IMG/VR virus record: IMGVR_UViG_3300027797_000042
Span: 1 to 49,645 of that record
DNA: 49,645 nucleotides
Origin: a virus
Direction: 5' to 3' (one strand)
Below the pieces are notes generated by a model. That model saw only the letters and a list, made by a program, of their open reading frames with translations, did not search any database and was not told where the DNA came from. The position numbers and the translations under genes are program-made. Positions 1-49,645 of the stretch are shown here, in pieces (position 1 is the first letter of the stretch; the number at the start of each line of letters is the position of its first letter).

Positions 1-2
1 CT

Positions 3-431
3 CATAATATATTTAATAATATTCATCTTATAACAAAAGAACTTACAGATCTAGAATTGGTCCAACTTTATTATGATCATGATGTTTTAGTTTATCCAAG
101 TTATGGAGAAGGGTTTGGCTTTATTCCATTACAGGCTTTAGCTACTGGAATGCCAACTATATGTACTGGAAGCTGGGCACATTATAAAAAATATTTAGGA
201 CCATTAAAATTAAAGTCAGACTTAGTAGATTCCCCTTGGCCGTTCCCACATGAAGGGAAACTTTTTGAACCAAACCGTAAACATTTGGTTGAGCTTATGA
301 GAGATGTTGTTTTTAATTTTAGTGCATACTCAGGTTATTATTATGCTCAGTCAACTAAAATACATGAAGAATATAACTGGTTAGAGTTGACCAAGAATTC
401 TTTTGACCATATTGTTAAAAAATTTAATTAG
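3..431 (+). CDS. Glycosyltransferase, GT-B/GT4-like C-terminal part (5' end outside window)
   Basis: The frame is open to the left edge, so only the C-terminal ~142 residues are visible. A TTG at 57 is not the real start, because the reading continues upstream with a typical sequence (LITKELTDLELVQLYYDHD). The segment YPSYGEGFGFIPLQALATG matches the nucleotide-sugar binding loop of GT4 enzymes, which usually has two glutamates seven residues apart (EX7E). Here the second is glutamine. The enzyme would transfer a sugar from a nucleotide-sugar donor in the cytoplasm; the acceptor is unknown. In a phage it could glycosylate DNA, cell-surface sugars or virion proteins. The oxygenase cassette downstream makes hydroxylated virion protein one option. 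The family call is firm; the role is not. Confidence 0.8.
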   Translation, partial: HNIFNNIHLITKELTDLELVQLYYDHDVLVYPSYGEGFGFIPLQALATGMPTICTGSWAHYKKYLGPLKLKSDLVDSPWPFPHEGKLFEPNRKHLVELMRDVVFNFSAYSGYYYAQSTKIHEEYNWLELTKNSFDHIVKKFN

Positions 432-518
432 CGCTAGACGTTAAAAAAAAAGTTTGATACACTTAGGATTCACTAAAAATTATTAATCCGTAAGGCGGAA
501 GAAGAGGCTACACTTAAA

Positions 519-2453
519 ATGTCAAAAACTATTGAAAACCCATACGAAAATTTTATTGCATTGTCTAGATATGCAAGATGGATTCCAGAAGAAAATCGCC
601 GTGAAACATGGGGTGAAACAGTAGATAGATATTTTGATTTTATGCTGAGTCACCTTAAAGAAAATTATAATTACATTCCAGATGAAAAGCTTGTTGCGGA
701 ATTAAAAAATGGTGTATTCGAACGAAATGTCATGCCGTCAATGCGCTCCGTTATGACTTCAGGAGCAGCATTGGAAAGAGATAATGTTGCAGGATACAAT
801 TGTGCTTTTCTTCCAGTTGATTCGCCACGCTCATTTGATGAAACAATGTATATTCTTATGTGCGGTACAGGTGTAGGTTTCTCTGTTGAGTACAAGTATA
901 TTAATAAGCTTCCTGCCGTTCCAGAATCTTTAGAGAAATCAACTACAGTAATCACAGTAGAAGATTCAAAGCAAGGTTGGGCAAAAGCATACCGTGAGTT
1001 AATTGCACTTCTTTGGTCTGGACAGATTCCAGCAATAGATGTATCTAAAGTAAGACCAGCAGGTGCAAGACTTAAGACAATGGGTGGAAGATCATCAGGA
1101 CCACAACCACTTATCAACCTATTTGATTTTACAATCGCAAAGTTTAAGAATGCTACTGGAAGAAATTTAAAACCAATTGAATGTCACGACATTATGTGCA
1201 AGATTGGTGAAGTAGTTGTTGTAGGTGGAGTTCGTCGCTCAGCAATGATTTCTCTTTCCAATATTAACGACATTGAGATGGCACAAGCTAAGTCAGGTAA
1301 CTGGTGGGAGGCTAGCCCACAACGTGCCTTGTCTAATAACTCTGTTGCGTACTCACGCAAGCCAGAGATGGAGCAATTTATTGCAGAATGGAAATCTTTA
1401 TATGATTCAAAATCAGGAGAACGAGGAATATACAATGTGGCTGCAGCCCAAGCCCAAGCAGCCAAGCATGGAAGAAGAGATCCAGATATACACTACGGAA
1501 CTAACCCATGCTCAGAGATTATTTTACGTCCTTATCAGTTTTGTAACCTTTCAGAAGTCGTATTACGTGAAAAGGATACAAAGAAAGATATTGAGCGCAA
1601 GGTAGAACTTGCAACAATCCTTGGTACATGGCAGTCTACCCTTACAGACTTTAAATACCTGCGTAAGATTTGGAAAGATAATACAGAAGAGGAACGCCTA
1701 CTAGGAGTTTCTTTAACTGGACAATTCGGACATAAATTCATGTCTGGTAAAGAAGACCTTGTTTCTTTAGAAGCATTTTTAATGACTCTTAGAGAATCAG
1801 CAAGGGCAAAAAATAAAGATGAGGCTGGGAAAATTGGGATTCCAGAGTCTGCTGCTATTACATGTGTAAAGCCATCAGGAACAGTATCTCAATTGGTCGG
1901 GGTCTCTTCAGGAATGCATGCTTGGCATTCTCCATATTATATTCGTACCGTACGTGGTTCAAAAGGCGATCCAATTTCTGTTTTTCTTAAAGAAGTTGGT
2001 ATTCCAGTAGAAGATGATGTTATGAAGCCAAACGATACATACGTTTTTTCATTCCCAGTAAAAGCACCAGAAGGTGCAATTGTAAGAAATGACTTAACCG
2101 CTATTGAACACTTAAATATTTGGTTAGTTTATCAACGTGCATGGTGTGAGCACAAGCCATCAATCACAGTTTCTGTAAAAGAAGATGAATGGATGGAAGT
2201 AGGAGCTTGGGTATACAAACACTTTGATGAGGTATCTGGAATTTCATTCCTACCTCACTCAGATCATTCATATAAGCAAGCTCCATACCAAGAAGTAACA
2301 AAAGAAGAATACCAGGCCCTTGTTTCCAAGATGCCAAAAAATATTCGCTGGGAAGATCTATCTTTTTATGAGACAGAAGACGGAACTTCAACAAACGCTA
2401 CTCTTGCATGCAGCTCAGACGGAAACTGTGAAGTAGTAGATATATCAGCTTAG
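519..2453 (+). CDS. nrdJ: Adenosylcobalamin-dependent (class II) ribonucleoside-triphosphate reductase
   Basis: 644 residues, close to the monomeric RTPR type (739 in Lactobacillus leichmannii). It reduces ribonucleotides to deoxyribonucleotides in the cytoplasm for phage DNA synthesis, using a B12-derived radical. The barrel Cys pair is visible: C95 in GYNCAFLP and C342 in QFCNLSE. N329-C331-E333 in NPCSEI is the thiyl radical/acid-base trio, and the 11-residue C331-C342 spacing matches the L. leichmannii enzyme (408-419). SGTVSQLVGVSSG is also typical. The C-terminal pair C631/C637 (CX5C) would re-reduce the active site. A GAAGAGG Shine-Dalgarno lies about 11 nt before the ATG. No intein or intron is seen. 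The host presumably supplies B12 and thioredoxin. Confidence 0.95.
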   Translation: MSKTIENPYENFIALSRYARWIPEENRRETWGETVDRYFDFMLSHLKENYNYIPDEKLVAELKNGVFERNVMPSMRSVMTSGAALERDNVAGYNCAFLPVDSPRSFDETMYILMCGTGVGFSVEYKYINKLPAVPESLEKSTTVITVEDSKQGWAKAYRELIALLWSGQIPAIDVSKVRPAGARLKTMGGRSSGPQPLINLFDFTIAKFKNATGRNLKPIECHDIMCKIGEVVVVGGVRRSAMISLSNINDIEMAQAKSGNWWEASPQRALSNNSVAYSRKPEMEQFIAEWKSLYDSKSGERGIYNVAAAQAQAAKHGRRDPDIHYGTNPCSEIILRPYQFCNLSEVVLREKDTKKDIERKVELATILGTWQSTLTDFKYLRKIWKDNTEEERLLGVSLTGQFGHKFMSGKEDLVSLEAFLMTLRESARAKNKDEAGKIGIPESAAITCVKPSGTVSQLVGVSSGMHAWHSPYYIRTVRGSKGDPISVFLKEVGIPVEDDVMKPNDTYVFSFPVKAPEGAIVRNDLTAIEHLNIWLVYQRAWCEHKPSITVSVKEDEWMEVGAWVYKHFDEVSGISFLPHSDHSYKQAPYQEVTKEEYQALVSKMPKNIRWEDLSFYETEDGTSTNATLACSSDGNCEVVDISA

Positions 2454-2462
2454 TGATACAAT
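2454..2462 (+). promoter_or_regulatory. Extended -10 promoter for the holin-like gene
   Basis: TGATACAAT (TGn plus TACAAT) overlaps the end of the reductase gene. The predicted start, about seven bases past the -10, falls at about 2469, inside the 5' arm of the hairpin at 2466-2486, so the RNA would begin with or next to a stable stem. No good -35 is seen. Confidence 0.45.
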
Positions 2463-2465
2463 AGT

Positions 2466-2486
2466 ATTTGGGGCAAAACCCCAAAT
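2466..2486 (+). promoter_or_regulatory. Perfect 8-bp hairpin in the leader of the holin-like gene
   Basis: ATTTGGGG and CCCCAAAT pair perfectly around a 5-base loop (CAAAA). No T run follows, so it is not a classic intrinsic terminator. Its position at the likely 5' end of a transcript suggests a 5' stabilising stem or weak attenuator; that role is inferred. Confidence 0.5.
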
Positions 2487-2521
2487 TCTCAGGGCAACCG
2501 CTCTGATTGGAGATGGTAAAT

Positions 2522-2758
2522 ATGGCTAGATTTAATAAAGCCGATTTAAACAAAGATGGGAAAGTTTCAATGCAAGAACAAATTCTAAGTGCATTAGGTA
2601 CATATGGAAGAGCATTTTTAGCAGCAGCTATGGCTCTATATATGACTGGAAACACAAATCCAAAGGATTTGGTCGCAGCAGGCGTAGCCGCAGTTGCCCC
2701 AGTTATCCTTAAGGCTCTAAATCCAAACGATAAAAGCTTCGGATTTCAGAACAAGTAA
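2522..2758 (+). CDS. Holin-like small membrane protein with an N-terminal EF-hand loop
   Basis: 78 residues from the ATG at 2522, chosen because GGAG lies 9 nt upstream; a TTG 15 bases earlier is less likely. Two hydrophobic segments (about residues 29-43 and 51-66) separated by a short NTNPKD turn, ending in LNPNDKS, resemble small phage holins of the r1t type. Residues 8-19 (DLNKDGKVSMQE) fit the 12-residue EF-hand calcium loop: D8, N10, D12, G13, V15, S16, E19. Such a protein would sit in the inner membrane and permit lysis. No endolysin gene is next to it. The EF-hand is unusual and could make it calcium-sensitive, or could be fortuitous. Confidence 0.6.
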   Translation: MARFNKADLNKDGKVSMQEQILSALGTYGRAFLAAAMALYMTGNTNPKDLVAAGVAAVAPVILKALNPNDKSFGFQNK

Positions 2759-2771
2759 CCAGTAGATTAGA

Positions 2772-2805
2772 AATACTCCTGTGCTAGAATTGGTGCAGGA
2801 GTATT
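2772..2805 (+). promoter_or_regulatory. 10-bp inverted repeat enclosing an extended -10 box
   Basis: AATACTCCTG (2772-2781) and CAGGAGTATT (2796-2805) are perfect inverted repeats. The 14-base loop holds TGCTAGAAT (2782-2790), which fits an extended -10. As DNA this could be an operator over a promoter; as RNA it could be a weak terminator, but no T run follows. The right arm also contains CAGGAG, a decoy Shine-Dalgarno that folding would hide. Confidence 0.45.
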
Positions 2806-2827
2806 CCTATTTAGGAGACTATGGCAA

Positions 2828-3178
2828 ATGGCAGTACAAAAAAATTTCGAAGTAGATCAAAATGCTACGTTTACTTTTCAGGTTCAATATACTGAAGAGG
2901 ATGCAGTAACACCAATTTCTTTAGTTGGCGCATCAGCAAAAATGCAGATCCGAGACACACCAGGCGGACCTAAGTTAGCAGTTTCATTAACATCACCATC
3001 TGGCGGTATTACCATCAATGGTGCAACTGGAACTCTAACAATTAAGCTAACACCAACTCAAACAAATAAACTGTTCTACCCAAAATCTGCCTATGATATT
3101 ATGGTCATCGATTCTGCTGGGAATAAAATTAAACTCCTCGAAGGGTTTATGGCTCTCAAAAGATCGGTGACTATTTAA
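2828..3178 (+). CDS. Tail/baseplate structural protein, BppU N-terminal-like beta domain
   Basis: 116 residues. The pattern FEVDQNATFTFQVQYTEED, then SAKMQIRD, then GTLTIKLTPTQT and a final LLEG-F strand resembles the small beta-sandwich domain found in many phage tail-fibre loci. It probably sits at the tail tip as part of the host-contact apparatus. GGAG lies 10 nt before the ATG. An ATG seven bases upstream is in another frame and soon stops. The stop overlaps the next start (TAATG), so the two genes are probably translationally coupled. Family placement is by pattern only. Confidence 0.6.
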   Translation: MAVQKNFEVDQNATFTFQVQYTEEDAVTPISLVGASAKMQIRDTPGGPKLAVSLTSPSGGITINGATGTLTIKLTPTQTNKLFYPKSAYDIMVIDSAGNKIKLLEGFMALKRSVTI

Positions 3179-3453
3179 TGAATGAAAAGATAATAGTTAC
3201 AGAAACTGTAAACAATCTTATAGTTTCTTCTCCTGGACCACAAGGTGTTCGTGGAAATACTATCTTAAACGGTAGCGGTGCACCTTCATCGAATCTTGGA
3301 ATAACAAATGATTTTTACATAGATAATGTTGAAAAAAGATTTTATGGTCCAAAACTTTCAGACACAACATGGTCTGGTGCCTCATCCTTCTTGCTTGTTG
3401 CAACAACAGTTCAAGATCATAGACATACTTATGATGGAGATGTTGTTAGATAG
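3178..3453 (+). CDS. Short tail-fibre protein with a collagen-like GPQGVRG stretch
   Basis: 91 residues. After a short N-terminal strand comes SPGPQGVRGNTILNGSG, a brief collagen-like Gly-X-Y run, then GITNDFYIDNVEKRFYGPK. The latter resembles the 'G-D-F-Y-I-D ... Y-G-P-K' motif common in phage collagen-like fibres. It likely forms a small trimeric fibre element. Translation is coupled to the preceding gene by TAATG. It is short for this family and may connect other fibre parts. The C-terminus is His-containing (QDHRHTYDGD). Confidence 0.6.
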   Translation: MNEKIIVTETVNNLIVSSPGPQGVRGNTILNGSGAPSSNLGITNDFYIDNVEKRFYGPKLSDTTWSGASSFLLVATTVQDHRHTYDGDVVR

Positions 3454-3472
3454 GCTTATTTTTAAAAGAATG

Positions 3473-3481
3473 TGGTAAAAT
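3473..3481 (+). promoter_or_regulatory. Extended -10 promoter upstream of the hinge-fibre gene
   Basis: TGGTAAAAT, 36 bases before the ATG at 3518. The sequence matches the TGGTATAAT and TGGTAGAAT boxes upstream of 44537 and 17996. No convincing -35. Confidence 0.4.
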
Positions 3482-3517
3482 TATCTTGTACGAATGCTTT
3501 AAATTTTAGAGGTAACA

Positions 3518-4051
3518 ATGGCAACCAATTATCCTAGTTCTTTGGATACTATAACAAATCCAAGCGGAACAGATAGTCTTTCTTCTCCGTCACACTCCCA
3601 ACAGCATGCAAATGCTAATGATGCAATTGAAGCACTCGAAGCAAAAGTCGGTGTTAATAATTCAACAGTAAGCACATCTCTTGACTATAGAGTAGCTTCT
3701 CTTGAAGCTGGAGGCCAACTAGCAACAGAGCTAGGGCTTGCAGGAAATAATGATCTAACAATAAGTGGAATAGAAAATAAAACAGTAGTAGATACTTTTT
3801 CTAAGGCCTTATATTCAACAGTAAGATACACTCTTCAGATTAAAAAGAGTAACTTGTTTGTTTCTGATCAAATAGACATAATAAACGACGGAACAGATTT
3901 ACATGTAAACAGATACGAAATATCATCAAATACAAATACCTCTCTTTATACTATGCAATTAGAAGAAAATTCAGGTATAATTAGTTTGTCGGTAACACCA
4001 TCAAGTGGATCTATAACCGCTAGATATTATAGAACCGCCTTAAAAGCTTAA
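3518..4051 (+). CDS. Tail-fibre hinge/connector protein with phage C-terminal beta domain
   Basis: 177 residues. The N-terminal SHSQQHANANDAIEALEAKV segment (about residues 26-45) is a short helix of the type that starts many phage fibre and hinge proteins. The last ~80 residues (YSTVRYTLQIKKSN... to ARYYRTAL) match, strand by strand, the C-terminus of the 619-residue fibre at 4069-5928, and resemble a beta domain common in T4-like cyanophage structural proteins. It is therefore probably a virion fibre component. AGAGGT lies before the ATG. The pairing of this domain in two adjacent genes suggests duplication. Confidence 0.6.
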   Translation: MATNYPSSLDTITNPSGTDSLSSPSHSQQHANANDAIEALEAKVGVNNSTVSTSLDYRVASLEAGGQLATELGLAGNNDLTISGIENKTVVDTFSKALYSTVRYTLQIKKSNLFVSDQIDIINDGTDLHVNRYEISSNTNTSLYTMQLEENSGIISLSVTPSSGSITARYYRTALKA

Positions 4052-4055
4052 GGCG
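4036..4055 (+). promoter_or_regulatory. Perfect 8-bp hairpin over the stop codon
   Basis: CGCCTTAA and TTAAGGCG pair around an AAGC loop and include the stop of the 177-residue gene. The next gene's Shine-Dalgarno (AAGGGGT) starts two bases after the stem. No T run, so more likely an RNA stability or processing element than a terminator. Confidence 0.5.
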
Positions 4056-4068
4056 TAAGGGGTAAAAA

Positions 4069-5928
4069 ATGGCAACAGTAGATAAAAATTTTAGAATTAA
4101 AAATGGTTTAGTTGTTGAGGGATCAACAGCTACCGTAAATGGAAAAAATGTAGTTACAGCAGGTGTCGTTGATGCCAAGGGTGACTTAATTGTAGGTAGT
4201 GCAGATGATGCAGTTTCCCGCCTAGGCGTTGGTACAAACGGTCATGTTCTTACAGCAGATTCCAGCGAGACACTTGGAATTAAATGGGCAGCCCCAGCAG
4301 CAGTTGGTGTATTCGATACACAAATTACCTTCGAAGGCTCAACAGCAAATGATTTTGAAACTACTCTTACAGTAGTAGACCCAACCGCAGACCGCACAAT
4401 CACACTTCCAGATGCAACTGGTACCGTTCAGCTCAGAGTTACAGATGTATCTGACACTGAAATTGGATACCTTAACGGTGTTACCTCAGCAATCCAAACT
4501 CAGTTAGACGCTAAGGCTTCTTCTGCAGATCTTACAACTCACACAGGCGCAACAGAGGCACACGGTGCAACTGGTGCAGTAGTTGGAACAACAAATACTC
4601 AGACACTTACAAATAAGACTCTTACTTCTCCAGTAATTAATACACCTACTGGAATTACAAAGTCCGATGTTGGCCTTGCAAATGTTGATAATACAACAGA
4701 TGCCAATAAGCCAGTTTCAACTGCTACACAAACGGCACTTGATGCAAAGGCTCCTCTTGCTTCTCCAACATTTACAGGAACTGTAACCCTTCCAGAAGGA
4801 ACAGTAACTTCAGGAATGATTGCAAATGGAACAATTGTAGATGCAGATGTTAATGCATCAGCAGCAATTGCCCAATCTAAGATTGCAAATCTTACAACAG
4901 ATCTTGCTGCAAAAGCACCTTTGGCATCACCAGCACTTACTGGTACTCCTACTGCTCCTACAGCAACTGCAGGAACAAATAATACACAGGTTGCAACAAC
5001 AGCATACGCTGATGCAGCAGTAGCAGCACTTGTAGACGGTGCCCCAGCACTTCTTAATACACTTAATGAGTTAGCAGCAGCAATTAATGATGATGCTAGC
5101 TTTACTACAACAATTACAAACTCAATTGGCCTAAAGGCTCCTGTTGATTCACCAACATTTACAGGCACAGTAACACTACCTTCAGGAACCGTTACTTCTG
5201 GAATGATTGCAGACGGAACAATTGCAACAGCAGATATTGCTGATTCAGCAATTACATCTGCTAAAATTGCAGACGGAACAATTGTTAACGCAGATATCAA
5301 CGCATCAGCAGCAATTGCTCAGTCTAAGATTGATGGGCTTTCAACAAGTTTTTCTGCTAAGGCAGATCTTGCTTCACCAACATTTACTGGTACACCATCA
5401 GCACCTACTGCAGCACCAGGAACTGATACAACTCAGGTCGCAACCACAGCATTTGTTAAAGCCGCAGCAGATGCAGCAGCAGCAATTGCAAATGCATTAA
5501 CAACAGATGATGTAGCAGAAGGAACAGCGCTGTACTTCACAGATGCTCGTGCCCGTACTGCTGTAGATGGAACAGCTCGTTCATTTACATCCGTTGAGTT
5601 AAACTCAGTTGCTAAGCAAGTTGCCGCAACAACAGGAAATATTGTAACCGCAGCAGCAACTACAGCTTATTCATGGACAAAGGCTTCATACCGAAGCGCT
5701 GAGTTCCTTGTTAAGTCAAAGACTTCAACACATACAGAAATCACAAAAATTATGTTGACCCTAGATTCTTCAGATAATGTTTATCTTACAGAATATGGAA
5801 TGTCATCAACAAGCGGAACTTCTCTTCAGTCAATTACAGCAGACGTAAGCGGAACAGATGTAAGAATCCGTGTAACACCTGCAAATAACAATACCGAAGT
5901 AATAGTTACTGGTACACTGTTAGTATAA
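4069..5928 (+). CDS. Long repetitive tail fibre
   Basis: 619 residues, rich in Ala, Thr, Ser and Asp. It begins with DKNFRIKNGLVVEG, also found at the start of the small fibre at 5995. Four SPxxTG repeats follow (e.g. SPTFTGTVTLPEGTVTSG, SPALTGTPTAPTATAG), the type seen in lambda Stf-like side fibres, mixed with TSGMIA-GTI-DAD-NASAAIAQSKI blocks. The C-terminal ~85 residues form the beta domain shared with the preceding gene. This is a trimeric receptor-binding fibre in the virion. The central block about 4318-4510 closely matches DNA inside the 595-residue fibre at 6394-8181. Shine-Dalgarno AAGGGGT. Confidence 0.85.
   Translation: MATVDKNFRIKNGLVVEGSTATVNGKNVVTAGVVDAKGDLIVGSADDAVSRLGVGTNGHVLTADSSETLGIKWAAPAAVGVFDTQITFEGSTANDFETTLTVVDPTADRTITLPDATGTVQLRVTDVSDTEIGYLNGVTSAIQTQLDAKASSADLTTHTGATEAHGATGAVVGTTNTQTLTNKTLTSPVINTPTGITKSDVGLANVDNTTDANKPVSTATQTALDAKAPLASPTFTGTVTLPEGTVTSGMIANGTIVDADVNASAAIAQSKIANLTTDLAAKAPLASPALTGTPTAPTATAGTNNTQVATTAYADAAVAALVDGAPALLNTLNELAAAINDDASFTTTITNSIGLKAPVDSPTFTGTVTLPSGTVTSGMIADGTIATADIADSAITSAKIADGTIVNADINASAAIAQSKIDGLSTSFSAKADLASPTFTGTPSAPTAAPGTDTTQVATTAFVKAAADAAAAIANALTTDDVAEGTALYFTDARARTAVDGTARSFTSVELNSVAKQVAATTGNIVTAAATTAYSWTKASYRSAEFLVKSKTSTHTEITKIMLTLDSSDNVYLTEYGMSSTSGTSLQSITADVSGTDVRIRVTPANNNTEVIVTGTLLV
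4318..4510 (+). repeat. Fibre module shared at DNA level with 7136-7330
   Basis: Both copies encode FEG-TANDFE...DPTADRTITLPD-TGTVQLRVTDVSDTEI-YLNGVTSAIQTQLDAKAS. Long runs are identical in DNA (for example around CAACCGCAGACCGCACAAT), more than protein conservation needs. This points to recent duplication or gene conversion between two fibre genes. Confidence 0.75.
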
Positions 5929-5929
5929 T
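5924..5929 (+). promoter_or_regulatory. Consensus -10 box overlapping the fibre stop codon
   Basis: TATAAT, preceded by TAG exactly as in the promoter at 49287-49314. It includes the fibre gene's TAA stop. The predicted RNA start (~5936) lies just before the hairpin at 5944-5962. No clear -35. Confidence 0.4.
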
Positions 5930-5943
5930 TAAATAAAAGGTAA

Positions 5944-5962
5944 GGGGTCCTTTCAAAACCCC
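5944..5962 (+). promoter_or_regulatory. 5-bp GC hairpin in the leader of the small fibre gene
   Basis: GGGGT and ACCCC flank a 9-base loop. Like the hairpin at 2466-2486, it lies just downstream of a -10 box. It may stabilise the 5' end. The stem is short, so support is modest. Confidence 0.35.
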
Positions 5963-5994
5963 ACCAAAAACAATTAGGGGATATGTGAACTTAA

Positions 5995-6354
5995 ATGGCA
6001 ACAACAAATAAGAATTTTAAAGTCAAGAACGGATTAAATGTAGGCGGAACAGCGACATTTGATACCGACATTGTACTTGGCACTACTCCTATTGCTTTTG
6101 ATACAAGCACTAAAAGGCTAAAGGTTTATATTGATAATGCCTGGCAGCCTATTGCTTTATACTCTGAAATACCAGATTTAACAGAACAACTTACATTTAT
6201 GGATGTAGGTCTTTCCATTGATTATAATGGAGAACCAACATACATAATTCAGGGTAATGGTGTATCGCCTTCTGCATCATCTAAATTTATGGATGGCGGG
6301 TCACCAACGACTACATCGGTAGACTATATATTTGATTCAGGTGCACTTCAGTAA
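5995..6354 (+). CDS. Small tail-fibre/adhesin protein
   Basis: 119 residues. The N-terminus NKNFKVKNGLNVGGTATF matches the start of the 619-residue fibre, and the next part (DTSTKRLKVYIDNAWQPIA) resembles short fibre head segments. The C-terminal half (DGGSPTTTSVDYIFDSGALQ) is of a type often found in cyanophage fibre genes. It probably shares an attachment module with the large fibre and carries a different tip. A weak AGGGGAT lies 13 nt before the ATG. It is short for a fibre, so it could also be an assembly partner. Confidence 0.6.
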   Translation: MATTNKNFKVKNGLNVGGTATFDTDIVLGTTPIAFDTSTKRLKVYIDNAWQPIALYSEIPDLTEQLTFMDVGLSIDYNGEPTYIIQGNGVSPSASSKFMDGGSPTTTSVDYIFDSGALQ

Positions 6355-6366
6355 TAATAAATTAAA

Positions 6367-6375
6367 TGCTATAAT
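6367..6375 (+). promoter_or_regulatory. Extended -10 promoter for the 595-residue fibre
   Basis: TGCTATAAT, 18 bases before the ATG at 6394. The predicted RNA start (~6382) is directly upstream of the AGGAG Shine-Dalgarno, giving a leader of about 12 nt. Confidence 0.5.
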
Positions 6376-6393
6376 ATAAAATAGGAGAACAAA

Positions 6394-8181
6394 ATGTCAA
6401 CAGTAAGAATTCAAGTAAGAAGAGGAACCGCATCACAGTGGACCTCAGCAAATCCAGTTTTAGAAGCTGGAGAAATGGGCTTTGAGTCAGATACAAAATA
6501 TCTTAAGTTTGGTGACGGAACAACAGCTTGGACATCACTAGCTTATGCAAACGACCCAGGTATTGCTAACCTAACAAACACCTTAACAGGATATGTTGAG
6601 ATAACAGACATTGGAGCAATCTCAGGTGTTGCTGGATTAGACGCAAGCAAAAATCTTATTGTTCCAGGATCTTCTATTGTAATTGAAGGAGCAACAGATA
6701 ATACTTATGAGACAACACTTGTTGTTACAGATCCAACAGCAGATAGAACAATAACATTCCCAAATGCTACTGGTACAGTTGCTTTAACCTCAGATATATC
6801 AGCATTAGTGGATAGCGCACCAGGAACATTAGATACATTAAATGAATTAGCAGCGGCACTTGGTGACGATGCAAACTTTGCAGCAACAATAAGTGCAGCA
6901 TTATCTAATAAACAAAGCGTTGTTGCAAACGTTGGAGACACACAAATTGGATACCTAGCTTCAGCTACATCAAATATTCAAAATCAACTAGATGCCAAGC
7001 AAGCCATAGTTGCAAACATATCAGACACTGAAATTGGATACTTAAATAACGTAACATCAAATATACAAAATCAATTAGATGCTAAGTCTCCACTTAATAA
7101 CCCTACTTTTACGGGCACAGTTTCTCTAGATTCTTCAATTATATTTGAAGGCGCTACAGCAAATGATTTTGAAATCACATTTGCAGCAGCAGACCCAACC
7201 GCAGACCGCACAATTACACTTCCAGACGAAACTGGTACCGTTCAGCTGAGAGTTACAGATGTTTCAGATACAGAAATAAGCTACTTAAATGGAGTAACAT
7301 CTGCTATTCAAACTCAATTAGATGCTAAAGCCTCAACAACAAATTTATCTGATCATGCTTCAGATACAACTGGGATACATGGAATTGCAGATACATCAGC
7401 ACTTGCAACTACATCTGGGGTTACTACAGCTGCATCAAATGCAGAATCAAATGCAATTACTGCAGCGGGGATTGCTGCAGCTTCAGCGATTGCTACAGCT
7501 GTAACTAACCATGAAAATGATACAACAAGCATTCATGGAATTGCAGATACCAGCATACTAGTTACAACAACTGGTACACAAACTCTAACAAATAAAACAA
7601 TTACAACGCCTGCAGGACTCGTAAAAGGAGATGTAGGACTTGGAAATGTTGATAACACAGCAGATTCAGCAAAGCCAGTATCTACTTCACAGGCTTCAGC
7701 AATAGCAACTGCTAAATCAGAAGCAATTGCAGATGCAACATCACAAGTTAGCGCAATACTAAATGGTGCACCAGCAGCTCTCAACACACTTGATGAACTT
7801 GCAGCAGCACTTGGTGATGATGAAAACTTTGCAGCAACAGTAACAACCAGCCTTGGATTAAAGGTAGATTCATTAACACCAATTAGTCAAAAAACAGCAT
7901 CATATACACTTTCTTCATTAACAGAAAGAGATGACTTAATTGAAATGGGTTCAGAATCAGCACTAACTCTTACAATTCCAACAAATGCAGCAGTTGCCTA
8001 TCCAATTGGAACATCTATTGATATTCTTCAGACCTCTACAGGCCAGGTGACAATAGCAGCAGCAGGTGGAGTTACAGTAAATGCAACACCAGGATTAAAG
8101 TTGAGAACTCAATGGTCATCTGCAACTCTTTTCAAGAGAGCAGAAAATACATGGGTTGTCTTCGGAGACTTAACAGCGTAA
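6394..8181 (+). CDS. Tail fibre with Mtd-type N-terminal domain
   Basis: 595 residues. Residues 1-52 (VRIQVRRGTASQWTSANPVL... to KFGDGTTAWTSLAYA) fit the Mtd N-terminal domain family, which attaches many receptor-binding fibres. The centre has repeated ADRTITFP, DTQIGYL and LDELAAALGDD blocks, including one shared at DNA level with the 619-residue fibre. The C-terminus (SYTLSSLTERDDLIEMG... to FKRAENTWVVFGDL) is a beta domain common at fibre tips. It is a virion receptor-binding protein. AGGAG lies 7 nt upstream. Despite the Mtd-like start there is no sign of a diversity-generating retroelement nearby. Confidence 0.85.
   Translation: MSTVRIQVRRGTASQWTSANPVLEAGEMGFESDTKYLKFGDGTTAWTSLAYANDPGIANLTNTLTGYVEITDIGAISGVAGLDASKNLIVPGSSIVIEGATDNTYETTLVVTDPTADRTITFPNATGTVALTSDISALVDSAPGTLDTLNELAAALGDDANFAATISAALSNKQSVVANVGDTQIGYLASATSNIQNQLDAKQAIVANISDTEIGYLNNVTSNIQNQLDAKSPLNNPTFTGTVSLDSSIIFEGATANDFEITFAAADPTADRTITLPDETGTVQLRVTDVSDTEISYLNGVTSAIQTQLDAKASTTNLSDHASDTTGIHGIADTSALATTSGVTTAASNAESNAITAAGIAAASAIATAVTNHENDTTSIHGIADTSILVTTTGTQTLTNKTITTPAGLVKGDVGLGNVDNTADSAKPVSTSQASAIATAKSEAIADATSQVSAILNGAPAALNTLDELAAALGDDENFAATVTTSLGLKVDSLTPISQKTASYTLSSLTERDDLIEMGSESALTLTIPTNAAVAYPIGTSIDILQTSTGQVTIAAAGGVTVNATPGLKLRTQWSSATLFKRAENTWVVFGDLTA
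7136..7330 (+). repeat. Second copy of the fibre module at 4318-4510
   Basis: See 4318-4510. Differences are mostly silent or single-residue changes (TLPDATG versus TLPDETG; EIGYL versus EISYL). Confidence 0.75.
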
Positions 8182-8212
8182 TACAAAATTCATAATAAAC
8201 TAGGAGATTAAA

Positions 8213-9073
8213 ATGGCATCAAGTAAGAAAACAGGTAAAAAATCACAGGCAGCCAATGATTTCTTGGCCCCATTTGTACCAACAATAGGAACGGCAACAA
8301 ATGTTGGTACTGGTCGGGCATACAATAATGGTGCAGCAACAGTAACCTTTACTGCTAATGTCGATGGCCAGCCCGCTACATCTTATACAGCTACATCATC
8401 TCCAGGCGGATACACGGCATCTGGAGCGTCATCTCCTCTTACTGTTACAGGATTGCAGTCTGCAACTGCATACACTTTTACAGTAACTGCTACTAATGCA
8501 ATAGGCACATCTAGTGCTTCATCTGCTTCTAATTCAATAACTGCAACAACAGTTCCTCAAACAATTCAAACAGCTGCAGTAACATCAACAGTTGCAAATA
8601 GAGATGATCTAACATGGACCGCTCCAGAAACTGGAGGAAGTGCCATAACAAGCTATACTGTAACATCTACAGATGGCCCTTCCTATACTGGAATTCTTGT
8701 AACTTCAAAAAATATTGATGAAACTGGTGGAACTTCACAAAGCTATGATGTTTATGCATTAAATGCTAATGGAACATCTTTAGCTAAAAGAATAGGACCA
8801 GTTACAACATTCTTTTCTCCTCCAGCATTCTTTGCACCACCGCTATTCTTTGGCCCACCAGGATTCTTTGCACCGCCGCTATTCTTTGGCCCACCAGGAT
8901 TCTTTGCACCGCCAGCATTCTTTGCACCACCGCTATTCTTTGGCCCACCAGGATTCTTTGCACCACCAGGATTCTTTGCACCGCCATCATTCTTTGCACC
9001 GCCAAATTTTAGCGTTTGTAGACCAGCATGTAAAGCTCCTTACTACTGCGTCGGTGGCGGCTGTATCGTTTAA
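8213..9073 (+). CDS. Fibronectin-III-like adhesin with eleven FFxPPx repeats and a four-Cys tail
   Basis: 286 residues. Two fibronectin-III-like domains (about residues 25-112 and 113-198; note SYTATSSPGG and AYTFTVTATNAIGTS) are followed by eleven hexapeptides FF[SAG]PP[ALGSN] at residues 200-265. The C-terminal end FSVCRPACKAPYYCVGGGCIV has four cysteines spaced C-x3-C-x5-C-x4-C. There is no signal peptide, so it is probably a virion protein rather than secreted. Several repeats contain PPG, the kind of site collagen prolyl hydroxylases use, and six such enzymes are encoded just downstream. The aromatic-proline repeats could form a rigid surface or wall-binding stalk. Shine-Dalgarno AGGAG. 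Function is unknown. Confidence 0.75.
   Translation: MASSKKTGKKSQAANDFLAPFVPTIGTATNVGTGRAYNNGAATVTFTANVDGQPATSYTATSSPGGYTASGASSPLTVTGLQSATAYTFTVTATNAIGTSSASSASNSITATTVPQTIQTAAVTSTVANRDDLTWTAPETGGSAITSYTVTSTDGPSYTGILVTSKNIDETGGTSQSYDVYALNANGTSLAKRIGPVTTFFSPPAFFAPPLFFGPPGFFAPPLFFGPPGFFAPPAFFAPPLFFGPPGFFAPPGFFAPPSFFAPPNFSVCRPACKAPYYCVGGGCIV
8810..9007 (+). repeat. 18-bp tandem repeat array (11 units) encoding FFxPPx
   Basis: Eleven 18-bp units of the form TTC TTT GCA CCA CCG CTA. A higher-order 36-bp unit (FFAPPL+FFGPPG) recurs three times with almost the same codons, a sign of expansion by slippage or unequal recombination. Copy number could vary between relatives. Confidence 0.9.
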
Positions 9074-9089
9074 TAGAAAAGGACACTAA

Positions 9090-9782
9090 ATGCTTTTTTC
9101 AAAATACGCTCTAGCCGTAGAAGTAGAAGACTGCCTATTTGAAATATTTGACACTATTACTCATGAATTAGATTCAGAAATTGATAAAAGATATAAAAAA
9201 GGAACAAAAAATACAGCGATAGCTATTAAAGCTTTGAGCAATAAAAATATTAAAAATGGCTCTATCAACAATAACGGCCTATTTGAGTCTAAAGATAAAG
9301 ATGGATTTCTAGAAATTGATGATAGTCAGCATGCATTTGTTTTTTTATCAGACAACAGGGTTTTTGGTGCAAGTATAATGACACAAGAATCTCCAGGATT
9401 CGAAAAATATATTAATGCCTTTCAATCAAAAGTCTTAGTTTTAGATATATCCTTAGAAGAAAATATTGGTATAGGCGATTTATGGGATACAAAAAGTTTT
9501 AAAAATATTAATGATTTAGATAAACAAAAAAACGAAACCCCATCAAAATGGAATCAATGGAAAAAAAATTTAGGTGAATCTAGGCCATGGCACCTTTTAG
9601 ATCCAGAAAAAAAAATTCGCAGTAAAGAAATAATTAATAACAGAATGTTATTGTGCACTAGTTGCGAATTTTTCCTTCCTACAAAACAATGTAGCAAATG
9701 TCTTTGCTTTATGCCAGCTAAAGTTCACCTTTCTAATGCAGATTGTCCTATTGGCAAGTGGGGTAAAGAAGAAGATGCCTAG
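9090..9782 (+). CDS. Phage protein with C-terminal Cys-cluster (zinc-ribbon-like, DUF6171-like)
   Basis: 230 residues. The last ~45 residues carry C-x2-C (LCTSCEFF), C-x2-C-x-C (QCSKCLCFMPAK) and a final CPIGKW. This pattern recurs in many tailed phages and resembles the DUF6171 family; it probably binds zinc. The N-terminal two-thirds (KYALAVEVEDCLFEIFDTIT, FVFLSDNRVFGAS) is unrecognised. AAAGGA precedes the ATG, and the stop overlaps the next gene by 8 bases, so it opens the cassette that runs to 16011. Function unknown; a helper in fibre assembly or modification is a guess from position. Confidence 0.6.
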   Translation: MLFSKYALAVEVEDCLFEIFDTITHELDSEIDKRYKKGTKNTAIAIKALSNKNIKNGSINNNGLFESKDKDGFLEIDDSQHAFVFLSDNRVFGASIMTQESPGFEKYINAFQSKVLVLDISLEENIGIGDLWDTKSFKNINDLDKQKNETPSKWNQWKKNLGESRPWHLLDPEKKIRSKEIINNRMLLCTSCEFFLPTKQCSKCLCFMPAKVHLSNADCPIGKWGKEEDA

Positions 9783-10524
9783 TTCCCCTAAGATTATATT
9801 TTGGATAGATAAAATAAATGATTCATATCCAAAAATTGAGCCAGCATCAATTAGAAGGGAATGGATGGATAAAACATATAATAAGTTGGCGTATATGTGC
9901 ACTCCACTATTAGATGCAATGTCGGACGGCTGGGAAGTAAAACTGCCTCAAGATGTTATTGTTAAATGGAATGGATTATCTGAAGGCTTAGATGGAGAAA
10001 GACAAGACAACATATCTATTATTTCTGGAGAATTTTATGGTGACATAAAGATTGTATCTACAGATACTGGAGTAGGAGCAGTTACCTTCGTGCTTGGATT
10101 AATTGCAGAAACAGACAAAGATCACTATCTAAAAATTTCTGGCCCGCCAAATTATATATTTAAAGATGCCGAGCCATTGACAGGTTTATTGAGATCAGAT
10201 CGTTTTATGGATCATCCACTACAAGTTACCTGGAAAATAAATAATCCAGATAAAGAAATACTTTTCCCAAAGGGTATGCCCATCTGCTTTATATCGATAC
10301 ATAAAAAAAATACTACAGAGTTTACAGAAGTAGAAATTAGAGAAATAGATGAAAACAAAGGTAGCAAACTTTTAAAATATACAAAAATGAGATCAAGTTA
10401 TTTTAATAAAAATGGACCTTATAGTTTTCCTCAATTTTATAAAAATGGAATAGATCAAGACGGTCAAAAAGATTCTGAAATAATTAAAAAGATTAAATTA
10501 AAAAAAATTAAGTATCACAATTAA
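9775..10524 (+). CDS. DUF6065-like protein, copy 1
   Basis: 249 residues from the ATG at 9775 (ATGCCTAG overlap with the previous stop); an upstream in-frame ATG at 9736 lies deep in the previous gene and is unlikely. The start RREWMDKTYNKLAYMCTPLL followed by DGWEV-LPQDVIVKWNG matches the DUF6065-like pattern, and the second copy at 11890 shares it closely. PKGMPICFISI and FYKNGIDQDGQK near the end are also shared. No catalytic motif is obvious, and the protein looks mainly beta-stranded. Its repeated presence next to 2-oxoglutarate oxygenases suggests a partner or substrate-handling role, which is inference only. Confidence 0.6.
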   Translation: MPSSPKIIFWIDKINDSYPKIEPASIRREWMDKTYNKLAYMCTPLLDAMSDGWEVKLPQDVIVKWNGLSEGLDGERQDNISIISGEFYGDIKIVSTDTGVGAVTFVLGLIAETDKDHYLKISGPPNYIFKDAEPLTGLLRSDRFMDHPLQVTWKINNPDKEILFPKGMPICFISIHKKNTTEFTEVEIREIDENKGSKLLKYTKMRSSYFNKNGPYSFPQFYKNGIDQDGQKDSEIIKKIKLKKIKYHN

Positions 10525-10556
10525 TAGGATACGTGTTGCTTTAATTTATATAAATA

Positions 10557-10565
10557 TGATATACT
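10557..10565 (+). promoter_or_regulatory. Extended -10 promoter for the oxygenase array
   Basis: TGATATACT, with TTGCTT 18 bases upstream of the -10 hexamer (10536-10541). It sits in the largest gap of the cassette (10525-10601) and could drive the oxygenase genes to 16011, which are nearly contiguous from here. Confidence 0.5.
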
Positions 10566-10601
10566 GAATATATTATATCTTAATCAAGCATAGGAGCAGT
10601 T

Positions 10602-11228
10602 TTGATAAAAGAACTGATTGGACCAGGAATAGTCGTATACAGAAATGTTTTTTCTGACACAGACTCTTTGATCCGTAGATACGAAAAGGTTCTAGGAAAA
10701 GAAGAGTCTTCTTGGGTGAGCGCAGAAACAAATGAAGACGGAGTACCGCAAAATTTAGGTAGAAATTGTAAAGATTTTGTTTATGATAGACCTCAAGATG
10801 ATGAAAATGATGAACGCTCTATAGAGCTTAGGTCTTTATATGATATCGTGTTAGACCCAATAAAAGAATCTTTAAAAGACTATGAAAAAGATTTTCCAGT
10901 GACCGTAGAGTACTTTGAGTCTTTAAATATCATCAAGTATGAGCCAAATGATTTTTTTAATTACCATACCGATGATGGAAAGCATAGCAGGTACACAGTT
11001 TCTTGTGTTGGATACCTTAATGATGATTATGAAGGCGGTCAGCTTCATTTTAAATTTTTAAATGTTCTTTATACTCCAAGATCTGGAGACCTAGTTGTAT
11101 TTCCATCTGCATATATATATGCTCATGCAGCATACCCAGTTAGAAAAGGAACAAAGTATATTGTTGCATTGATGACAGATAGAACAGTCGAAGGACATAG
11201 AAATAAATATGCAGAAAGAATTGGATAA
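10602..11228 (+). CDS. 2-oxoglutarate/Fe(II) oxygenase, prolyl-4-hydroxylase type, copy 1
   Basis: 208 residues from a TTG with GGAG five bases upstream. The double-stranded beta-helix core is clear: iron ligands H122 and D124 (YHTDDG), the VGYLNDDYEGGQ turn, a PRSGDLVVFPS strand, distal H175 (YAHAAYPV) and K185 (GTKYIV) for 2-oxoglutarate. Such enzymes hydroxylate proline or other residues using O2 and 2-oxoglutarate in the cytoplasm. It is first of six different copies. The substrate is unknown; virion proteins with Pro-rich segments are plausible given the neighbours. The oxygenase call is strong; the prolyl specificity is inferred from the family. Confidence 0.88.
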   Translation: MIKELIGPGIVVYRNVFSDTDSLIRRYEKVLGKEESSWVSAETNEDGVPQNLGRNCKDFVYDRPQDDENDERSIELRSLYDIVLDPIKESLKDYEKDFPVTVEYFESLNIIKYEPNDFFNYHTDDGKHSRYTVSCVGYLNDDYEGGQLHFKFLNVLYTPRSGDLVVFPSAYIYAHAAYPVRKGTKYIVALMTDRTVEGHRNKYAERIG

Positions 11229-11231
11229 AAA

Positions 11232-11897
11232 ATGCTTGATAATGCTGAATTTTTAGCCCCAGGGATAATTGTATACAGAAATATTTTTACCCCTGAAATG
11301 GATTTAATCAATAGACTAGAAAACACCCTTTCTGATAGCTCAGACATTAATCAGTGGAGGGTAGCAAAAACTGGCTATGCCCTTGTTAACAAAAAGTACA
11401 GGGATTGCTACGATTTTAAAATCAAAAAAAATAGCAATGACGATACTGGTAAAAGCGAATCTACATTAAAATTAGAAAAAATTTGGGAAGATTCTCGTAA
11501 CGTTCAGATACCTGCAGTAGAAGATTATAGAGAGATGTTTGGCTTAGCCCCTCTTAATTATTGGGAATCTTTTAATTTTATTAAGTATGGTAAAGACCAG
11601 CACTTTGATATACACTCAGATCACGGATATTCTTATATTTGCGTGTTGTCCTCTGTAGGATATTTAAATGATGATTATGAAGGCGGTGAACTATTTTTTG
11701 ATAAGCTTAATATAAAAATTAAACCAAAGGCAGGCGACCTATACTTATTCCCATCATCCTATATATATTCTCACGCAGCAATGCCAGTAATTTCTGGGGA
11801 AAAATATTCTGTAGTCACAATGCTAGACTATTTAGAAGCACCACATACTCCAGATTATAGGGAAATAGAAAAAAGATACACTGACGGATATGTATAA
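11232..11897 (+). CDS. 2-oxoglutarate/Fe(II) oxygenase, prolyl-4-hydroxylase type, copy 2
   Basis: 221 residues, starting three bases after copy 1 and most similar to it (both start with APGI-VYRN or GPGI-VYRN). Ligands: H128, D130 (HSDHGY; an extra H124-F-D126 precedes), H181 (YSHAAMPV) and K191. The turn motif VGYLNDDYEGGE is identical to copy 1 except the last residue. Shine-Dalgarno is weak (TTGGA), so translation is probably coupled. It looks like a tandem duplicate of copy 1 that has diverged strongly, which suggests a different target residue or protein rather than simple dosage. Confidence 0.88.
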   Translation: MLDNAEFLAPGIIVYRNIFTPEMDLINRLENTLSDSSDINQWRVAKTGYALVNKKYRDCYDFKIKKNSNDDTGKSESTLKLEKIWEDSRNVQIPAVEDYREMFGLAPLNYWESFNFIKYGKDQHFDIHSDHGYSYICVLSSVGYLNDDYEGGELFFDKLNIKIKPKAGDLYLFPSSYIYSHAAMPVISGEKYSVVTMLDYLEAPHTPDYREIEKRYTDGYV

Positions 11898-12588
11898 GAT
11901 AAAAGCATATGGACATGATGAAGTAAATTCGTCTATATCTCAACTAACAATTAAAAGAGAGTGGATGGACAACACTCAGAATAAACACGCATATAACTGT
12001 TTTCCAGTATCATTAGCCAACACCCTTGGCTGGGGTATATCATTTCCAGAAGACATATCTTTTATTTGGGATGGAGTTTCAGACTCATATCCTGGACATG
12101 TAAAATTTTTGTCTGGCGAGAAATATTGTGATGCCTCAAGAGGCAGTGGAACAATAAGCTTAAAATGCGATATAGTATTAGAAACTGAACAAAATACTAC
12201 GATTCTAACTATGCCAGTCCCAAATCAATTTAATGAAGGTTTTCAGGCCTTTACAACATTGGTATCTTCATCTTTTTATCCTGGAGCAATACCAATAGTT
12301 TTAAAAATTACAAAGCCTATGGAGGTAATAACCATTAAAGCTGGGACCCCCGTAGTTAGCATACTTCCAATGTCTTTATCGCAAATTAATAATTCTGAAC
12401 TTTTGGTTATGGATAAAGATAGCCATAAAGAATTTTTGTACGAGGGATCTGAATATGGAAATGCAATTAATCAAATAACAATGACTGGCAAATGGTCTGG
12501 TTTTTATAGAAATGGAACAGATCATAAAGGAAATAAAATAGGTAGCCATGAATTAAAAAAAATAAATCTGGTAACAAAAAATGCCTAA
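11890..12588 (+). CDS. DUF6065-like protein, copy 2
   Basis: 232 residues. The block KREWMDNTQNKHAYNCFPV followed by LGWGISFPEDISFIWDG aligns with copy 1 at 9775, as do KAGTPVVSILPM and the C-terminal FYRNGTDHKGNKIGS. The ATG overlaps copy 2 of the oxygenases by 8 bases and its stop overlaps the next gene by 8 bases. The conserved Cys in YNCFPV and the P/A-x-G-x-P turn are present in all three members here. No known catalytic residues are seen. It likely works with, or on the same object as, the oxygenases; this is inferred from context. Confidence 0.6.
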   Translation: MYKIKAYGHDEVNSSISQLTIKREWMDNTQNKHAYNCFPVSLANTLGWGISFPEDISFIWDGVSDSYPGHVKFLSGEKYCDASRGSGTISLKCDIVLETEQNTTILTMPVPNQFNEGFQAFTTLVSSSFYPGAIPIVLKITKPMEVITIKAGTPVVSILPMSLSQINNSELLVMDKDSHKEFLYEGSEYGNAINQITMTGKWSGFYRNGTDHKGNKIGSHELKKINLVTKNA

Positions 12589-13306
12589 AATAATTTTTCA
12601 TTCCAATCGATTGTATAACAATGTTTCTAATAAATTCCATCCAGTACCAGCTAAAAAGCTTTTCCCAAAATGGTTTTCTAATTCAGATAGATATATTTCT
12701 ATTCCTGGTACAGAAAATAATTACATAAATCAGGAAGGCGGTAAAGTTCTTAATTTTAAAGCCTGTCCAGCTCTTATGGATTTTTTTACTTCAGGATATT
12801 TTTATACTACGCCATGCGATTTAACTTTTTATAAAAATGAAGCTGGAGAAATTCAAGTCAAAACAGAAATAGGGTTCGAAGACTTTTGTTCGAGAAGAGA
12901 CCCAATGAAAGATTTTGTTGTTCCAAAAGGATATCACGATATGCATTTTCATTGGTATCCATCATGGGCCCCAAGCCTACCAAAAGGATACAGCGCAATT
13001 TATTTGAGTCCCGTAAATAGATTTGATCTTCCATTTATAACTAGTGCTGGTATAATAGATAATGACAGCATGAATACCCCAGGGCTTTTTCCATTTTTTT
13101 TACATAAAGATTTTGAAGGAGTTATACCAGCTGGTACGCCTTACGTACAGATATTACCTTTTAAAAGAGAGGATTGGGAAATGGATTTTAAATTTTATGA
13201 CTATCAGGAGATACTTGATAGACATCAAGATCAAGCAAATAGGTACAGAACTAAAGATGGCGGGGCATATAAAAAAATAACATGGTCAAAGAAAAAATAT
13301 GAGTGA
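12581..13306 (+). CDS. Distant DUF6065-related protein, copy 3
   Basis: 241 residues. It differs at the N-terminus (PVPAKKLFPKWFSNSDRY) but keeps the KACPALMDFFTSGYF helix, which fits the 'C-x-P-L' helix of the other two copies, and ends with VIPAGTPYVQILPFKRE, matching the KAGTPVVSILPM turn. Proteins of this layout are common in T4-like cyanophages, usually unassigned. It overlaps the preceding gene by 8 bases. WxP and HxHW residues (DMHFHWYPSW) might bind a ligand or metal. Function unknown. Confidence 0.55.
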   Translation: MPKIIFHSNRLYNNVSNKFHPVPAKKLFPKWFSNSDRYISIPGTENNYINQEGGKVLNFKACPALMDFFTSGYFYTTPCDLTFYKNEAGEIQVKTEIGFEDFCSRRDPMKDFVVPKGYHDMHFHWYPSWAPSLPKGYSAIYLSPVNRFDLPFITSAGIIDNDSMNTPGLFPFFLHKDFEGVIPAGTPYVQILPFKREDWEMDFKFYDYQEILDRHQDQANRYRTKDGGAYKKITWSKKKYE

Positions 13307-13315
13307 GGATATAGT

Positions 13316-13990
13316 ATGAAAATGAATGTAGAAAGAGCTAGATTTGCAAGACAATCAATAACTCCATCAGGACATTTCGGGAACTCGGCAGAGAATATAG
13401 TAGAGCTAGAAAATTTTATTACAGAAGAAGAACAAGAGTATCTTTTAAATTTTGCAAGGAATAACACCCTATGGGACCTCACAGAGTCACAATGGAATGA
13501 AAATGGAAATATTATATATGATCATACGGTCTGGGAAAATAGAGTTGCAACAATGTCTTCTTTGATGAAAGCAGATCCAAAGGTGGTAGATTTATTAAAT
13601 ATAATAACCGAAAGAATGAGACCAATTATTGAAGAAAAGTTTGACGTCTTGGTTGATCCAGCATCACCAGCAATAGTTAGGTGGCCAGTAGGAACAATGC
13701 AGTTTCCACATGCAGACAAAGAATTGCATGAAGGCCCAGATGCGGGTACAGAAAATGAATTTCCATGGTATGACATAGGAACAGTGTTTTACTTTAATGA
13801 TGATTACGTAGGAGGAGAGCTATATTTCCCAAAACAAAATATAGTTTTTAAAACAAAGGCTAGGGGAGCATATTTTTTCCCAGGAGATTTACATTATATT
13901 CACGGAGTAAATGTAGTTAAAGAGGGGTGCAGATACACCTACCCACTTTTTTGGACAATAACAAAACTAGGAAGAGATAAAAATGAGTAG
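13316..13990 (+). CDS. 2-oxoglutarate/Fe(II) oxygenase, prolyl-4-hydroxylase type, copy 3
   Basis: 224 residues with GAGGAT before the ATG. Ligands H132/D134 (FPHADKE), H196 (YIHGVNVV) and R206 (EGCRYTYP). Arginine replaces the lysine of copies 1 and 2 as the 2-oxoglutarate anchor; both are known in the wider family. A longer loop (ELHEGPDAGTENEF) separates the HxD from the FYFNDDYVGGE turn. The start is strongly helical (ITEEEQEYLLNFARNN). It overlaps the next copy by 8 bases. It belongs to a different lineage from copies 1-2, so the array is not only a tandem duplication. Confidence 0.88.
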   Translation: MKMNVERARFARQSITPSGHFGNSAENIVELENFITEEEQEYLLNFARNNTLWDLTESQWNENGNIIYDHTVWENRVATMSSLMKADPKVVDLLNIITERMRPIIEEKFDVLVDPASPAIVRWPVGTMQFPHADKELHEGPDAGTENEFPWYDIGTVFYFNDDYVGGELYFPKQNIVFKTKARGAYFFPGDLHYIHGVNVVKEGCRYTYPLFWTITKLGRDKNE

Positions 13991-14765
13991 AGACTTTGAT
14001 TTTTTTGAGATATACCCAAAGGTAGATGTTTATAAAAATTTATTACCAGATTCACAAAAATTAGCTGATATTGTAAAGAGATCAGCAGAATCTTCTGATG
14101 GGAAATACTATTTAAGAAAATGGGATAAGTGGGCAGTATTTGGAACATACACTCAGCAAAAACATGATCCTAACGAGCCAAGAGAGTATGGTCAGGTATA
14201 TGACGATGAGAAATACTTGTCAGATTCTGTATATGACGCATACACAAAAGCTATAGCAAACTATACTGAAAGACATAATCTAAAAATGCCAGAAGGTGCA
14301 ACACTTTTGACATCATCATTTTCAAAATATGACACTAATGTTGATTTGATGAAAAATAATATGTCTATGCAGTATCACACAGATTATATTATTTCTGAAA
14401 AAGACATGCCAGGACAAAAATTCTTTTTAACATGTACAACATATTTAAATGATAATTATGTGGGAGGAGAGATTGAATTCCTGATAGATGGCAAAACATA
14501 TCCTTATAAGCCACAATCAGGAGACATACTAGTATTCCCATCAATAGAACCTTATTTTCATGGAGTTAAAACTGTTACTTCTGGAGAGAAGTTCTTTGTA
14601 AGAAATTTTGTGTCTTACCCATATTCTGGTTCACAAGAATGGTTAGATAAACAAAAATATTACGGAGCAATAAAGTGGGCAAAAATGGAACAAGAAAGAG
14701 TTGACAAAGAAAATCCTGGAAACATGAGATATATTAATATGGGGGAAAACAATGGAAATAATTAA
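13983..14765 (+). CDS. 2-oxoglutarate/Fe(II) oxygenase, prolyl-4-hydroxylase type, copy 4
   Basis: 260 residues, the longest copy. Ligands H132/D134 (QYHTDYI), H193 (YFHGVKTV) and K203 (GEKFFV). The turn is YLNDNYVGGE and the preceding strand is KPQSGDILVFPS. The C-terminal extension (about residues 225-260) is charged and helical. GGAAGAG lies upstream and the 3' end overlaps copy 5 by 14 bases. Iron and 2-oxoglutarate binding look intact, so activity is expected. The substrate is unknown. Confidence 0.88.
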   Translation: MSRDFDFFEIYPKVDVYKNLLPDSQKLADIVKRSAESSDGKYYLRKWDKWAVFGTYTQQKHDPNEPREYGQVYDDEKYLSDSVYDAYTKAIANYTERHNLKMPEGATLLTSSFSKYDTNVDLMKNNMSMQYHTDYIISEKDMPGQKFFLTCTTYLNDNYVGGEIEFLIDGKTYPYKPQSGDILVFPSIEPYFHGVKTVTSGEKFFVRNFVSYPYSGSQEWLDKQKYYGAIKWAKMEQERVDKENPGNMRYINMGENNGNN

Positions 14766-15462
14766 GCATGAAGATGAAATTTTTCATATAACTGATGTAG
14801 TCACAAAAGATGAAGCAGAGAAGGTTATACAATATCTAGAATTTTTATCAGATTCAAATAATTTAAAATGGAATCAAATTTCATTTTATGACTCGTACGC
14901 TATGGGATTTTGGAATACAGATCCAACCCTACTTAATTTCGGTTTGCCAGCGGACTACTTTTTGCAACTAAAGCTAAAAATTAAAAAATTATGCGAGCAG
15001 GTCCTTGAAAGAGATTTAGATGAAGTTAGCTACCATGCACAAAAATGGATAGAGGGTGCTTTTGCTAGCTTTCACTCTGATAATACAGACGCAGATGGTA
15101 ATTCTACGGCATTTGAAAGAAGCAAGTACGCTGCATTCATGTATTTGAATGAAGATTTTACTGGAGGCATATTAAATTTTAGAGACTATGATATAAGCAT
15201 TACCCCAAAGATTGGAATGCTTGCAGTTTTTTCTGGAGGCCAAGGGCACGAGCATGAAGTCACAAAAGTTAAATCTGGAACAAGATATACAATCGGTTCA
15301 TTTTGGGACAATGCTGGCATTGTTTATACCGAAGAGCAAAAAGCAATTAGAGCGGAAGAGCTTGCAAAAATAAGAAAAGATCAAGAAGAAAGCTACAAAG
15401 TTTGGGCAGAAAATAAAGAAAAAGGAATAACGCCAGACTACCTTGGTAAAAATGGAGAATAA
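14752..15462 (+). CDS. 2-oxoglutarate/Fe(II) oxygenase, prolyl-4-hydroxylase type, copy 5
   Basis: 236 residues, with GGGGGAA just before the ATG. Ligands H108/D110 (SFHSDNTDADG), H168 (HEHEVTKV) and R178 (GTRYTIG). The turn has drifted to YLNEDFTGGI. A C-terminal charged helix (EEQKAIRAEELAKIRKDQEE) extends beyond the core and may mediate binding to a partner. The core is complete, so it is likely active. Directly abuts copy 6. Confidence 0.87.
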   Translation: MEIIKHEDEIFHITDVVTKDEAEKVIQYLEFLSDSNNLKWNQISFYDSYAMGFWNTDPTLLNFGLPADYFLQLKLKIKKLCEQVLERDLDEVSYHAQKWIEGAFASFHSDNTDADGNSTAFERSKYAAFMYLNEDFTGGILNFRDYDISITPKIGMLAVFSGGQGHEHEVTKVKSGTRYTIGSFWDNAGIVYTEEQKAIRAEELAKIRKDQEESYKVWAENKEKGITPDYLGKNGE

Positions 15463-16011
15463 GTGAATTCAACAAAGCTATATGAAAACGTATACTATTA
15501 TGATAATTTATTTGAAAATATAAATGATTACCTAGATCTTTTATCTGATGATGATCTTATATGGGAAGATTGGTTTTCAAGTAATAATTTATTTCAATAT
15601 GGGCATTATACTGGCGGTCAACATACTCTGAAAGCAACATTATTAGATCCAATTAAAAATGCTATGGATATTTGTCTAAAAGATTATGTAAAAAATACTA
15701 ATTTAAATTTTGGGTGGATTCCAGAATTTTATAAAATACACAGATATTTTACTGACTCTTACATGGGGCCACACGTAGACTCTATAGACAAAACATCTTT
15801 AAAGTCACCAACAATATCAATTGTTATTTATTTAAATGATGATTACGAGGGTGGAGAGATATATTTCCCAGAACAAGGAATAAATATAAAGCCAAAGGCT
15901 GGAAGCATGATTATATTTCCATCATATGCTCCATATTACCATCAAGCAAAAGCAGTAACAAAAGGCACCAAGTACATGTGCCCAATATTTTGTTTCAAGG
16001 AGCCTTTTTAA
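15463..16011 (+). CDS. 2-oxoglutarate/Fe(II) oxygenase, prolyl-4-hydroxylase type, copy 6
   Basis: 182 residues, the shortest copy and nearly a bare core. It starts at a GTG placed immediately after the previous stop, with GGAG five bases upstream. Ligands H104/D106 (GPHVDSID), H160 (YYHQAKAV) and K170 (GTKYMC). The turn IYLNDDYEGGEIYFPE is closest to copies 1-3. It ends within three bases of the -10 box of the next, leaderless gene, so it closes the cassette. Confidence 0.88.
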   Translation: MNSTKLYENVYYYDNLFENINDYLDLLSDDDLIWEDWFSSNNLFQYGHYTGGQHTLKATLLDPIKNAMDICLKDYVKNTNLNFGWIPEFYKIHRYFTDSYMGPHVDSIDKTSLKSPTISIVIYLNDDYEGGEIYFPEQGINIKPKAGSMIIFPSYAPYYHQAKAVTKGTKYMCPIFCFKEPF

Positions 16012-16013
16012 GG

Positions 16014-16019
16014 TATAAT
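16014..16019 (+). promoter_or_regulatory. -10 box of a probable leaderless promoter
   Basis: TATAAT ends 6 bases before the ATG at 16026, and no Shine-Dalgarno is present. The expected start of RNA is the A of the ATG. The -35 is poor. Spacing is identical at 44525-44530 and 49309-49314. Confidence 0.6.
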
Positions 16020-16025
16020 CTTATT

Positions 16026-17933
16026 ATGTCCTATAAGTACTCAGTAATAAAAGATAATCCACTAGGCTTTTGGTTTTTAGATGAGCAGTCTGGAACTACC
16101 GCCATAGATATATCTGGTTGCGGAAATAATGGAGTTTACTTACAGTCCTTTTCTAACCCTCCTTTGCCCCTGACATACGGAGGAATCAATTCAGTAGAAA
16201 TAAGTAATTTGCAAAGTATTACTTTTCCACTAACATATAATTATTATGGTATAAGCAAAGAGACCCCAATTGCAAACAGCAGCTATTCTTATAATCCTTT
16301 TACAATAGAATGTTTTATTTATCCAAAAAGTCTTACATCAACAATGGAGCCAGTTGTTGCAGATGCAGCATCAGGGGTTGGTCTTTATGCCAATAACAAT
16401 GGAGTAGCATTTGCATTAAAGGGTTTGTCAGATTCTAATTCAAGAGTTGATTTTGCCATACCTAACTTTAGCCGTGTTGTACATATTGTATGTGTTTATT
16501 CTGTATCAGATATATCAATATATATAGATGGAGAAAAGCAGGCAGTAAAAACACTAGACAACTTTAACTTTACTAACTCCTCTTTGGCATTAAAGTGTGG
16601 TCCAACATCTAGCTCATCAAATAAATTTTTAATAGACTCTGTTGCAATATACAGGTACTCCTTGTCAGAGTCTCAGATACAAAATCATTACAGCCTAGCA
16701 CAATCCATACCAGCCTTTAATACAGTATTCCCAGATTTGGGAGAGTTGTTTGATATATATGATACAAACATATCAACTAAATTTGAGTACTCTTATCCAG
16801 CTAGAAAGCCCTGGAAAGACATGACAACTTCAGGGCTAGAATATAATTTTATAAAAAATAGAATACAAATTCCTATAGGCACTGGAAATTCTCAGTCAGC
16901 ATTTTTTACCGAATTTTTATATATACCATCACAATACGGAATAGATAGCTCTAAGATAGAGTGGGTAGCAACAAGCGGTGTCGCTGTATACTCCAGCCTT
17001 GACGGGGTAACATATGTTCAATGTGAAAACGGATCTAAGATACCTCAATATGGAAATTATACAAGCGGGGAAAGCTTTAGTAGTTCTTATCAGCTTTATA
17101 TAAAGGTAGTTTTTACAACAACCAACGATCTTTTAAACAATCCTTTTATGCAAAGCCTAACTATTAAATTTTATAAGTCACAAACTCTTTATGCAACAAA
17201 CTCATCTAGCTATATATATCAAATGACAGATGATTCGGCATATGACTCAAAGTCATATATTGGAGACCAAAAATACGCAATTCTTTCTAGGAATAAGTAC
17301 GGAGGCATTTGCACAAAAGAAGATTCTGGATTTTATTTAAATTTATCTAACCTTTCTACATCAATGGAATTCTTTTATACCCCCAAAGACTTGTCTGGCG
17401 GCGGGCTTATATACAGAGTTGATCCTAACATTATAGAGCTCTCTGGAGGCCTATACAACACCTCTTACACTGGTCTAGATATAGTTAGTGGAGGGCTGTA
17501 CAACTCATCTTATACGACCTCCTATGACGCAGGACAGGTAAATAGAGATATAGGAGTTGCTTACACATGGGCTTCTTCTGGAGCTATTACCAAAGATAAT
17601 ATTAAAAAAATATATGTAAATGGGGTAGATAAAACATCTCAAACTTCAATATCAAATGTTTTTAAGGCTGGAGAAATGTACCACGTAGTACTTGTTTTTG
17701 AGGAGCAGATAATAAATTCAGTTAAGATGGGTTATTCTGTCGACGGAGGTTCTGAATCTCTATATCAGTATATATCAATGTATGACTACGAGCTAGACTC
17801 TGGAATTGTCTCTGATCACTACCAAATTTATATAAATGGAGACCCAACAGTAATATCTGAAGCGTCCTTCTCCCTGACAGAAAATGCAGTTGAGCTGTTC
17901 GATAACGACTGGCTTGTGATTCAAAACGTTTAA
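16026..17933 (+). CDS. LamG/concanavalin-like structural or adhesin protein
   Basis: 635 residues. The ATG at 16026 is preferred over an in-frame ATG at 15978, which would overlap the last oxygenase, because a -10 box sits at leaderless distance. The start SVIKDNPLGFWFLDEQSGTT and NNGVYL are classic LamG openings, and IECFIYPKSL, VDFAIPNF and IYIDGEKQAVKTLD continue the fold to about residue 215. A second beta-rich part with a duplicated SGGLYNTSYT / SGGLYNSSYT motif follows. It probably binds carbohydrate and is displayed on the virion. Placement between oxygenases and the head genes is unusual for a fibre. Codon use resembles the fibres. Confidence 0.7.
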   Translation: MSYKYSVIKDNPLGFWFLDEQSGTTAIDISGCGNNGVYLQSFSNPPLPLTYGGINSVEISNLQSITFPLTYNYYGISKETPIANSSYSYNPFTIECFIYPKSLTSTMEPVVADAASGVGLYANNNGVAFALKGLSDSNSRVDFAIPNFSRVVHIVCVYSVSDISIYIDGEKQAVKTLDNFNFTNSSLALKCGPTSSSSNKFLIDSVAIYRYSLSESQIQNHYSLAQSIPAFNTVFPDLGELFDIYDTNISTKFEYSYPARKPWKDMTTSGLEYNFIKNRIQIPIGTGNSQSAFFTEFLYIPSQYGIDSSKIEWVATSGVAVYSSLDGVTYVQCENGSKIPQYGNYTSGESFSSSYQLYIKVVFTTTNDLLNNPFMQSLTIKFYKSQTLYATNSSSYIYQMTDDSAYDSKSYIGDQKYAILSRNKYGGICTKEDSGFYLNLSNLSTSMEFFYTPKDLSGGGLIYRVDPNIIELSGGLYNTSYTGLDIVSGGLYNSSYTTSYDAGQVNRDIGVAYTWASSGAITKDNIKKIYVNGVDKTSQTSISNVFKAGEMYHVVLVFEEQIINSVKMGYSVDGGSESLYQYISMYDYELDSGIVSDHYQIYINGDPTVISEASFSLTENAVELFDNDWLVIQNV

Positions 17934-17958
17934 ATCTGTCGTTCATACTGACAAAAGC

Positions 17959-17987
17959 TGGACTTAAATAAAAGATAATGGTAGAAT
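17959..17987 (+). promoter_or_regulatory. Promoter of the head module, probably leaderless
   Basis: TGGACT, 17-base spacer, TAGAAT with TGG before it (extended -10). The -10 ends 8 bases before the ATG at 17996, and no Shine-Dalgarno is present. It starts the portal-capsid operon. Confidence 0.6.
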
Positions 17988-17995
17988 AAGTGTCT

Positions 17996-18337
17996 ATGGA
18001 CTTCAATAAGATTGGCACTAAGGTTTTAGACGAGGAAACAACACTCGGTATTTATGTATGGGAAATTGACGGGAAATGGGTCGGAGACGACGAAGGAAAT
18101 TATTTATCAATTACATCAATGAAAGATAACAAAGAAAGAATTGAAGCCCTAAGAAAAGCCGTTTCTGGTTATGGTATAGACAGAGGACAGCCACTATTTT
18201 TGTCGGGAAGACGCAAGATTGATGATGAAGAATATCAGTATCAGCAGTCAAGACTTAATCTAGGTCTTGTGCCAGATCCATTAGATGTAGGTAATTATAA
18301 GGATGAGATGAAAAAGCTCATAGTGCCAGGGAGATAA
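17996..18337 (+). CDS. Uncharacterised protein preceding the portal
   Basis: 113 residues from the ATG at 17996; a GTG at 17990 is too close to the -10 box. It opens with TLGIYVWEIDGKWVGDDEGNYLSI, a compact two-to-three-strand segment, followed by a helix (NKERIEALRKAVSGYG) and a basic region FLSGRRKIDDEEYQYQ. No family is recognised. The position one gene before the portal is where a small terminase or portal accessory often lies, but no helix-turn-helix is evident. The stop is followed by the portal ATG after two bases. Confidence 0.5.
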   Translation: MDFNKIGTKVLDEETTLGIYVWEIDGKWVGDDEGNYLSITSMKDNKERIEALRKAVSGYGIDRGQPLFLSGRRKIDDEEYQYQQSRLNLGLVPDPLDVGNYKDEMKKLIVPGR

Positions 18338-18339
18338 AA

Positions 18340-19920
18340 ATGGAACATATTGATGAAGCACCAGAAGTAAACGATGAGATTCAATTATCTAGCGCTGCAG
18401 ACTGGTTTTCTTTTAAAAAGGAAACAGAGCACGATGACCCCTTCCTAATCCAATTAGATGATATTAGAAAATTAAACGGATTAAGTCCAGCATTTCGCAG
18501 AAAGCTTAGCAGAGAATTTTCAAAATCTTTTACTGGAATAGATAGTGCATCAACACAGCAGAACTTATTGGCACAAGCCATTACTGGCTATGCAATGTTT
18601 GACCTGGTTCAACCAATATATAACTTAGAATATCTTTCAAAAATCTATGAAGTTTCTACATATAACTATGCAGCAATTAATGCAAAAGTTGCAAACATTG
18701 TGGGTCTTGGATATCAGTTTGATGAAACAAGAAAAACAAACGATGCTTTAGACGGAATCACCGATGAAAAACAATTACAGAGAGCTAGAAAAAAGCTTGG
18801 AAAACTAAGACAAGATTTAGAGCAGTGGCTAGAAGATGTAAATGATGAAGAGACATTTACAGAGACTCTCATTAAGGCGTATACAGATTTAGAAGCGACT
18901 GGTAACGGCTTCATTGAAATAGGCAGAACAACCCGTGGAGATATTGGTTATATAGGCCATATCCCAGCAAAGACAATGCGTGTAAGAAGACTTCGTGATG
19001 GATTCATGCAATTACTTTATGGCAAGGCAGTCTTCTTCAGAAACTTTGGAGATCAAGAAACGCCAAACCAAATTGCTGGTGGTCTAGAAAGACCAAACGA
19101 AATTATTCATCTAAAAAAATATACACCAATGGATAATTATTATGGAATCCCAGACATCATAGCTGCCCAGGTAGCACTTGCTGGAAATGAATTTTCTGGT
19201 CAATATAACCTTGACTACTTTCAGAATAAAGCAGTACCAAGATATATAATTACCGTTAAAGGTGCTAAGCTTTCTCCAGAATCAGAAAGAAAATTACTTG
19301 AGTTTTTCCAGGTTGGATTAAAAGGCAAAAATCATAGATCACTTTATGTCCCGCTTCCAGCAGATACTCCTGACTCAAAAGTTGAATTTAAGATGGAGCC
19401 AATAGAGGCGGGATCACAGGAATCATCATTTAATGTTTATCGCAAGGCAAATAGAGATGAAATTCTTTTGGCCCATAGAACACCAATTTCTAAAATTGGT
19501 ATTCCTGAAGGAATTAATTTAGCAGCAGCCAGAGATGCAGATAAAACATTTAAAGAGCAGGTTTGCAGACCAGCACAAATGAGATTAGAGAAAAAAATTA
19601 ATTTAATTATTGCTGAAAAAACAGATGCGGTTCAAATTAAATTTAATGAGCTTAGCCTTACAGATGAAGATACTCAGTCAAAGATTGATGAGAGATATTT
19701 GAGAATGCAGGTTATTACTCCAAACGAAGTCCGACTAAGAATGGGTAAAATTCCAATTGAGGGCGGAGACGAAGTTATTCAATTAAAGCCACAACAGCAG
19801 GCAGAAATTAGAGCTCAGGCTGGGCAGACAAGAACCAGAGATAAAGAGAGACAAAATAATTCCCCAGATATTTCTGGAGAAGCCAGAAATCCAAAAGGCG
19901 ACGGCAGTAAAGTAGAATAA
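18340..19920 (+). CDS. Portal protein
   Basis: 526 residues, the normal size. Matches the PBSX-type portal pattern: YNLEYLSKIYEVSTYNYAAINAKVANIVG, then HLKKYTPMDNYYGIPDIIAA, then NLDYFQNKAVPRYIITVKGA. It forms the dodecameric ring at one head vertex that admits DNA and joins the tail. GGGAG precedes the ATG. The C-terminus is acidic/polar (residues ~485-526) and may be flexible. Well placed before protease, scaffold and capsid. Confidence 0.9.
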   Translation: MEHIDEAPEVNDEIQLSSAADWFSFKKETEHDDPFLIQLDDIRKLNGLSPAFRRKLSREFSKSFTGIDSASTQQNLLAQAITGYAMFDLVQPIYNLEYLSKIYEVSTYNYAAINAKVANIVGLGYQFDETRKTNDALDGITDEKQLQRARKKLGKLRQDLEQWLEDVNDEETFTETLIKAYTDLEATGNGFIEIGRTTRGDIGYIGHIPAKTMRVRRLRDGFMQLLYGKAVFFRNFGDQETPNQIAGGLERPNEIIHLKKYTPMDNYYGIPDIIAAQVALAGNEFSGQYNLDYFQNKAVPRYIITVKGAKLSPESERKLLEFFQVGLKGKNHRSLYVPLPADTPDSKVEFKMEPIEAGSQESSFNVYRKANRDEILLAHRTPISKIGIPEGINLAAARDADKTFKEQVCRPAQMRLEKKINLIIAEKTDAVQIKFNELSLTDEDTQSKIDERYLRMQVITPNEVRLRMGKIPIEGGDEVIQLKPQQQAEIRAQAGQTRTRDKERQNNSPDISGEARNPKGDGSKVE

Positions 19921-19936
19921 TCTACTCAACCGTTAT

Positions 19937-19965
19937 TTGCCTTTTGATGTATATACCTATAAAAT
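19937..19965 (+). promoter_or_regulatory. Promoter of the protease-scaffold gene, probably leaderless
   Basis: TTGCCT, 17-base spacer, TAAAAT; the ATG at 19973 follows after 7 bases with no Shine-Dalgarno. The in-frame TTG at 19937 is therefore more likely the -35 box than a start codon. Confidence 0.55.
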
Positions 19966-19972
19966 TAAGCAT

Positions 19973-21283
19973 ATGAATATCGAAAAATCTTATTGGTCAT
20001 CAAATGGGGAAAATCTTCATTTGTCGGTTCCCTTTACAAAGGTAAATATCGAGAAAAGAACAGTCTCAGGTTTTGCGACATTAGACAACGTTGACCAAAC
20101 AGGTGATGTTGTAACAGCAGATGCAAGCCTTAAGGCCTTTGAAAACTTTAGAGGCAATCTCAGAGAAATGCATCAGCCACTCGCAGTAGGCAAAGTTGTT
20201 TCTTTTAAGCCAGAAACATACTACGATCAAGATTCAAAAAATTTTTATAATGGCGTTTATGTAACCTCATACATCTCAAAGGGCGCACAAGATACCTGGG
20301 AAAAAGTTTTAGACGGCACACTTACTGGTTTTTCAATTGGCGGAAAAATTAAAGATTCAGACAATGAAGTTAATAAAGCAACAGGGCAATCTGTAAGATT
20401 TATTAAAGATTATGATCTAGTAGAACTTTCAATTGTCGACTCTCCAGCAAATGAATTGTGTAATATTTTTTCAATTGAAAAAGCAAATGGCACAATGATA
20501 TTTAAAGGAATGGTTGCAGATATCGTAACAGAAAATATTTTTTATTGTGAAGAAAGCAACTCTGTATTCCTTTCTCCAGAAAAAACATTTGATTCACCAA
20601 TCACTGGAAAGCCAGCGTCTATTATTGGATGGGTAGAAAAATCAGACATTAATAAGTCTGTCGAAGTACAAAAAATTCTTGATTCATTTAAGAAATCAAG
20701 ATTTACGTTGCCTGATACACAAACAATTGCAAAACAGGCAAACGCAGAAGGAGGTAATGAAGTGTCAGAAAACACAGAAAACACAGTGGTTGAAGAGACC
20801 GCTGTTGAAGAAACAGTTGCCGTTGAAGAAACGCCAACAGCTGAAGAAGCTCCTGCAGAAAATGCAGTTGCAGACGCTCCTGCCGAATCTCTGGAAAAAG
20901 CAGCCGACGTATCAGAAGTTATGGTTGATGAACCTGATTTTGCAAAGATGCTTGGTGATTTAAAAGGCTTTTTCTCAGAAACTCTAAATAAGGCTGCACA
21001 AACAAATGCAGACCAGGTTTCAACCATTAAAGATACTGTTGAGTCATTCAGCAAGAGCGTAGATGGAAGAATTTCAGAGTTGGCAGAACAGCATGCTATT
21101 TTAAGCAAGGCTGTAGAAGATATAAAGAACACAATTGACGGCGTTGAAAAGCGTGTCGATGCAGTAGAAGGTGAGACTGCAATTAAGAAGTCCTCAGATC
21201 TTGGCGGATCTCAGGGAGTAGTAATCAAAAAATCAAAATGGAACGGTTCTTTCCTCGGTTCCGTATCAGATTTAATCAAATAA
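19973..21283 (+). CDS. Prohead protease fused to scaffold (XkdF-like protease + acidic scaffold)
   Basis: 436 residues from the ATG at 19973. Residues ~18-165 fit an XkdF-type serine protease: VSGFATLDNVDQTGDVV, candidate catalytic H67 (REMHQP) and S121 (GFSIGGKI), and ELSIVDSPAN. It would cleave the capsid precursor and scaffold inside the prohead. From about residue 263 the sequence is highly acidic (VVEETAVEETVAVEETPTAE) and then coiled-coil (KDTVESFSKSVDGRISELAE), as in scaffolds. An in-frame GTG at 20762 with a perfect Shine-Dalgarno (see next entry) could make the scaffold alone. Directly upstream of the capsid gene. Confidence 0.8.
   Translation: MNIEKSYWSSNGENLHLSVPFTKVNIEKRTVSGFATLDNVDQTGDVVTADASLKAFENFRGNLREMHQPLAVGKVVSFKPETYYDQDSKNFYNGVYVTSYISKGAQDTWEKVLDGTLTGFSIGGKIKDSDNEVNKATGQSVRFIKDYDLVELSIVDSPANELCNIFSIEKANGTMIFKGMVADIVTENIFYCEESNSVFLSPEKTFDSPITGKPASIIGWVEKSDINKSVEVQKILDSFKKSRFTLPDTQTIAKQANAEGGNEVSENTENTVVEETAVEETVAVEETPTAEEAPAENAVADAPAESLEKAADVSEVMVDEPDFAKMLGDLKGFFSETLNKAAQTNADQVSTIKDTVESFSKSVDGRISELAEQHAILSKAVEDIKNTIDGVEKRVDAVEGETAIKKSSDLGGSQGVVIKKSKWNGSFLGSVSDLIK
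20748..21283 (+). promoter_or_regulatory. Internal ribosome binding site and nested scaffold start (GTG at 20762)
   Basis: AAGGAGGT (20748-20755) complements the 16S 3' end perfectly and lies 7 bases before an in-frame GTG (20762-20764). It falls exactly at the border between the protease and the acidic scaffold part. Starting here gives a 173-residue scaffold. This mirrors lambda, where Nu3 is translated from within gene C. An ATG at 20757 is out of frame and too close. The gene's own start has no Shine-Dalgarno, so the internal site may be the stronger one. Confidence 0.65.
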
Positions 21284-21301
21284 GGGTAGGTGAAATAAAA
21301 T

Positions 21302-22348
21302 ATGAGCAATGAATTATTAAAAGATATTGCAGCTGGAACAACAGCTACAGGTACATTTGCTTCAACAACTGGTGGTACAGGAGTACACATAGCGTCTGAA
21401 GCAGGTAACGGTGGTTTGCTAAACCCAGAACAGTCTGCTCGCTTCCTTGATTATATGTTCGATGCAACCGTAATAGGCAAAGTCGCACGTACAGTCCGTA
21501 TGAAGTCAGACACAACCGAGATTGACCGTATTGGCGTTGGTGAGAAGCTTATGAAGCTAGCAACCGAAGGTTCAGATACTGCTTCAAACTCAGCAGTTAC
21601 ATTCTCAAAGATTTCTTTGACAACAAAGAAGCTTCGTCTTGACTGGGAACTCTCAACAGAGTCTCTAGAAGACAACATTGAAGGTCCAGATCTAGAAGAT
21701 CATATTGCAAGACTTCTTGCAACACAGGCTGGAAATGACATCGAAGATGTTATCCTAAACGGTAACACATCACTCACAGGAGATGCACTTTATAAGGCAT
21801 TTAACGGTGTAGTTAAGAAGGCAAAGACATACGGTCACGTTGTCGATGCTGGTGGAGCAGCAATTACAAGAGCCGTATTCAACTCAGCTCTTAAGGCACT
21901 CCCACGTAAGTACAAGCAACGTCGTACAGACCTTCGCTTCCTTGCGGGATCAAACTTGATCCAGGATTACTTATACAGCACTTCTAACTCAACAAACTTT
22001 GCAAACCCACAGGATATTGCTTCTGGCATCATCCGTGGTGAAGTTGCACCAGTTTCAGGTCCAGCAGGATATGTAGCTCCATATGCGTTTGGTATTCCAA
22101 TCGTTGAAGTTCCACTTCTTCCAGAGACACAAGACGGTGACTACTCAGGAGAGACAGGCTCACACGGAGACGTCCACTTGACATTCCCAAATAACGTAGT
22201 TATTGGTATCAAGCGTGATGTAACCGTTTACCGCTTCTTCTGGCCACGTAAGGACTCAATTGAGTACACAATGTATACTCGTGTTGGCGTCCAGATCGAA
22301 CAAGCAAATGCTTGGGTCGTAGTTAAGAACGTTAAGGTAGCTTCCTAA
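21302..22348 (+). CDS. Major capsid protein, HK97 fold
   Basis: 348 residues. GGLLNPEQSARFLDYMFDATVIGKVARTVRM, then KISLTTKKLRLDWELSTESLEDN and DLEDHIARLLATQAGNDIEDVILNGN are characteristic of HK97-fold capsids (N-arm, E-loop, spine helix). The C-terminal SIEYTMYTRVGVQIEQANAWVVVKNV is the P-domain/A-domain end. It forms the icosahedral shell, with scaffold and protease supplied by the gene before. The codons are more uniform than neighbours (frequent CTT, CGT, GAC, AAG), as expected of an abundant product. AGGTG lies before the ATG. A strong terminator follows. Confidence 0.93.
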   Translation: MSNELLKDIAAGTTATGTFASTTGGTGVHIASEAGNGGLLNPEQSARFLDYMFDATVIGKVARTVRMKSDTTEIDRIGVGEKLMKLATEGSDTASNSAVTFSKISLTTKKLRLDWELSTESLEDNIEGPDLEDHIARLLATQAGNDIEDVILNGNTSLTGDALYKAFNGVVKKAKTYGHVVDAGGAAITRAVFNSALKALPRKYKQRRTDLRFLAGSNLIQDYLYSTSNSTNFANPQDIASGIIRGEVAPVSGPAGYVAPYAFGIPIVEVPLLPETQDGDYSGETGSHGDVHLTFPNNVVIGIKRDVTVYRFFWPRKDSIEYTMYTRVGVQIEQANAWVVVKNVKVAS

Positions 22349-22364
22349 TTAATTAGGTTAGCCT

Positions 22365-22396
22365 AAAGGCCCCCATATTTATATATGGGGGCTTTT
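22365..22396 (+). terminator. Intrinsic terminator after the capsid gene
   Basis: A 10-bp perfect stem (GCCCCCATAT / ATATGGGGGC) with a 4-base loop and TTTT, extended by a G-T and A-T pairs into the T run. It would end, or partly end, the head operon and so keep capsid mRNA high relative to downstream genes. Confidence 0.9.
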
Positions 22397-22421
22397 CATT
22401 GTAAATTAGTAATGATATAAT
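22393..22421 (+). promoter_or_regulatory. Promoter of the connector genes
   Basis: TTTTCA, 17-base spacer, TATAAT preceded by TGA (extended -10). The start is about 22428, giving a ~21-nt leader with AAGGAG before the ATG at 22449. The -35 overlaps the terminator's T run. Confidence 0.6.
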
Positions 22422-22448
22422 TGTTTTACCTAGAATAAGGAGAAATAT

Positions 22449-22847
22449 ATGTCATTTGAGACATTAAAAGTAGCAGAGCTTAAGAAGATCGCAGAAGATT
22501 TTGCGGTTGACACAGAAGCCTTAAAGAATAAAGCAGATATTATTGCAGCACTTACAGAAGAAGGCGTAACATATTCTGTTTATGCAAAAACAATTGAAGT
22601 TCTTCAAGAGGCCGAAGTAGAGGCAGATGAAGTATTGCCGAAGTTTGATCCAAAGAAAGATCAGCCAAAGGACAGTGTTTTAGTTAGAATGACAAGAGCA
22701 AACTTTAGATATGATATATTGGGATACACTTTTACGCAAGATCATCCATTTATAGCAATGAAAGAAGAAGACGCTCAAAAAATTTTTGATGTGGAGGAAG
22801 GTTTTCGTTTAGCGACACCAAAAGAAGCGCAAGAGTTTTATAGCTAA
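22449..22847 (+). CDS. Small head-associated protein with SAP/HeH-like start
   Basis: 132 residues. Residues 4-36 (ETLKVAELKKIAEDFAVDTE... KADIIAALTEEGV) form a helix-extended-helix pattern of the SAP/HeH type, often seen in small proteins after the capsid gene in actinophages and related siphoviruses. The C-terminal half (PKDSVLVRMTRANFRYDI... to EAQEFYS) resembles a small conserved phage domain for which no function is established. AAGGAG lies at good distance. It may be a head decoration or a head-tail joining accessory. Confidence 0.55.
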   Translation: MSFETLKVAELKKIAEDFAVDTEALKNKADIIAALTEEGVTYSVYAKTIEVLQEAEVEADEVLPKFDPKKDQPKDSVLVRMTRANFRYDILGYTFTQDHPFIAMKEEDAQKIFDVEEGFRLATPKEAQEFYS

Positions 22848-22861
22848 ACAAGCCTATAATA

Positions 22862-23845
22862 ATGGCAGAGATATATGTAGATCAAACAGCACCAATTAAA
22901 ACAAAGATATTCTATGGCGGGGATATCATTGATGCCGATGGCAATGTAACTGCAACCGTTTATGATATTACTAATGATCCAGCCTTATCTCCATTAGTAA
23001 GCTCAACTGTAGCTGTTCACACAGCAACAGCGGTAAAGTCAGAGGTTGATGCTGGAACATATGAAATAATACTTCCATTATCATTAGTCCGCAGAAATAA
23101 AAAGTTTAAAATTCAGTGGAGCTATCAGATAAGCGCAGTTAGTGGATCACACTTCTCATATATTGATGTTGTGACCCCGTATGCAAGCATGTTTGATATT
23201 ATAGATGATTTAGGCTATGGAACAGATCCAGGAGATGCAAACTCCAAGACTTATCATCAACTTCAGATGGCAGAAAAATGGGCTAGAAAAATAATTGAAA
23301 ATTATACTGGTCAAACATTTTATTTATACGATGATGTACATATAGTCTATGGAGATGGAGCAGATTCTTTAAGGCTTCCATTTAAAATAAATTCTCTTCA
23401 CGAGCTTTACGAAAACGATGTCCTTGTTTTAGATAATATTAACGATGTTAATAACTGGATATATGACACTCAAATATCTGAAAGCGGATTTGGCGTCAGG
23501 GTTAATCGCGCTAACATGTTGGATAACACAGTTTATTCTGCAAACGGCATGGTTCCACCCCCTTACAATGATACTTTTGGTGGGGCATTTAAAAGAGATT
23601 CTGTTTACAAAGTTCAAGGACGATACGGATGGGACTTTATTCCAGACGAAGTAGAAGAAGCAACTATACATTTAATCAAAGATTACTTCTCAAAAGATAG
23701 AGCATGGAGAAACAAGTATGTTCAAAACGTACAGTCATTTGACTGGAAATTTGAATATAGCAGCGAGTCTTACCGTGGAACAGGAAATGTATATGTAGAT
23801 CAAATCCTACTTCCATATGTAATTACTCAAATGGTAGTAATCTAA
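22862..23845 (+). CDS. Head-tail connector with an N-terminal beta domain
   Basis: 327 residues. The C-terminal two-thirds includes a helix-rich segment, YHQLQMAEKWARKIIENYTGQTFYLYDDV, and later YGWDFIPDEVEEATIHLIKDYFSKD, typical of phage head-tail adaptors (HK97 gp6-like) that bind under the portal. Residues ~1-100 (QTAPIKTKIFYGGDIIDADG... YEIILPLSLVRRNKKFKIQW) look like a BppU/beta-sandwich domain of a kind usually found in tail-fibre loci. The ATG has no Shine-Dalgarno and TATAAT lies only one base upstream, so its initiation is unusual. The stop overlaps the next gene (TAATG). Confidence 0.7.
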   Translation: MAEIYVDQTAPIKTKIFYGGDIIDADGNVTATVYDITNDPALSPLVSSTVAVHTATAVKSEVDAGTYEIILPLSLVRRNKKFKIQWSYQISAVSGSHFSYIDVVTPYASMFDIIDDLGYGTDPGDANSKTYHQLQMAEKWARKIIENYTGQTFYLYDDVHIVYGDGADSLRLPFKINSLHELYENDVLVLDNINDVNNWIYDTQISESGFGVRVNRANMLDNTVYSANGMVPPPYNDTFGGAFKRDSVYKVQGRYGWDFIPDEVEEATIHLIKDYFSKDRAWRNKYVQNVQSFDWKFEYSSESYRGTGNVYVDQILLPYVITQMVVI

Positions 23846-24273
23846 TGTTCGATTTGGTCGATGCTATATTTAGCATGAATCTAGATGTTTATACTCAGTC
23901 AGACCTACAAGATGCCGACACTGGATTAATTAAAAAAAGCTGGCAGTATACAAAAACCGTAGACTGTCATGCAAAAGCATTTATATCAAATTCTTCAACC
24001 TCAAGAACTGGAGACAGACAAGTCTTCGGAAATATCTACGAGAATACACAGATGCTTGAAATTAGAACACACGATAAATTAACTTTAAGACAAAAAATTT
24101 CTAATATTAGAGATGCCAGTGGAAACTATATATGGACAGAGCTTAACTTCCCAGAAGATACACCGACTGTATTTGAGGTAGTTGGAAGTACGCCAATCAC
24201 AGACCCATTTGGAAATACTCTGGCATTTAGCACAATTGTTAAAAGATCGGAGAACCAGGTAATTGGCGTCTAG
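23845..24273 (+). CDS. Head closure / head-tail joining protein
   Basis: 142 residues, coupled to the connector by TAATG. The pattern LDVYTQSDLQDADTGLIKKSWQY, then FGNIYENTQMLEIRTHDKL and TVFEVVGSTPITDPFGNTLAFSTIVKR is beta-rich and fits the head-closure (stopper) role expected from gene order. No family motif is certain. It would seal the portal channel after packaging and bind the tail. Confidence 0.55.
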   Translation: MFDLVDAIFSMNLDVYTQSDLQDADTGLIKKSWQYTKTVDCHAKAFISNSSTSRTGDRQVFGNIYENTQMLEIRTHDKLTLRQKISNIRDASGNYIWTELNFPEDTPTVFEVVGSTPITDPFGNTLAFSTIVKRSENQVIGV

Positions 24274-25051
24274 CGAGTTATTAGTTGCAACAGCATCTGC
24301 TTTAGAAACAGTCGGATCTAAGCCAAGCTCTAAGTACCCAATCCAGGAGACCCTTGTAGCTCAGGTATCTGCAGTTATTTATTATAAGTCTATGGTTATG
24401 TCAGAACTAACAACTAGTAAATCATTTAAGACCAAGTTTAATAAAGTAATCTTTGATCAAATAAATGAGGACTTTGGTAGCTATATCGATGCTCAGGCTA
24501 GAACAAAGCCAAAAAGCCTGCACCATGTTTATGAGTGGCAAAAAACTGGAATCAAAGAAGCAAGACTATTTAATCTAAATAAAATAGATAGCGGAGAACT
24601 AGGGTTCGGAGTCTCATATAAATTTAATCAATCTAGGACTGCTGTTCCAAATAAATATTCAAAAAGAAAAAACGTATTTAAAAATAAAGCTGAAATAATG
24701 GAAAAAGGAATAACCGTTGTAGTGTCCCCACGTTTCGCTGAGAGACTAGTTTTTGATTCGGGGTTAGGATATACTGTCTTCATGCCCAAAGGGGCCTCTG
24801 TGACCATTACAAAGCCTGGTGGAGTGGCTGCAAAGCAGTCCTTTGAGACAGCATACAAAAGATTTTTTACAAGCAATTTAGTTAACCTATCTATTAAAAA
24901 GTCTGGATTTCAAAAAATATTTACATATAAGATGAAAGACATATTAAGGGTGCCAAGAGAAGTCAGGAAAGTAAAATATGTATTTTCTGGTAGAATGTTA
25001 AGGGCGGAAGCAAAACAGGCAATAGAGAATGCATTTGGAGGATTAGCATAA
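24263..25051 (+). CDS. Tail completion-type protein (HK97 gp10-like by position)
   Basis: 262 residues from a TTG that overlaps the previous stop by 11 bases; GGAG lies 10 bases upstream. It is rich in Lys and shows a helical start (SELLVATASALETVGSKPSSKYPIQETLVAQ). The middle has HVYEWQKTGIKEARLFNLNKI, and the end LRVPREVRKVKYVFSGRMLRAEAKQAIENAF. Gene order (connector, closure, this, terminator) suggests the neck/tail-completion protein. Similarity to a named family is not clear. Confidence 0.5.
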   Translation: MASSELLVATASALETVGSKPSSKYPIQETLVAQVSAVIYYKSMVMSELTTSKSFKTKFNKVIFDQINEDFGSYIDAQARTKPKSLHHVYEWQKTGIKEARLFNLNKIDSGELGFGVSYKFNQSRTAVPNKYSKRKNVFKNKAEIMEKGITVVVSPRFAERLVFDSGLGYTVFMPKGASVTITKPGGVAAKQSFETAYKRFFTSNLVNLSIKKSGFQKIFTYKMKDILRVPREVRKVKYVFSGRMLRAEAKQAIENAFGGLA

Positions 25052-25560
25052 TGGTAAATTATAAATTAGATGCAATGTTAGATCTAAGAAAATACTTATG
25101 GCAGGAATTACAGGATGCCGATATATTTGACCCGAATGACTATGATACTACTGGCACTGGGAATATATTAATTCCTATTGTTCCAGTTCAACAGCCTGCC
25201 GAATTTAATCAGTTCTTGAGCGGGAAGAAGCATATTGTCTATGATAAGATAAGCCTAACCTATGAAGATAATTGGATGATATGCAATGAGCAAATACTCT
25301 TTACTATTTATGCAACAGATGTGGCAGATATTAATGAGATCACAAATTTTATGGTAGACCTATTTAGAAGAATGGATCATTCTGCTAGGGATATTAATTC
25401 CTCAGATCAGTCTACCCCTCAATTTAAATTCTACAATACCTATGTTGCTGACATATCTCCAACAACCCCCTCAACAGAGCAATTAGGGTTTTTATCATCA
25501 GATGTTATATTAGAGATTAAATACAGCAGGATCTTAGACCAAAATGGTCGATATATTTAG
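25051..25560 (+). CDS. Tail terminator protein
   Basis: 169 residues, coupled by TAATG. MLDLRKYLWQELQDADIFDPNDY and VPVQQPAEFNQFLSGKKHIVYD, and the DWMICNEQILFTIYATDVADINEITNFMVDLFRRMD-like layout (helix, strands, helix) fit the small tail-terminator proteins that cap the tail tube and set its length with the tape measure. It precedes the major tail protein, as expected. Confidence 0.65.
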   Translation: MVNYKLDAMLDLRKYLWQELQDADIFDPNDYDTTGTGNILIPIVPVQQPAEFNQFLSGKKHIVYDKISLTYEDNWMICNEQILFTIYATDVADINEITNFMVDLFRRMDHSARDINSSDQSTPQFKFYNTYVADISPTTPSTEQLGFLSSDVILEIKYSRILDQNGRYI

Positions 25561-25659
25561 TTTGCCTTATATTGAATAATGCCGTATCATTAGACCTAGA
25601 GGAAAGGGCCTAGCCAGCCAAATTTTTAAAAAATAATAATTTTTACAGGAGGTTTTAAA

Positions 25660-26385
25660 ATGGCAACACAAGCCACAGGAAATGCAAAGAATATTCTCGT
25701 AGGAGCATCACCATTGTTCCTTACAGTCGAAGATTCAACAGTAGATGGTTATGTTGAAAACATGGAGCCAGGTGCTGCAAAGTCATTTGTAGCAAACAAG
25801 AATCGTGCAGTACCAGCTTTTTCAGGTACAGCTTCATATACAACTACACTAAATTCAGTAACTACACCAACAGGAGCAACAGTTTCTGTAGGTACAGCTG
25901 ATGGCGCTGCATATCGCAACGTAGGTTTTACAAATAACGGTCTTCAGATTACTTACAACCCAACATACGGTTCAGTAACAGTAGATCAGCTTCTTGATAC
26001 AGCAAAGCTTTTCAAGGAGTCAATGGAAGTTATGATTGCAACAGAAATGTCAGAAGGTACACTTGAGAATATTCTCGTTGTATTTGGACAGAAGGCTGCA
26101 ACACTTGCATCAGGAACACTAGGAATTGAGGCAGGTGCACTTGGATCAGCTCCAACAGAGCGTCAGCTAATTGCAATTGGACAGGCTCCAACAAACTCAA
26201 GCCCAAATTCAGAGCGTGTTTATTATGCACGTAGAGTTCTTTCTGTACAACAGTCACAGTTCTCACTTGCACGTAATAATCCAACCACATTCCCAGTAAC
26301 ATTCCGTCTTCTCCCATCAGGAGATACAGTATACGCTGGATCAGAATATGGTAAGATCATTGATCGTACTTGGACACCAGCATAA
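25660..26385 (+). CDS. Major tail tube protein
   Basis: 241 residues with a perfect AGGAGG Shine-Dalgarno. TGNAKNILVGASPLFLTVED and NVGFTNNGLQITYNPTYGSVTVDQLLDTAKLFKESMEVMI, then SVQQSQFSLARNNPTTFPVTFRLLPS describe the typical tube beta-sandwich, with the gene in the expected place between tail terminator and chaperone. It polymerises into the tail tube. High Ala/Thr content and even codon use suggest strong expression. Followed by a terminator. Confidence 0.88.
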   Translation: MATQATGNAKNILVGASPLFLTVEDSTVDGYVENMEPGAAKSFVANKNRAVPAFSGTASYTTTLNSVTTPTGATVSVGTADGAAYRNVGFTNNGLQITYNPTYGSVTVDQLLDTAKLFKESMEVMIATEMSEGTLENILVVFGQKAATLASGTLGIEAGALGSAPTERQLIAIGQAPTNSSPNSERVYYARRVLSVQQSQFSLARNNPTTFPVTFRLLPSGDTVYAGSEYGKIIDRTWTPA

Positions 26386-26410
26386 TAATTTAAATTAACT
26401 TAAATTAAGG

Positions 26411-26439
26411 AAAGCCCCCAGAAATGGGGGTTTTCCGTT
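26411..26439 (+). terminator. Intrinsic terminator after the major tail gene
   Basis: AAAGCCCCCA and TGGGGGTTTT fold with a GAAA tetraloop and a T-rich tail. Same architecture as the terminator after the capsid gene. Confidence 0.88.
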
Positions 26440-26467
26440 TGTATTAGTAAATCCTTTTTGCTATAAT
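26439..26467 (+). promoter_or_regulatory. Promoter of the tail chaperone and tape-measure operon
   Basis: TTGTAT, 17-base spacer, TATAAT with TGC before it (extended -10). It lies directly after the terminator. The leader is ~22 nt and contains AAGGAGG. Confidence 0.65.
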
Positions 26468-26495
26468 CATATAGACACTATCCAAGGAGGATACA

Positions 26496-26828
26496 ATGGC
26501 AAGTACAGTATACGACGTAGAAGAAATTAAGCTACAAAATGGCGCAACAGTAAAGTTGAAGCCGCTCACAATCAAAGAACTACGCAAGTTCATGACAGTA
26601 ATTCAGAAGACAGCTGAAGTAAAAACTGAAGACGAAACTTTAGATATCTTAATTGATGCATGTGCAGTTGCATTAGAGAAGCAACTACCAGAATTGGTAC
26701 TAGATAGAGATGCATTCGAAGACGTACTTGACGTACCGACCATCAACCGAATCCTAGAAGTTTGTGGCGGAATTAAGATGGACGACCCAAACCTTCTAGC
26801 GCAAGCGGCTCTGGCTGGTCAGATCTAG
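26496..26828 (+). CDS. Tail assembly chaperone, short form (gpG-like)
   Basis: 110 residues, the normal-frame product. LKPLTIKELRKFMTVIQK and VLDVPTINRILEVCGGIKMDDPN are the recognisable siphovirus chaperone pattern. It binds the tape measure during tail assembly and is absent from the finished virion. AAGGAGG Shine-Dalgarno with 6-base spacing. The final 14 codons overlap the frame of the longer product, see next entry. Confidence 0.85.
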   Translation: MASTVYDVEEIKLQNGATVKLKPLTIKELRKFMTVIQKTAEVKTEDETLDILIDACAVALEKQLPELVLDRDAFEDVLDVPTINRILEVCGGIKMDDPNLLAQAALAGQI

Positions 26829-27151
26829 ATCTTGCGTCACTAGAAGGGGAAGTTTTTCTTTTAGGTAATTGGAAAAATTACGAAGAACTAGAAGAAAATC
26901 TTTCAATGGCGGAATTAATCCAGACTTTTAAGTCAATGCAAAAAAATGAATCGGAAAAAAGAAAGTTCTTGGCTTCGATACAAGGCATAGACTTAAATGA
27001 TGAAGTACAAGAAGGTCCTACCTTCGATGATATACAAAGAAAGGCACTTGGAATAAATGCATCAGGAGATGATGTAGTTTCATTACAAGGATCTTTTGCA
27101 GCACAAGCTGGATTTGGTATCGGAGAAGGGCTTGGATACTCTAAGGAGTGA
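26496..27151 (+). CDS. Tail assembly chaperone, -1 frameshift product (gpGT-like, 218 residues)
   Basis: The slippery heptamer C-CCA-AAC is at 26786-26792, in the zero frame as X-XXY-YYZ. The -1 frame is open from 26777 to 27151. After the slip the protein reads DDPK-PSSSASGSGWSDLDL, then SLEGEVFLLGNWKNYEEL, which is the standard second part of this chaperone. An ATG at 26906 is inside the second part and is probably not a start, as no good Shine-Dalgarno precedes it. The joint form is 26496-26792 followed by 26792-27151. The ratio of the two forms usually matters for tail assembly. Stop is three bases before the tape measure. Confidence 0.85.
26786..26792 (+). promoter_or_regulatory. -1 programmed frameshift site CCCAAAC
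   Basis: X-XXY-YYZ heptamer in the correct frame, 36 bases before the zero-frame stop codon. Both tRNAs can re-pair in the -1 frame (CCC, AAA). A GC-rich tract follows (GCGCAAGCGGC), which may slow the ribosome; no strong pseudoknot was identified by eye. Confidence 0.85.
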
Positions 27152-27154
27152 TAA

Positions 27155-30100
27155 ATGGCTGATGATCAAGTCGTAACTAATATAGTTGCCAGGGCTGATT
27201 TTTCTGACCTTATTGCTAATGTACGAAAGGTTACTACCTCGCTTGCTGCGATGCAGCAACAAATTGGTTCTTCAAACAAAGTACTTTCTGCACAGATAAA
27301 TGCTGTTAACAGAAGCTTTGGAGAAACCCTAAGATCAACAGGACAGTTCTCAACCCACTTTGTTTCTTTAGCAAATGACGTTGATACATTTGGAAAAAGA
27401 TTAGACGGCGGAAAGCTTAAGCTAAGAGATTATTTTTCCACACTTCAAACTCATACAAGAACATCAGGCGGACTTATAAGAGACCTTGCCAGGCAGCAGG
27501 TTCAATTACAAAATGCTATATTGCAACCCTTGGGCAGAAACGCCCAAGGGCTTATGCAGTTTAATGTTCATGTTCCACAAGGCTTAGACCAGATAAAAAA
27601 TAAAGGTGCAATTGCTAGACAAGAAATGCAAATCCTTAATAAGGTTATGCAGGAAGGTTCTGTAGGCCTTATTAACTGGGGTAAAAATACTCAATGGGCT
27701 GGTCGTCAATTAACTGTAGGATTAACTGTTCCAATCGTAGCATTTGGAGCAGCAGCAGCAAAAGCATTTAGAGAAGCAGATCAAGAATTAACGAGACTAA
27801 CAAAAGTTTACGGTGGTCTTTCTGCGACATCATCTTCAGAGCTTCAGAAAGTAAGAAGAGATGTAACTGCAGTTGCAAATGAATTAGCCAGAGGATATGG
27901 AGCTTCGTTTAAAGAAACCCTTGCCCTTTCTGCTGATATAGCCGCAACTGGTAAACAGGGTTCAGAGTTACTGGGTTCAATTAGAGAAACCACACGTCTG
28001 GCGGTACTTGGTGAAGTAGATAGACAAGATGCTATGAAGGCAACCCTTGCAATTCAGTCCGCATTTAGACAAGACACAGACGAGCTTGCAAAGTCAATTA
28101 ACTTTTTAAACGCCGTAGAAAACCAGACATCTACAACTCTTAATGATTTGGTAGAAGCAATTCCAAAAGCTGGTCCAATTATTAAGGGACTCGGCGGAGA
28201 CATACAAGATTTAGCTCTTTATCTTACAGCAATGAAAGAGGGTGGAATTAATGCTTCAGAAGGAGCAAATGCAATAAAGTCTGCTTTAGCATCTTTAATT
28301 AACCCTACTGACGTTGCAGTCAAAAAGTTTCAGGGATTTGGCATAGACTTGATGGGCATTGTGAATAACAATGCTGGAGATGTTACAAAGACACTTTTTG
28401 CTTTACAAGGAGCATTAAATAAATTAGACCCATTGCAAAAGTCACAAGCGATTGAACAGCTTTTTGGTAAGTTCCAGTTTGCCAGACTATCTGCGTTATT
28501 CGAAAATTTAGGTACACAAGGAAGCCAGACACTTAAGGTTATGGACCTTATGAAGGCAAGCTCTAAAGAGCTGGAATCAATTGCAAGTCGAGAATTAAGC
28601 ATGGTTACAGAGTCTGCTTCTGGTAAATACAAAAGAGCTGTAGAAGGACTAAAAGCAAACTTAGCTGAAGTAGGAGAAGAATTTTTAAAGGTTTCAACAT
28701 TCTTTATTAATCTTGTAGATGGAATTATTCAGTTTGTAAATAAATTACCAGCACCAGTTAAAACAATATTAACATTCCTGGCTGGCTTAACAGCAGTCAC
28801 TGGGCCTTTGATTATGCTCACGGGTGTTCTTGCAAACTTCCTGGGATATGTAATAAAAGGCGCATTTCACCTTAAAGCATTATTTAAAGGCGGAGAAGGC
28901 TGGAGAATGCTTACTCCAGAAATACTTGCAGCACAAAAAGCTGGAAGCTTAATAGAAAAAACATTTTACAGCGACGCAAAAGCAGCATTAGCTTTAGCAG
29001 AAGCACTTCAAGTTTTATCTGCTGGAATGACCTCTATTCAATCAAAGATGACTCAAGGAGTTGTTTCTGTACAGCCAATGCTTTCAACTGTTGCTGGAAG
29101 TATAATAAAGCCTCCAGGAGATGATGGTGGTGGCGGCGGAGGCGGTGGAATACCAAGAATAGTAGATCCAAGAAATCCTTTAGTCGGTCCAGCTGGCACA
29201 CGTGCCAGCGCACACATGGTACCAAGATCTGGAATGACTCCAGAACAACGTGCCGCTCAAACAATTCACAGTTTCTTGCCAGCACCAATACCAGTTAATC
29301 AAGCAGTCGGTGCAAACCCACAAATATTTGCATCAGGAGATTTACCATCAGTACCTGGCTTAACAACAATTTTAGGAAAATCGGGAACAGTATCAACTGG
29401 CGTTGTATCATCAGAGGCAGCTAAATGGCATACAATGATAGGAGCTCTATCAATGATGACAAAGACCGAAGTTGCTCAAATGAAAACTCAGATAAGAACA
29501 ACTGGAACCGTAACATCAGAATTCACTCAGGCCTTCGGATCACTTCTTCCGCAGATGACATCCATTTCAGAAAATGCTGCACGACAATCCGCTATTATTG
29601 TTGCTGAAGCAAAAGCTGGAACTATATCTGTTCAAACAGCAAGACAAAGAATTATTGCATTAAATATTCAAGTTGAGCAATTAATGGCTCAAGCAACTAT
29701 GGGAACGGCATCCTCACTTGGAAGAACCGCAGTTCTTACTGGAGTTCCTACATTAGATCAACCAGTTGTAGATCCAAAAACTGGTAAGTCAAATATGCGA
29801 GAGCTATTTAAAAAAGGAAAGACAAGATCATTCGTAGATGACCTTGCCAGACTCATGGGTGTTAGAACATGGGGAGCAGGATATTCAACCCATACAACAA
29901 TTCCTATTAGAAGAAACATGGGCGGTAAAGTATATAACCCAGAAGTTCATGGAAATGTTGTACCAGGTGATACCTCTATTGATTATGATAATACACCAGC
30001 AGTATTGCGTGAAGGCGGATTTATATTAAATCAAAGTTCTTCCAGGGTAAATCCAGATCTTGTTAACCTGGCCAAAAATTCAAAAAATGCAGGCGGTAAA

Positions 30101-33100
30101 ATTGTTCCAGCCATATTAACACCAGGAGAAACATATTTCCCACCAGAAATAGCACAAGAAATAATGCCGACTCTCGAAAAGGCAAACTCTGGTAGCGTAA
30201 TTAAATTATTAAATTCTGGAGGAATGTTAGGCGGAAGAGTATCAAGTAAAAAACTTAACTATGGAGTTAGGGTTTCTCCAATAGATATCTTATCTAAATT
30301 AGGAAGATGGAATCCTAGCATGGCTAGGGGTGCTAGAAGAATATACGATACAAGATCATCTGGATCTAGAGCAAGTAATTCTCCAAGAACATTTGACCCA
30401 GGATCTCAATTTGGTCCAGAAACATATCATTCTTTATTCAGAAGATCAAGTGGTACATGGGGTGTACATGGCGGAGCCTTAAGACATGGAGAAAGAGATT
30501 CGGACGAAGTTCTTGGCCATGTTATTACTAGCAAATTCTTAAAGCAGTTTAAGGGTCTACCTGAACAAGGCTCTAGTAGAGTATTAACTGGTTCTCAGTT
30601 TGAGTCAAGATTTGGATCAATGCCAGGCGGAGCAACTGCATCAAAGAAATATCAAGTACTGCCAGATAATTTAATCACGATTACAAAAGACTTTAATGCC
30701 GCTCTACTTAATGGCAGCGCAACTGGAGCAATGTGGCTTAGCTCACAAAGACAGCCGCAACACTTCATATCTTTGCTTTCTCATCTATTAAATTCTGGAG
30801 TACCATATAAGGTTGCTTACAGAGTTGCTGGTAAAACATTAGCAAGAATAAATAAAGCCATGTATAGGCTTAAGGATACTAGCCTTACAGAAACAAAATG
30901 GGGCAACATAGTAGACTCTTCTATGCAGGCAGAGATATCTGCCCTTTCTCGTTCTTATACAAAGGGGTCAATGCATTCGTTTAATGCTGGAGGAATTGTT
31001 CCTGGAGGAATGGTTTCAGGAAATAGATTAAATTATGGAATACCAGCTTTAGCTGCATCTGCTATAGCTAGATTAACCTCAAGGTGGAAAACACCATCTC
31101 CTTATTCTCCTGCAACTCAAAAACATGATTGGACAAATACAGATCCTCTACACGGACCTCTGTTTATTGGTAAAGCAGATATTGGATCAGAAGGAGTTCG
31201 TAGAAGCCTTTCATACAGCATACCTTCTCAAAGAGGCGGCAAGCAGATAGTAGGTATTTCACCAATGATGTCTAATGATCCTAGATATCTAATTGAAAGA
31301 TATATGGCGGGAGACAAAGCAGTACTTGCTAGAATGAGAGAAGAAAGTCGTACAGGATTAAATTCTCATCCACTAAGCATTCAGTCCTTATTTAAATCAG
31401 TATCTAGACGTTTTAGAGGTACTTTATATAGAGGAATGACTCCTCAATCTGTAGCAGATACACTTCCAAAACATATTGTTGAAGCTATTGAAAGGGCTAG
31501 AGCAACTGGAGACTTTTCTCAATTAATAGGCAAAGCTTTTATAATGAGAAGGGCATCATTTACAGCCGATCCACGACTGGCACAGTTCTTTGCCCCTGGT
31601 AGTGGTGGACTAGTATTACAGGCATCTTTATCTGGAAGAAGAGTTACTCCTACTTCGGAGATGTTCCCTGATAAAAAATTCCAGGCTCCTTATGGACAAG
31701 ACTGGAGTAGAGGAATTTCCAGCAGAAGATACAGGTCAGAACAAGAATCTTTGGTCGGAGGAAGATTTATAATTACTGGTTTTGATGGCAAAAAACTTAT
31801 TGTTGAAGGAAGAGCAATGGGTGGACCAGTTAGCGGAGCAACACCTTATATGGTGGGAGAAAGAGGCCCAGAGTTATTTGTTCCTAAAAATAGTGGCGGA
31901 ATAATACCTAACTATGCATTAGGAGGAGTTGTAAAAGGCGGAAAAATAAATTATGGAGAGCTCCCTCCAGGCTGGGCACAGTCGCTTGCTCAACCAACAC
32001 TAGCCGATCAGATGAGGGCTTCTGGAGAACTTCCTTCTAGATCTGTTTCAGTTCCCGAAGGCCCACAGAAGACTCCAAGAGGTATGGGTGTTGCAGGATT
32101 CCTGGGCGGAATGGGTGGAAGTACGCTAGGGTACGAGCTTGGAGGTAAATTAACTGGAGGCAACCAGTTTGGAAGTATTCTAGGCTCGCTTGTTGGGTAT
32201 TCAGCAGGAGATGCGGCCCTTAAAGGCCTTATCGCTAAGTTCTCAGGAGTAGGAAAAGCAGCAGGAGCGGCAGCTAATCAAACATCTCTTCTATCTAAAG
32301 CTTTTCAATTTTTTATAAAACTGCCAGGACCACTTAAACTTTTAGCTGCAATAGTCGGAGTCGGACTTGCAATTAAAACAGTCAACGATACGATTAATGA
32401 ACACAGAAGAATAGTAACTTCTGGTTTTGGAATATCTGAAGAGTCTGCTAAAAAACTAGGACTTCAGTATAAAAAGCTTGGCTCCGAAATGGATAGCTAT
32501 CAACAAAAATATGATTTAATGCTTGCTAAAGCAGTTGCAAGTAGATATAGTAAAACAAAAGCAGAAGGTAAAGGAATTGATATAACAGTTCCAGAACTAG
32601 AAAAGCTTAAAAAGCAGGTAGCAAAAGATTTCCCAGATGAAATTAAAATGTTTGATAAAGCCACAAATGAAGAGGCCATAGAACGAGCTACCAATTTAAA
32701 GGCAGGAATGGTAGCTACTGGCAAGTCAGTAGAAGAAGCTAATGAAATTATATTAGCAATGATTATGAATTCTAACAAGTCTGCGTATGCACTAGACATA
32801 TTAGGCGACAGAGGATTTGGTAAAATACAAGGCAAAATATCTGCAACAAATGTAACTGTAAAAACATTTTCTAATGTTATAAAAGAAGGCAATTTTGACC
32901 AGCTTCCAATTGCACTACAAACTGCAGTCAACGCCTTGGATAATTTACAACAGTCATTTATCAAAACAGACGATAAGACTAAAAAAGCTTTAACGTCATC
33001 ACAGGCATATGAGAAAGTATTGGGTCAAATATCTAAAACAGCCAACCAAGCAATAGGTGAAAAGGGACTGGAAGAGATACTTGCACAAAATGAAGGTCTA

Positions 33101-36100
33101 AGGGATGTAATTAGTTCCACAGATACACTTTCAGGCATATGGGCAAAGATTAAGCTTTCTACATCTGGCATAACATTTAACCTAAAAGATATGTCTTCAG
33201 AAACAGCCAACACCATATCTCTTTTACTCGAACAGCAGAAAGATTATCTAGCGTCAAATGATTCTTTAATTGGTTCTGCCGCAGATTTAATTTCAAAAAC
33301 TGGAAATATTACTGCTAATCAATTAATTAAAAATGCTAACAAAACAAAAGAAAGCATTGAAAAAGAAATAGCGTTAAGACAAAAAAATATTCAAAAAATT
33401 AAAGATGAAGCCGATGCTAAGAAAAGAGCGCTAGAAGAAGAAACACAAGCAGAAGACTTTCTCCTACAAATTCAAAAGAAGCAAATAGAATACTCAGAGG
33501 CCCTAGCTTCTGGAAATATGGCAGGAGCGGCACAAGCACAATTAGATATACAGTCAATGACTGGTGCAAGGCAGCTAGACCTTGCTAAAACTGCAATTGA
33601 TGCTAAAGCAGATAAGGACATTAAAAAGCAGCAAGATTTAATAGAGGGCCTAACTTCAGCACTAGATGGATTATCTAAATCTCTAGAAAAACAGCTTTCT
33701 GCTGCAAGTTCTCAGCAGACTAAGAAGGCTAATCTGCAAGGTCTTTATGACATGTTTTTCCAGGCTCTGGGACTTGGAATGGCTGGAGTAACGGCGGACG
33801 AAAAGTTAATAATTGCAGATATAGCTAAGCAATTAAGGGATAGCGGAGTAAAAGAATTTGTTGATTTAGCAAATAAATATCTAACAATGTCTCCTACTGG
33901 AAATTATGAAGGTTCAATGCAGCCCATGGGATTTGGCGCCCTGGAATCACTTGCTACAAGCTCTTTTAAAGTAGTATCTGGAAAACTTCAAGTTCAAGAT
34001 ACAGCAACAGCTTCGGCTATAGAAAAGCTTGCTAGCGGAAAAAATGTTTCTACTATAACAAACCTTATTCCCGCAAAAGACCCAAGCACAAAAAATCTTG
34101 TTATAACAATGAAAGACTATCTAGATTCTGGCATTTATGCCCCAGGAATCCCTGATGGTAAGCAGTTCCTTGGAAAAGATAATATTCTTTATAGAATTGT
34201 TAGAAAACAACAAGCCAACGATAACCTTATTGTTGAGCCTGTTAAAAAAGCAGCAGGCGGTATGATTAAAAACTTTATGCCAGGTGGAAATGTTACAGGC
34301 CCAGGAACTGGAACATCTGATTCTATTCCTGCAATGCTTTCAAATGGAGAATATGTAATCAAGGCGGACTCTGTAAAGAAATATGGAACACAAACATTTG
34401 ATGCACTTAATGCTGGGAGATTTAAAGATGGCGGCTTAGCGGATATATCATCAATATCAGTGGGCGATGGAAAATCTCTCCCAGTAAAACCATATGGATC
34501 AATCTTTAAACCCAAGTCACTCGACCCAAAAGATTTTAAAACAATTGGAGAGTACTATGCTGCTGTTAAAAAAGTAAGAAAAGAAGGACAATTTTTTACC
34601 GCACCTGAAACAGAATATCCAATAGATCACATTAAGTCACCAATGGGATCTTTACAAAGATTCCTTGATATTGCTAGAAGCCAAATTGGATATGATCATG
34701 CCTATCAACTGCACACAGATTTTTACCCTAAAGGAGTGGATTCAAACGCTACTAAGTTTAGCTTATGGGGAAATGAAAATTACAAGCTAGGGTCAGACAT
34801 ACTTGACTGGTGTGGAATGTTTATTGCATGGGTGGCAAAAAATTCTGGTGTTGGTCTATCCAGCAAAATGTTTAGCGGAATTCAAGCAATTAAAGACTAT
34901 AAGAAAAAGGGTCTTTTTAATGATTTAACTAATAAAGAAAATTTAGCAAATGTTAAGGTTGGCGACCTAGCTTGGTATGACTGGGACAGTAAAGATGAAT
35001 ATGGCTACAAAAAAGATGGCCTTCCAGACCATGCTGTTATAGTTTCTGGAGTAGGTAAGATTATCAGGACTATAGGACAATACGGAGACGGAAGAATATC
35101 AGAACGTACTTCAGGGAAAGATCAAGGGATGCTGCTTGGATCAGCAACACCAGAATTTAAGAAGTTTGCAAATGGCGGACCAGTAAATACTTCAGCACTT
35201 ATAACACCTTCAGTTCCTTATTATATGAACTATGGCGGAATGATTCCAGGATATTATGCAGGTGGCATGATTAAAAACTTTATGCCAGGCGGAAATGTCA
35301 CAGGTCCAGGAACTGGAACATCTGACTCTATTCCCGCCATGCTTTCAGATGGAGAATATGTAATTAAGGCATCCTCAGTCGCAAAATATGGTGTAGGTAC
35401 TTTTGATGCTCTTAATGCACAGAGGCTTGCAACTGGCGGAATGCCTAAGTCTACTACAAGACTTCCAGGGCCAATGCCTTCACCAGCTGCAATCGATAAT
35501 CCTATTTTTAACTTACTCGCAAAACCATTTAAATATTTGGGAGGTATGCCTAAAGACATAATAACAAGCGCAATAACTGGTGCCAAGTATATCGCTGGAT
35601 ATGGAACTGGGTACACCAATTGGATGGATCCAAAAGATGAAAAGATGTACAAGCAAGCAGAACGTGATATTGCAAATGGTAAAGTATTCCAGGGAGAGAT
35701 GAAGCAGTTTGGAAGATTAGCCACATCGTTTGTAGATGTTGTTCCTAAACTCATTGATTGGAATACTGTATGGCGCAGGATGGGGATGAAAGATCTTCCA
35801 GGACAAACAGAGTACTTCCTTGCACAGCTTCCAGGAGAAGTAATTCAAGATTTATTTAAACAGCTCATACCTGGTAACTATCACGACGGTGGACCAGTTG
35901 GAGCTATTAGCAATCTACCATTTGCACCACAAGTACCTATTCCATTTGACCCACGGGAAATTGCAAGAAAAGAAAAATTCAACTGGGTTGTTGGAGGAGA
36001 CGATAAAAATAAAGACACGGTAGAAATGCACGTAGGAGATTTTACAGAAAATGAAAGAAAAGTTGCTGATCTTATGCACAGCTGGGTTGGTCTTCTTAAT

Positions 36101-38785
36101 ACATACTATGGATCTAAATACCAAAATGTATTTAAATTAATGAAACAGCCATCATTACTGGAAAATCCAATAGTAACTGATTTAGAAATTGTAGGGTCAA
36201 GAAGCTGGGGGTCTTTGCTTGGAGGAATTACCTCAAAAGGGCTTGATACTTACGGTTACGGATTTGCGACACAAGACATGGAGGATCTGCCTAACGATGG
36301 CTCATTAATTTATATGCAGCCAGTAACTGGTGTCGCAAATATGAAAGAATTAATCCTCCCATCTGATTCTGGTTTCCGTAACAGGCTTCAACTGACTCCA
36401 GACATGCTTAAAAAAGATGCTGATTTCGAAACATATTCTGATCTTATGGCTAGCAAAATCTTAACTGATGATACTTATAAAATGAGCGTATTAGCATTAC
36501 TTAACCATGAGTTTGGGCATACGCTTCAAACAAGACTTGGTTACAGCAAAATTGATGATGACAACTCTACTGTTAAATCTAAATTATTTACAGACTATAA
36601 GGGTAAACCGCTTTCTAGAAAAACCAAAGGCTGGGACATTATGGGAAACATGGGAGAAATGAATGCCGATATGCTTTCTGGGGCAATTATGTCAGAAATG
36701 TATAATGCTGGATATATGAATAAGATTGTCCAACCAAATTCAGTTACAAAATTTTTAAAGAACGCTTATTCAAAATATGGAGTTGATCTTTCTAAAACAA
36801 ACACAGATATTGGCCAATATCAAACCCGAGACGGCGGAACAAATATTCATGCTCAAGACTCAAAATATAGGTTTAGTGCATACCTACAGGGATTTAAAGG
36901 GAAAAATACTGACGCAGCCCTAGCTGATTACTTAGGTATTAGTATAGGAGACCTTTACTCAGATCCAAAAAAAGCAAAAGCTGTAGTAGGGGACTTGTCT
37001 AACTATAAGTTAATATCGGACCGCTTTGATTACGAAAATCAAACTAGTATGCCAGATCTTTTAAATACAACATACGCAAAAATTTTAGGACTGCCTATGT
37101 TAGGTAGCAAACCAACGCCACCTACATCAGGCAATCAACCGCCGCCACCCATAGCGGGCAATAAACCAATACCTCATAAAGCACTAGACATTCAGACTCC
37201 ACGTGATTTTGCAAGAGCTTTGATAACAGCCTATGGAGGAACTCCAACTGAACCCTTAATTCAAGGAATACAGGCATGGGCAATGCAAGAAGGCGGACAC
37301 TGGCAAAACAGAGCCTTGCATAATCCATTGAATACAACATTGGTACTTCCAGGATCTACAAAAGTAAATACAGTTAATGCAAAAACTGGAACGGGAGTAC
37401 AGGCTTACACCTCTTGGAATCAAGGCCTGGAAGCGGTTATGAAAACATTAAGCTTCCCTAATAATGGATATGAAGACATAATTGCAGCCCTTAGAGATAG
37501 TGATGCTAAGGATGCTAGCGGCTTATTTAAAGCAGTAAATAAATCTAACTGGGGCTATCCAAAGTATAAATTTGACGTAAAGAGTAAAGATACTCAAGCA
37601 ATGATGAAATATAACCCATCAAAGCCATTCGGAAAAGATACAAAAAATCCAGAATGGTATTCTGAATTACCAGGTGACGGTATTACTATTAAAATTGACG
37701 AAGGTGATCCAGAAGATGAGGGAGATTGCGTAGGACTAGATTGTGGCAAGGTTGAAGAAGATTGGACACCAGATATTAAATGGTATGAAGGGGAGGACAC
37801 TCCTTGGAAACCAAAAATTGACTGGCGTCGTTACTGGCCAGAGGGAGAAAAATTCTATAACCCTAAACAAAGAATAATAGATGATCTTTATTACCCACAA
37901 CCAATGGAAGAAATAAGAAATTTTACTGGAACACTAAGAGATGCTGCAAACTCAATACCTAGACAAAAAACAAGGTATGCAAAATCAACCCTATACCCCA
38001 ACACAGCGTATAACATTTTTGGGTGGGGTAGCAAAAAGTGGGCCAAAAATGCAAATAATTCTGGAGAGTTTTTTGAATTAAGTGATCCCCCAGCTCGTGA
38101 CGTAAGTGCCACGCCATATGACCCTTATGGACGCCAAACTATTTATACGGTGCCAGATGCAAATACTCTTAATGTTATTGATCGTCCATATGGAGAACAA
38201 TTATACTACTGGCCAAGTGGTGGAATAGGGCCAAGTCCTAAAATAAACCCAACCTGGCCTGGCCCTGCGGGGAATATCTGGAGTCCCACATACTCCACTG
38301 AAAATTTTCACAAAAAGCTTGAGAAGTTCTTCCTAAGTAGTGATGGAGAAACTGGATACAAAAACGGATCCTTTACGCCAGCAGACACAAAGAGAGCAAA
38401 AACATGGAGGATACAAGATTATCCTGACTCTCTACTTCAAAAATTTGCAAGTGGAGGATACGTAAATCCTTCATACTATTCTAATCTGCCTATACCTAAA
38501 TTTGAAAATGGTATTAATATGGTTCCAGCAGATATGCTTGCTATGCTTCATAAAAATGAGGCAGTAGTTCCTGCTAGCATGAATCCATTTAATCCTAATG
38601 CACAATCATATTCACAACCTTCAATCTCATATAATATTGCACCAGTAATTAATGCCGCCCCAGGAATGGATGAGCAGGCAATTGCAAATATGGCAACACG
38701 ACAAGTTTTGGCCGAAATGAAGATAATAGATGCTAGAAATAATGCTTCAATGGGTAGACCAGGCACTAGAGTTGTGGGCAAATAA
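27155..38785 (+). CDS. Giant tail tape measure protein with embedded enzyme-like domains
   Basis: 3876 residues, several times a usual tape measure. Residues ~190-530 are the TP901-type core (LTRLTKVYGGLSATSSSELQ, NLVEAIPK-like DLVEAIPKAGP), then a hydrophobic segment at ~532-575. An eight-Gly run lies near 655. Further on are an ADP-ribosyltransferase-like part (~1395-1560), a CHAP-like part (~2490-2665; C2553, H2626), a zincin part (HEFGH, H3118-H3122, with E3168 in GEMNAD), and a lysozyme-like part (~3345-3490; E3379). GG-x-x-x-x-LNYG and GEYVI-type linkers separate them. It sets tail length and enters the host envelope with DNA; the enzymes could open peptidoglycan. Activities are predicted. 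Confidence 0.9.
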   Translation: MADDQVVTNIVARADFSDLIANVRKVTTSLAAMQQQIGSSNKVLSAQINAVNRSFGETLRSTGQFSTHFVSLANDVDTFGKRLDGGKLKLRDYFSTLQTHTRTSGGLIRDLARQQVQLQNAILQPLGRNAQGLMQFNVHVPQGLDQIKNKGAIARQEMQILNKVMQEGSVGLINWGKNTQWAGRQLTVGLTVPIVAFGAAAAKAFREADQELTRLTKVYGGLSATSSSELQKVRRDVTAVANELARGYGASFKETLALSADIAATGKQGSELLGSIRETTRLAVLGEVDRQDAMKATLAIQSAFRQDTDELAKSINFLNAVENQTSTTLNDLVEAIPKAGPIIKGLGGDIQDLALYLTAMKEGGINASEGANAIKSALASLINPTDVAVKKFQGFGIDLMGIVNNNAGDVTKTLFALQGALNKLDPLQKSQAIEQLFGKFQFARLSALFENLGTQGSQTLKVMDLMKASSKELESIASRELSMVTESASGKYKRAVEGLKANLAEVGEEFLKVSTFFINLVDGIIQFVNKLPAPVKTILTFLAGLTAVTGPLIMLTGVLANFLGYVIKGAFHLKALFKGGEGWRMLTPEILAAQKAGSLIEKTFYSDAKAALALAEALQVLSAGMTSIQSKMTQGVVSVQPMLSTVAGSIIKPPGDDGGGGGGGGIPRIVDPRNPLVGPAGTRASAHMVPRSGMTPEQRAAQTIHSFLPAPIPVNQAVGANPQIFASGDLPSVPGLTTILGKSGTVSTGVVSSEAAKWHTMIGALSMMTKTEVAQMKTQIRTTGTVTSEFTQAFGSLLPQMTSISENAARQSAIIVAEAKAGTISVQTARQRIIALNIQVEQLMAQATMGTASSLGRTAVLTGVPTLDQPVVDPKTGKSNMRELFKKGKTRSFVDDLARLMGVRTWGAGYSTHTTIPIRRNMGGKVYNPEVHGNVVPGDTSIDYDNTPAVLREGGFILNQSSSRVNPDLVNLAKNSKNAGGKIVPAILTPGETYFPPEIAQEIMPTLEKANSGSVIKLLNSGGMLGGRVSSKKLNYGVRVSPIDILSKLGRWNPSMARGARRIYDTRSSGSRASNSPRTFDPGSQFGPETYHSLFRRSSGTWGVHGGALRHGERDSDEVLGHVITSKFLKQFKGLPEQGSSRVLTGSQFESRFGSMPGGATASKKYQVLPDNLITITKDFNAALLNGSATGAMWLSSQRQPQHFISLLSHLLNSGVPYKVAYRVAGKTLARINKAMYRLKDTSLTETKWGNIVDSSMQAEISALSRSYTKGSMHSFNAGGIVPGGMVSGNRLNYGIPALAASAIARLTSRWKTPSPYSPATQKHDWTNTDPLHGPLFIGKADIGSEGVRRSLSYSIPSQRGGKQIVGISPMMSNDPRYLIERYMAGDKAVLARMREESRTGLNSHPLSIQSLFKSVSRRFRGTLYRGMTPQSVADTLPKHIVEAIERARATGDFSQLIGKAFIMRRASFTADPRLAQFFAPGSGGLVLQASLSGRRVTPTSEMFPDKKFQAPYGQDWSRGISSRRYRSEQESLVGGRFIITGFDGKKLIVEGRAMGGPVSGATPYMVGERGPELFVPKNSGGIIPNYALGGVVKGGKINYGELPPGWAQSLAQPTLADQMRASGELPSRSVSVPEGPQKTPRGMGVAGFLGGMGGSTLGYELGGKLTGGNQFGSILGSLVGYSAGDAALKGLIAKFSGVGKAAGAAANQTSLLSKAFQFFIKLPGPLKLLAAIVGVGLAIKTVNDTINEHRRIVTSGFGISEESAKKLGLQYKKLGSEMDSYQQKYDLMLAKAVASRYSKTKAEGKGIDITVPELEKLKKQVAKDFPDEIKMFDKATNEEAIERATNLKAGMVATGKSVEEANEIILAMIMNSNKSAYALDILGDRGFGKIQGKISATNVTVKTFSNVIKEGNFDQLPIALQTAVNALDNLQQSFIKTDDKTKKALTSSQAYEKVLGQISKTANQAIGEKGLEEILAQNEGLRDVISSTDTLSGIWAKIKLSTSGITFNLKDMSSETANTISLLLEQQKDYLASNDSLIGSAADLISKTGNITANQLIKNANKTKESIEKEIALRQKNIQKIKDEADAKKRALEEETQAEDFLLQIQKKQIEYSEALASGNMAGAAQAQLDIQSMTGARQLDLAKTAIDAKADKDIKKQQDLIEGLTSALDGLSKSLEKQLSAASSQQTKKANLQGLYDMFFQALGLGMAGVTADEKLIIADIAKQLRDSGVKEFVDLANKYLTMSPTGNYEGSMQPMGFGALESLATSSFKVVSGKLQVQDTATASAIEKLASGKNVSTITNLIPAKDPSTKNLVITMKDYLDSGIYAPGIPDGKQFLGKDNILYRIVRKQQANDNLIVEPVKKAAGGMIKNFMPGGNVTGPGTGTSDSIPAMLSNGEYVIKADSVKKYGTQTFDALNAGRFKDGGLADISSISVGDGKSLPVKPYGSIFKPKSLDPKDFKTIGEYYAAVKKVRKEGQFFTAPETEYPIDHIKSPMGSLQRFLDIARSQIGYDHAYQLHTDFYPKGVDSNATKFSLWGNENYKLGSDILDWCGMFIAWVAKNSGVGLSSKMFSGIQAIKDYKKKGLFNDLTNKENLANVKVGDLAWYDWDSKDEYGYKKDGLPDHAVIVSGVGKIIRTIGQYGDGRISERTSGKDQGMLLGSATPEFKKFANGGPVNTSALITPSVPYYMNYGGMIPGYYAGGMIKNFMPGGNVTGPGTGTSDSIPAMLSDGEYVIKASSVAKYGVGTFDALNAQRLATGGMPKSTTRLPGPMPSPAAIDNPIFNLLAKPFKYLGGMPKDIITSAITGAKYIAGYGTGYTNWMDPKDEKMYKQAERDIANGKVFQGEMKQFGRLATSFVDVVPKLIDWNTVWRRMGMKDLPGQTEYFLAQLPGEVIQDLFKQLIPGNYHDGGPVGAISNLPFAPQVPIPFDPREIARKEKFNWVVGGDDKNKDTVEMHVGDFTENERKVADLMHSWVGLLNTYYGSKYQNVFKLMKQPSLLENPIVTDLEIVGSRSWGSLLGGITSKGLDTYGYGFATQDMEDLPNDGSLIYMQPVTGVANMKELILPSDSGFRNRLQLTPDMLKKDADFETYSDLMASKILTDDTYKMSVLALLNHEFGHTLQTRLGYSKIDDDNSTVKSKLFTDYKGKPLSRKTKGWDIMGNMGEMNADMLSGAIMSEMYNAGYMNKIVQPNSVTKFLKNAYSKYGVDLSKTNTDIGQYQTRDGGTNIHAQDSKYRFSAYLQGFKGKNTDAALADYLGISIGDLYSDPKKAKAVVGDLSNYKLISDRFDYENQTSMPDLLNTTYAKILGLPMLGSKPTPPTSGNQPPPPIAGNKPIPHKALDIQTPRDFARALITAYGGTPTEPLIQGIQAWAMQEGGHWQNRALHNPLNTTLVLPGSTKVNTVNAKTGTGVQAYTSWNQGLEAVMKTLSFPNNGYEDIIAALRDSDAKDASGLFKAVNKSNWGYPKYKFDVKSKDTQAMMKYNPSKPFGKDTKNPEWYSELPGDGITIKIDEGDPEDEGDCVGLDCGKVEEDWTPDIKWYEGEDTPWKPKIDWRRYWPEGEKFYNPKQRIIDDLYYPQPMEEIRNFTGTLRDAANSIPRQKTRYAKSTLYPNTAYNIFGWGSKKWAKNANNSGEFFELSDPPARDVSATPYDPYGRQTIYTVPDANTLNVIDRPYGEQLYYWPSGGIGPSPKINPTWPGPAGNIWSPTYSTENFHKKLEKFFLSSDGETGYKNGSFTPADTKRAKTWRIQDYPDSLLQKFASGGYVNPSYYSNLPIPKFENGINMVPADMLAMLHKNEAVVPASMNPFNPNAQSYSQPSISYNIAPVINAAPGMDEQAIANMATRQVLAEMKIIDARNNASMGRPGTRVVGK
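31337..31834 (+). other. ADP-ribosyltransferase-like segment of the tape measure
   Basis: Residues ~1395-1560. The R-S-E signature is present in order: R1426 in GTLYRGM, S1468 in ASFTADPRLAQFFA, and the E1529-Q-E1531 triplet in SEQESLVGGRFIITG. R-to-S is 42 residues as in known toxins; S-to-E is 61-63, longer than usual. It ends in a GGPVSG linker. Fold and activity are inferred from these motifs only. Confidence 0.5.
34253..35419 (+). repeat. 54-residue direct repeat in the tape measure (two copies)
   Basis: Copy 1 at 34253-34414 and copy 2 at 35258-35419, both reading AGGMIKNFMPGGNVTGPGTG... through GEYVIKA-SV-KYG to FDALNA. They flank the CHAP-like domain. DNA identity is high but not perfect. 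A domain between matching repeats can be swapped or inserted by recombination. Confidence 0.85.
34622..35149 (+). other. CHAP-like peptidase segment of the tape measure
   Basis: Residues ~2490-2665. C2553 in DWCGMFIAWVAKNSG and H2626 in PDHAVIVSG are the expected Cys-His pair of CHAP/NlpC-P60 amidases or peptidases. It could cut peptidoglycan during tail penetration. Confidence 0.7.
36032..37084 (+). other. HEFGH zinc-metallopeptidase-like segment of the tape measure
   Basis: Residues ~2960-3310. H3118-E3119-x-x-H3122 (NHEFGHTLQTR) and the third ligand candidate E3168 (GEMNADML) match the HExxH...ExxxD layout of gluzincins. This is rarer in tape measures than amidase or lysozyme domains. Cleavage target unknown; it could process the tape measure itself or envelope protein. 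Confidence 0.55.
37187..37624 (+). other. Lysozyme/transglycosylase-like segment of the tape measure
   Basis: Residues ~3345-3490. The helix with E3379 (WAMQEGGHWQNRALHNPLNT), then GVQAYTSWNQGLEAVMKTL and SGLFKAVNKSNWGYPKYK, fits the lysozyme-like domain seen at the end of many actinophage tape measures. The glutamate is in the expected place for cleavage of glycan strands. Confidence 0.65.
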
Positions 38786-38794
38786 TGCTACAAT
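38786..38794 (+). promoter_or_regulatory. Extended -10 promoter for the distal-tail genes
   Basis: TGCTACAAT, 22 bases before the ATG at 38817. The RNA start would be near 38801, right at the GGGAG Shine-Dalgarno. No good -35. Confidence 0.45.
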
Positions 38795-38816
38795 GTTATA
38801 TGGGAGAAAATATTAA

Positions 38817-40643
38817 ATGACAGCTATAACATTGCCAGTTGGCTCACTTATTAAGTTTAACGATATTGCCCTTTCTGAGCATAATAGAAACCCAGTAGGA
38901 ATAGGCTATAATAGAATTGAAAAGTCTCAAAGAATGAGCAATGGCACATTGCGTAGATTCTTTATTGCAGATAAAAAGACATTAACTGTTTCATGGAATA
39001 TGCTTCCATCATATTCAAATTATACTGTAGATGGCGGATATGGAGCATTAGACCTCAAAGCATTTTATGAGTCACTTACAACATCTACATTTAATGTTAA
39101 ATTAAAAACAAGCACCACAACTGGATCAACAGAAAATAGTTTTACTATGGTATTCTCATCTTTTACCTGCGAGCTAATGAAAAGAAATGTTTATTCTGAC
39201 ATAGTATCTAAATCAGCAACAATTACTGCCGCCTCAAATAATGGATCTTCTATCACATATACGGCATCTAATTCTTTTGCAGTTAATGATATTGTTACAG
39301 TATCAGGATTTGACACAGAGGCATATAATGTTTATAAGGCAGCTATTACCTCAAGAAGCGCTACTTCATTTACTGTGGCAAAATCTGGTACCACCGCTTC
39401 AGTAACAGAGGCATCTTCAGATGGAACAAATTTTACATATTACGCAAGCAACACATTCTCGGCTGGAGATGTAGTTAGCATATCTGGATTTAAAACTAAA
39501 ACAATTACTGCTGCATCAACTGCAGCAGGTAAAATAACATATACCGCAACCGCTCACGGGTTTTTAGTAAATGACGTTGTTAATATTACTGGCATTTCTA
39601 CTGCGGGATATAATTTATCTAAGGCTGTTATTACTAATGTAACTACCGATACATTTTCCGTAGTAGGAACAGAGTCTGCAGCCGCCACTTTTACTGGAGC
39701 ACAAGCGTCCCTTGTTTATAACAAAACAAACGTAGATATTGTTTCTGCAACAGATTATTATTTTACAATAGCAGATACATCATCGCAGGCAACTGTGGTA
39801 CTTAGTTCCGCAGGAACCGCTACCCTTTATTCAGAAGCTACTCAATTTAGCGTTACTGGATTTGAGCCAACAGCTGGCACAAATGTTAAATACACATCAT
39901 CAGGACATGACCTAGAAGTTGGGGACAGAGTAAGTATATCTGGAATTAGATCTACTGCTACAATAACAAATGCAGAAAAACTTACTGGAGATAATATTAT
40001 CTCTCATCTTGCTACGATTACTGCGGTTCAGCTAACAAGCAATATAGCAACAGTATCCTTTAGCGATTCTACGTTTAGTACATATGCATGGAATGTGGGA
40101 GATTCAATTACCATATCAAATTGTAGTAATTCGGCATTTAATGGAACCCATACAGTTACTGCTGTACCTACTAACTTTTCCGTATCTTTTGCTAAAACAA
40201 ATAGTAATATTCCTTTAGACGAGGCTGCTACGGGAGATGCAGTAAATAACACTTGGTCCACTGGAATGATAAAATATACCTCCAACAATACATTCGCCAA
40301 AAATGACATTATTTCAATTACTGGAATTACTCCGTCAGATTACAATAATTCTTCTGCCAGAGTTGCATATGCAACATCAACCTATTTCTTAGTTCCTGGA
40401 AGCATTACAACAAAGTATAGAAAGCCTGGATCTGCATCAAGCATATTTAATTTATCAAGTGTTGTTATATCTGCAGTTACTACTGATACAATTACCGTTC
40501 CACTTACTTCCGCAGCGGGAGTTTCTGTAACTAGTTTATCTGGGGCAACCGTAAGTAAATATGTTAACTATACTGCATCCGCACAAACTGTCGCTGTGCC
40601 GCAGGAATTTTGGACGGTATCCCTATCTCTGGAAGAGGTATAA
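38817..40643 (+). CDS. Distal-tail-like protein with a ~450-residue beta-repeat insertion
   Basis: 608 residues. The N-terminal ~130 residues (PVGSLIKFNDIALSEHNRNP... FTMVFSSFTCELMKRNVYSD) and the last 15 (PQEFWTVSLSLEEV) fit the two halves of a small distal tail protein. Between them are about six beta repeats, each with a (I/V/F)-x-Y-x-(A/S)...D-x-(V/I)-x-(I/V)-(S/T)-G core (ITYTASNSFAVNDIVTVSG and others), resembling phage-borne FCCH-type domains. They probably decorate the tail tip outside. Shine-Dalgarno GGGAG. The gene is continuous, so the insertion is tolerated. Confidence 0.7.
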   Translation: MTAITLPVGSLIKFNDIALSEHNRNPVGIGYNRIEKSQRMSNGTLRRFFIADKKTLTVSWNMLPSYSNYTVDGGYGALDLKAFYESLTTSTFNVKLKTSTTTGSTENSFTMVFSSFTCELMKRNVYSDIVSKSATITAASNNGSSITYTASNSFAVNDIVTVSGFDTEAYNVYKAAITSRSATSFTVAKSGTTASVTEASSDGTNFTYYASNTFSAGDVVSISGFKTKTITAASTAAGKITYTATAHGFLVNDVVNITGISTAGYNLSKAVITNVTTDTFSVVGTESAAATFTGAQASLVYNKTNVDIVSATDYYFTIADTSSQATVVLSSAGTATLYSEATQFSVTGFEPTAGTNVKYTSSGHDLEVGDRVSISGIRSTATITNAEKLTGDNIISHLATITAVQLTSNIATVSFSDSTFSTYAWNVGDSITISNCSNSAFNGTHTVTAVPTNFSVSFAKTNSNIPLDEAATGDAVNNTWSTGMIKYTSNNTFAKNDIISITGITPSDYNNSSARVAYATSTYFLVPGSITTKYRKPGSASSIFNLSSVVISAVTTDTITVPLTSAAGVSVTSLSGATVSKYVNYTASAQTVAVPQEFWTVSLSLEEV

Positions 40644-40646
40644 TAA

Positions 40647-42803
40647 ATGCCTACAACTTTAGAAAATGTTTTTTATCAAGACCATGCAGTAAAACTTGAT
40701 CCTGCTTGCCTTATTGAGTACAACATGAATGATTTAATTGATGGTATATCTGTATCAAATGTCGAGGTAGATTCTGGATATACTTCAGATGCTGCATATA
40801 GGGCACAGATAACTCATAAAGACTATTCTACTCGTCCACACGGAGCAGATGTTTCCTATCAATCAGATGGCCCTATACCATTTAAAAAACTATTCCCATT
40901 AGAATCTGTTGTACAGACAATGAGGCCATCCTCTTGCGGAATAAAATATTCTATTCCTGGAATCGGAGATAACCTCTCTGTTGGAACGGGAGGAGATGTT
41001 CCACAGAAATATAACTCTGTCCCCTACCCTACAGATAAACCAAGAATATATTATCCAGGAATATCTAATGCTTATAAGTATTGGGTGGGAGCAAAGAATA
41101 AAAATATTGCACTAAAGGTAACATATAAACACGATTCTACATCATGGACTGCCAGCAAAAAATCTGGTTCAATTCCAGTTGGCAATAAACATGCATTAGC
41201 AAACAAGATAGTTATTAAGTTTGAAAAATATCATTCCAAACCCACATCTGCTTGGGTATCTATAACAAAATCAAATGGCGAGGTCGTTTCAAATGTTGCC
41301 CTGACCCTTACCGATTTTGGTGCTGGATGGAATGGTGAAGTAGCTATTTATTATAATGGAACAACATGGAGTAAAAATGAGCCGACATCCTATTCAAATA
41401 CACAAGAAATAAAATCTATACAGCTTAATGCTTTGGTTCCTCAAGGAATAACACCAAGTGCAGATATAGGCGTAATTGAAATATCTGCAAGGTTGGTTAA
41501 GGATATATCATCTGATTTAATATCAATGTCTATTAATCAATCTTCATCTGCAGATGATGGAAGTGCTTTGCCAGTAGGAATAGTAAATTCAAATACACTT
41601 GAAATGTCTTTAGCAAACTACAGCCAATTTTCATCAACATTAATCCCTCAAGTTTATGAAAGAACAATTACTAGCTTTGATTCAACCAAATTATATCTGG
41701 TAAAAAATGCACTGCTTACTCCATTCTTTAAAATATATCATCCAGGCGGAGCTATTGACACAACATCTAGCCCTTATGATAAAAATTTGCAGGGAGAATT
41801 TTATATAGATACATATCAAATTTCAGAGCATGGTGACTATACAATAACAGCATTAGACGGATCTAAACAATTGATGGATACATTCTGTCCAGACATACTT
41901 TGTAAAGATTTCCCTTCCATTACAGTTATCATGAGACTACTTGATTCAGTAGGATTTACTAAATACAATTTTAATATAAAAAAGGTTGACGGCGTTGACG
42001 GCGTTGACGGCACAGATGACTCTATAACTAATTTAAACCATTGGTGGACGCAAGATACACAGACAGTTTGGGAAGCGCTACAAGAATTATGTAAAGATAG
42101 TCAAACAAATGCTTTCTTCGATAAGAATGGCGTACTTCAGATTTATACTAGAAACGCAATTTATGATACATCAAGAGAAATCGATTGGCAATTTACTCAA
42201 TCGCAAGATGGCGGTGTGCTGCCTAACATAATCTCATTTTCAAAAAATGAAATACCTTCTTCAAATTCAGTAAAAGTTTTATGGCAGACTCCTATATCAA
42301 GTACTTATATTGGAGGAGGTAGTGCCTTGTGGACCTCCCCAGCCTATTCTCTTAGCGCAGGAGGTTTAGGAGAAGATATTACGGCTGGTGGAATAACAGG
42401 TGAAAGCGAAGAGTTTTTAATAAATTTATATACAATTGATCCATATTCTAAGATAGAGTCTTTCTACAGCTACAACGGATTTGTTTTAATTGATTCTGAA
42501 ATAATAGAATATGACGCAATAGGATATCAATATGTAAAAAAGAATGGCGATCCCGTTGGTAATGTATGGATAACTTCTGCCTCTGACTTAAATCAATATC
42601 GTTCTGATTCAAAGCCTGGTGCAGCAGACTTTAACAAATATCAGGAGACGGCATTCTTTAAGCCTAATGGGAAGTACAGGATTAAAAAAGATAGCTATGG
42701 TAAGCTAGTTGGTAGAGGCGCTTTGGGTACAAAAGCAATAGCCCATTACACGCTTGAAGAATCCAAGGCAAAAAAATGGACAGTAAGAGAGGTTATATTT
42801 TAA
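40647..42803 (+). CDS. Tail hub/baseplate protein
   Basis: 718 residues with GAAGAGG upstream. SLANYSQFSSTLIPQVYERT, then QGEFYIDTYQISEHGDYTITALDGSKQLMDTF and ITVIMRLLDSVGFTKY resemble the hub family of actinobacterial siphoviruses that follows the distal tail gene. The middle holds three 9-bp GTTGACGGC repeats (41985-42011, GVDGVDGTD). It probably forms the tail tip ring that the fibres attach to. The stop overlaps the next gene (TAATG). Confidence 0.65.
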   Translation: MPTTLENVFYQDHAVKLDPACLIEYNMNDLIDGISVSNVEVDSGYTSDAAYRAQITHKDYSTRPHGADVSYQSDGPIPFKKLFPLESVVQTMRPSSCGIKYSIPGIGDNLSVGTGGDVPQKYNSVPYPTDKPRIYYPGISNAYKYWVGAKNKNIALKVTYKHDSTSWTASKKSGSIPVGNKHALANKIVIKFEKYHSKPTSAWVSITKSNGEVVSNVALTLTDFGAGWNGEVAIYYNGTTWSKNEPTSYSNTQEIKSIQLNALVPQGITPSADIGVIEISARLVKDISSDLISMSINQSSSADDGSALPVGIVNSNTLEMSLANYSQFSSTLIPQVYERTITSFDSTKLYLVKNALLTPFFKIYHPGGAIDTTSSPYDKNLQGEFYIDTYQISEHGDYTITALDGSKQLMDTFCPDILCKDFPSITVIMRLLDSVGFTKYNFNIKKVDGVDGVDGTDDSITNLNHWWTQDTQTVWEALQELCKDSQTNAFFDKNGVLQIYTRNAIYDTSREIDWQFTQSQDGGVLPNIISFSKNEIPSSNSVKVLWQTPISSTYIGGGSALWTSPAYSLSAGGLGEDITAGGITGESEEFLINLYTIDPYSKIESFYSYNGFVLIDSEIIEYDAIGYQYVKKNGDPVGNVWITSASDLNQYRSDSKPGAADFNKYQETAFFKPNGKYRIKKDSYGKLVGRGALGTKAIAHYTLEESKAKKWTVREVIF

Positions 42804-44512
42804 TGGCTTTTATACAAAATCTAATAGACGGTGGAGGGGCAGGCGAACCAGAAATCTATTTAACTGTTTCTCAAAAATCTGATACCTCTGTAGATCTATC
42901 TGTATATGACTCATCAACAGTACCAGAAAAATATAGAGTAATTTTTCAAAGACAGGTAAAAAGTAAAACAGCAGGAGTTGTATCCTATCAAAATGTAGGT
43001 AGCCAAATTATAGTAGATATAATCCCATTGGAAGGAATTAAAACTTTTTCTGGGTTAATGGCTGGAGGAATTTACAATATAACATTACAGAAGGTAAATG
43101 GAAGCACTGTTCAAAATATATCTACACAATATTATTTTACAATGTCTACTATTTCAGCAAACGGTTCATATTTTTCAAGGACAACAGATCCTATAAAAGT
43201 ATCTTCAAATAAATCCTACTTCCAGCTCGGCAGCGCAGCCCCTATAATAAATAAGTTTGTAGTAGCAACTAGACAATTTGATTCAACCCCTACGCCAAAC
43301 GGATTTTTCGCAGGAACCACATACCCAGGCGGCACATACCCAACATCTGCTAATAAATATTATATATTTGGAACAGCTCTTTATATGGAACCATTAAATG
43401 AAGCTCCTCATCAGTCTTCAGGAATTGGATTTTTTTTAAGTAATACTGCAAAAAGCGGGTATTATCTTAAAGTAGAATCAACTGGATCTGCTGCAACTGG
43501 AGACAGAAATACAATCAACCTGTACTTTGCGAACGGAACAAAATTAGAAAAAATAGCAGACTCACAAACAGATCCAGTAAAAAGGCTAGATAAAGTTCTG
43601 GGTGGAAAGTTTTATTGCATAGACATAAAGGTCAAAGTTGATTATGCAAACTATAAAGTTTTTATTGATGCTTATATAAATGGATTTAAGATATCTGGCA
43701 CACATATAATTACAGACAGAAATGCATGGAATAGCCTTGTTTCAAATCATACTGGAATTTTTTCCGAACAAGGCAAAACATTTTTTGACTATGTATATGC
43801 TAAAAGCATTACTGAAAAACAATATAATCAAATGAAATCAAATGTTAATTATTATGCTGGTCAATTCTCAAACGATTTATTAGATATTAACTTTGGAGAG
43901 ACATTCTATAATTTTAATTCTGGAGAAGACGACTATGCTAAAAGCCAAGATTCCGTAGACGAATTTGGTAAAGTTGTTAGAGAGATTGCTTATGTTAAGA
44001 CAAAGTTTTCTGCTAGACCTTCCTTTCCAATAAAATGGTCAGTTGGATCAAATAAATTTGCTAAAATTATTGCTAGTAAAACATCTAATTTCTCTGCCGA
44101 AGCATATGTATTAAATACATCTTCTACATCAATACCATTACAGTCCAGCAAGGGCGACAGTTTTTATTTAATTGGAAATACTTTAAGCTCGGCAGGACAG
44201 GTAGAATATAATACAGACGATACAGATCTATATACTACAACAGAACCATTAGTTTTTACTTCAAAGTGGATTCAAAATCAAAAAGATGCAAAGAATATAG
44301 CTGAGTGGATTAAGTCTAAATTTATTAATAGGGGTCAAATCATTAGCATGTCTGTATTTGGAAACCCTTTGCTTTCTGTAGGAGACATTATTACAGTTAA
44401 ATATTCTAATCAGGGCCTTGACGGATCTTCAGCAAAAAAGTTTATTATAACTAATATTACACAATCATTTGATCAAGGATTGGAGACAACTATACTATGT
44501 AGATCATTGTAG
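42803..44512 (+). CDS. Tail-tip protein with concanavalin-like domain between hub halves
   Basis: 569 residues from the ATG at 42803 (TAATG overlap, AGAGAGG upstream); an ATG at 42776 lies inside the previous gene. The N-terminus (QKSDTSVDLSVYDSSTVPEK... SGLMAGGIYNITLQKVNGS) is fibronectin-like. Residues ~115-350 (IFGTALYMEPLNEAPHQSSG... FYCIDIKVKVDYANYKVFID) fit a concanavalin-like sugar-binding fold. The C-terminus (WIQNQKDAKNIAEWIKSKF... LLSVGDIITVKYSNQGLDG) is hub-like. It is likely a baseplate component with a carbohydrate-binding module. Confidence 0.6.
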   Translation: MAFIQNLIDGGGAGEPEIYLTVSQKSDTSVDLSVYDSSTVPEKYRVIFQRQVKSKTAGVVSYQNVGSQIIVDIIPLEGIKTFSGLMAGGIYNITLQKVNGSTVQNISTQYYFTMSTISANGSYFSRTTDPIKVSSNKSYFQLGSAAPIINKFVVATRQFDSTPTPNGFFAGTTYPGGTYPTSANKYYIFGTALYMEPLNEAPHQSSGIGFFLSNTAKSGYYLKVESTGSAATGDRNTINLYFANGTKLEKIADSQTDPVKRLDKVLGGKFYCIDIKVKVDYANYKVFIDAYINGFKISGTHIITDRNAWNSLVSNHTGIFSEQGKTFFDYVYAKSITEKQYNQMKSNVNYYAGQFSNDLLDINFGETFYNFNSGEDDYAKSQDSVDEFGKVVREIAYVKTKFSARPSFPIKWSVGSNKFAKIIASKTSNFSAEAYVLNTSSTSIPLQSSKGDSFYLIGNTLSSAGQVEYNTDDTDLYTTTEPLVFTSKWIQNQKDAKNIAEWIKSKFINRGQIISMSVFGNPLLSVGDIITVKYSNQGLDGSSAKKFIITNITQSFDQGLETTILCRSL

Positions 44513-44521
44513 TTGATCAAA

Positions 44522-44530
44522 TGGTATAAT
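44522..44530 (+). promoter_or_regulatory. Extended -10 of a probable leaderless promoter
   Basis: TGGTATAAT ends 6 bases before the ATG at 44537, with no Shine-Dalgarno. This argues against a TTG start at 44513, which would lie upstream of the -10 box. Confidence 0.65.
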
Positions 44531-44536
44531 AAAAAA

Positions 44537-44914
44537 ATGGTAAAAAATATCCCGTCGGAACAAATAACACATGGATTTCCAATTGTCCTTCCCAAAAACA
44601 GCCCTGACCTATTGTGGCTAAATCCTAGAGAAGTTTTAATTGGAAAAGCAACCGACATTGAAAATTATTTAACATTGCCATTTAGGTCTACAGAAAAATA
44701 TTTAGAAGGCGATGGCGAGGGTGGCTCAGGCGATGAGTCCGTAGATAAAGTTGATTTGACGGATATTGAAAGTATAACCTATACAAAGTATTATGACTCA
44801 GTTACTAAGGCTACAAAATATAAAGCTGTTATTAAAATTAGAAATTCAAGTTCTGATAAGTCTAACGTACAGGGGGTTGACGCAAGGATATATAATGATC
44901 CCAGCGGAGAATAA
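44537..44914 (+). CDS. Small tail-region protein, unrecognised
   Basis: 125 residues from the leaderless ATG. A Pro-rich start (HGFPIVLPKNSPDLLWLNPREVL) is followed by an acidic Gly-Ser linker (EGDGEGGSGDESVDKVD) and a beta-rich end (SITYTKYYDSVTKATKYKA). It might link the hub to a fibre, but no family is recognised. The next ATG follows its stop directly. A separate promoter for such a small gene in the tail operon is unexpected. Confidence 0.55.
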   Translation: MVKNIPSEQITHGFPIVLPKNSPDLLWLNPREVLIGKATDIENYLTLPFRSTEKYLEGDGEGGSGDESVDKVDLTDIESITYTKYYDSVTKATKYKAVIKIRNSSSDKSNVQGVDARIYNDPSGE

Positions 44915-45853
44915 ATGATAAAAGGCACATATATTTTTTATGAAGACGGCAAAGAAGTATGCCGATCAAAAAACATCCTTACTAAATTTGGAAAGCGCTA
45001 TTTAACAAATGTTATAGCTGGCAATGTAAATGCTCTATCAAAGGAAGTAGCAATAGGCATAGATTCTACTGCCGCAACCGCAAATGATTCACGACTAGGA
45101 TTTGAATTTTACAGAACAGAGGTTACTCTTTCCAGTACAGACATTCAGCAAAATGGTGTGGACGGAAATGGACAGCCTGTATTTACTTATTCTGCTGTAT
45201 TCAAAACAACCCTACCTCAAGATATATCTGGTATTGTTAAAGAAGTTGGTTTATATCCTTTAACAAAAACTGGAACAAATAATTATGACAGTAGATTTAT
45301 ATCTGATTTTTCTAATCCAGCAGACTGGGAGGATACCCTTGGATCTTCCTCACAGGAAGTAATATCAGATGCCAGAGTCGGAGATTTCTTGGTTGGCATG
45401 ACATCAAATACAGGTGCCGTTAATGAATATAAAACAAATGCTCTTTTAGACCTTTCTGGATATAGCTCTGTTGATGCACTAACTGTAGCATACAGACAAT
45501 CTGATTTAAACCTTTCATCTTTCAGAATTAAATTCTATAGTACCGACACAGATTATTATTATGGACAAATATCTGGATCTTCAATTGGAGATAAGATTGC
45601 AACAATATCAATGAATACATTATTCTCAAACGTTGTCGGCAGCCCACAAAAAAATAACATTACAAAAATAGGTATTCAAATAACACCTACAAGCGGAGTA
45701 GCCCAGGTACTTTTTGACGGGATAAGAATAAACGACGAAGATACATTTGATCCAATATATGGCTTAATAAGCAGATCTGTACTTAGCACTCCTTTAATTA
45801 AATTAAACGGAAGACAGGTAGACATAGAGTATAAGCTGGATTTGAGTTTCTAA
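44915..45853 (+). CDS. Tail-tip/fibre structural protein
   Basis: 312 residues, directly after the previous stop. MIKGTYIFYEDGKEVCRSKNILTKFGKRYLTNVIAG is a typical start of tail-tip proteins, followed by EVGLYPLT and a beta-sandwich of concanavalin/jelly-roll type (about residues 130-280; LSSFRIKFYSTDTDYYYGQIS, KNNITKIGIQITPT). It probably sits at the base of the distal fibre. The Shine-Dalgarno is weak; translation may be coupled. Confidence 0.6.
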   Translation: MIKGTYIFYEDGKEVCRSKNILTKFGKRYLTNVIAGNVNALSKEVAIGIDSTAATANDSRLGFEFYRTEVTLSSTDIQQNGVDGNGQPVFTYSAVFKTTLPQDISGIVKEVGLYPLTKTGTNNYDSRFISDFSNPADWEDTLGSSSQEVISDARVGDFLVGMTSNTGAVNEYKTNALLDLSGYSSVDALTVAYRQSDLNLSSFRIKFYSTDTDYYYGQISGSSIGDKIATISMNTLFSNVVGSPQKNNITKIGIQITPTSGVAQVLFDGIRINDEDTFDPIYGLISRSVLSTPLIKLNGRQVDIEYKLDLSF

Positions 45854-45854
45854 A

Positions 45855-47753
45855 ATGGCATATAAAGATTTACTTAAAGACACTTCAGAAATTAAAGAAG
45901 ACGGAAACTATTTTCTACTAACAGTTACAGACCTTAGCCCAGCAGAAACTTACCCAATACAATTTAGATGGAAGTATAAAGATAAAACTTTTAGCGAATG
46001 GTCATCTTCTAAAAAATTAATAACACCAGGAGAATCAAATGTTCCAGTACCACAAATATTTAGTGGTGATTTTAAAACAGCACCAGGTAAAATAATTATA
46101 TATTGGAATGGAAAAGATTCTACTGGTGTAAATATGGTTGGAGTAGATAGAGTTAACGTCTATCTAGAAGATGCTAACGATACATTTGGTGATGGCTCAG
46201 ATCCAGTAGCATTTTTTAAGGAAAAAGGAACTGTATCTATAGCGGTTCCAGGTGGCACATATACTGTAAAACTTAGATCTATAACAGCGTTAGGAACTTT
46301 ATCTAATCCAACTCAGGGAATAACCTTAACAGTTCAAGATGGTGTAGCTGTTCAGGCTCCAACACTACCAACTGGACTATCAGTTGCAGCAGCACCATTT
46401 GCCCTTACAGTTAGCTGGACTGGAGAATATGCTGGAGATACTTTTACTGGATTTAAATCAATTAATATCTATGCAAGCACCACAGATTTAGGTGCTAGCA
46501 CAACTACTAATATTTCTAATAAACTAGTTGGGTCAATGACGGTAGATCAGACATCTAATAAAGTAACAGTTGGACTAGATGTATTAAAGCAGGTTTTAAC
46601 TTTAACCTCAACGCAAGCATATTCTACTGGAATGTACCTGTATTATATTGCAGTTAACGCTGATGGAACGCCTTATAAAGTTAGCGGAACAACAACTTAT
46701 ACAAGAATAAATTCTACTGCAGTTTCTCCAACTAAGGCAAATATTATAGATTTAGAAAATGGATTAATATCTATTGAAAACCTTGTTGCTGGAAACGGAC
46801 AATTTCAATCATGGCTAAGAACTGGAACCGCTGGTTCTTCTAGAATAGAGCTTTCTTCTGCAAACGTAAACTCTACTGAGGCTGGAGGATATCAAGTTCT
46901 TTCTGGCCTTACAGTTTACAATAGTGCAAACTCTCCAGTCTTTAGGGCGGACCTTTCTGGGAACGTAGCGTTTGGAGGGTACACACCAGGAGACATAGCA
47001 TCAATATCTACAACAGCATCTGGAGCATCCACAACAGCAACTGGCGCAGCAGCAACAGCAACTGGCGCAGCAGCAACAGCAACTGGCGCAGCAGCAACAG
47101 CAACTAGCGCAGCAGCAACAGCAGGAGATGCTCTTACCTTAGCGGGAACAGCAAATAATAGAACTAAAGATACGTTTAACTCTGATGGATCTGCAATAAA
47201 TAGAGCAGTACAGCTTACTTCTGGATTAGGTGCAATTTATTCCAACAAGCCTTCCTGGGAAAGCAACAATACTGGATGGTTTTTAGGATACAGTGGAACA
47301 ACACCAGTCATCGATATTGGAAGCACAGATAGCTATGTTAGATGGAACGGATCAGTACTTGATGTTAAAGGAACAATTACTGCAACTTCTGGAAGTTTTA
47401 CGGGAAGCATAACTGCAGAATCTGGAAGCATAACTGGAGATATGACAGTAGGAAATGTAATAATAAAGCCAAGTGGTAACGATGGCGGATTTTTAATAGA
47501 AGATTCAGGCGGAGCTGATATTTTATATGCTGCAACAGGTGGAGGCAGACTACTTCTCGGTAATGCAACCGAAGGGGTTGGAAGACAGGTTGAAGTAGCA
47601 AGGTCGGCACAAGTTGCTGGATCAGCAGCTGCAAACTCTGGTGGCTTGAGGAATATGTATACAATTACTACAGAACAATTTAATCTTAATACATCTGTTT
47701 ATTTAAATGACAGAACTGCAAACGGCGACGTCTTGCTAGTATGGACGCCGTGA
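45855..47753 (+). CDS. Tail-tip fibre with fibronectin-like domains and an AAATATG repeat
   Basis: 632 residues. Three fibronectin-III-like stretches (residues ~1-60, 65-155 and 165-275; note YFLLTVTDLSPAETYPIQFRW), then a helix-prone TATGAAA heptad repeated four times (nt 47033-47125), then a beta-helix-type part (FTGSITAESGSITGDMTVG). This is the design of receptor-binding side fibres. Its ATG has little Shine-Dalgarno, so translational coupling is probable. Confidence 0.7.
   Translation: MAYKDLLKDTSEIKEDGNYFLLTVTDLSPAETYPIQFRWKYKDKTFSEWSSSKKLITPGESNVPVPQIFSGDFKTAPGKIIIYWNGKDSTGVNMVGVDRVNVYLEDANDTFGDGSDPVAFFKEKGTVSIAVPGGTYTVKLRSITALGTLSNPTQGITLTVQDGVAVQAPTLPTGLSVAAAPFALTVSWTGEYAGDTFTGFKSINIYASTTDLGASTTTNISNKLVGSMTVDQTSNKVTVGLDVLKQVLTLTSTQAYSTGMYLYYIAVNADGTPYKVSGTTTYTRINSTAVSPTKANIIDLENGLISIENLVAGNGQFQSWLRTGTAGSSRIELSSANVNSTEAGGYQVLSGLTVYNSANSPVFRADLSGNVAFGGYTPGDIASISTTASGASTTATGAAATATGAAATATGAAATATSAAATAGDALTLAGTANNRTKDTFNSDGSAINRAVQLTSGLGAIYSNKPSWESNNTGWFLGYSGTTPVIDIGSTDSYVRWNGSVLDVKGTITATSGSFTGSITAESGSITGDMTVGNVIIKPSGNDGGFLIEDSGGADILYAATGGGRLLLGNATEGVGRQVEVARSAQVAGSAAANSGGLRNMYTITTEQFNLNTSVYLNDRTANGDVLLVWTP
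47033..47125 (+). repeat. 21-bp tandem repeat (about four units)
   Basis: ACAGCAACTGGCGCAGCAGC-type units encode TATGAAA. Nearly identical units, with one change (TATS), suggest slippage. The encoded stretch is a likely flexible stalk or coil. Confidence 0.85.
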
Positions 47754-47763
47754 TTGGATTAAT

Positions 47764-49290
47764 GTGACCGTTAAACTTAAATCAGGTGGAGTATGGAAAA
47801 ATGTTGCATCAATTAAACTTAAATCAGGTGGAGTATGGAAAAATGTTGCATCCGCATATTTAAAGTCTGGCGGGCTATGGAAGCTATTCTTTGGCACAGA
47901 TGTAGTTAATGAACCATCAATAGCACAAAGAGTAGCATTAGCAACAAACTCTGCTTCTATGCCAGCCACACTTACTGGAACTAACTATAGATGGACAAAT
48001 GCTACAGCATTAACATATAAATTTCAGTATAATGATGGGTTAGAATGGCTAGACGGAAATGGATCAAATGCAACTGGAGTTATAACTAATCCATCTGCAG
48101 GCTCATCAAATACAAAAACATATACTCCAATAATTGGAGATTTTCCATCATCTTCAGGAACATCGACAGGCTCATTCAGATTCCTTGTTACTGCAACAAA
48201 TACTGATGTATCTCCAACATTACAGACTATATCTACAAGCGATACAGTTTCTGTTCAAAATTCAATATCTCCAGTTACTCCAACAATATCAATGGCTGGA
48301 AACAGCAATATCTCTCAAACCACAGGAACAATTAACTGGAGTTCAACAAATCAAGTAAGCTTTGCATTAACTGGGTCTTTTAGCGATAGTGGAACAACTG
48401 CAACAAGTGTGGCAAAAACTGGCCTTACTGCAGGAACTACTTACTCTGGAACAGTAACGGTAACATCTTCTACTGGGAATACTGCATCCGCAAACTACAG
48501 CCTTGCAACAGATGCGGCAGTCCAACCTCCAGTTAGCCAAACAGATCCAGTATTGACTCAAACTTCGTCAGTCGGTATGTCTGTAACATCAGGATCATGG
48601 ACAAACAGTCCAACATCATATAGGTACAGATGGTATGAGCTGGTTAACAATGATTCTATAGAAATAGTAAGAGATGTTACAAATTCAAACATTTCGGACC
48701 TTTATTCTGGAAACATTGGTAATGATTATTTGGTTCAAGTAACAGCAAGTAATAGCGGTGGCTCGGCATCTAAATTTTCTAATGTTTTGAATCTTGCGCC
48801 GCCCACATGTACTGCTGGATGTGGATCTTATGGAGACATTCAATATGGGGCCTATTCAGATTGTGTTAACTGTTCAAAATCTAGAACTAGATCACAAACA
48901 AGAACATGCACAAATACCGACTGTACAACATATCCAGACACATTAACTCTTACACCTGAATCTACAAGTTGTTCATGTCCTACTTTTGAGGGAGACTGGA
49001 GTGCATATAGTGCATACGGTCCATACAGTGCATGCTCTGTTGTTGGATGCCTAGCTATTAAATTTAGAACCAGAACAAGGACAAGAGTAGTTCAAGATGC
49101 CTGCTGTAATTTATCAACACAAACACAAGAGCAAGAGCAGTCAACCTATTGTACAGTTACTAGGTACACATGCTCAAATTTTGACGTTACAAATGTCAAC
49201 AGCGTAAACTATTATGATTGTTTTAGCGTTGGTGCATGTACGGCCAGACAGGACCCGCAATGCGTAAGAACGGCATGCCAATTCTCTTGA
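47764..49290 (+). CDS. Tail-tip adhesin with KSGGVWK repeats and a thrombospondin-like Cys-rich end
   Basis: 508 residues from GTG; the overlapping ATG at 47762 stops at once. Three N-terminal 14-residue repeats (IKLKSGGVWKNVAS) are followed by Ig/fibronectin-like domains (~55-340). The last ~160 residues contain 18 cysteines, with WSAYSAYGPYSAC followed by KFRTRTRTRVVQD, which resembles thrombospondin type 1 repeats (WSxW...RxRxR). There is no signal peptide; it is expected on the virion tip. The Cys content implies disulfides or metal binding outside the cell. It is followed by a promoter that overlaps its stop codon. Confidence 0.7.
   Translation: MTVKLKSGGVWKNVASIKLKSGGVWKNVASAYLKSGGLWKLFFGTDVVNEPSIAQRVALATNSASMPATLTGTNYRWTNATALTYKFQYNDGLEWLDGNGSNATGVITNPSAGSSNTKTYTPIIGDFPSSSGTSTGSFRFLVTATNTDVSPTLQTISTSDTVSVQNSISPVTPTISMAGNSNISQTTGTINWSSTNQVSFALTGSFSDSGTTATSVAKTGLTAGTTYSGTVTVTSSTGNTASANYSLATDAAVQPPVSQTDPVLTQTSSVGMSVTSGSWTNSPTSYRYRWYELVNNDSIEIVRDVTNSNISDLYSGNIGNDYLVQVTASNSGGSASKFSNVLNLAPPTCTAGCGSYGDIQYGAYSDCVNCSKSRTRSQTRTCTNTDCTTYPDTLTLTPESTSCSCPTFEGDWSAYSAYGPYSACSVVGCLAIKFRTRTRTRVVQDACCNLSTQTQEQEQSTYCTVTRYTCSNFDVTNVNSVNYYDCFSVGACTARQDPQCVRTACQFS
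47771..47852 (+). repeat. Exact 40-bp direct repeat (42-bp period)
   Basis: 47771-47810 and 47813-47852 are identical. A third, diverged unit follows (YLKSGGLWK). Recent tandem duplication inside the gene. Confidence 0.9.
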
Positions 49291-49314
49291 CAACCACAGT
49301 GATTATAGTATAAT
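49287..49314 (+). promoter_or_regulatory. Full-consensus leaderless promoter
   Basis: TTGACA, 16-base spacer, TATAAT. The -10 ends 6 bases before the ATG at 49321, so RNA should begin at the start codon. Strongest promoter in the window; the -35 overlaps the stop codon of the preceding gene. Confidence 0.8.
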
Positions 49315-49320
49315 AAAAGC

Positions 49321-49645
49321 ATGATAGATCTAAATGATATAAATTGGAATAATCCAGGAGTAAAGCAGTCTAGAATGGACAGCGGGACTTTGGGTGAGGC
49401 TTTGGCCATGATAATAAATTCTAAAGTTGTATCAGTCTTATGTATAGATAAAGATTTTTCAAATATATTATGCTCAGCTATAAGTTTTGAGGAAATCGAT
49501 TATAATGATAATTCCTTCTATGTTAAAGTCATTACTTTAAATGAAGAGTATTTATTTAAATGTGATGAAATGACACAGGCAATACTTTTATCAAACTGCG
49601 ATTTAAGGCCAATACTAGAAAGACATAAATATAAAGAGATGGTCT
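49321..49645 (+). CDS. Unrecognised protein, 3' end outside window
   Basis: 108 codons are open to the right edge: MIDLNDINWNNPGVKQSRMD, then TLGEALAMIINSKVVSVLCI. No family is recognised. The strong, probably leaderless promoter just upstream suggests a new operon that may be expressed early or at a high level. There is no Shine-Dalgarno. The visible part looks soluble and mixed alpha/beta, without a membrane segment. Confidence 0.65.
   Translation, partial: MIDLNDINWNNPGVKQSRMDSGTLGEALAMIINSKVVSVLCIDKDFSNILCSAISFEEIDYNDNSFYVKVITLNEEYLFKCDEMTQAILLSNCDLRPILERHKYKEMV

Follow-up and report, generated by a model that had tools for sequence, protein, structure and literature searches.

The prolyl 4-hydroxylase (P4H) of PBCV-1, vCPH, has been tested on collagen-like and polyproline-like peptides, and in the Mimivirus L230 system, viral collagen-like fibre proteins are hydroxylated and glycosylated by viral enzymes. 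Plant extensins, which are low-complexity, proline-rich rods, are hydroxylated by several P4H paralogues. To our knowledge, the P4H of Bacillus anthracis is a single cellular enzyme with no adjacent aromatic-diproline protein. The presence of 4-hydroxyproline in viral proteins has been reported (Eriksson et al. 1999, as cited by PMC9301287), and the viral use of P4H is said to remain "cryptic" (PMC9301287). Among cyanophages, S-SCSM1 encodes 24 2OG-Fe(II) oxygenase genes, the functions of which are uninvestigated (PMC9602691).

The DNA analyzed here (the window) is a stretch of 49,645 nt, positions 1 to 49,645 of the virus record IMGVR_UViG_3300027797_000042, in which a cassette of tightly packed genes (gaps of -47 to 77 bp) occupies positions 8213-16011 on the + strand. 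Many freshwater phages similarly encode a fibre-like FFxPP repeat protein followed directly downstream by about five genes for enzymes much like the collagen-modifying prolyl hydroxylases and, given that the repeat and hydroxylase genes nearly always occur together, phages of this type probably hydroxylate their own fibre repeats. We read the cassette as a self-contained fibre-modification module whose enzymes would hydroxylate the aromatic-Pro-Pro repeats of the 8213-9073 product, most likely at proline (a probability of roughly 0.7). The open-access literature searched yielded no account of either the repeats or their pairing with oxygenases.

The repeat gene (8213-9073, + strand) begins after a 31-bp gap from a tail fibre gene with an Mtd N-terminal domain (6394-8181, + strand; PF18454, 2.7e-17). 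Its 286 a.a. product comprises an Fn3 domain (PF00041, 5.9e-9), 11 consecutive FFxPPx hexamers, encoded by an 18-bp tandem array (8808-9004, + strand; 10.9 copies via TRF), and a Cys-containing tail. Compared to these 11 units, 2000 shuffles of the protein never yielded more than two FFxPP motifs (mean of 0.04). Neither the G-X-Y triplet repeat used as the criterion for viral collagen-like proteins nor the Ser-Pro(n) blocks of extensin-type proteins are present in the product, the unit being the FFxPPx hexamer. The earlier note had pointed to PPG as the target type of prolyl hydroxylases; this ending does occur, but in just 4 of the 11 units, and the feature common to the phages is instead F + PP. 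In many phages, the units take the form FF[SAG]PP[LRSNQ] or FFPP, YFPP, or HFPP, such that one Phe and the Pro-Pro are invariant, the first aromatic varies between F, Y, and H, and the x positions are highly variable.

Both the gene position and the Fn3 domain suggest that the repeat protein forms part of a virion fibre or its tip. Alternatively, it could be exported to the host surface (e.g., to act in superinfection or aggregation) and be modified there, as may be fitting for the short, PASTA-like versions of the protein that exist and for the HINT/bacterial intein-like tail found on the repeat proteins of many relatives (profile A3 against BIL 2lwy, 1.1e-7), a C-terminal domain absent from the 8213-9073 product. 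We consider this quite improbable, given that no signal peptide was recognized in the repeat protein upon inspection by eye and that the gene lies, as judged from position only, inside a tail fibre run near Mtd_N, LamG, and portal genes. The LamG-type gene (15978-17933, + strand; PF13385, 4e-15) ends the module and is conserved beside the portal gene whether the array is present or not.

A tblastn search of 50,697 phage records with three repeat proteins as queries returned one weak match (an unannotated faecal phage, with the repeats not involved) and otherwise nothing, noting that the low-complexity filter may mask repeat-only matches; hence, a cultured model for the repeat phages is not known. 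Across 84,980 bacterial and archaeal genomes, the aromatic-PP repeat was likewise all but missing. A cellular origin of the repeat was rejected, as the 11 pattern matches in these genomes included none resembling the phage genes and none beside an oxygenase.

Six intact PF13640-type 2OG-Fe(II) oxygenases, all on the + strand, lie between 10602 and 16011: oxygenase 1 (10602-11228; PF13640, 1e-11; HxD..H..K), oxygenase 2 (11232-11897; PF13640, 5.9e-13), oxygenase 3 (13316-13990; PF13640, weak at 0.0035, and PHROG_2297, 8.8e-11), oxygenase 4 (13983-14765; PF13640, 3.8e-9), oxygenase 5 (14752-15462; PF13640, 1.5e-9), and oxygenase 6 (15463-16011; PF13640, 2.4e-13). Five of the six pass the Pfam gathering score for PF13640, and oxygenase 3, which falls below it (18.7 of 27 bits), is nonetheless placed inside the family by tree. 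The HxD...H iron triad and the downstream basic 2OG-binding residue are kept in all six by alignment, as is the catalytic motif in 706 of 727 oxygenase ORFs. Oxygenase 2 belongs to the most widespread subfamily (93 of 102 repeat cassettes), followed by that of oxygenase 3 (81 of 102).

The earlier observation of an FFxPP repeat gene near six P4H-like genes is thus confirmed, with some correction to the layout. The repeat gene had been placed directly before the oxygenases, and it does share their + strand run, but two genes intervene, encoding a protein with a C-terminal, Cys-rich PHROG_13558 segment (9090-9782, + strand; 2.8e-11), homologues of which occupy the same position in 13 loci, and DUF6065 protein 1 (9736-10524, + strand; PF19541, 4.8e-31). 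Likewise, the six hydroxylases of the supposed cassette are all present, but three DUF6065/PHROG_7084 genes are interspersed, two of them within the oxygenase run itself: DUF6065 protein 2 (11890-12588, + strand; PF19541, 2.5e-26) and the PHROG_7084/DUF6065-like protein 3 (12581-13306, + strand; PHROG_7084, 6.8e-35), which is alignable with the other two. An AF2 model of DUF6065 protein 2 (pLDDT of 91.8) has a predicted dUTPase-like fold, and a DUF6065 sequence search against the PDB found no relative.

Via the family profile, the oxygenases show sequence similarity to the B. anthracis P4H (4.1e-13), human P3H1 (7e-11), and the PBCV-1 P4H (3e-10). Oxygenase 6, the only one modelled (AF2, pLDDT of 95.2), is predicted to adopt a P4H fold, with the PBCV-1 P4H (PDB 5c5t, 1.6e-8) and the B. 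anthracis P4H as the best Foldseek matches of the model; in the VIA comparison, Z was 16-17. By sequence and structure, most of the closest matches of the array enzymes are prolyl hydroxylases with protein substrates, which argues against a rather unlikely alternative in which the repeats are modified mainly off proline, at the Phe beta-carbon, at the His or Tyr of HFPP and YFPP, or at the variable x. The PF13640 fold alone leaves the target residue unfixed, and enzymes of this family have varied targets; moreover, one Phe is as invariant as the PP, the first aromatic varies, and the five to six divergent paralogues suggest more than one target. The x positions, however, are too variable for a common target.

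The earlier note had proposed examining whether repeat genes and oxygenase arrays co-occur in related phages, and when this was examined in both directions the pairing was near-obligatory. An oxygenase lies within 2.5 kb downstream of 74 of 79 distinct repeat genes (upstream in 2 of 79), compared to 4 of 202 ORFs as a background control, and a repeat gene is found in 60 of 61 oxygenase clusters (28/28 and 32/33). The sole repeat-less cluster (L548) was rejected as a counter-example, as its genes look frameshifted and remnants of the repeat, out of frame, are present upstream of its array. A few loci with a repeat and no oxygenase hold second repeat genes, the phage's array being elsewhere, and on contigs of at least 34 kb, the array is elsewhere in all but one such case; in L281, a 36.8-kb record with the repeat, a PF13640 match is absent. 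Phages whose portals share 75-99% identity carry either both partners (16 phages) or neither (19 phages), with L121 entered through its identity with L122/L124. On the tree of this portal clade, about three trait changes suffice, and the sign test had one to three independent pairs, too few for phylogenetic significance.

This two-way pairing also bears on whether the oxygenases act elsewhere, on the host envelope, small metabolites or the 2-oxoglutarate level, or other phage proteins, and merely co-travel in an exchanged fibre locus. The fibre locus is indeed variable, and phage 2OG-Fe(II) oxygenases have been interpreted as host-metabolism genes (PMC9602691). However, the pair-less portal relatives swap in different fibre genes at the same locus, often glycine-rich, without the array, and the pairing recurs behind five unrelated N-termini of the repeat proteins and in 15 long records without a portal of this type, making such an arrangement very unlikely.

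The proposal that the array modifies the FFxPP repeats thus survives, with enzymes closest to prolyl hydroxylases; the hydroxylation of virion proline, a +16 Da mark, is predicted. The enzymes would act on the repeats of the fibre or tip protein, as their dedicated substrate, in the infected cell ahead of assembly. The retention of several anciently diverged paralogues suggests a division of labor, in which separate enzymes may serve separate positions of the unit or separate hydroxylations (3- versus 4-Hyp). The benefit may be a stiffer, polyproline-like rod, with extra hydroxyl groups that could hydrogen-bond or be decorated further. Slightly better than even, in our judgement, are the chances of a broader reading, namely a widespread, previously undescribed phage system in which distinct, dedicated prolyl-hydroxylase-like enzymes, each with its own residue or carbon, act on the aromatic-diproline repeats of a fibre to produce a virion-tip material that is rich in hydroxyproline, resembles collagen or extensin, and may be glycosylated.

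Regarding glycosylation, a PF11397 glycosyltransferase, a candidate partner of the GT60 hydroxyproline GlcNAc-transferase type, lies near the array in some relatives (11 of 50 repeat records compared to 1 of 25 controls), an enrichment that is weak because the repeat set was partly hand-picked with the gene known to be present. The left-edge glycosyltransferase once suggested as a decorator is a truncated ORF (3-431; Glycos_transf_1) with no tie to the cassette; it is the only glycosyltransferase ORF scanned in the window, and no cassette-wide GT4 cluster was seen among the 30 largest context families. Nor does the supposed second target, a collagen-like protein at 3178-3453, stand, as its GPQGVRGNT amounts to three GXY triplets only and the protein has no Pfam match.

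Aquatic phages commonly encode 2OG-Fe(II) oxygenases, and the near one-to-one gene pairing now predicts a substrate, making the oxygenase role directly checkable by mass spectrometry. If true, the fibres of these phages contain a hydroxylated, repeat-based material of their own making, produced with at least two shared core enzymes plus lineage-specific extras.

The cyanophage 2OG-Fe(II) oxygenases (PHROG_61 and PHROG_81) belong to the same superfamily, with PF13640 among their domains, and PHROG_61 matches oxygenases 1 and 2. Their genes are scattered, however, and no aromatic-PP repeat gene was linked to them in this analysis; given that cyanophages carry many such enzymes with no repeat of this kind shown, not every phage oxygenase works in this manner. 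The P4H of B. anthracis (3itq, 5hv0), a small bacterial enzyme, gave the strongest sequence match to the family profile. The Mimivirus system, compared by description only, works alike but involves lysine hydroxylation on G-X-Y collagen, whereas the enzymes here are of the P4H type and the G-X-Y repeat is absent. In extensins, the substrate is Ser-Pro(n) of the eukaryotic cell wall rather than Phe-Phe-x-Pro-Pro, yet CrP4H with (Ser-Pro)5 matches the oxygenase 6 model at a Z of 16.6. The top structural match, PBCV-1 vCPH, is itself a virus-encoded, PF13640-type P4H, but PBCV-1 infects algae, whereas here phages combine five to six paralogues with one dedicated, non-collagen repeat gene.

The window, a 49.6-kb virus record from IMG/VR, carries the repeat gene at nt. 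8213-9073 (+ strand), just downstream of a fibre gene whose N-terminus is an Mtd domain (nt. 6394-8181). The repeat gene codes for an Fn3 region followed by 11 FFxPPx units. The run of genes from it to the portal gene (nt. 18340-19920) is entirely on the + strand, and neighbours are spaced -47 to 77 bp apart. The cassette comprises six PF13640 oxygenases and three DUF6065/PHROG_7084 proteins, plus a protein ending in a Cys-rich PHROG_13558 segment. The portal protein is ~58% identical to portals of Streptomyces phages, which makes an actinobacterial host plausible. Elsewhere in the window, a relative of the B12-dependent ribonucleotide reductases (nt. 519-2453) adjoins the structural genes, and an 83-a.a protein that combines a hydrophobic stretch with a single EF-hand-like calcium loop (nt. 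2507-2758) lies between the reductase and the fibre genes.

The six oxygenases bear out the earlier note, which had described six prolyl 4-hydroxylase (P4H)-like genes here. As a single query, the 15463-16011 protein matched the B. anthracis P4H (3.5e-5), while the family profile matched the B. anthracis P4H (4.1e-13), human prolyl 3-hydroxylase 1 (7.1e-11), and PBCV-1 P4H (3.3e-10), followed by algal, human collagen, and HIF prolyl hydroxylases. The AF2 model of the 15463-16011 protein (pLDDT 95.2) was closest by Foldseek to the PBCV-1 and B. anthracis P4Hs and gave Z 16-17 against HIF, algal, and EF-Tu prolyl hydroxylases. The HxD...H motif and a basic residue are retained in 706 of 727 oxygenase ORFs. 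The array enzymes appear prolyl-hydroxylase-like, with function assigned by homology.

The pairing of repeat and array was sampled four ways, using repeat-protein relatives, bare repeat patterns, portal relatives, and oxygenases as queries. Relatives of the repeat protein carried 4-7 oxygenases downstream at nearly every locus. Scans for bare patterns (FFxPP x3 and [FY]FPP x3), ignoring the rest of the protein, yielded, among the matches listed, 79 distinct repeat genes flanked by 2.5 kb on either side; in 74/79, compared to 4/202 background ORFs, an oxygenase began no more than 2.5 kb downstream in the same orientation, and in 2/79 one lay within 2.5 kb upstream. Among listed loci with 6 kb downstream, 96/102 had at least one oxygenase within 9 kb (median five). 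FFxPP genes commonly lacking any oxygenase, which the earlier note had named as a refutation of its idea, were not the pattern in this sample.

Conversely, with oxygenases as the queries, a repeat gene accompanied 28/28 and 32/33 of the clusters that had at least three oxygenases, counted with an HMM built from this family and thus blind to other oxygenase types. The sole repeat-less cluster, L548, was rejected as a counter-example, having frameshifted genes and out-of-frame repeat remnants directly upstream. Ten repeat-bearing records seemed array-less, four being fragments of 7-15 kb and six at least 34 kb; five of these six carry PF13640 arrays elsewhere on the record (in G058 and G060, adjoining a second repeat tract), and L281 (36.8 kb) has none anywhere on the record. 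Some phages carry two repeat genes, such as L155, which has an array-linked repeat gene and a second, 793-a.a aromatic-Pro-Pro protein (L155:7793-10174, - strand).

Portal relatives were chosen blind to both repeat and oxygenase, and 35 loci had enough upstream sequence. The array was present in 16/35 and absent in 19/35. FFxPP was seen in the locus in 12 of the 16; in the other four (L097, and L121, L122, and L124, whose portals are identical), this Fn3 protein lies slightly further upstream and bears HFPP/FFPP/YFPP units, read directly in L097 and L122 and assigned in L121 and L124 by identity with L122, as both contigs end near the array. No aromatic-Pro-Pro ORF was found in the 19 array-less relatives. 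Fisher's test on these counts gave 2.5e-10, but the rows are related, and the trait changes only ~3 times along the portal tree, too few for an independent test. At the syntenic position, relatives lacking the pair carry fibre genes of unrelated sequence, several ending glycine-rich. Such glycine-rich proteins occur in L086, L091, and other array-less relatives; the L086 and L091 proteins have an Fn3 region resembling that of the window, followed by a Gly-rich tail in place of the repeats.

Seven N-terminal families, including Fn3 and a PASTA-like family, precede the repeats across phages, five of them paired with oxygenases, and a homologue of the window portal is missing from 15 of 37 long repeat-bearing records (those fifteen being 64-205 kb). 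The oxygenase tree resolves ~six anciently diverged subfamilies in fixed order, with the 11232 and 13316 types (93/102 and 81/102 cassettes, respectively, among the matches listed) also found in phages lacking this portal. Cellular genomes contain hardly any instances of the aromatic-Pro-Pro repeat.

Repeat units differ at the first aromatic (F/Y/H) and both x positions, and all variants share one Phe and Pro-Pro, which, with the enzyme homology, points to proline as the residue modified; Phe is also possible. PPG, the collagen-type target from which the earlier note argued, is one repeat variant among several.

DUF6065/PHROG_7084 proteins (nt. 9736-10524, 11890-12588, and 12581-13306 in the window) accompany the oxygenases in most cassettes, and a confident model of DUF6065 predicts a dUTPase-like fold at a moderate score (Foldseek 2.7e-4, VIA Z ~11). 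In many relatives, though not in the window, the repeats are followed by a HINT tail (profile against BIL 2lwy, 1.1e-7), so autocatalytic cleavage of the fibre protein is possible in those relatives. This intein-like domain, often with a Cys start and HN end, directly follows the repeats in L005, L006, L037, L158, L353, and others. One 839-a.a protein (L352:3040-5559) combines FFPP blocks, Thr/Glu-rich mucin-like stretches, Cys-containing repeats, and a HINT tail. Some cassettes include a PF11397 glycosyltransferase. In a partly hand-picked set, 11/50 records with the repeat and 1/25 controls had one, and these are candidate hydroxyproline glycosyltransferases; the family includes the Dictyostelium Skp1 hydroxyproline GlcNAc-transferase. 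Such genes lie near cassettes at L387:2562-3548, L170:8652-9602, L352:1357-2268, and L375:8774-9685. Sulfotransferase look-alikes with a HIPKTSG/HIPRTSG start were noted by eye inside cassettes (L373:1223-2032, L297:6805-7593, and L336:1225-2013); a Pfam scan of those in L373 and L297 gave no match.

Both P4Hs of viruses and 2OG oxygenases of phages have been described before, as have phage EGLN-like folds (PMC12774648); viral use of P4H has been called cryptic (PMC9301287) and the functions of the 24 2OG oxygenase genes of one cyanophage uninvestigated (PMC9602691). The literature searched held no description of aromatic-Pro-Pro repeats or their pairing with oxygenases, nor did we find a precedent for the putative substrate class and multi-enzyme layout. 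The system would belong to viral protein hydroxylation, itself a known kind.
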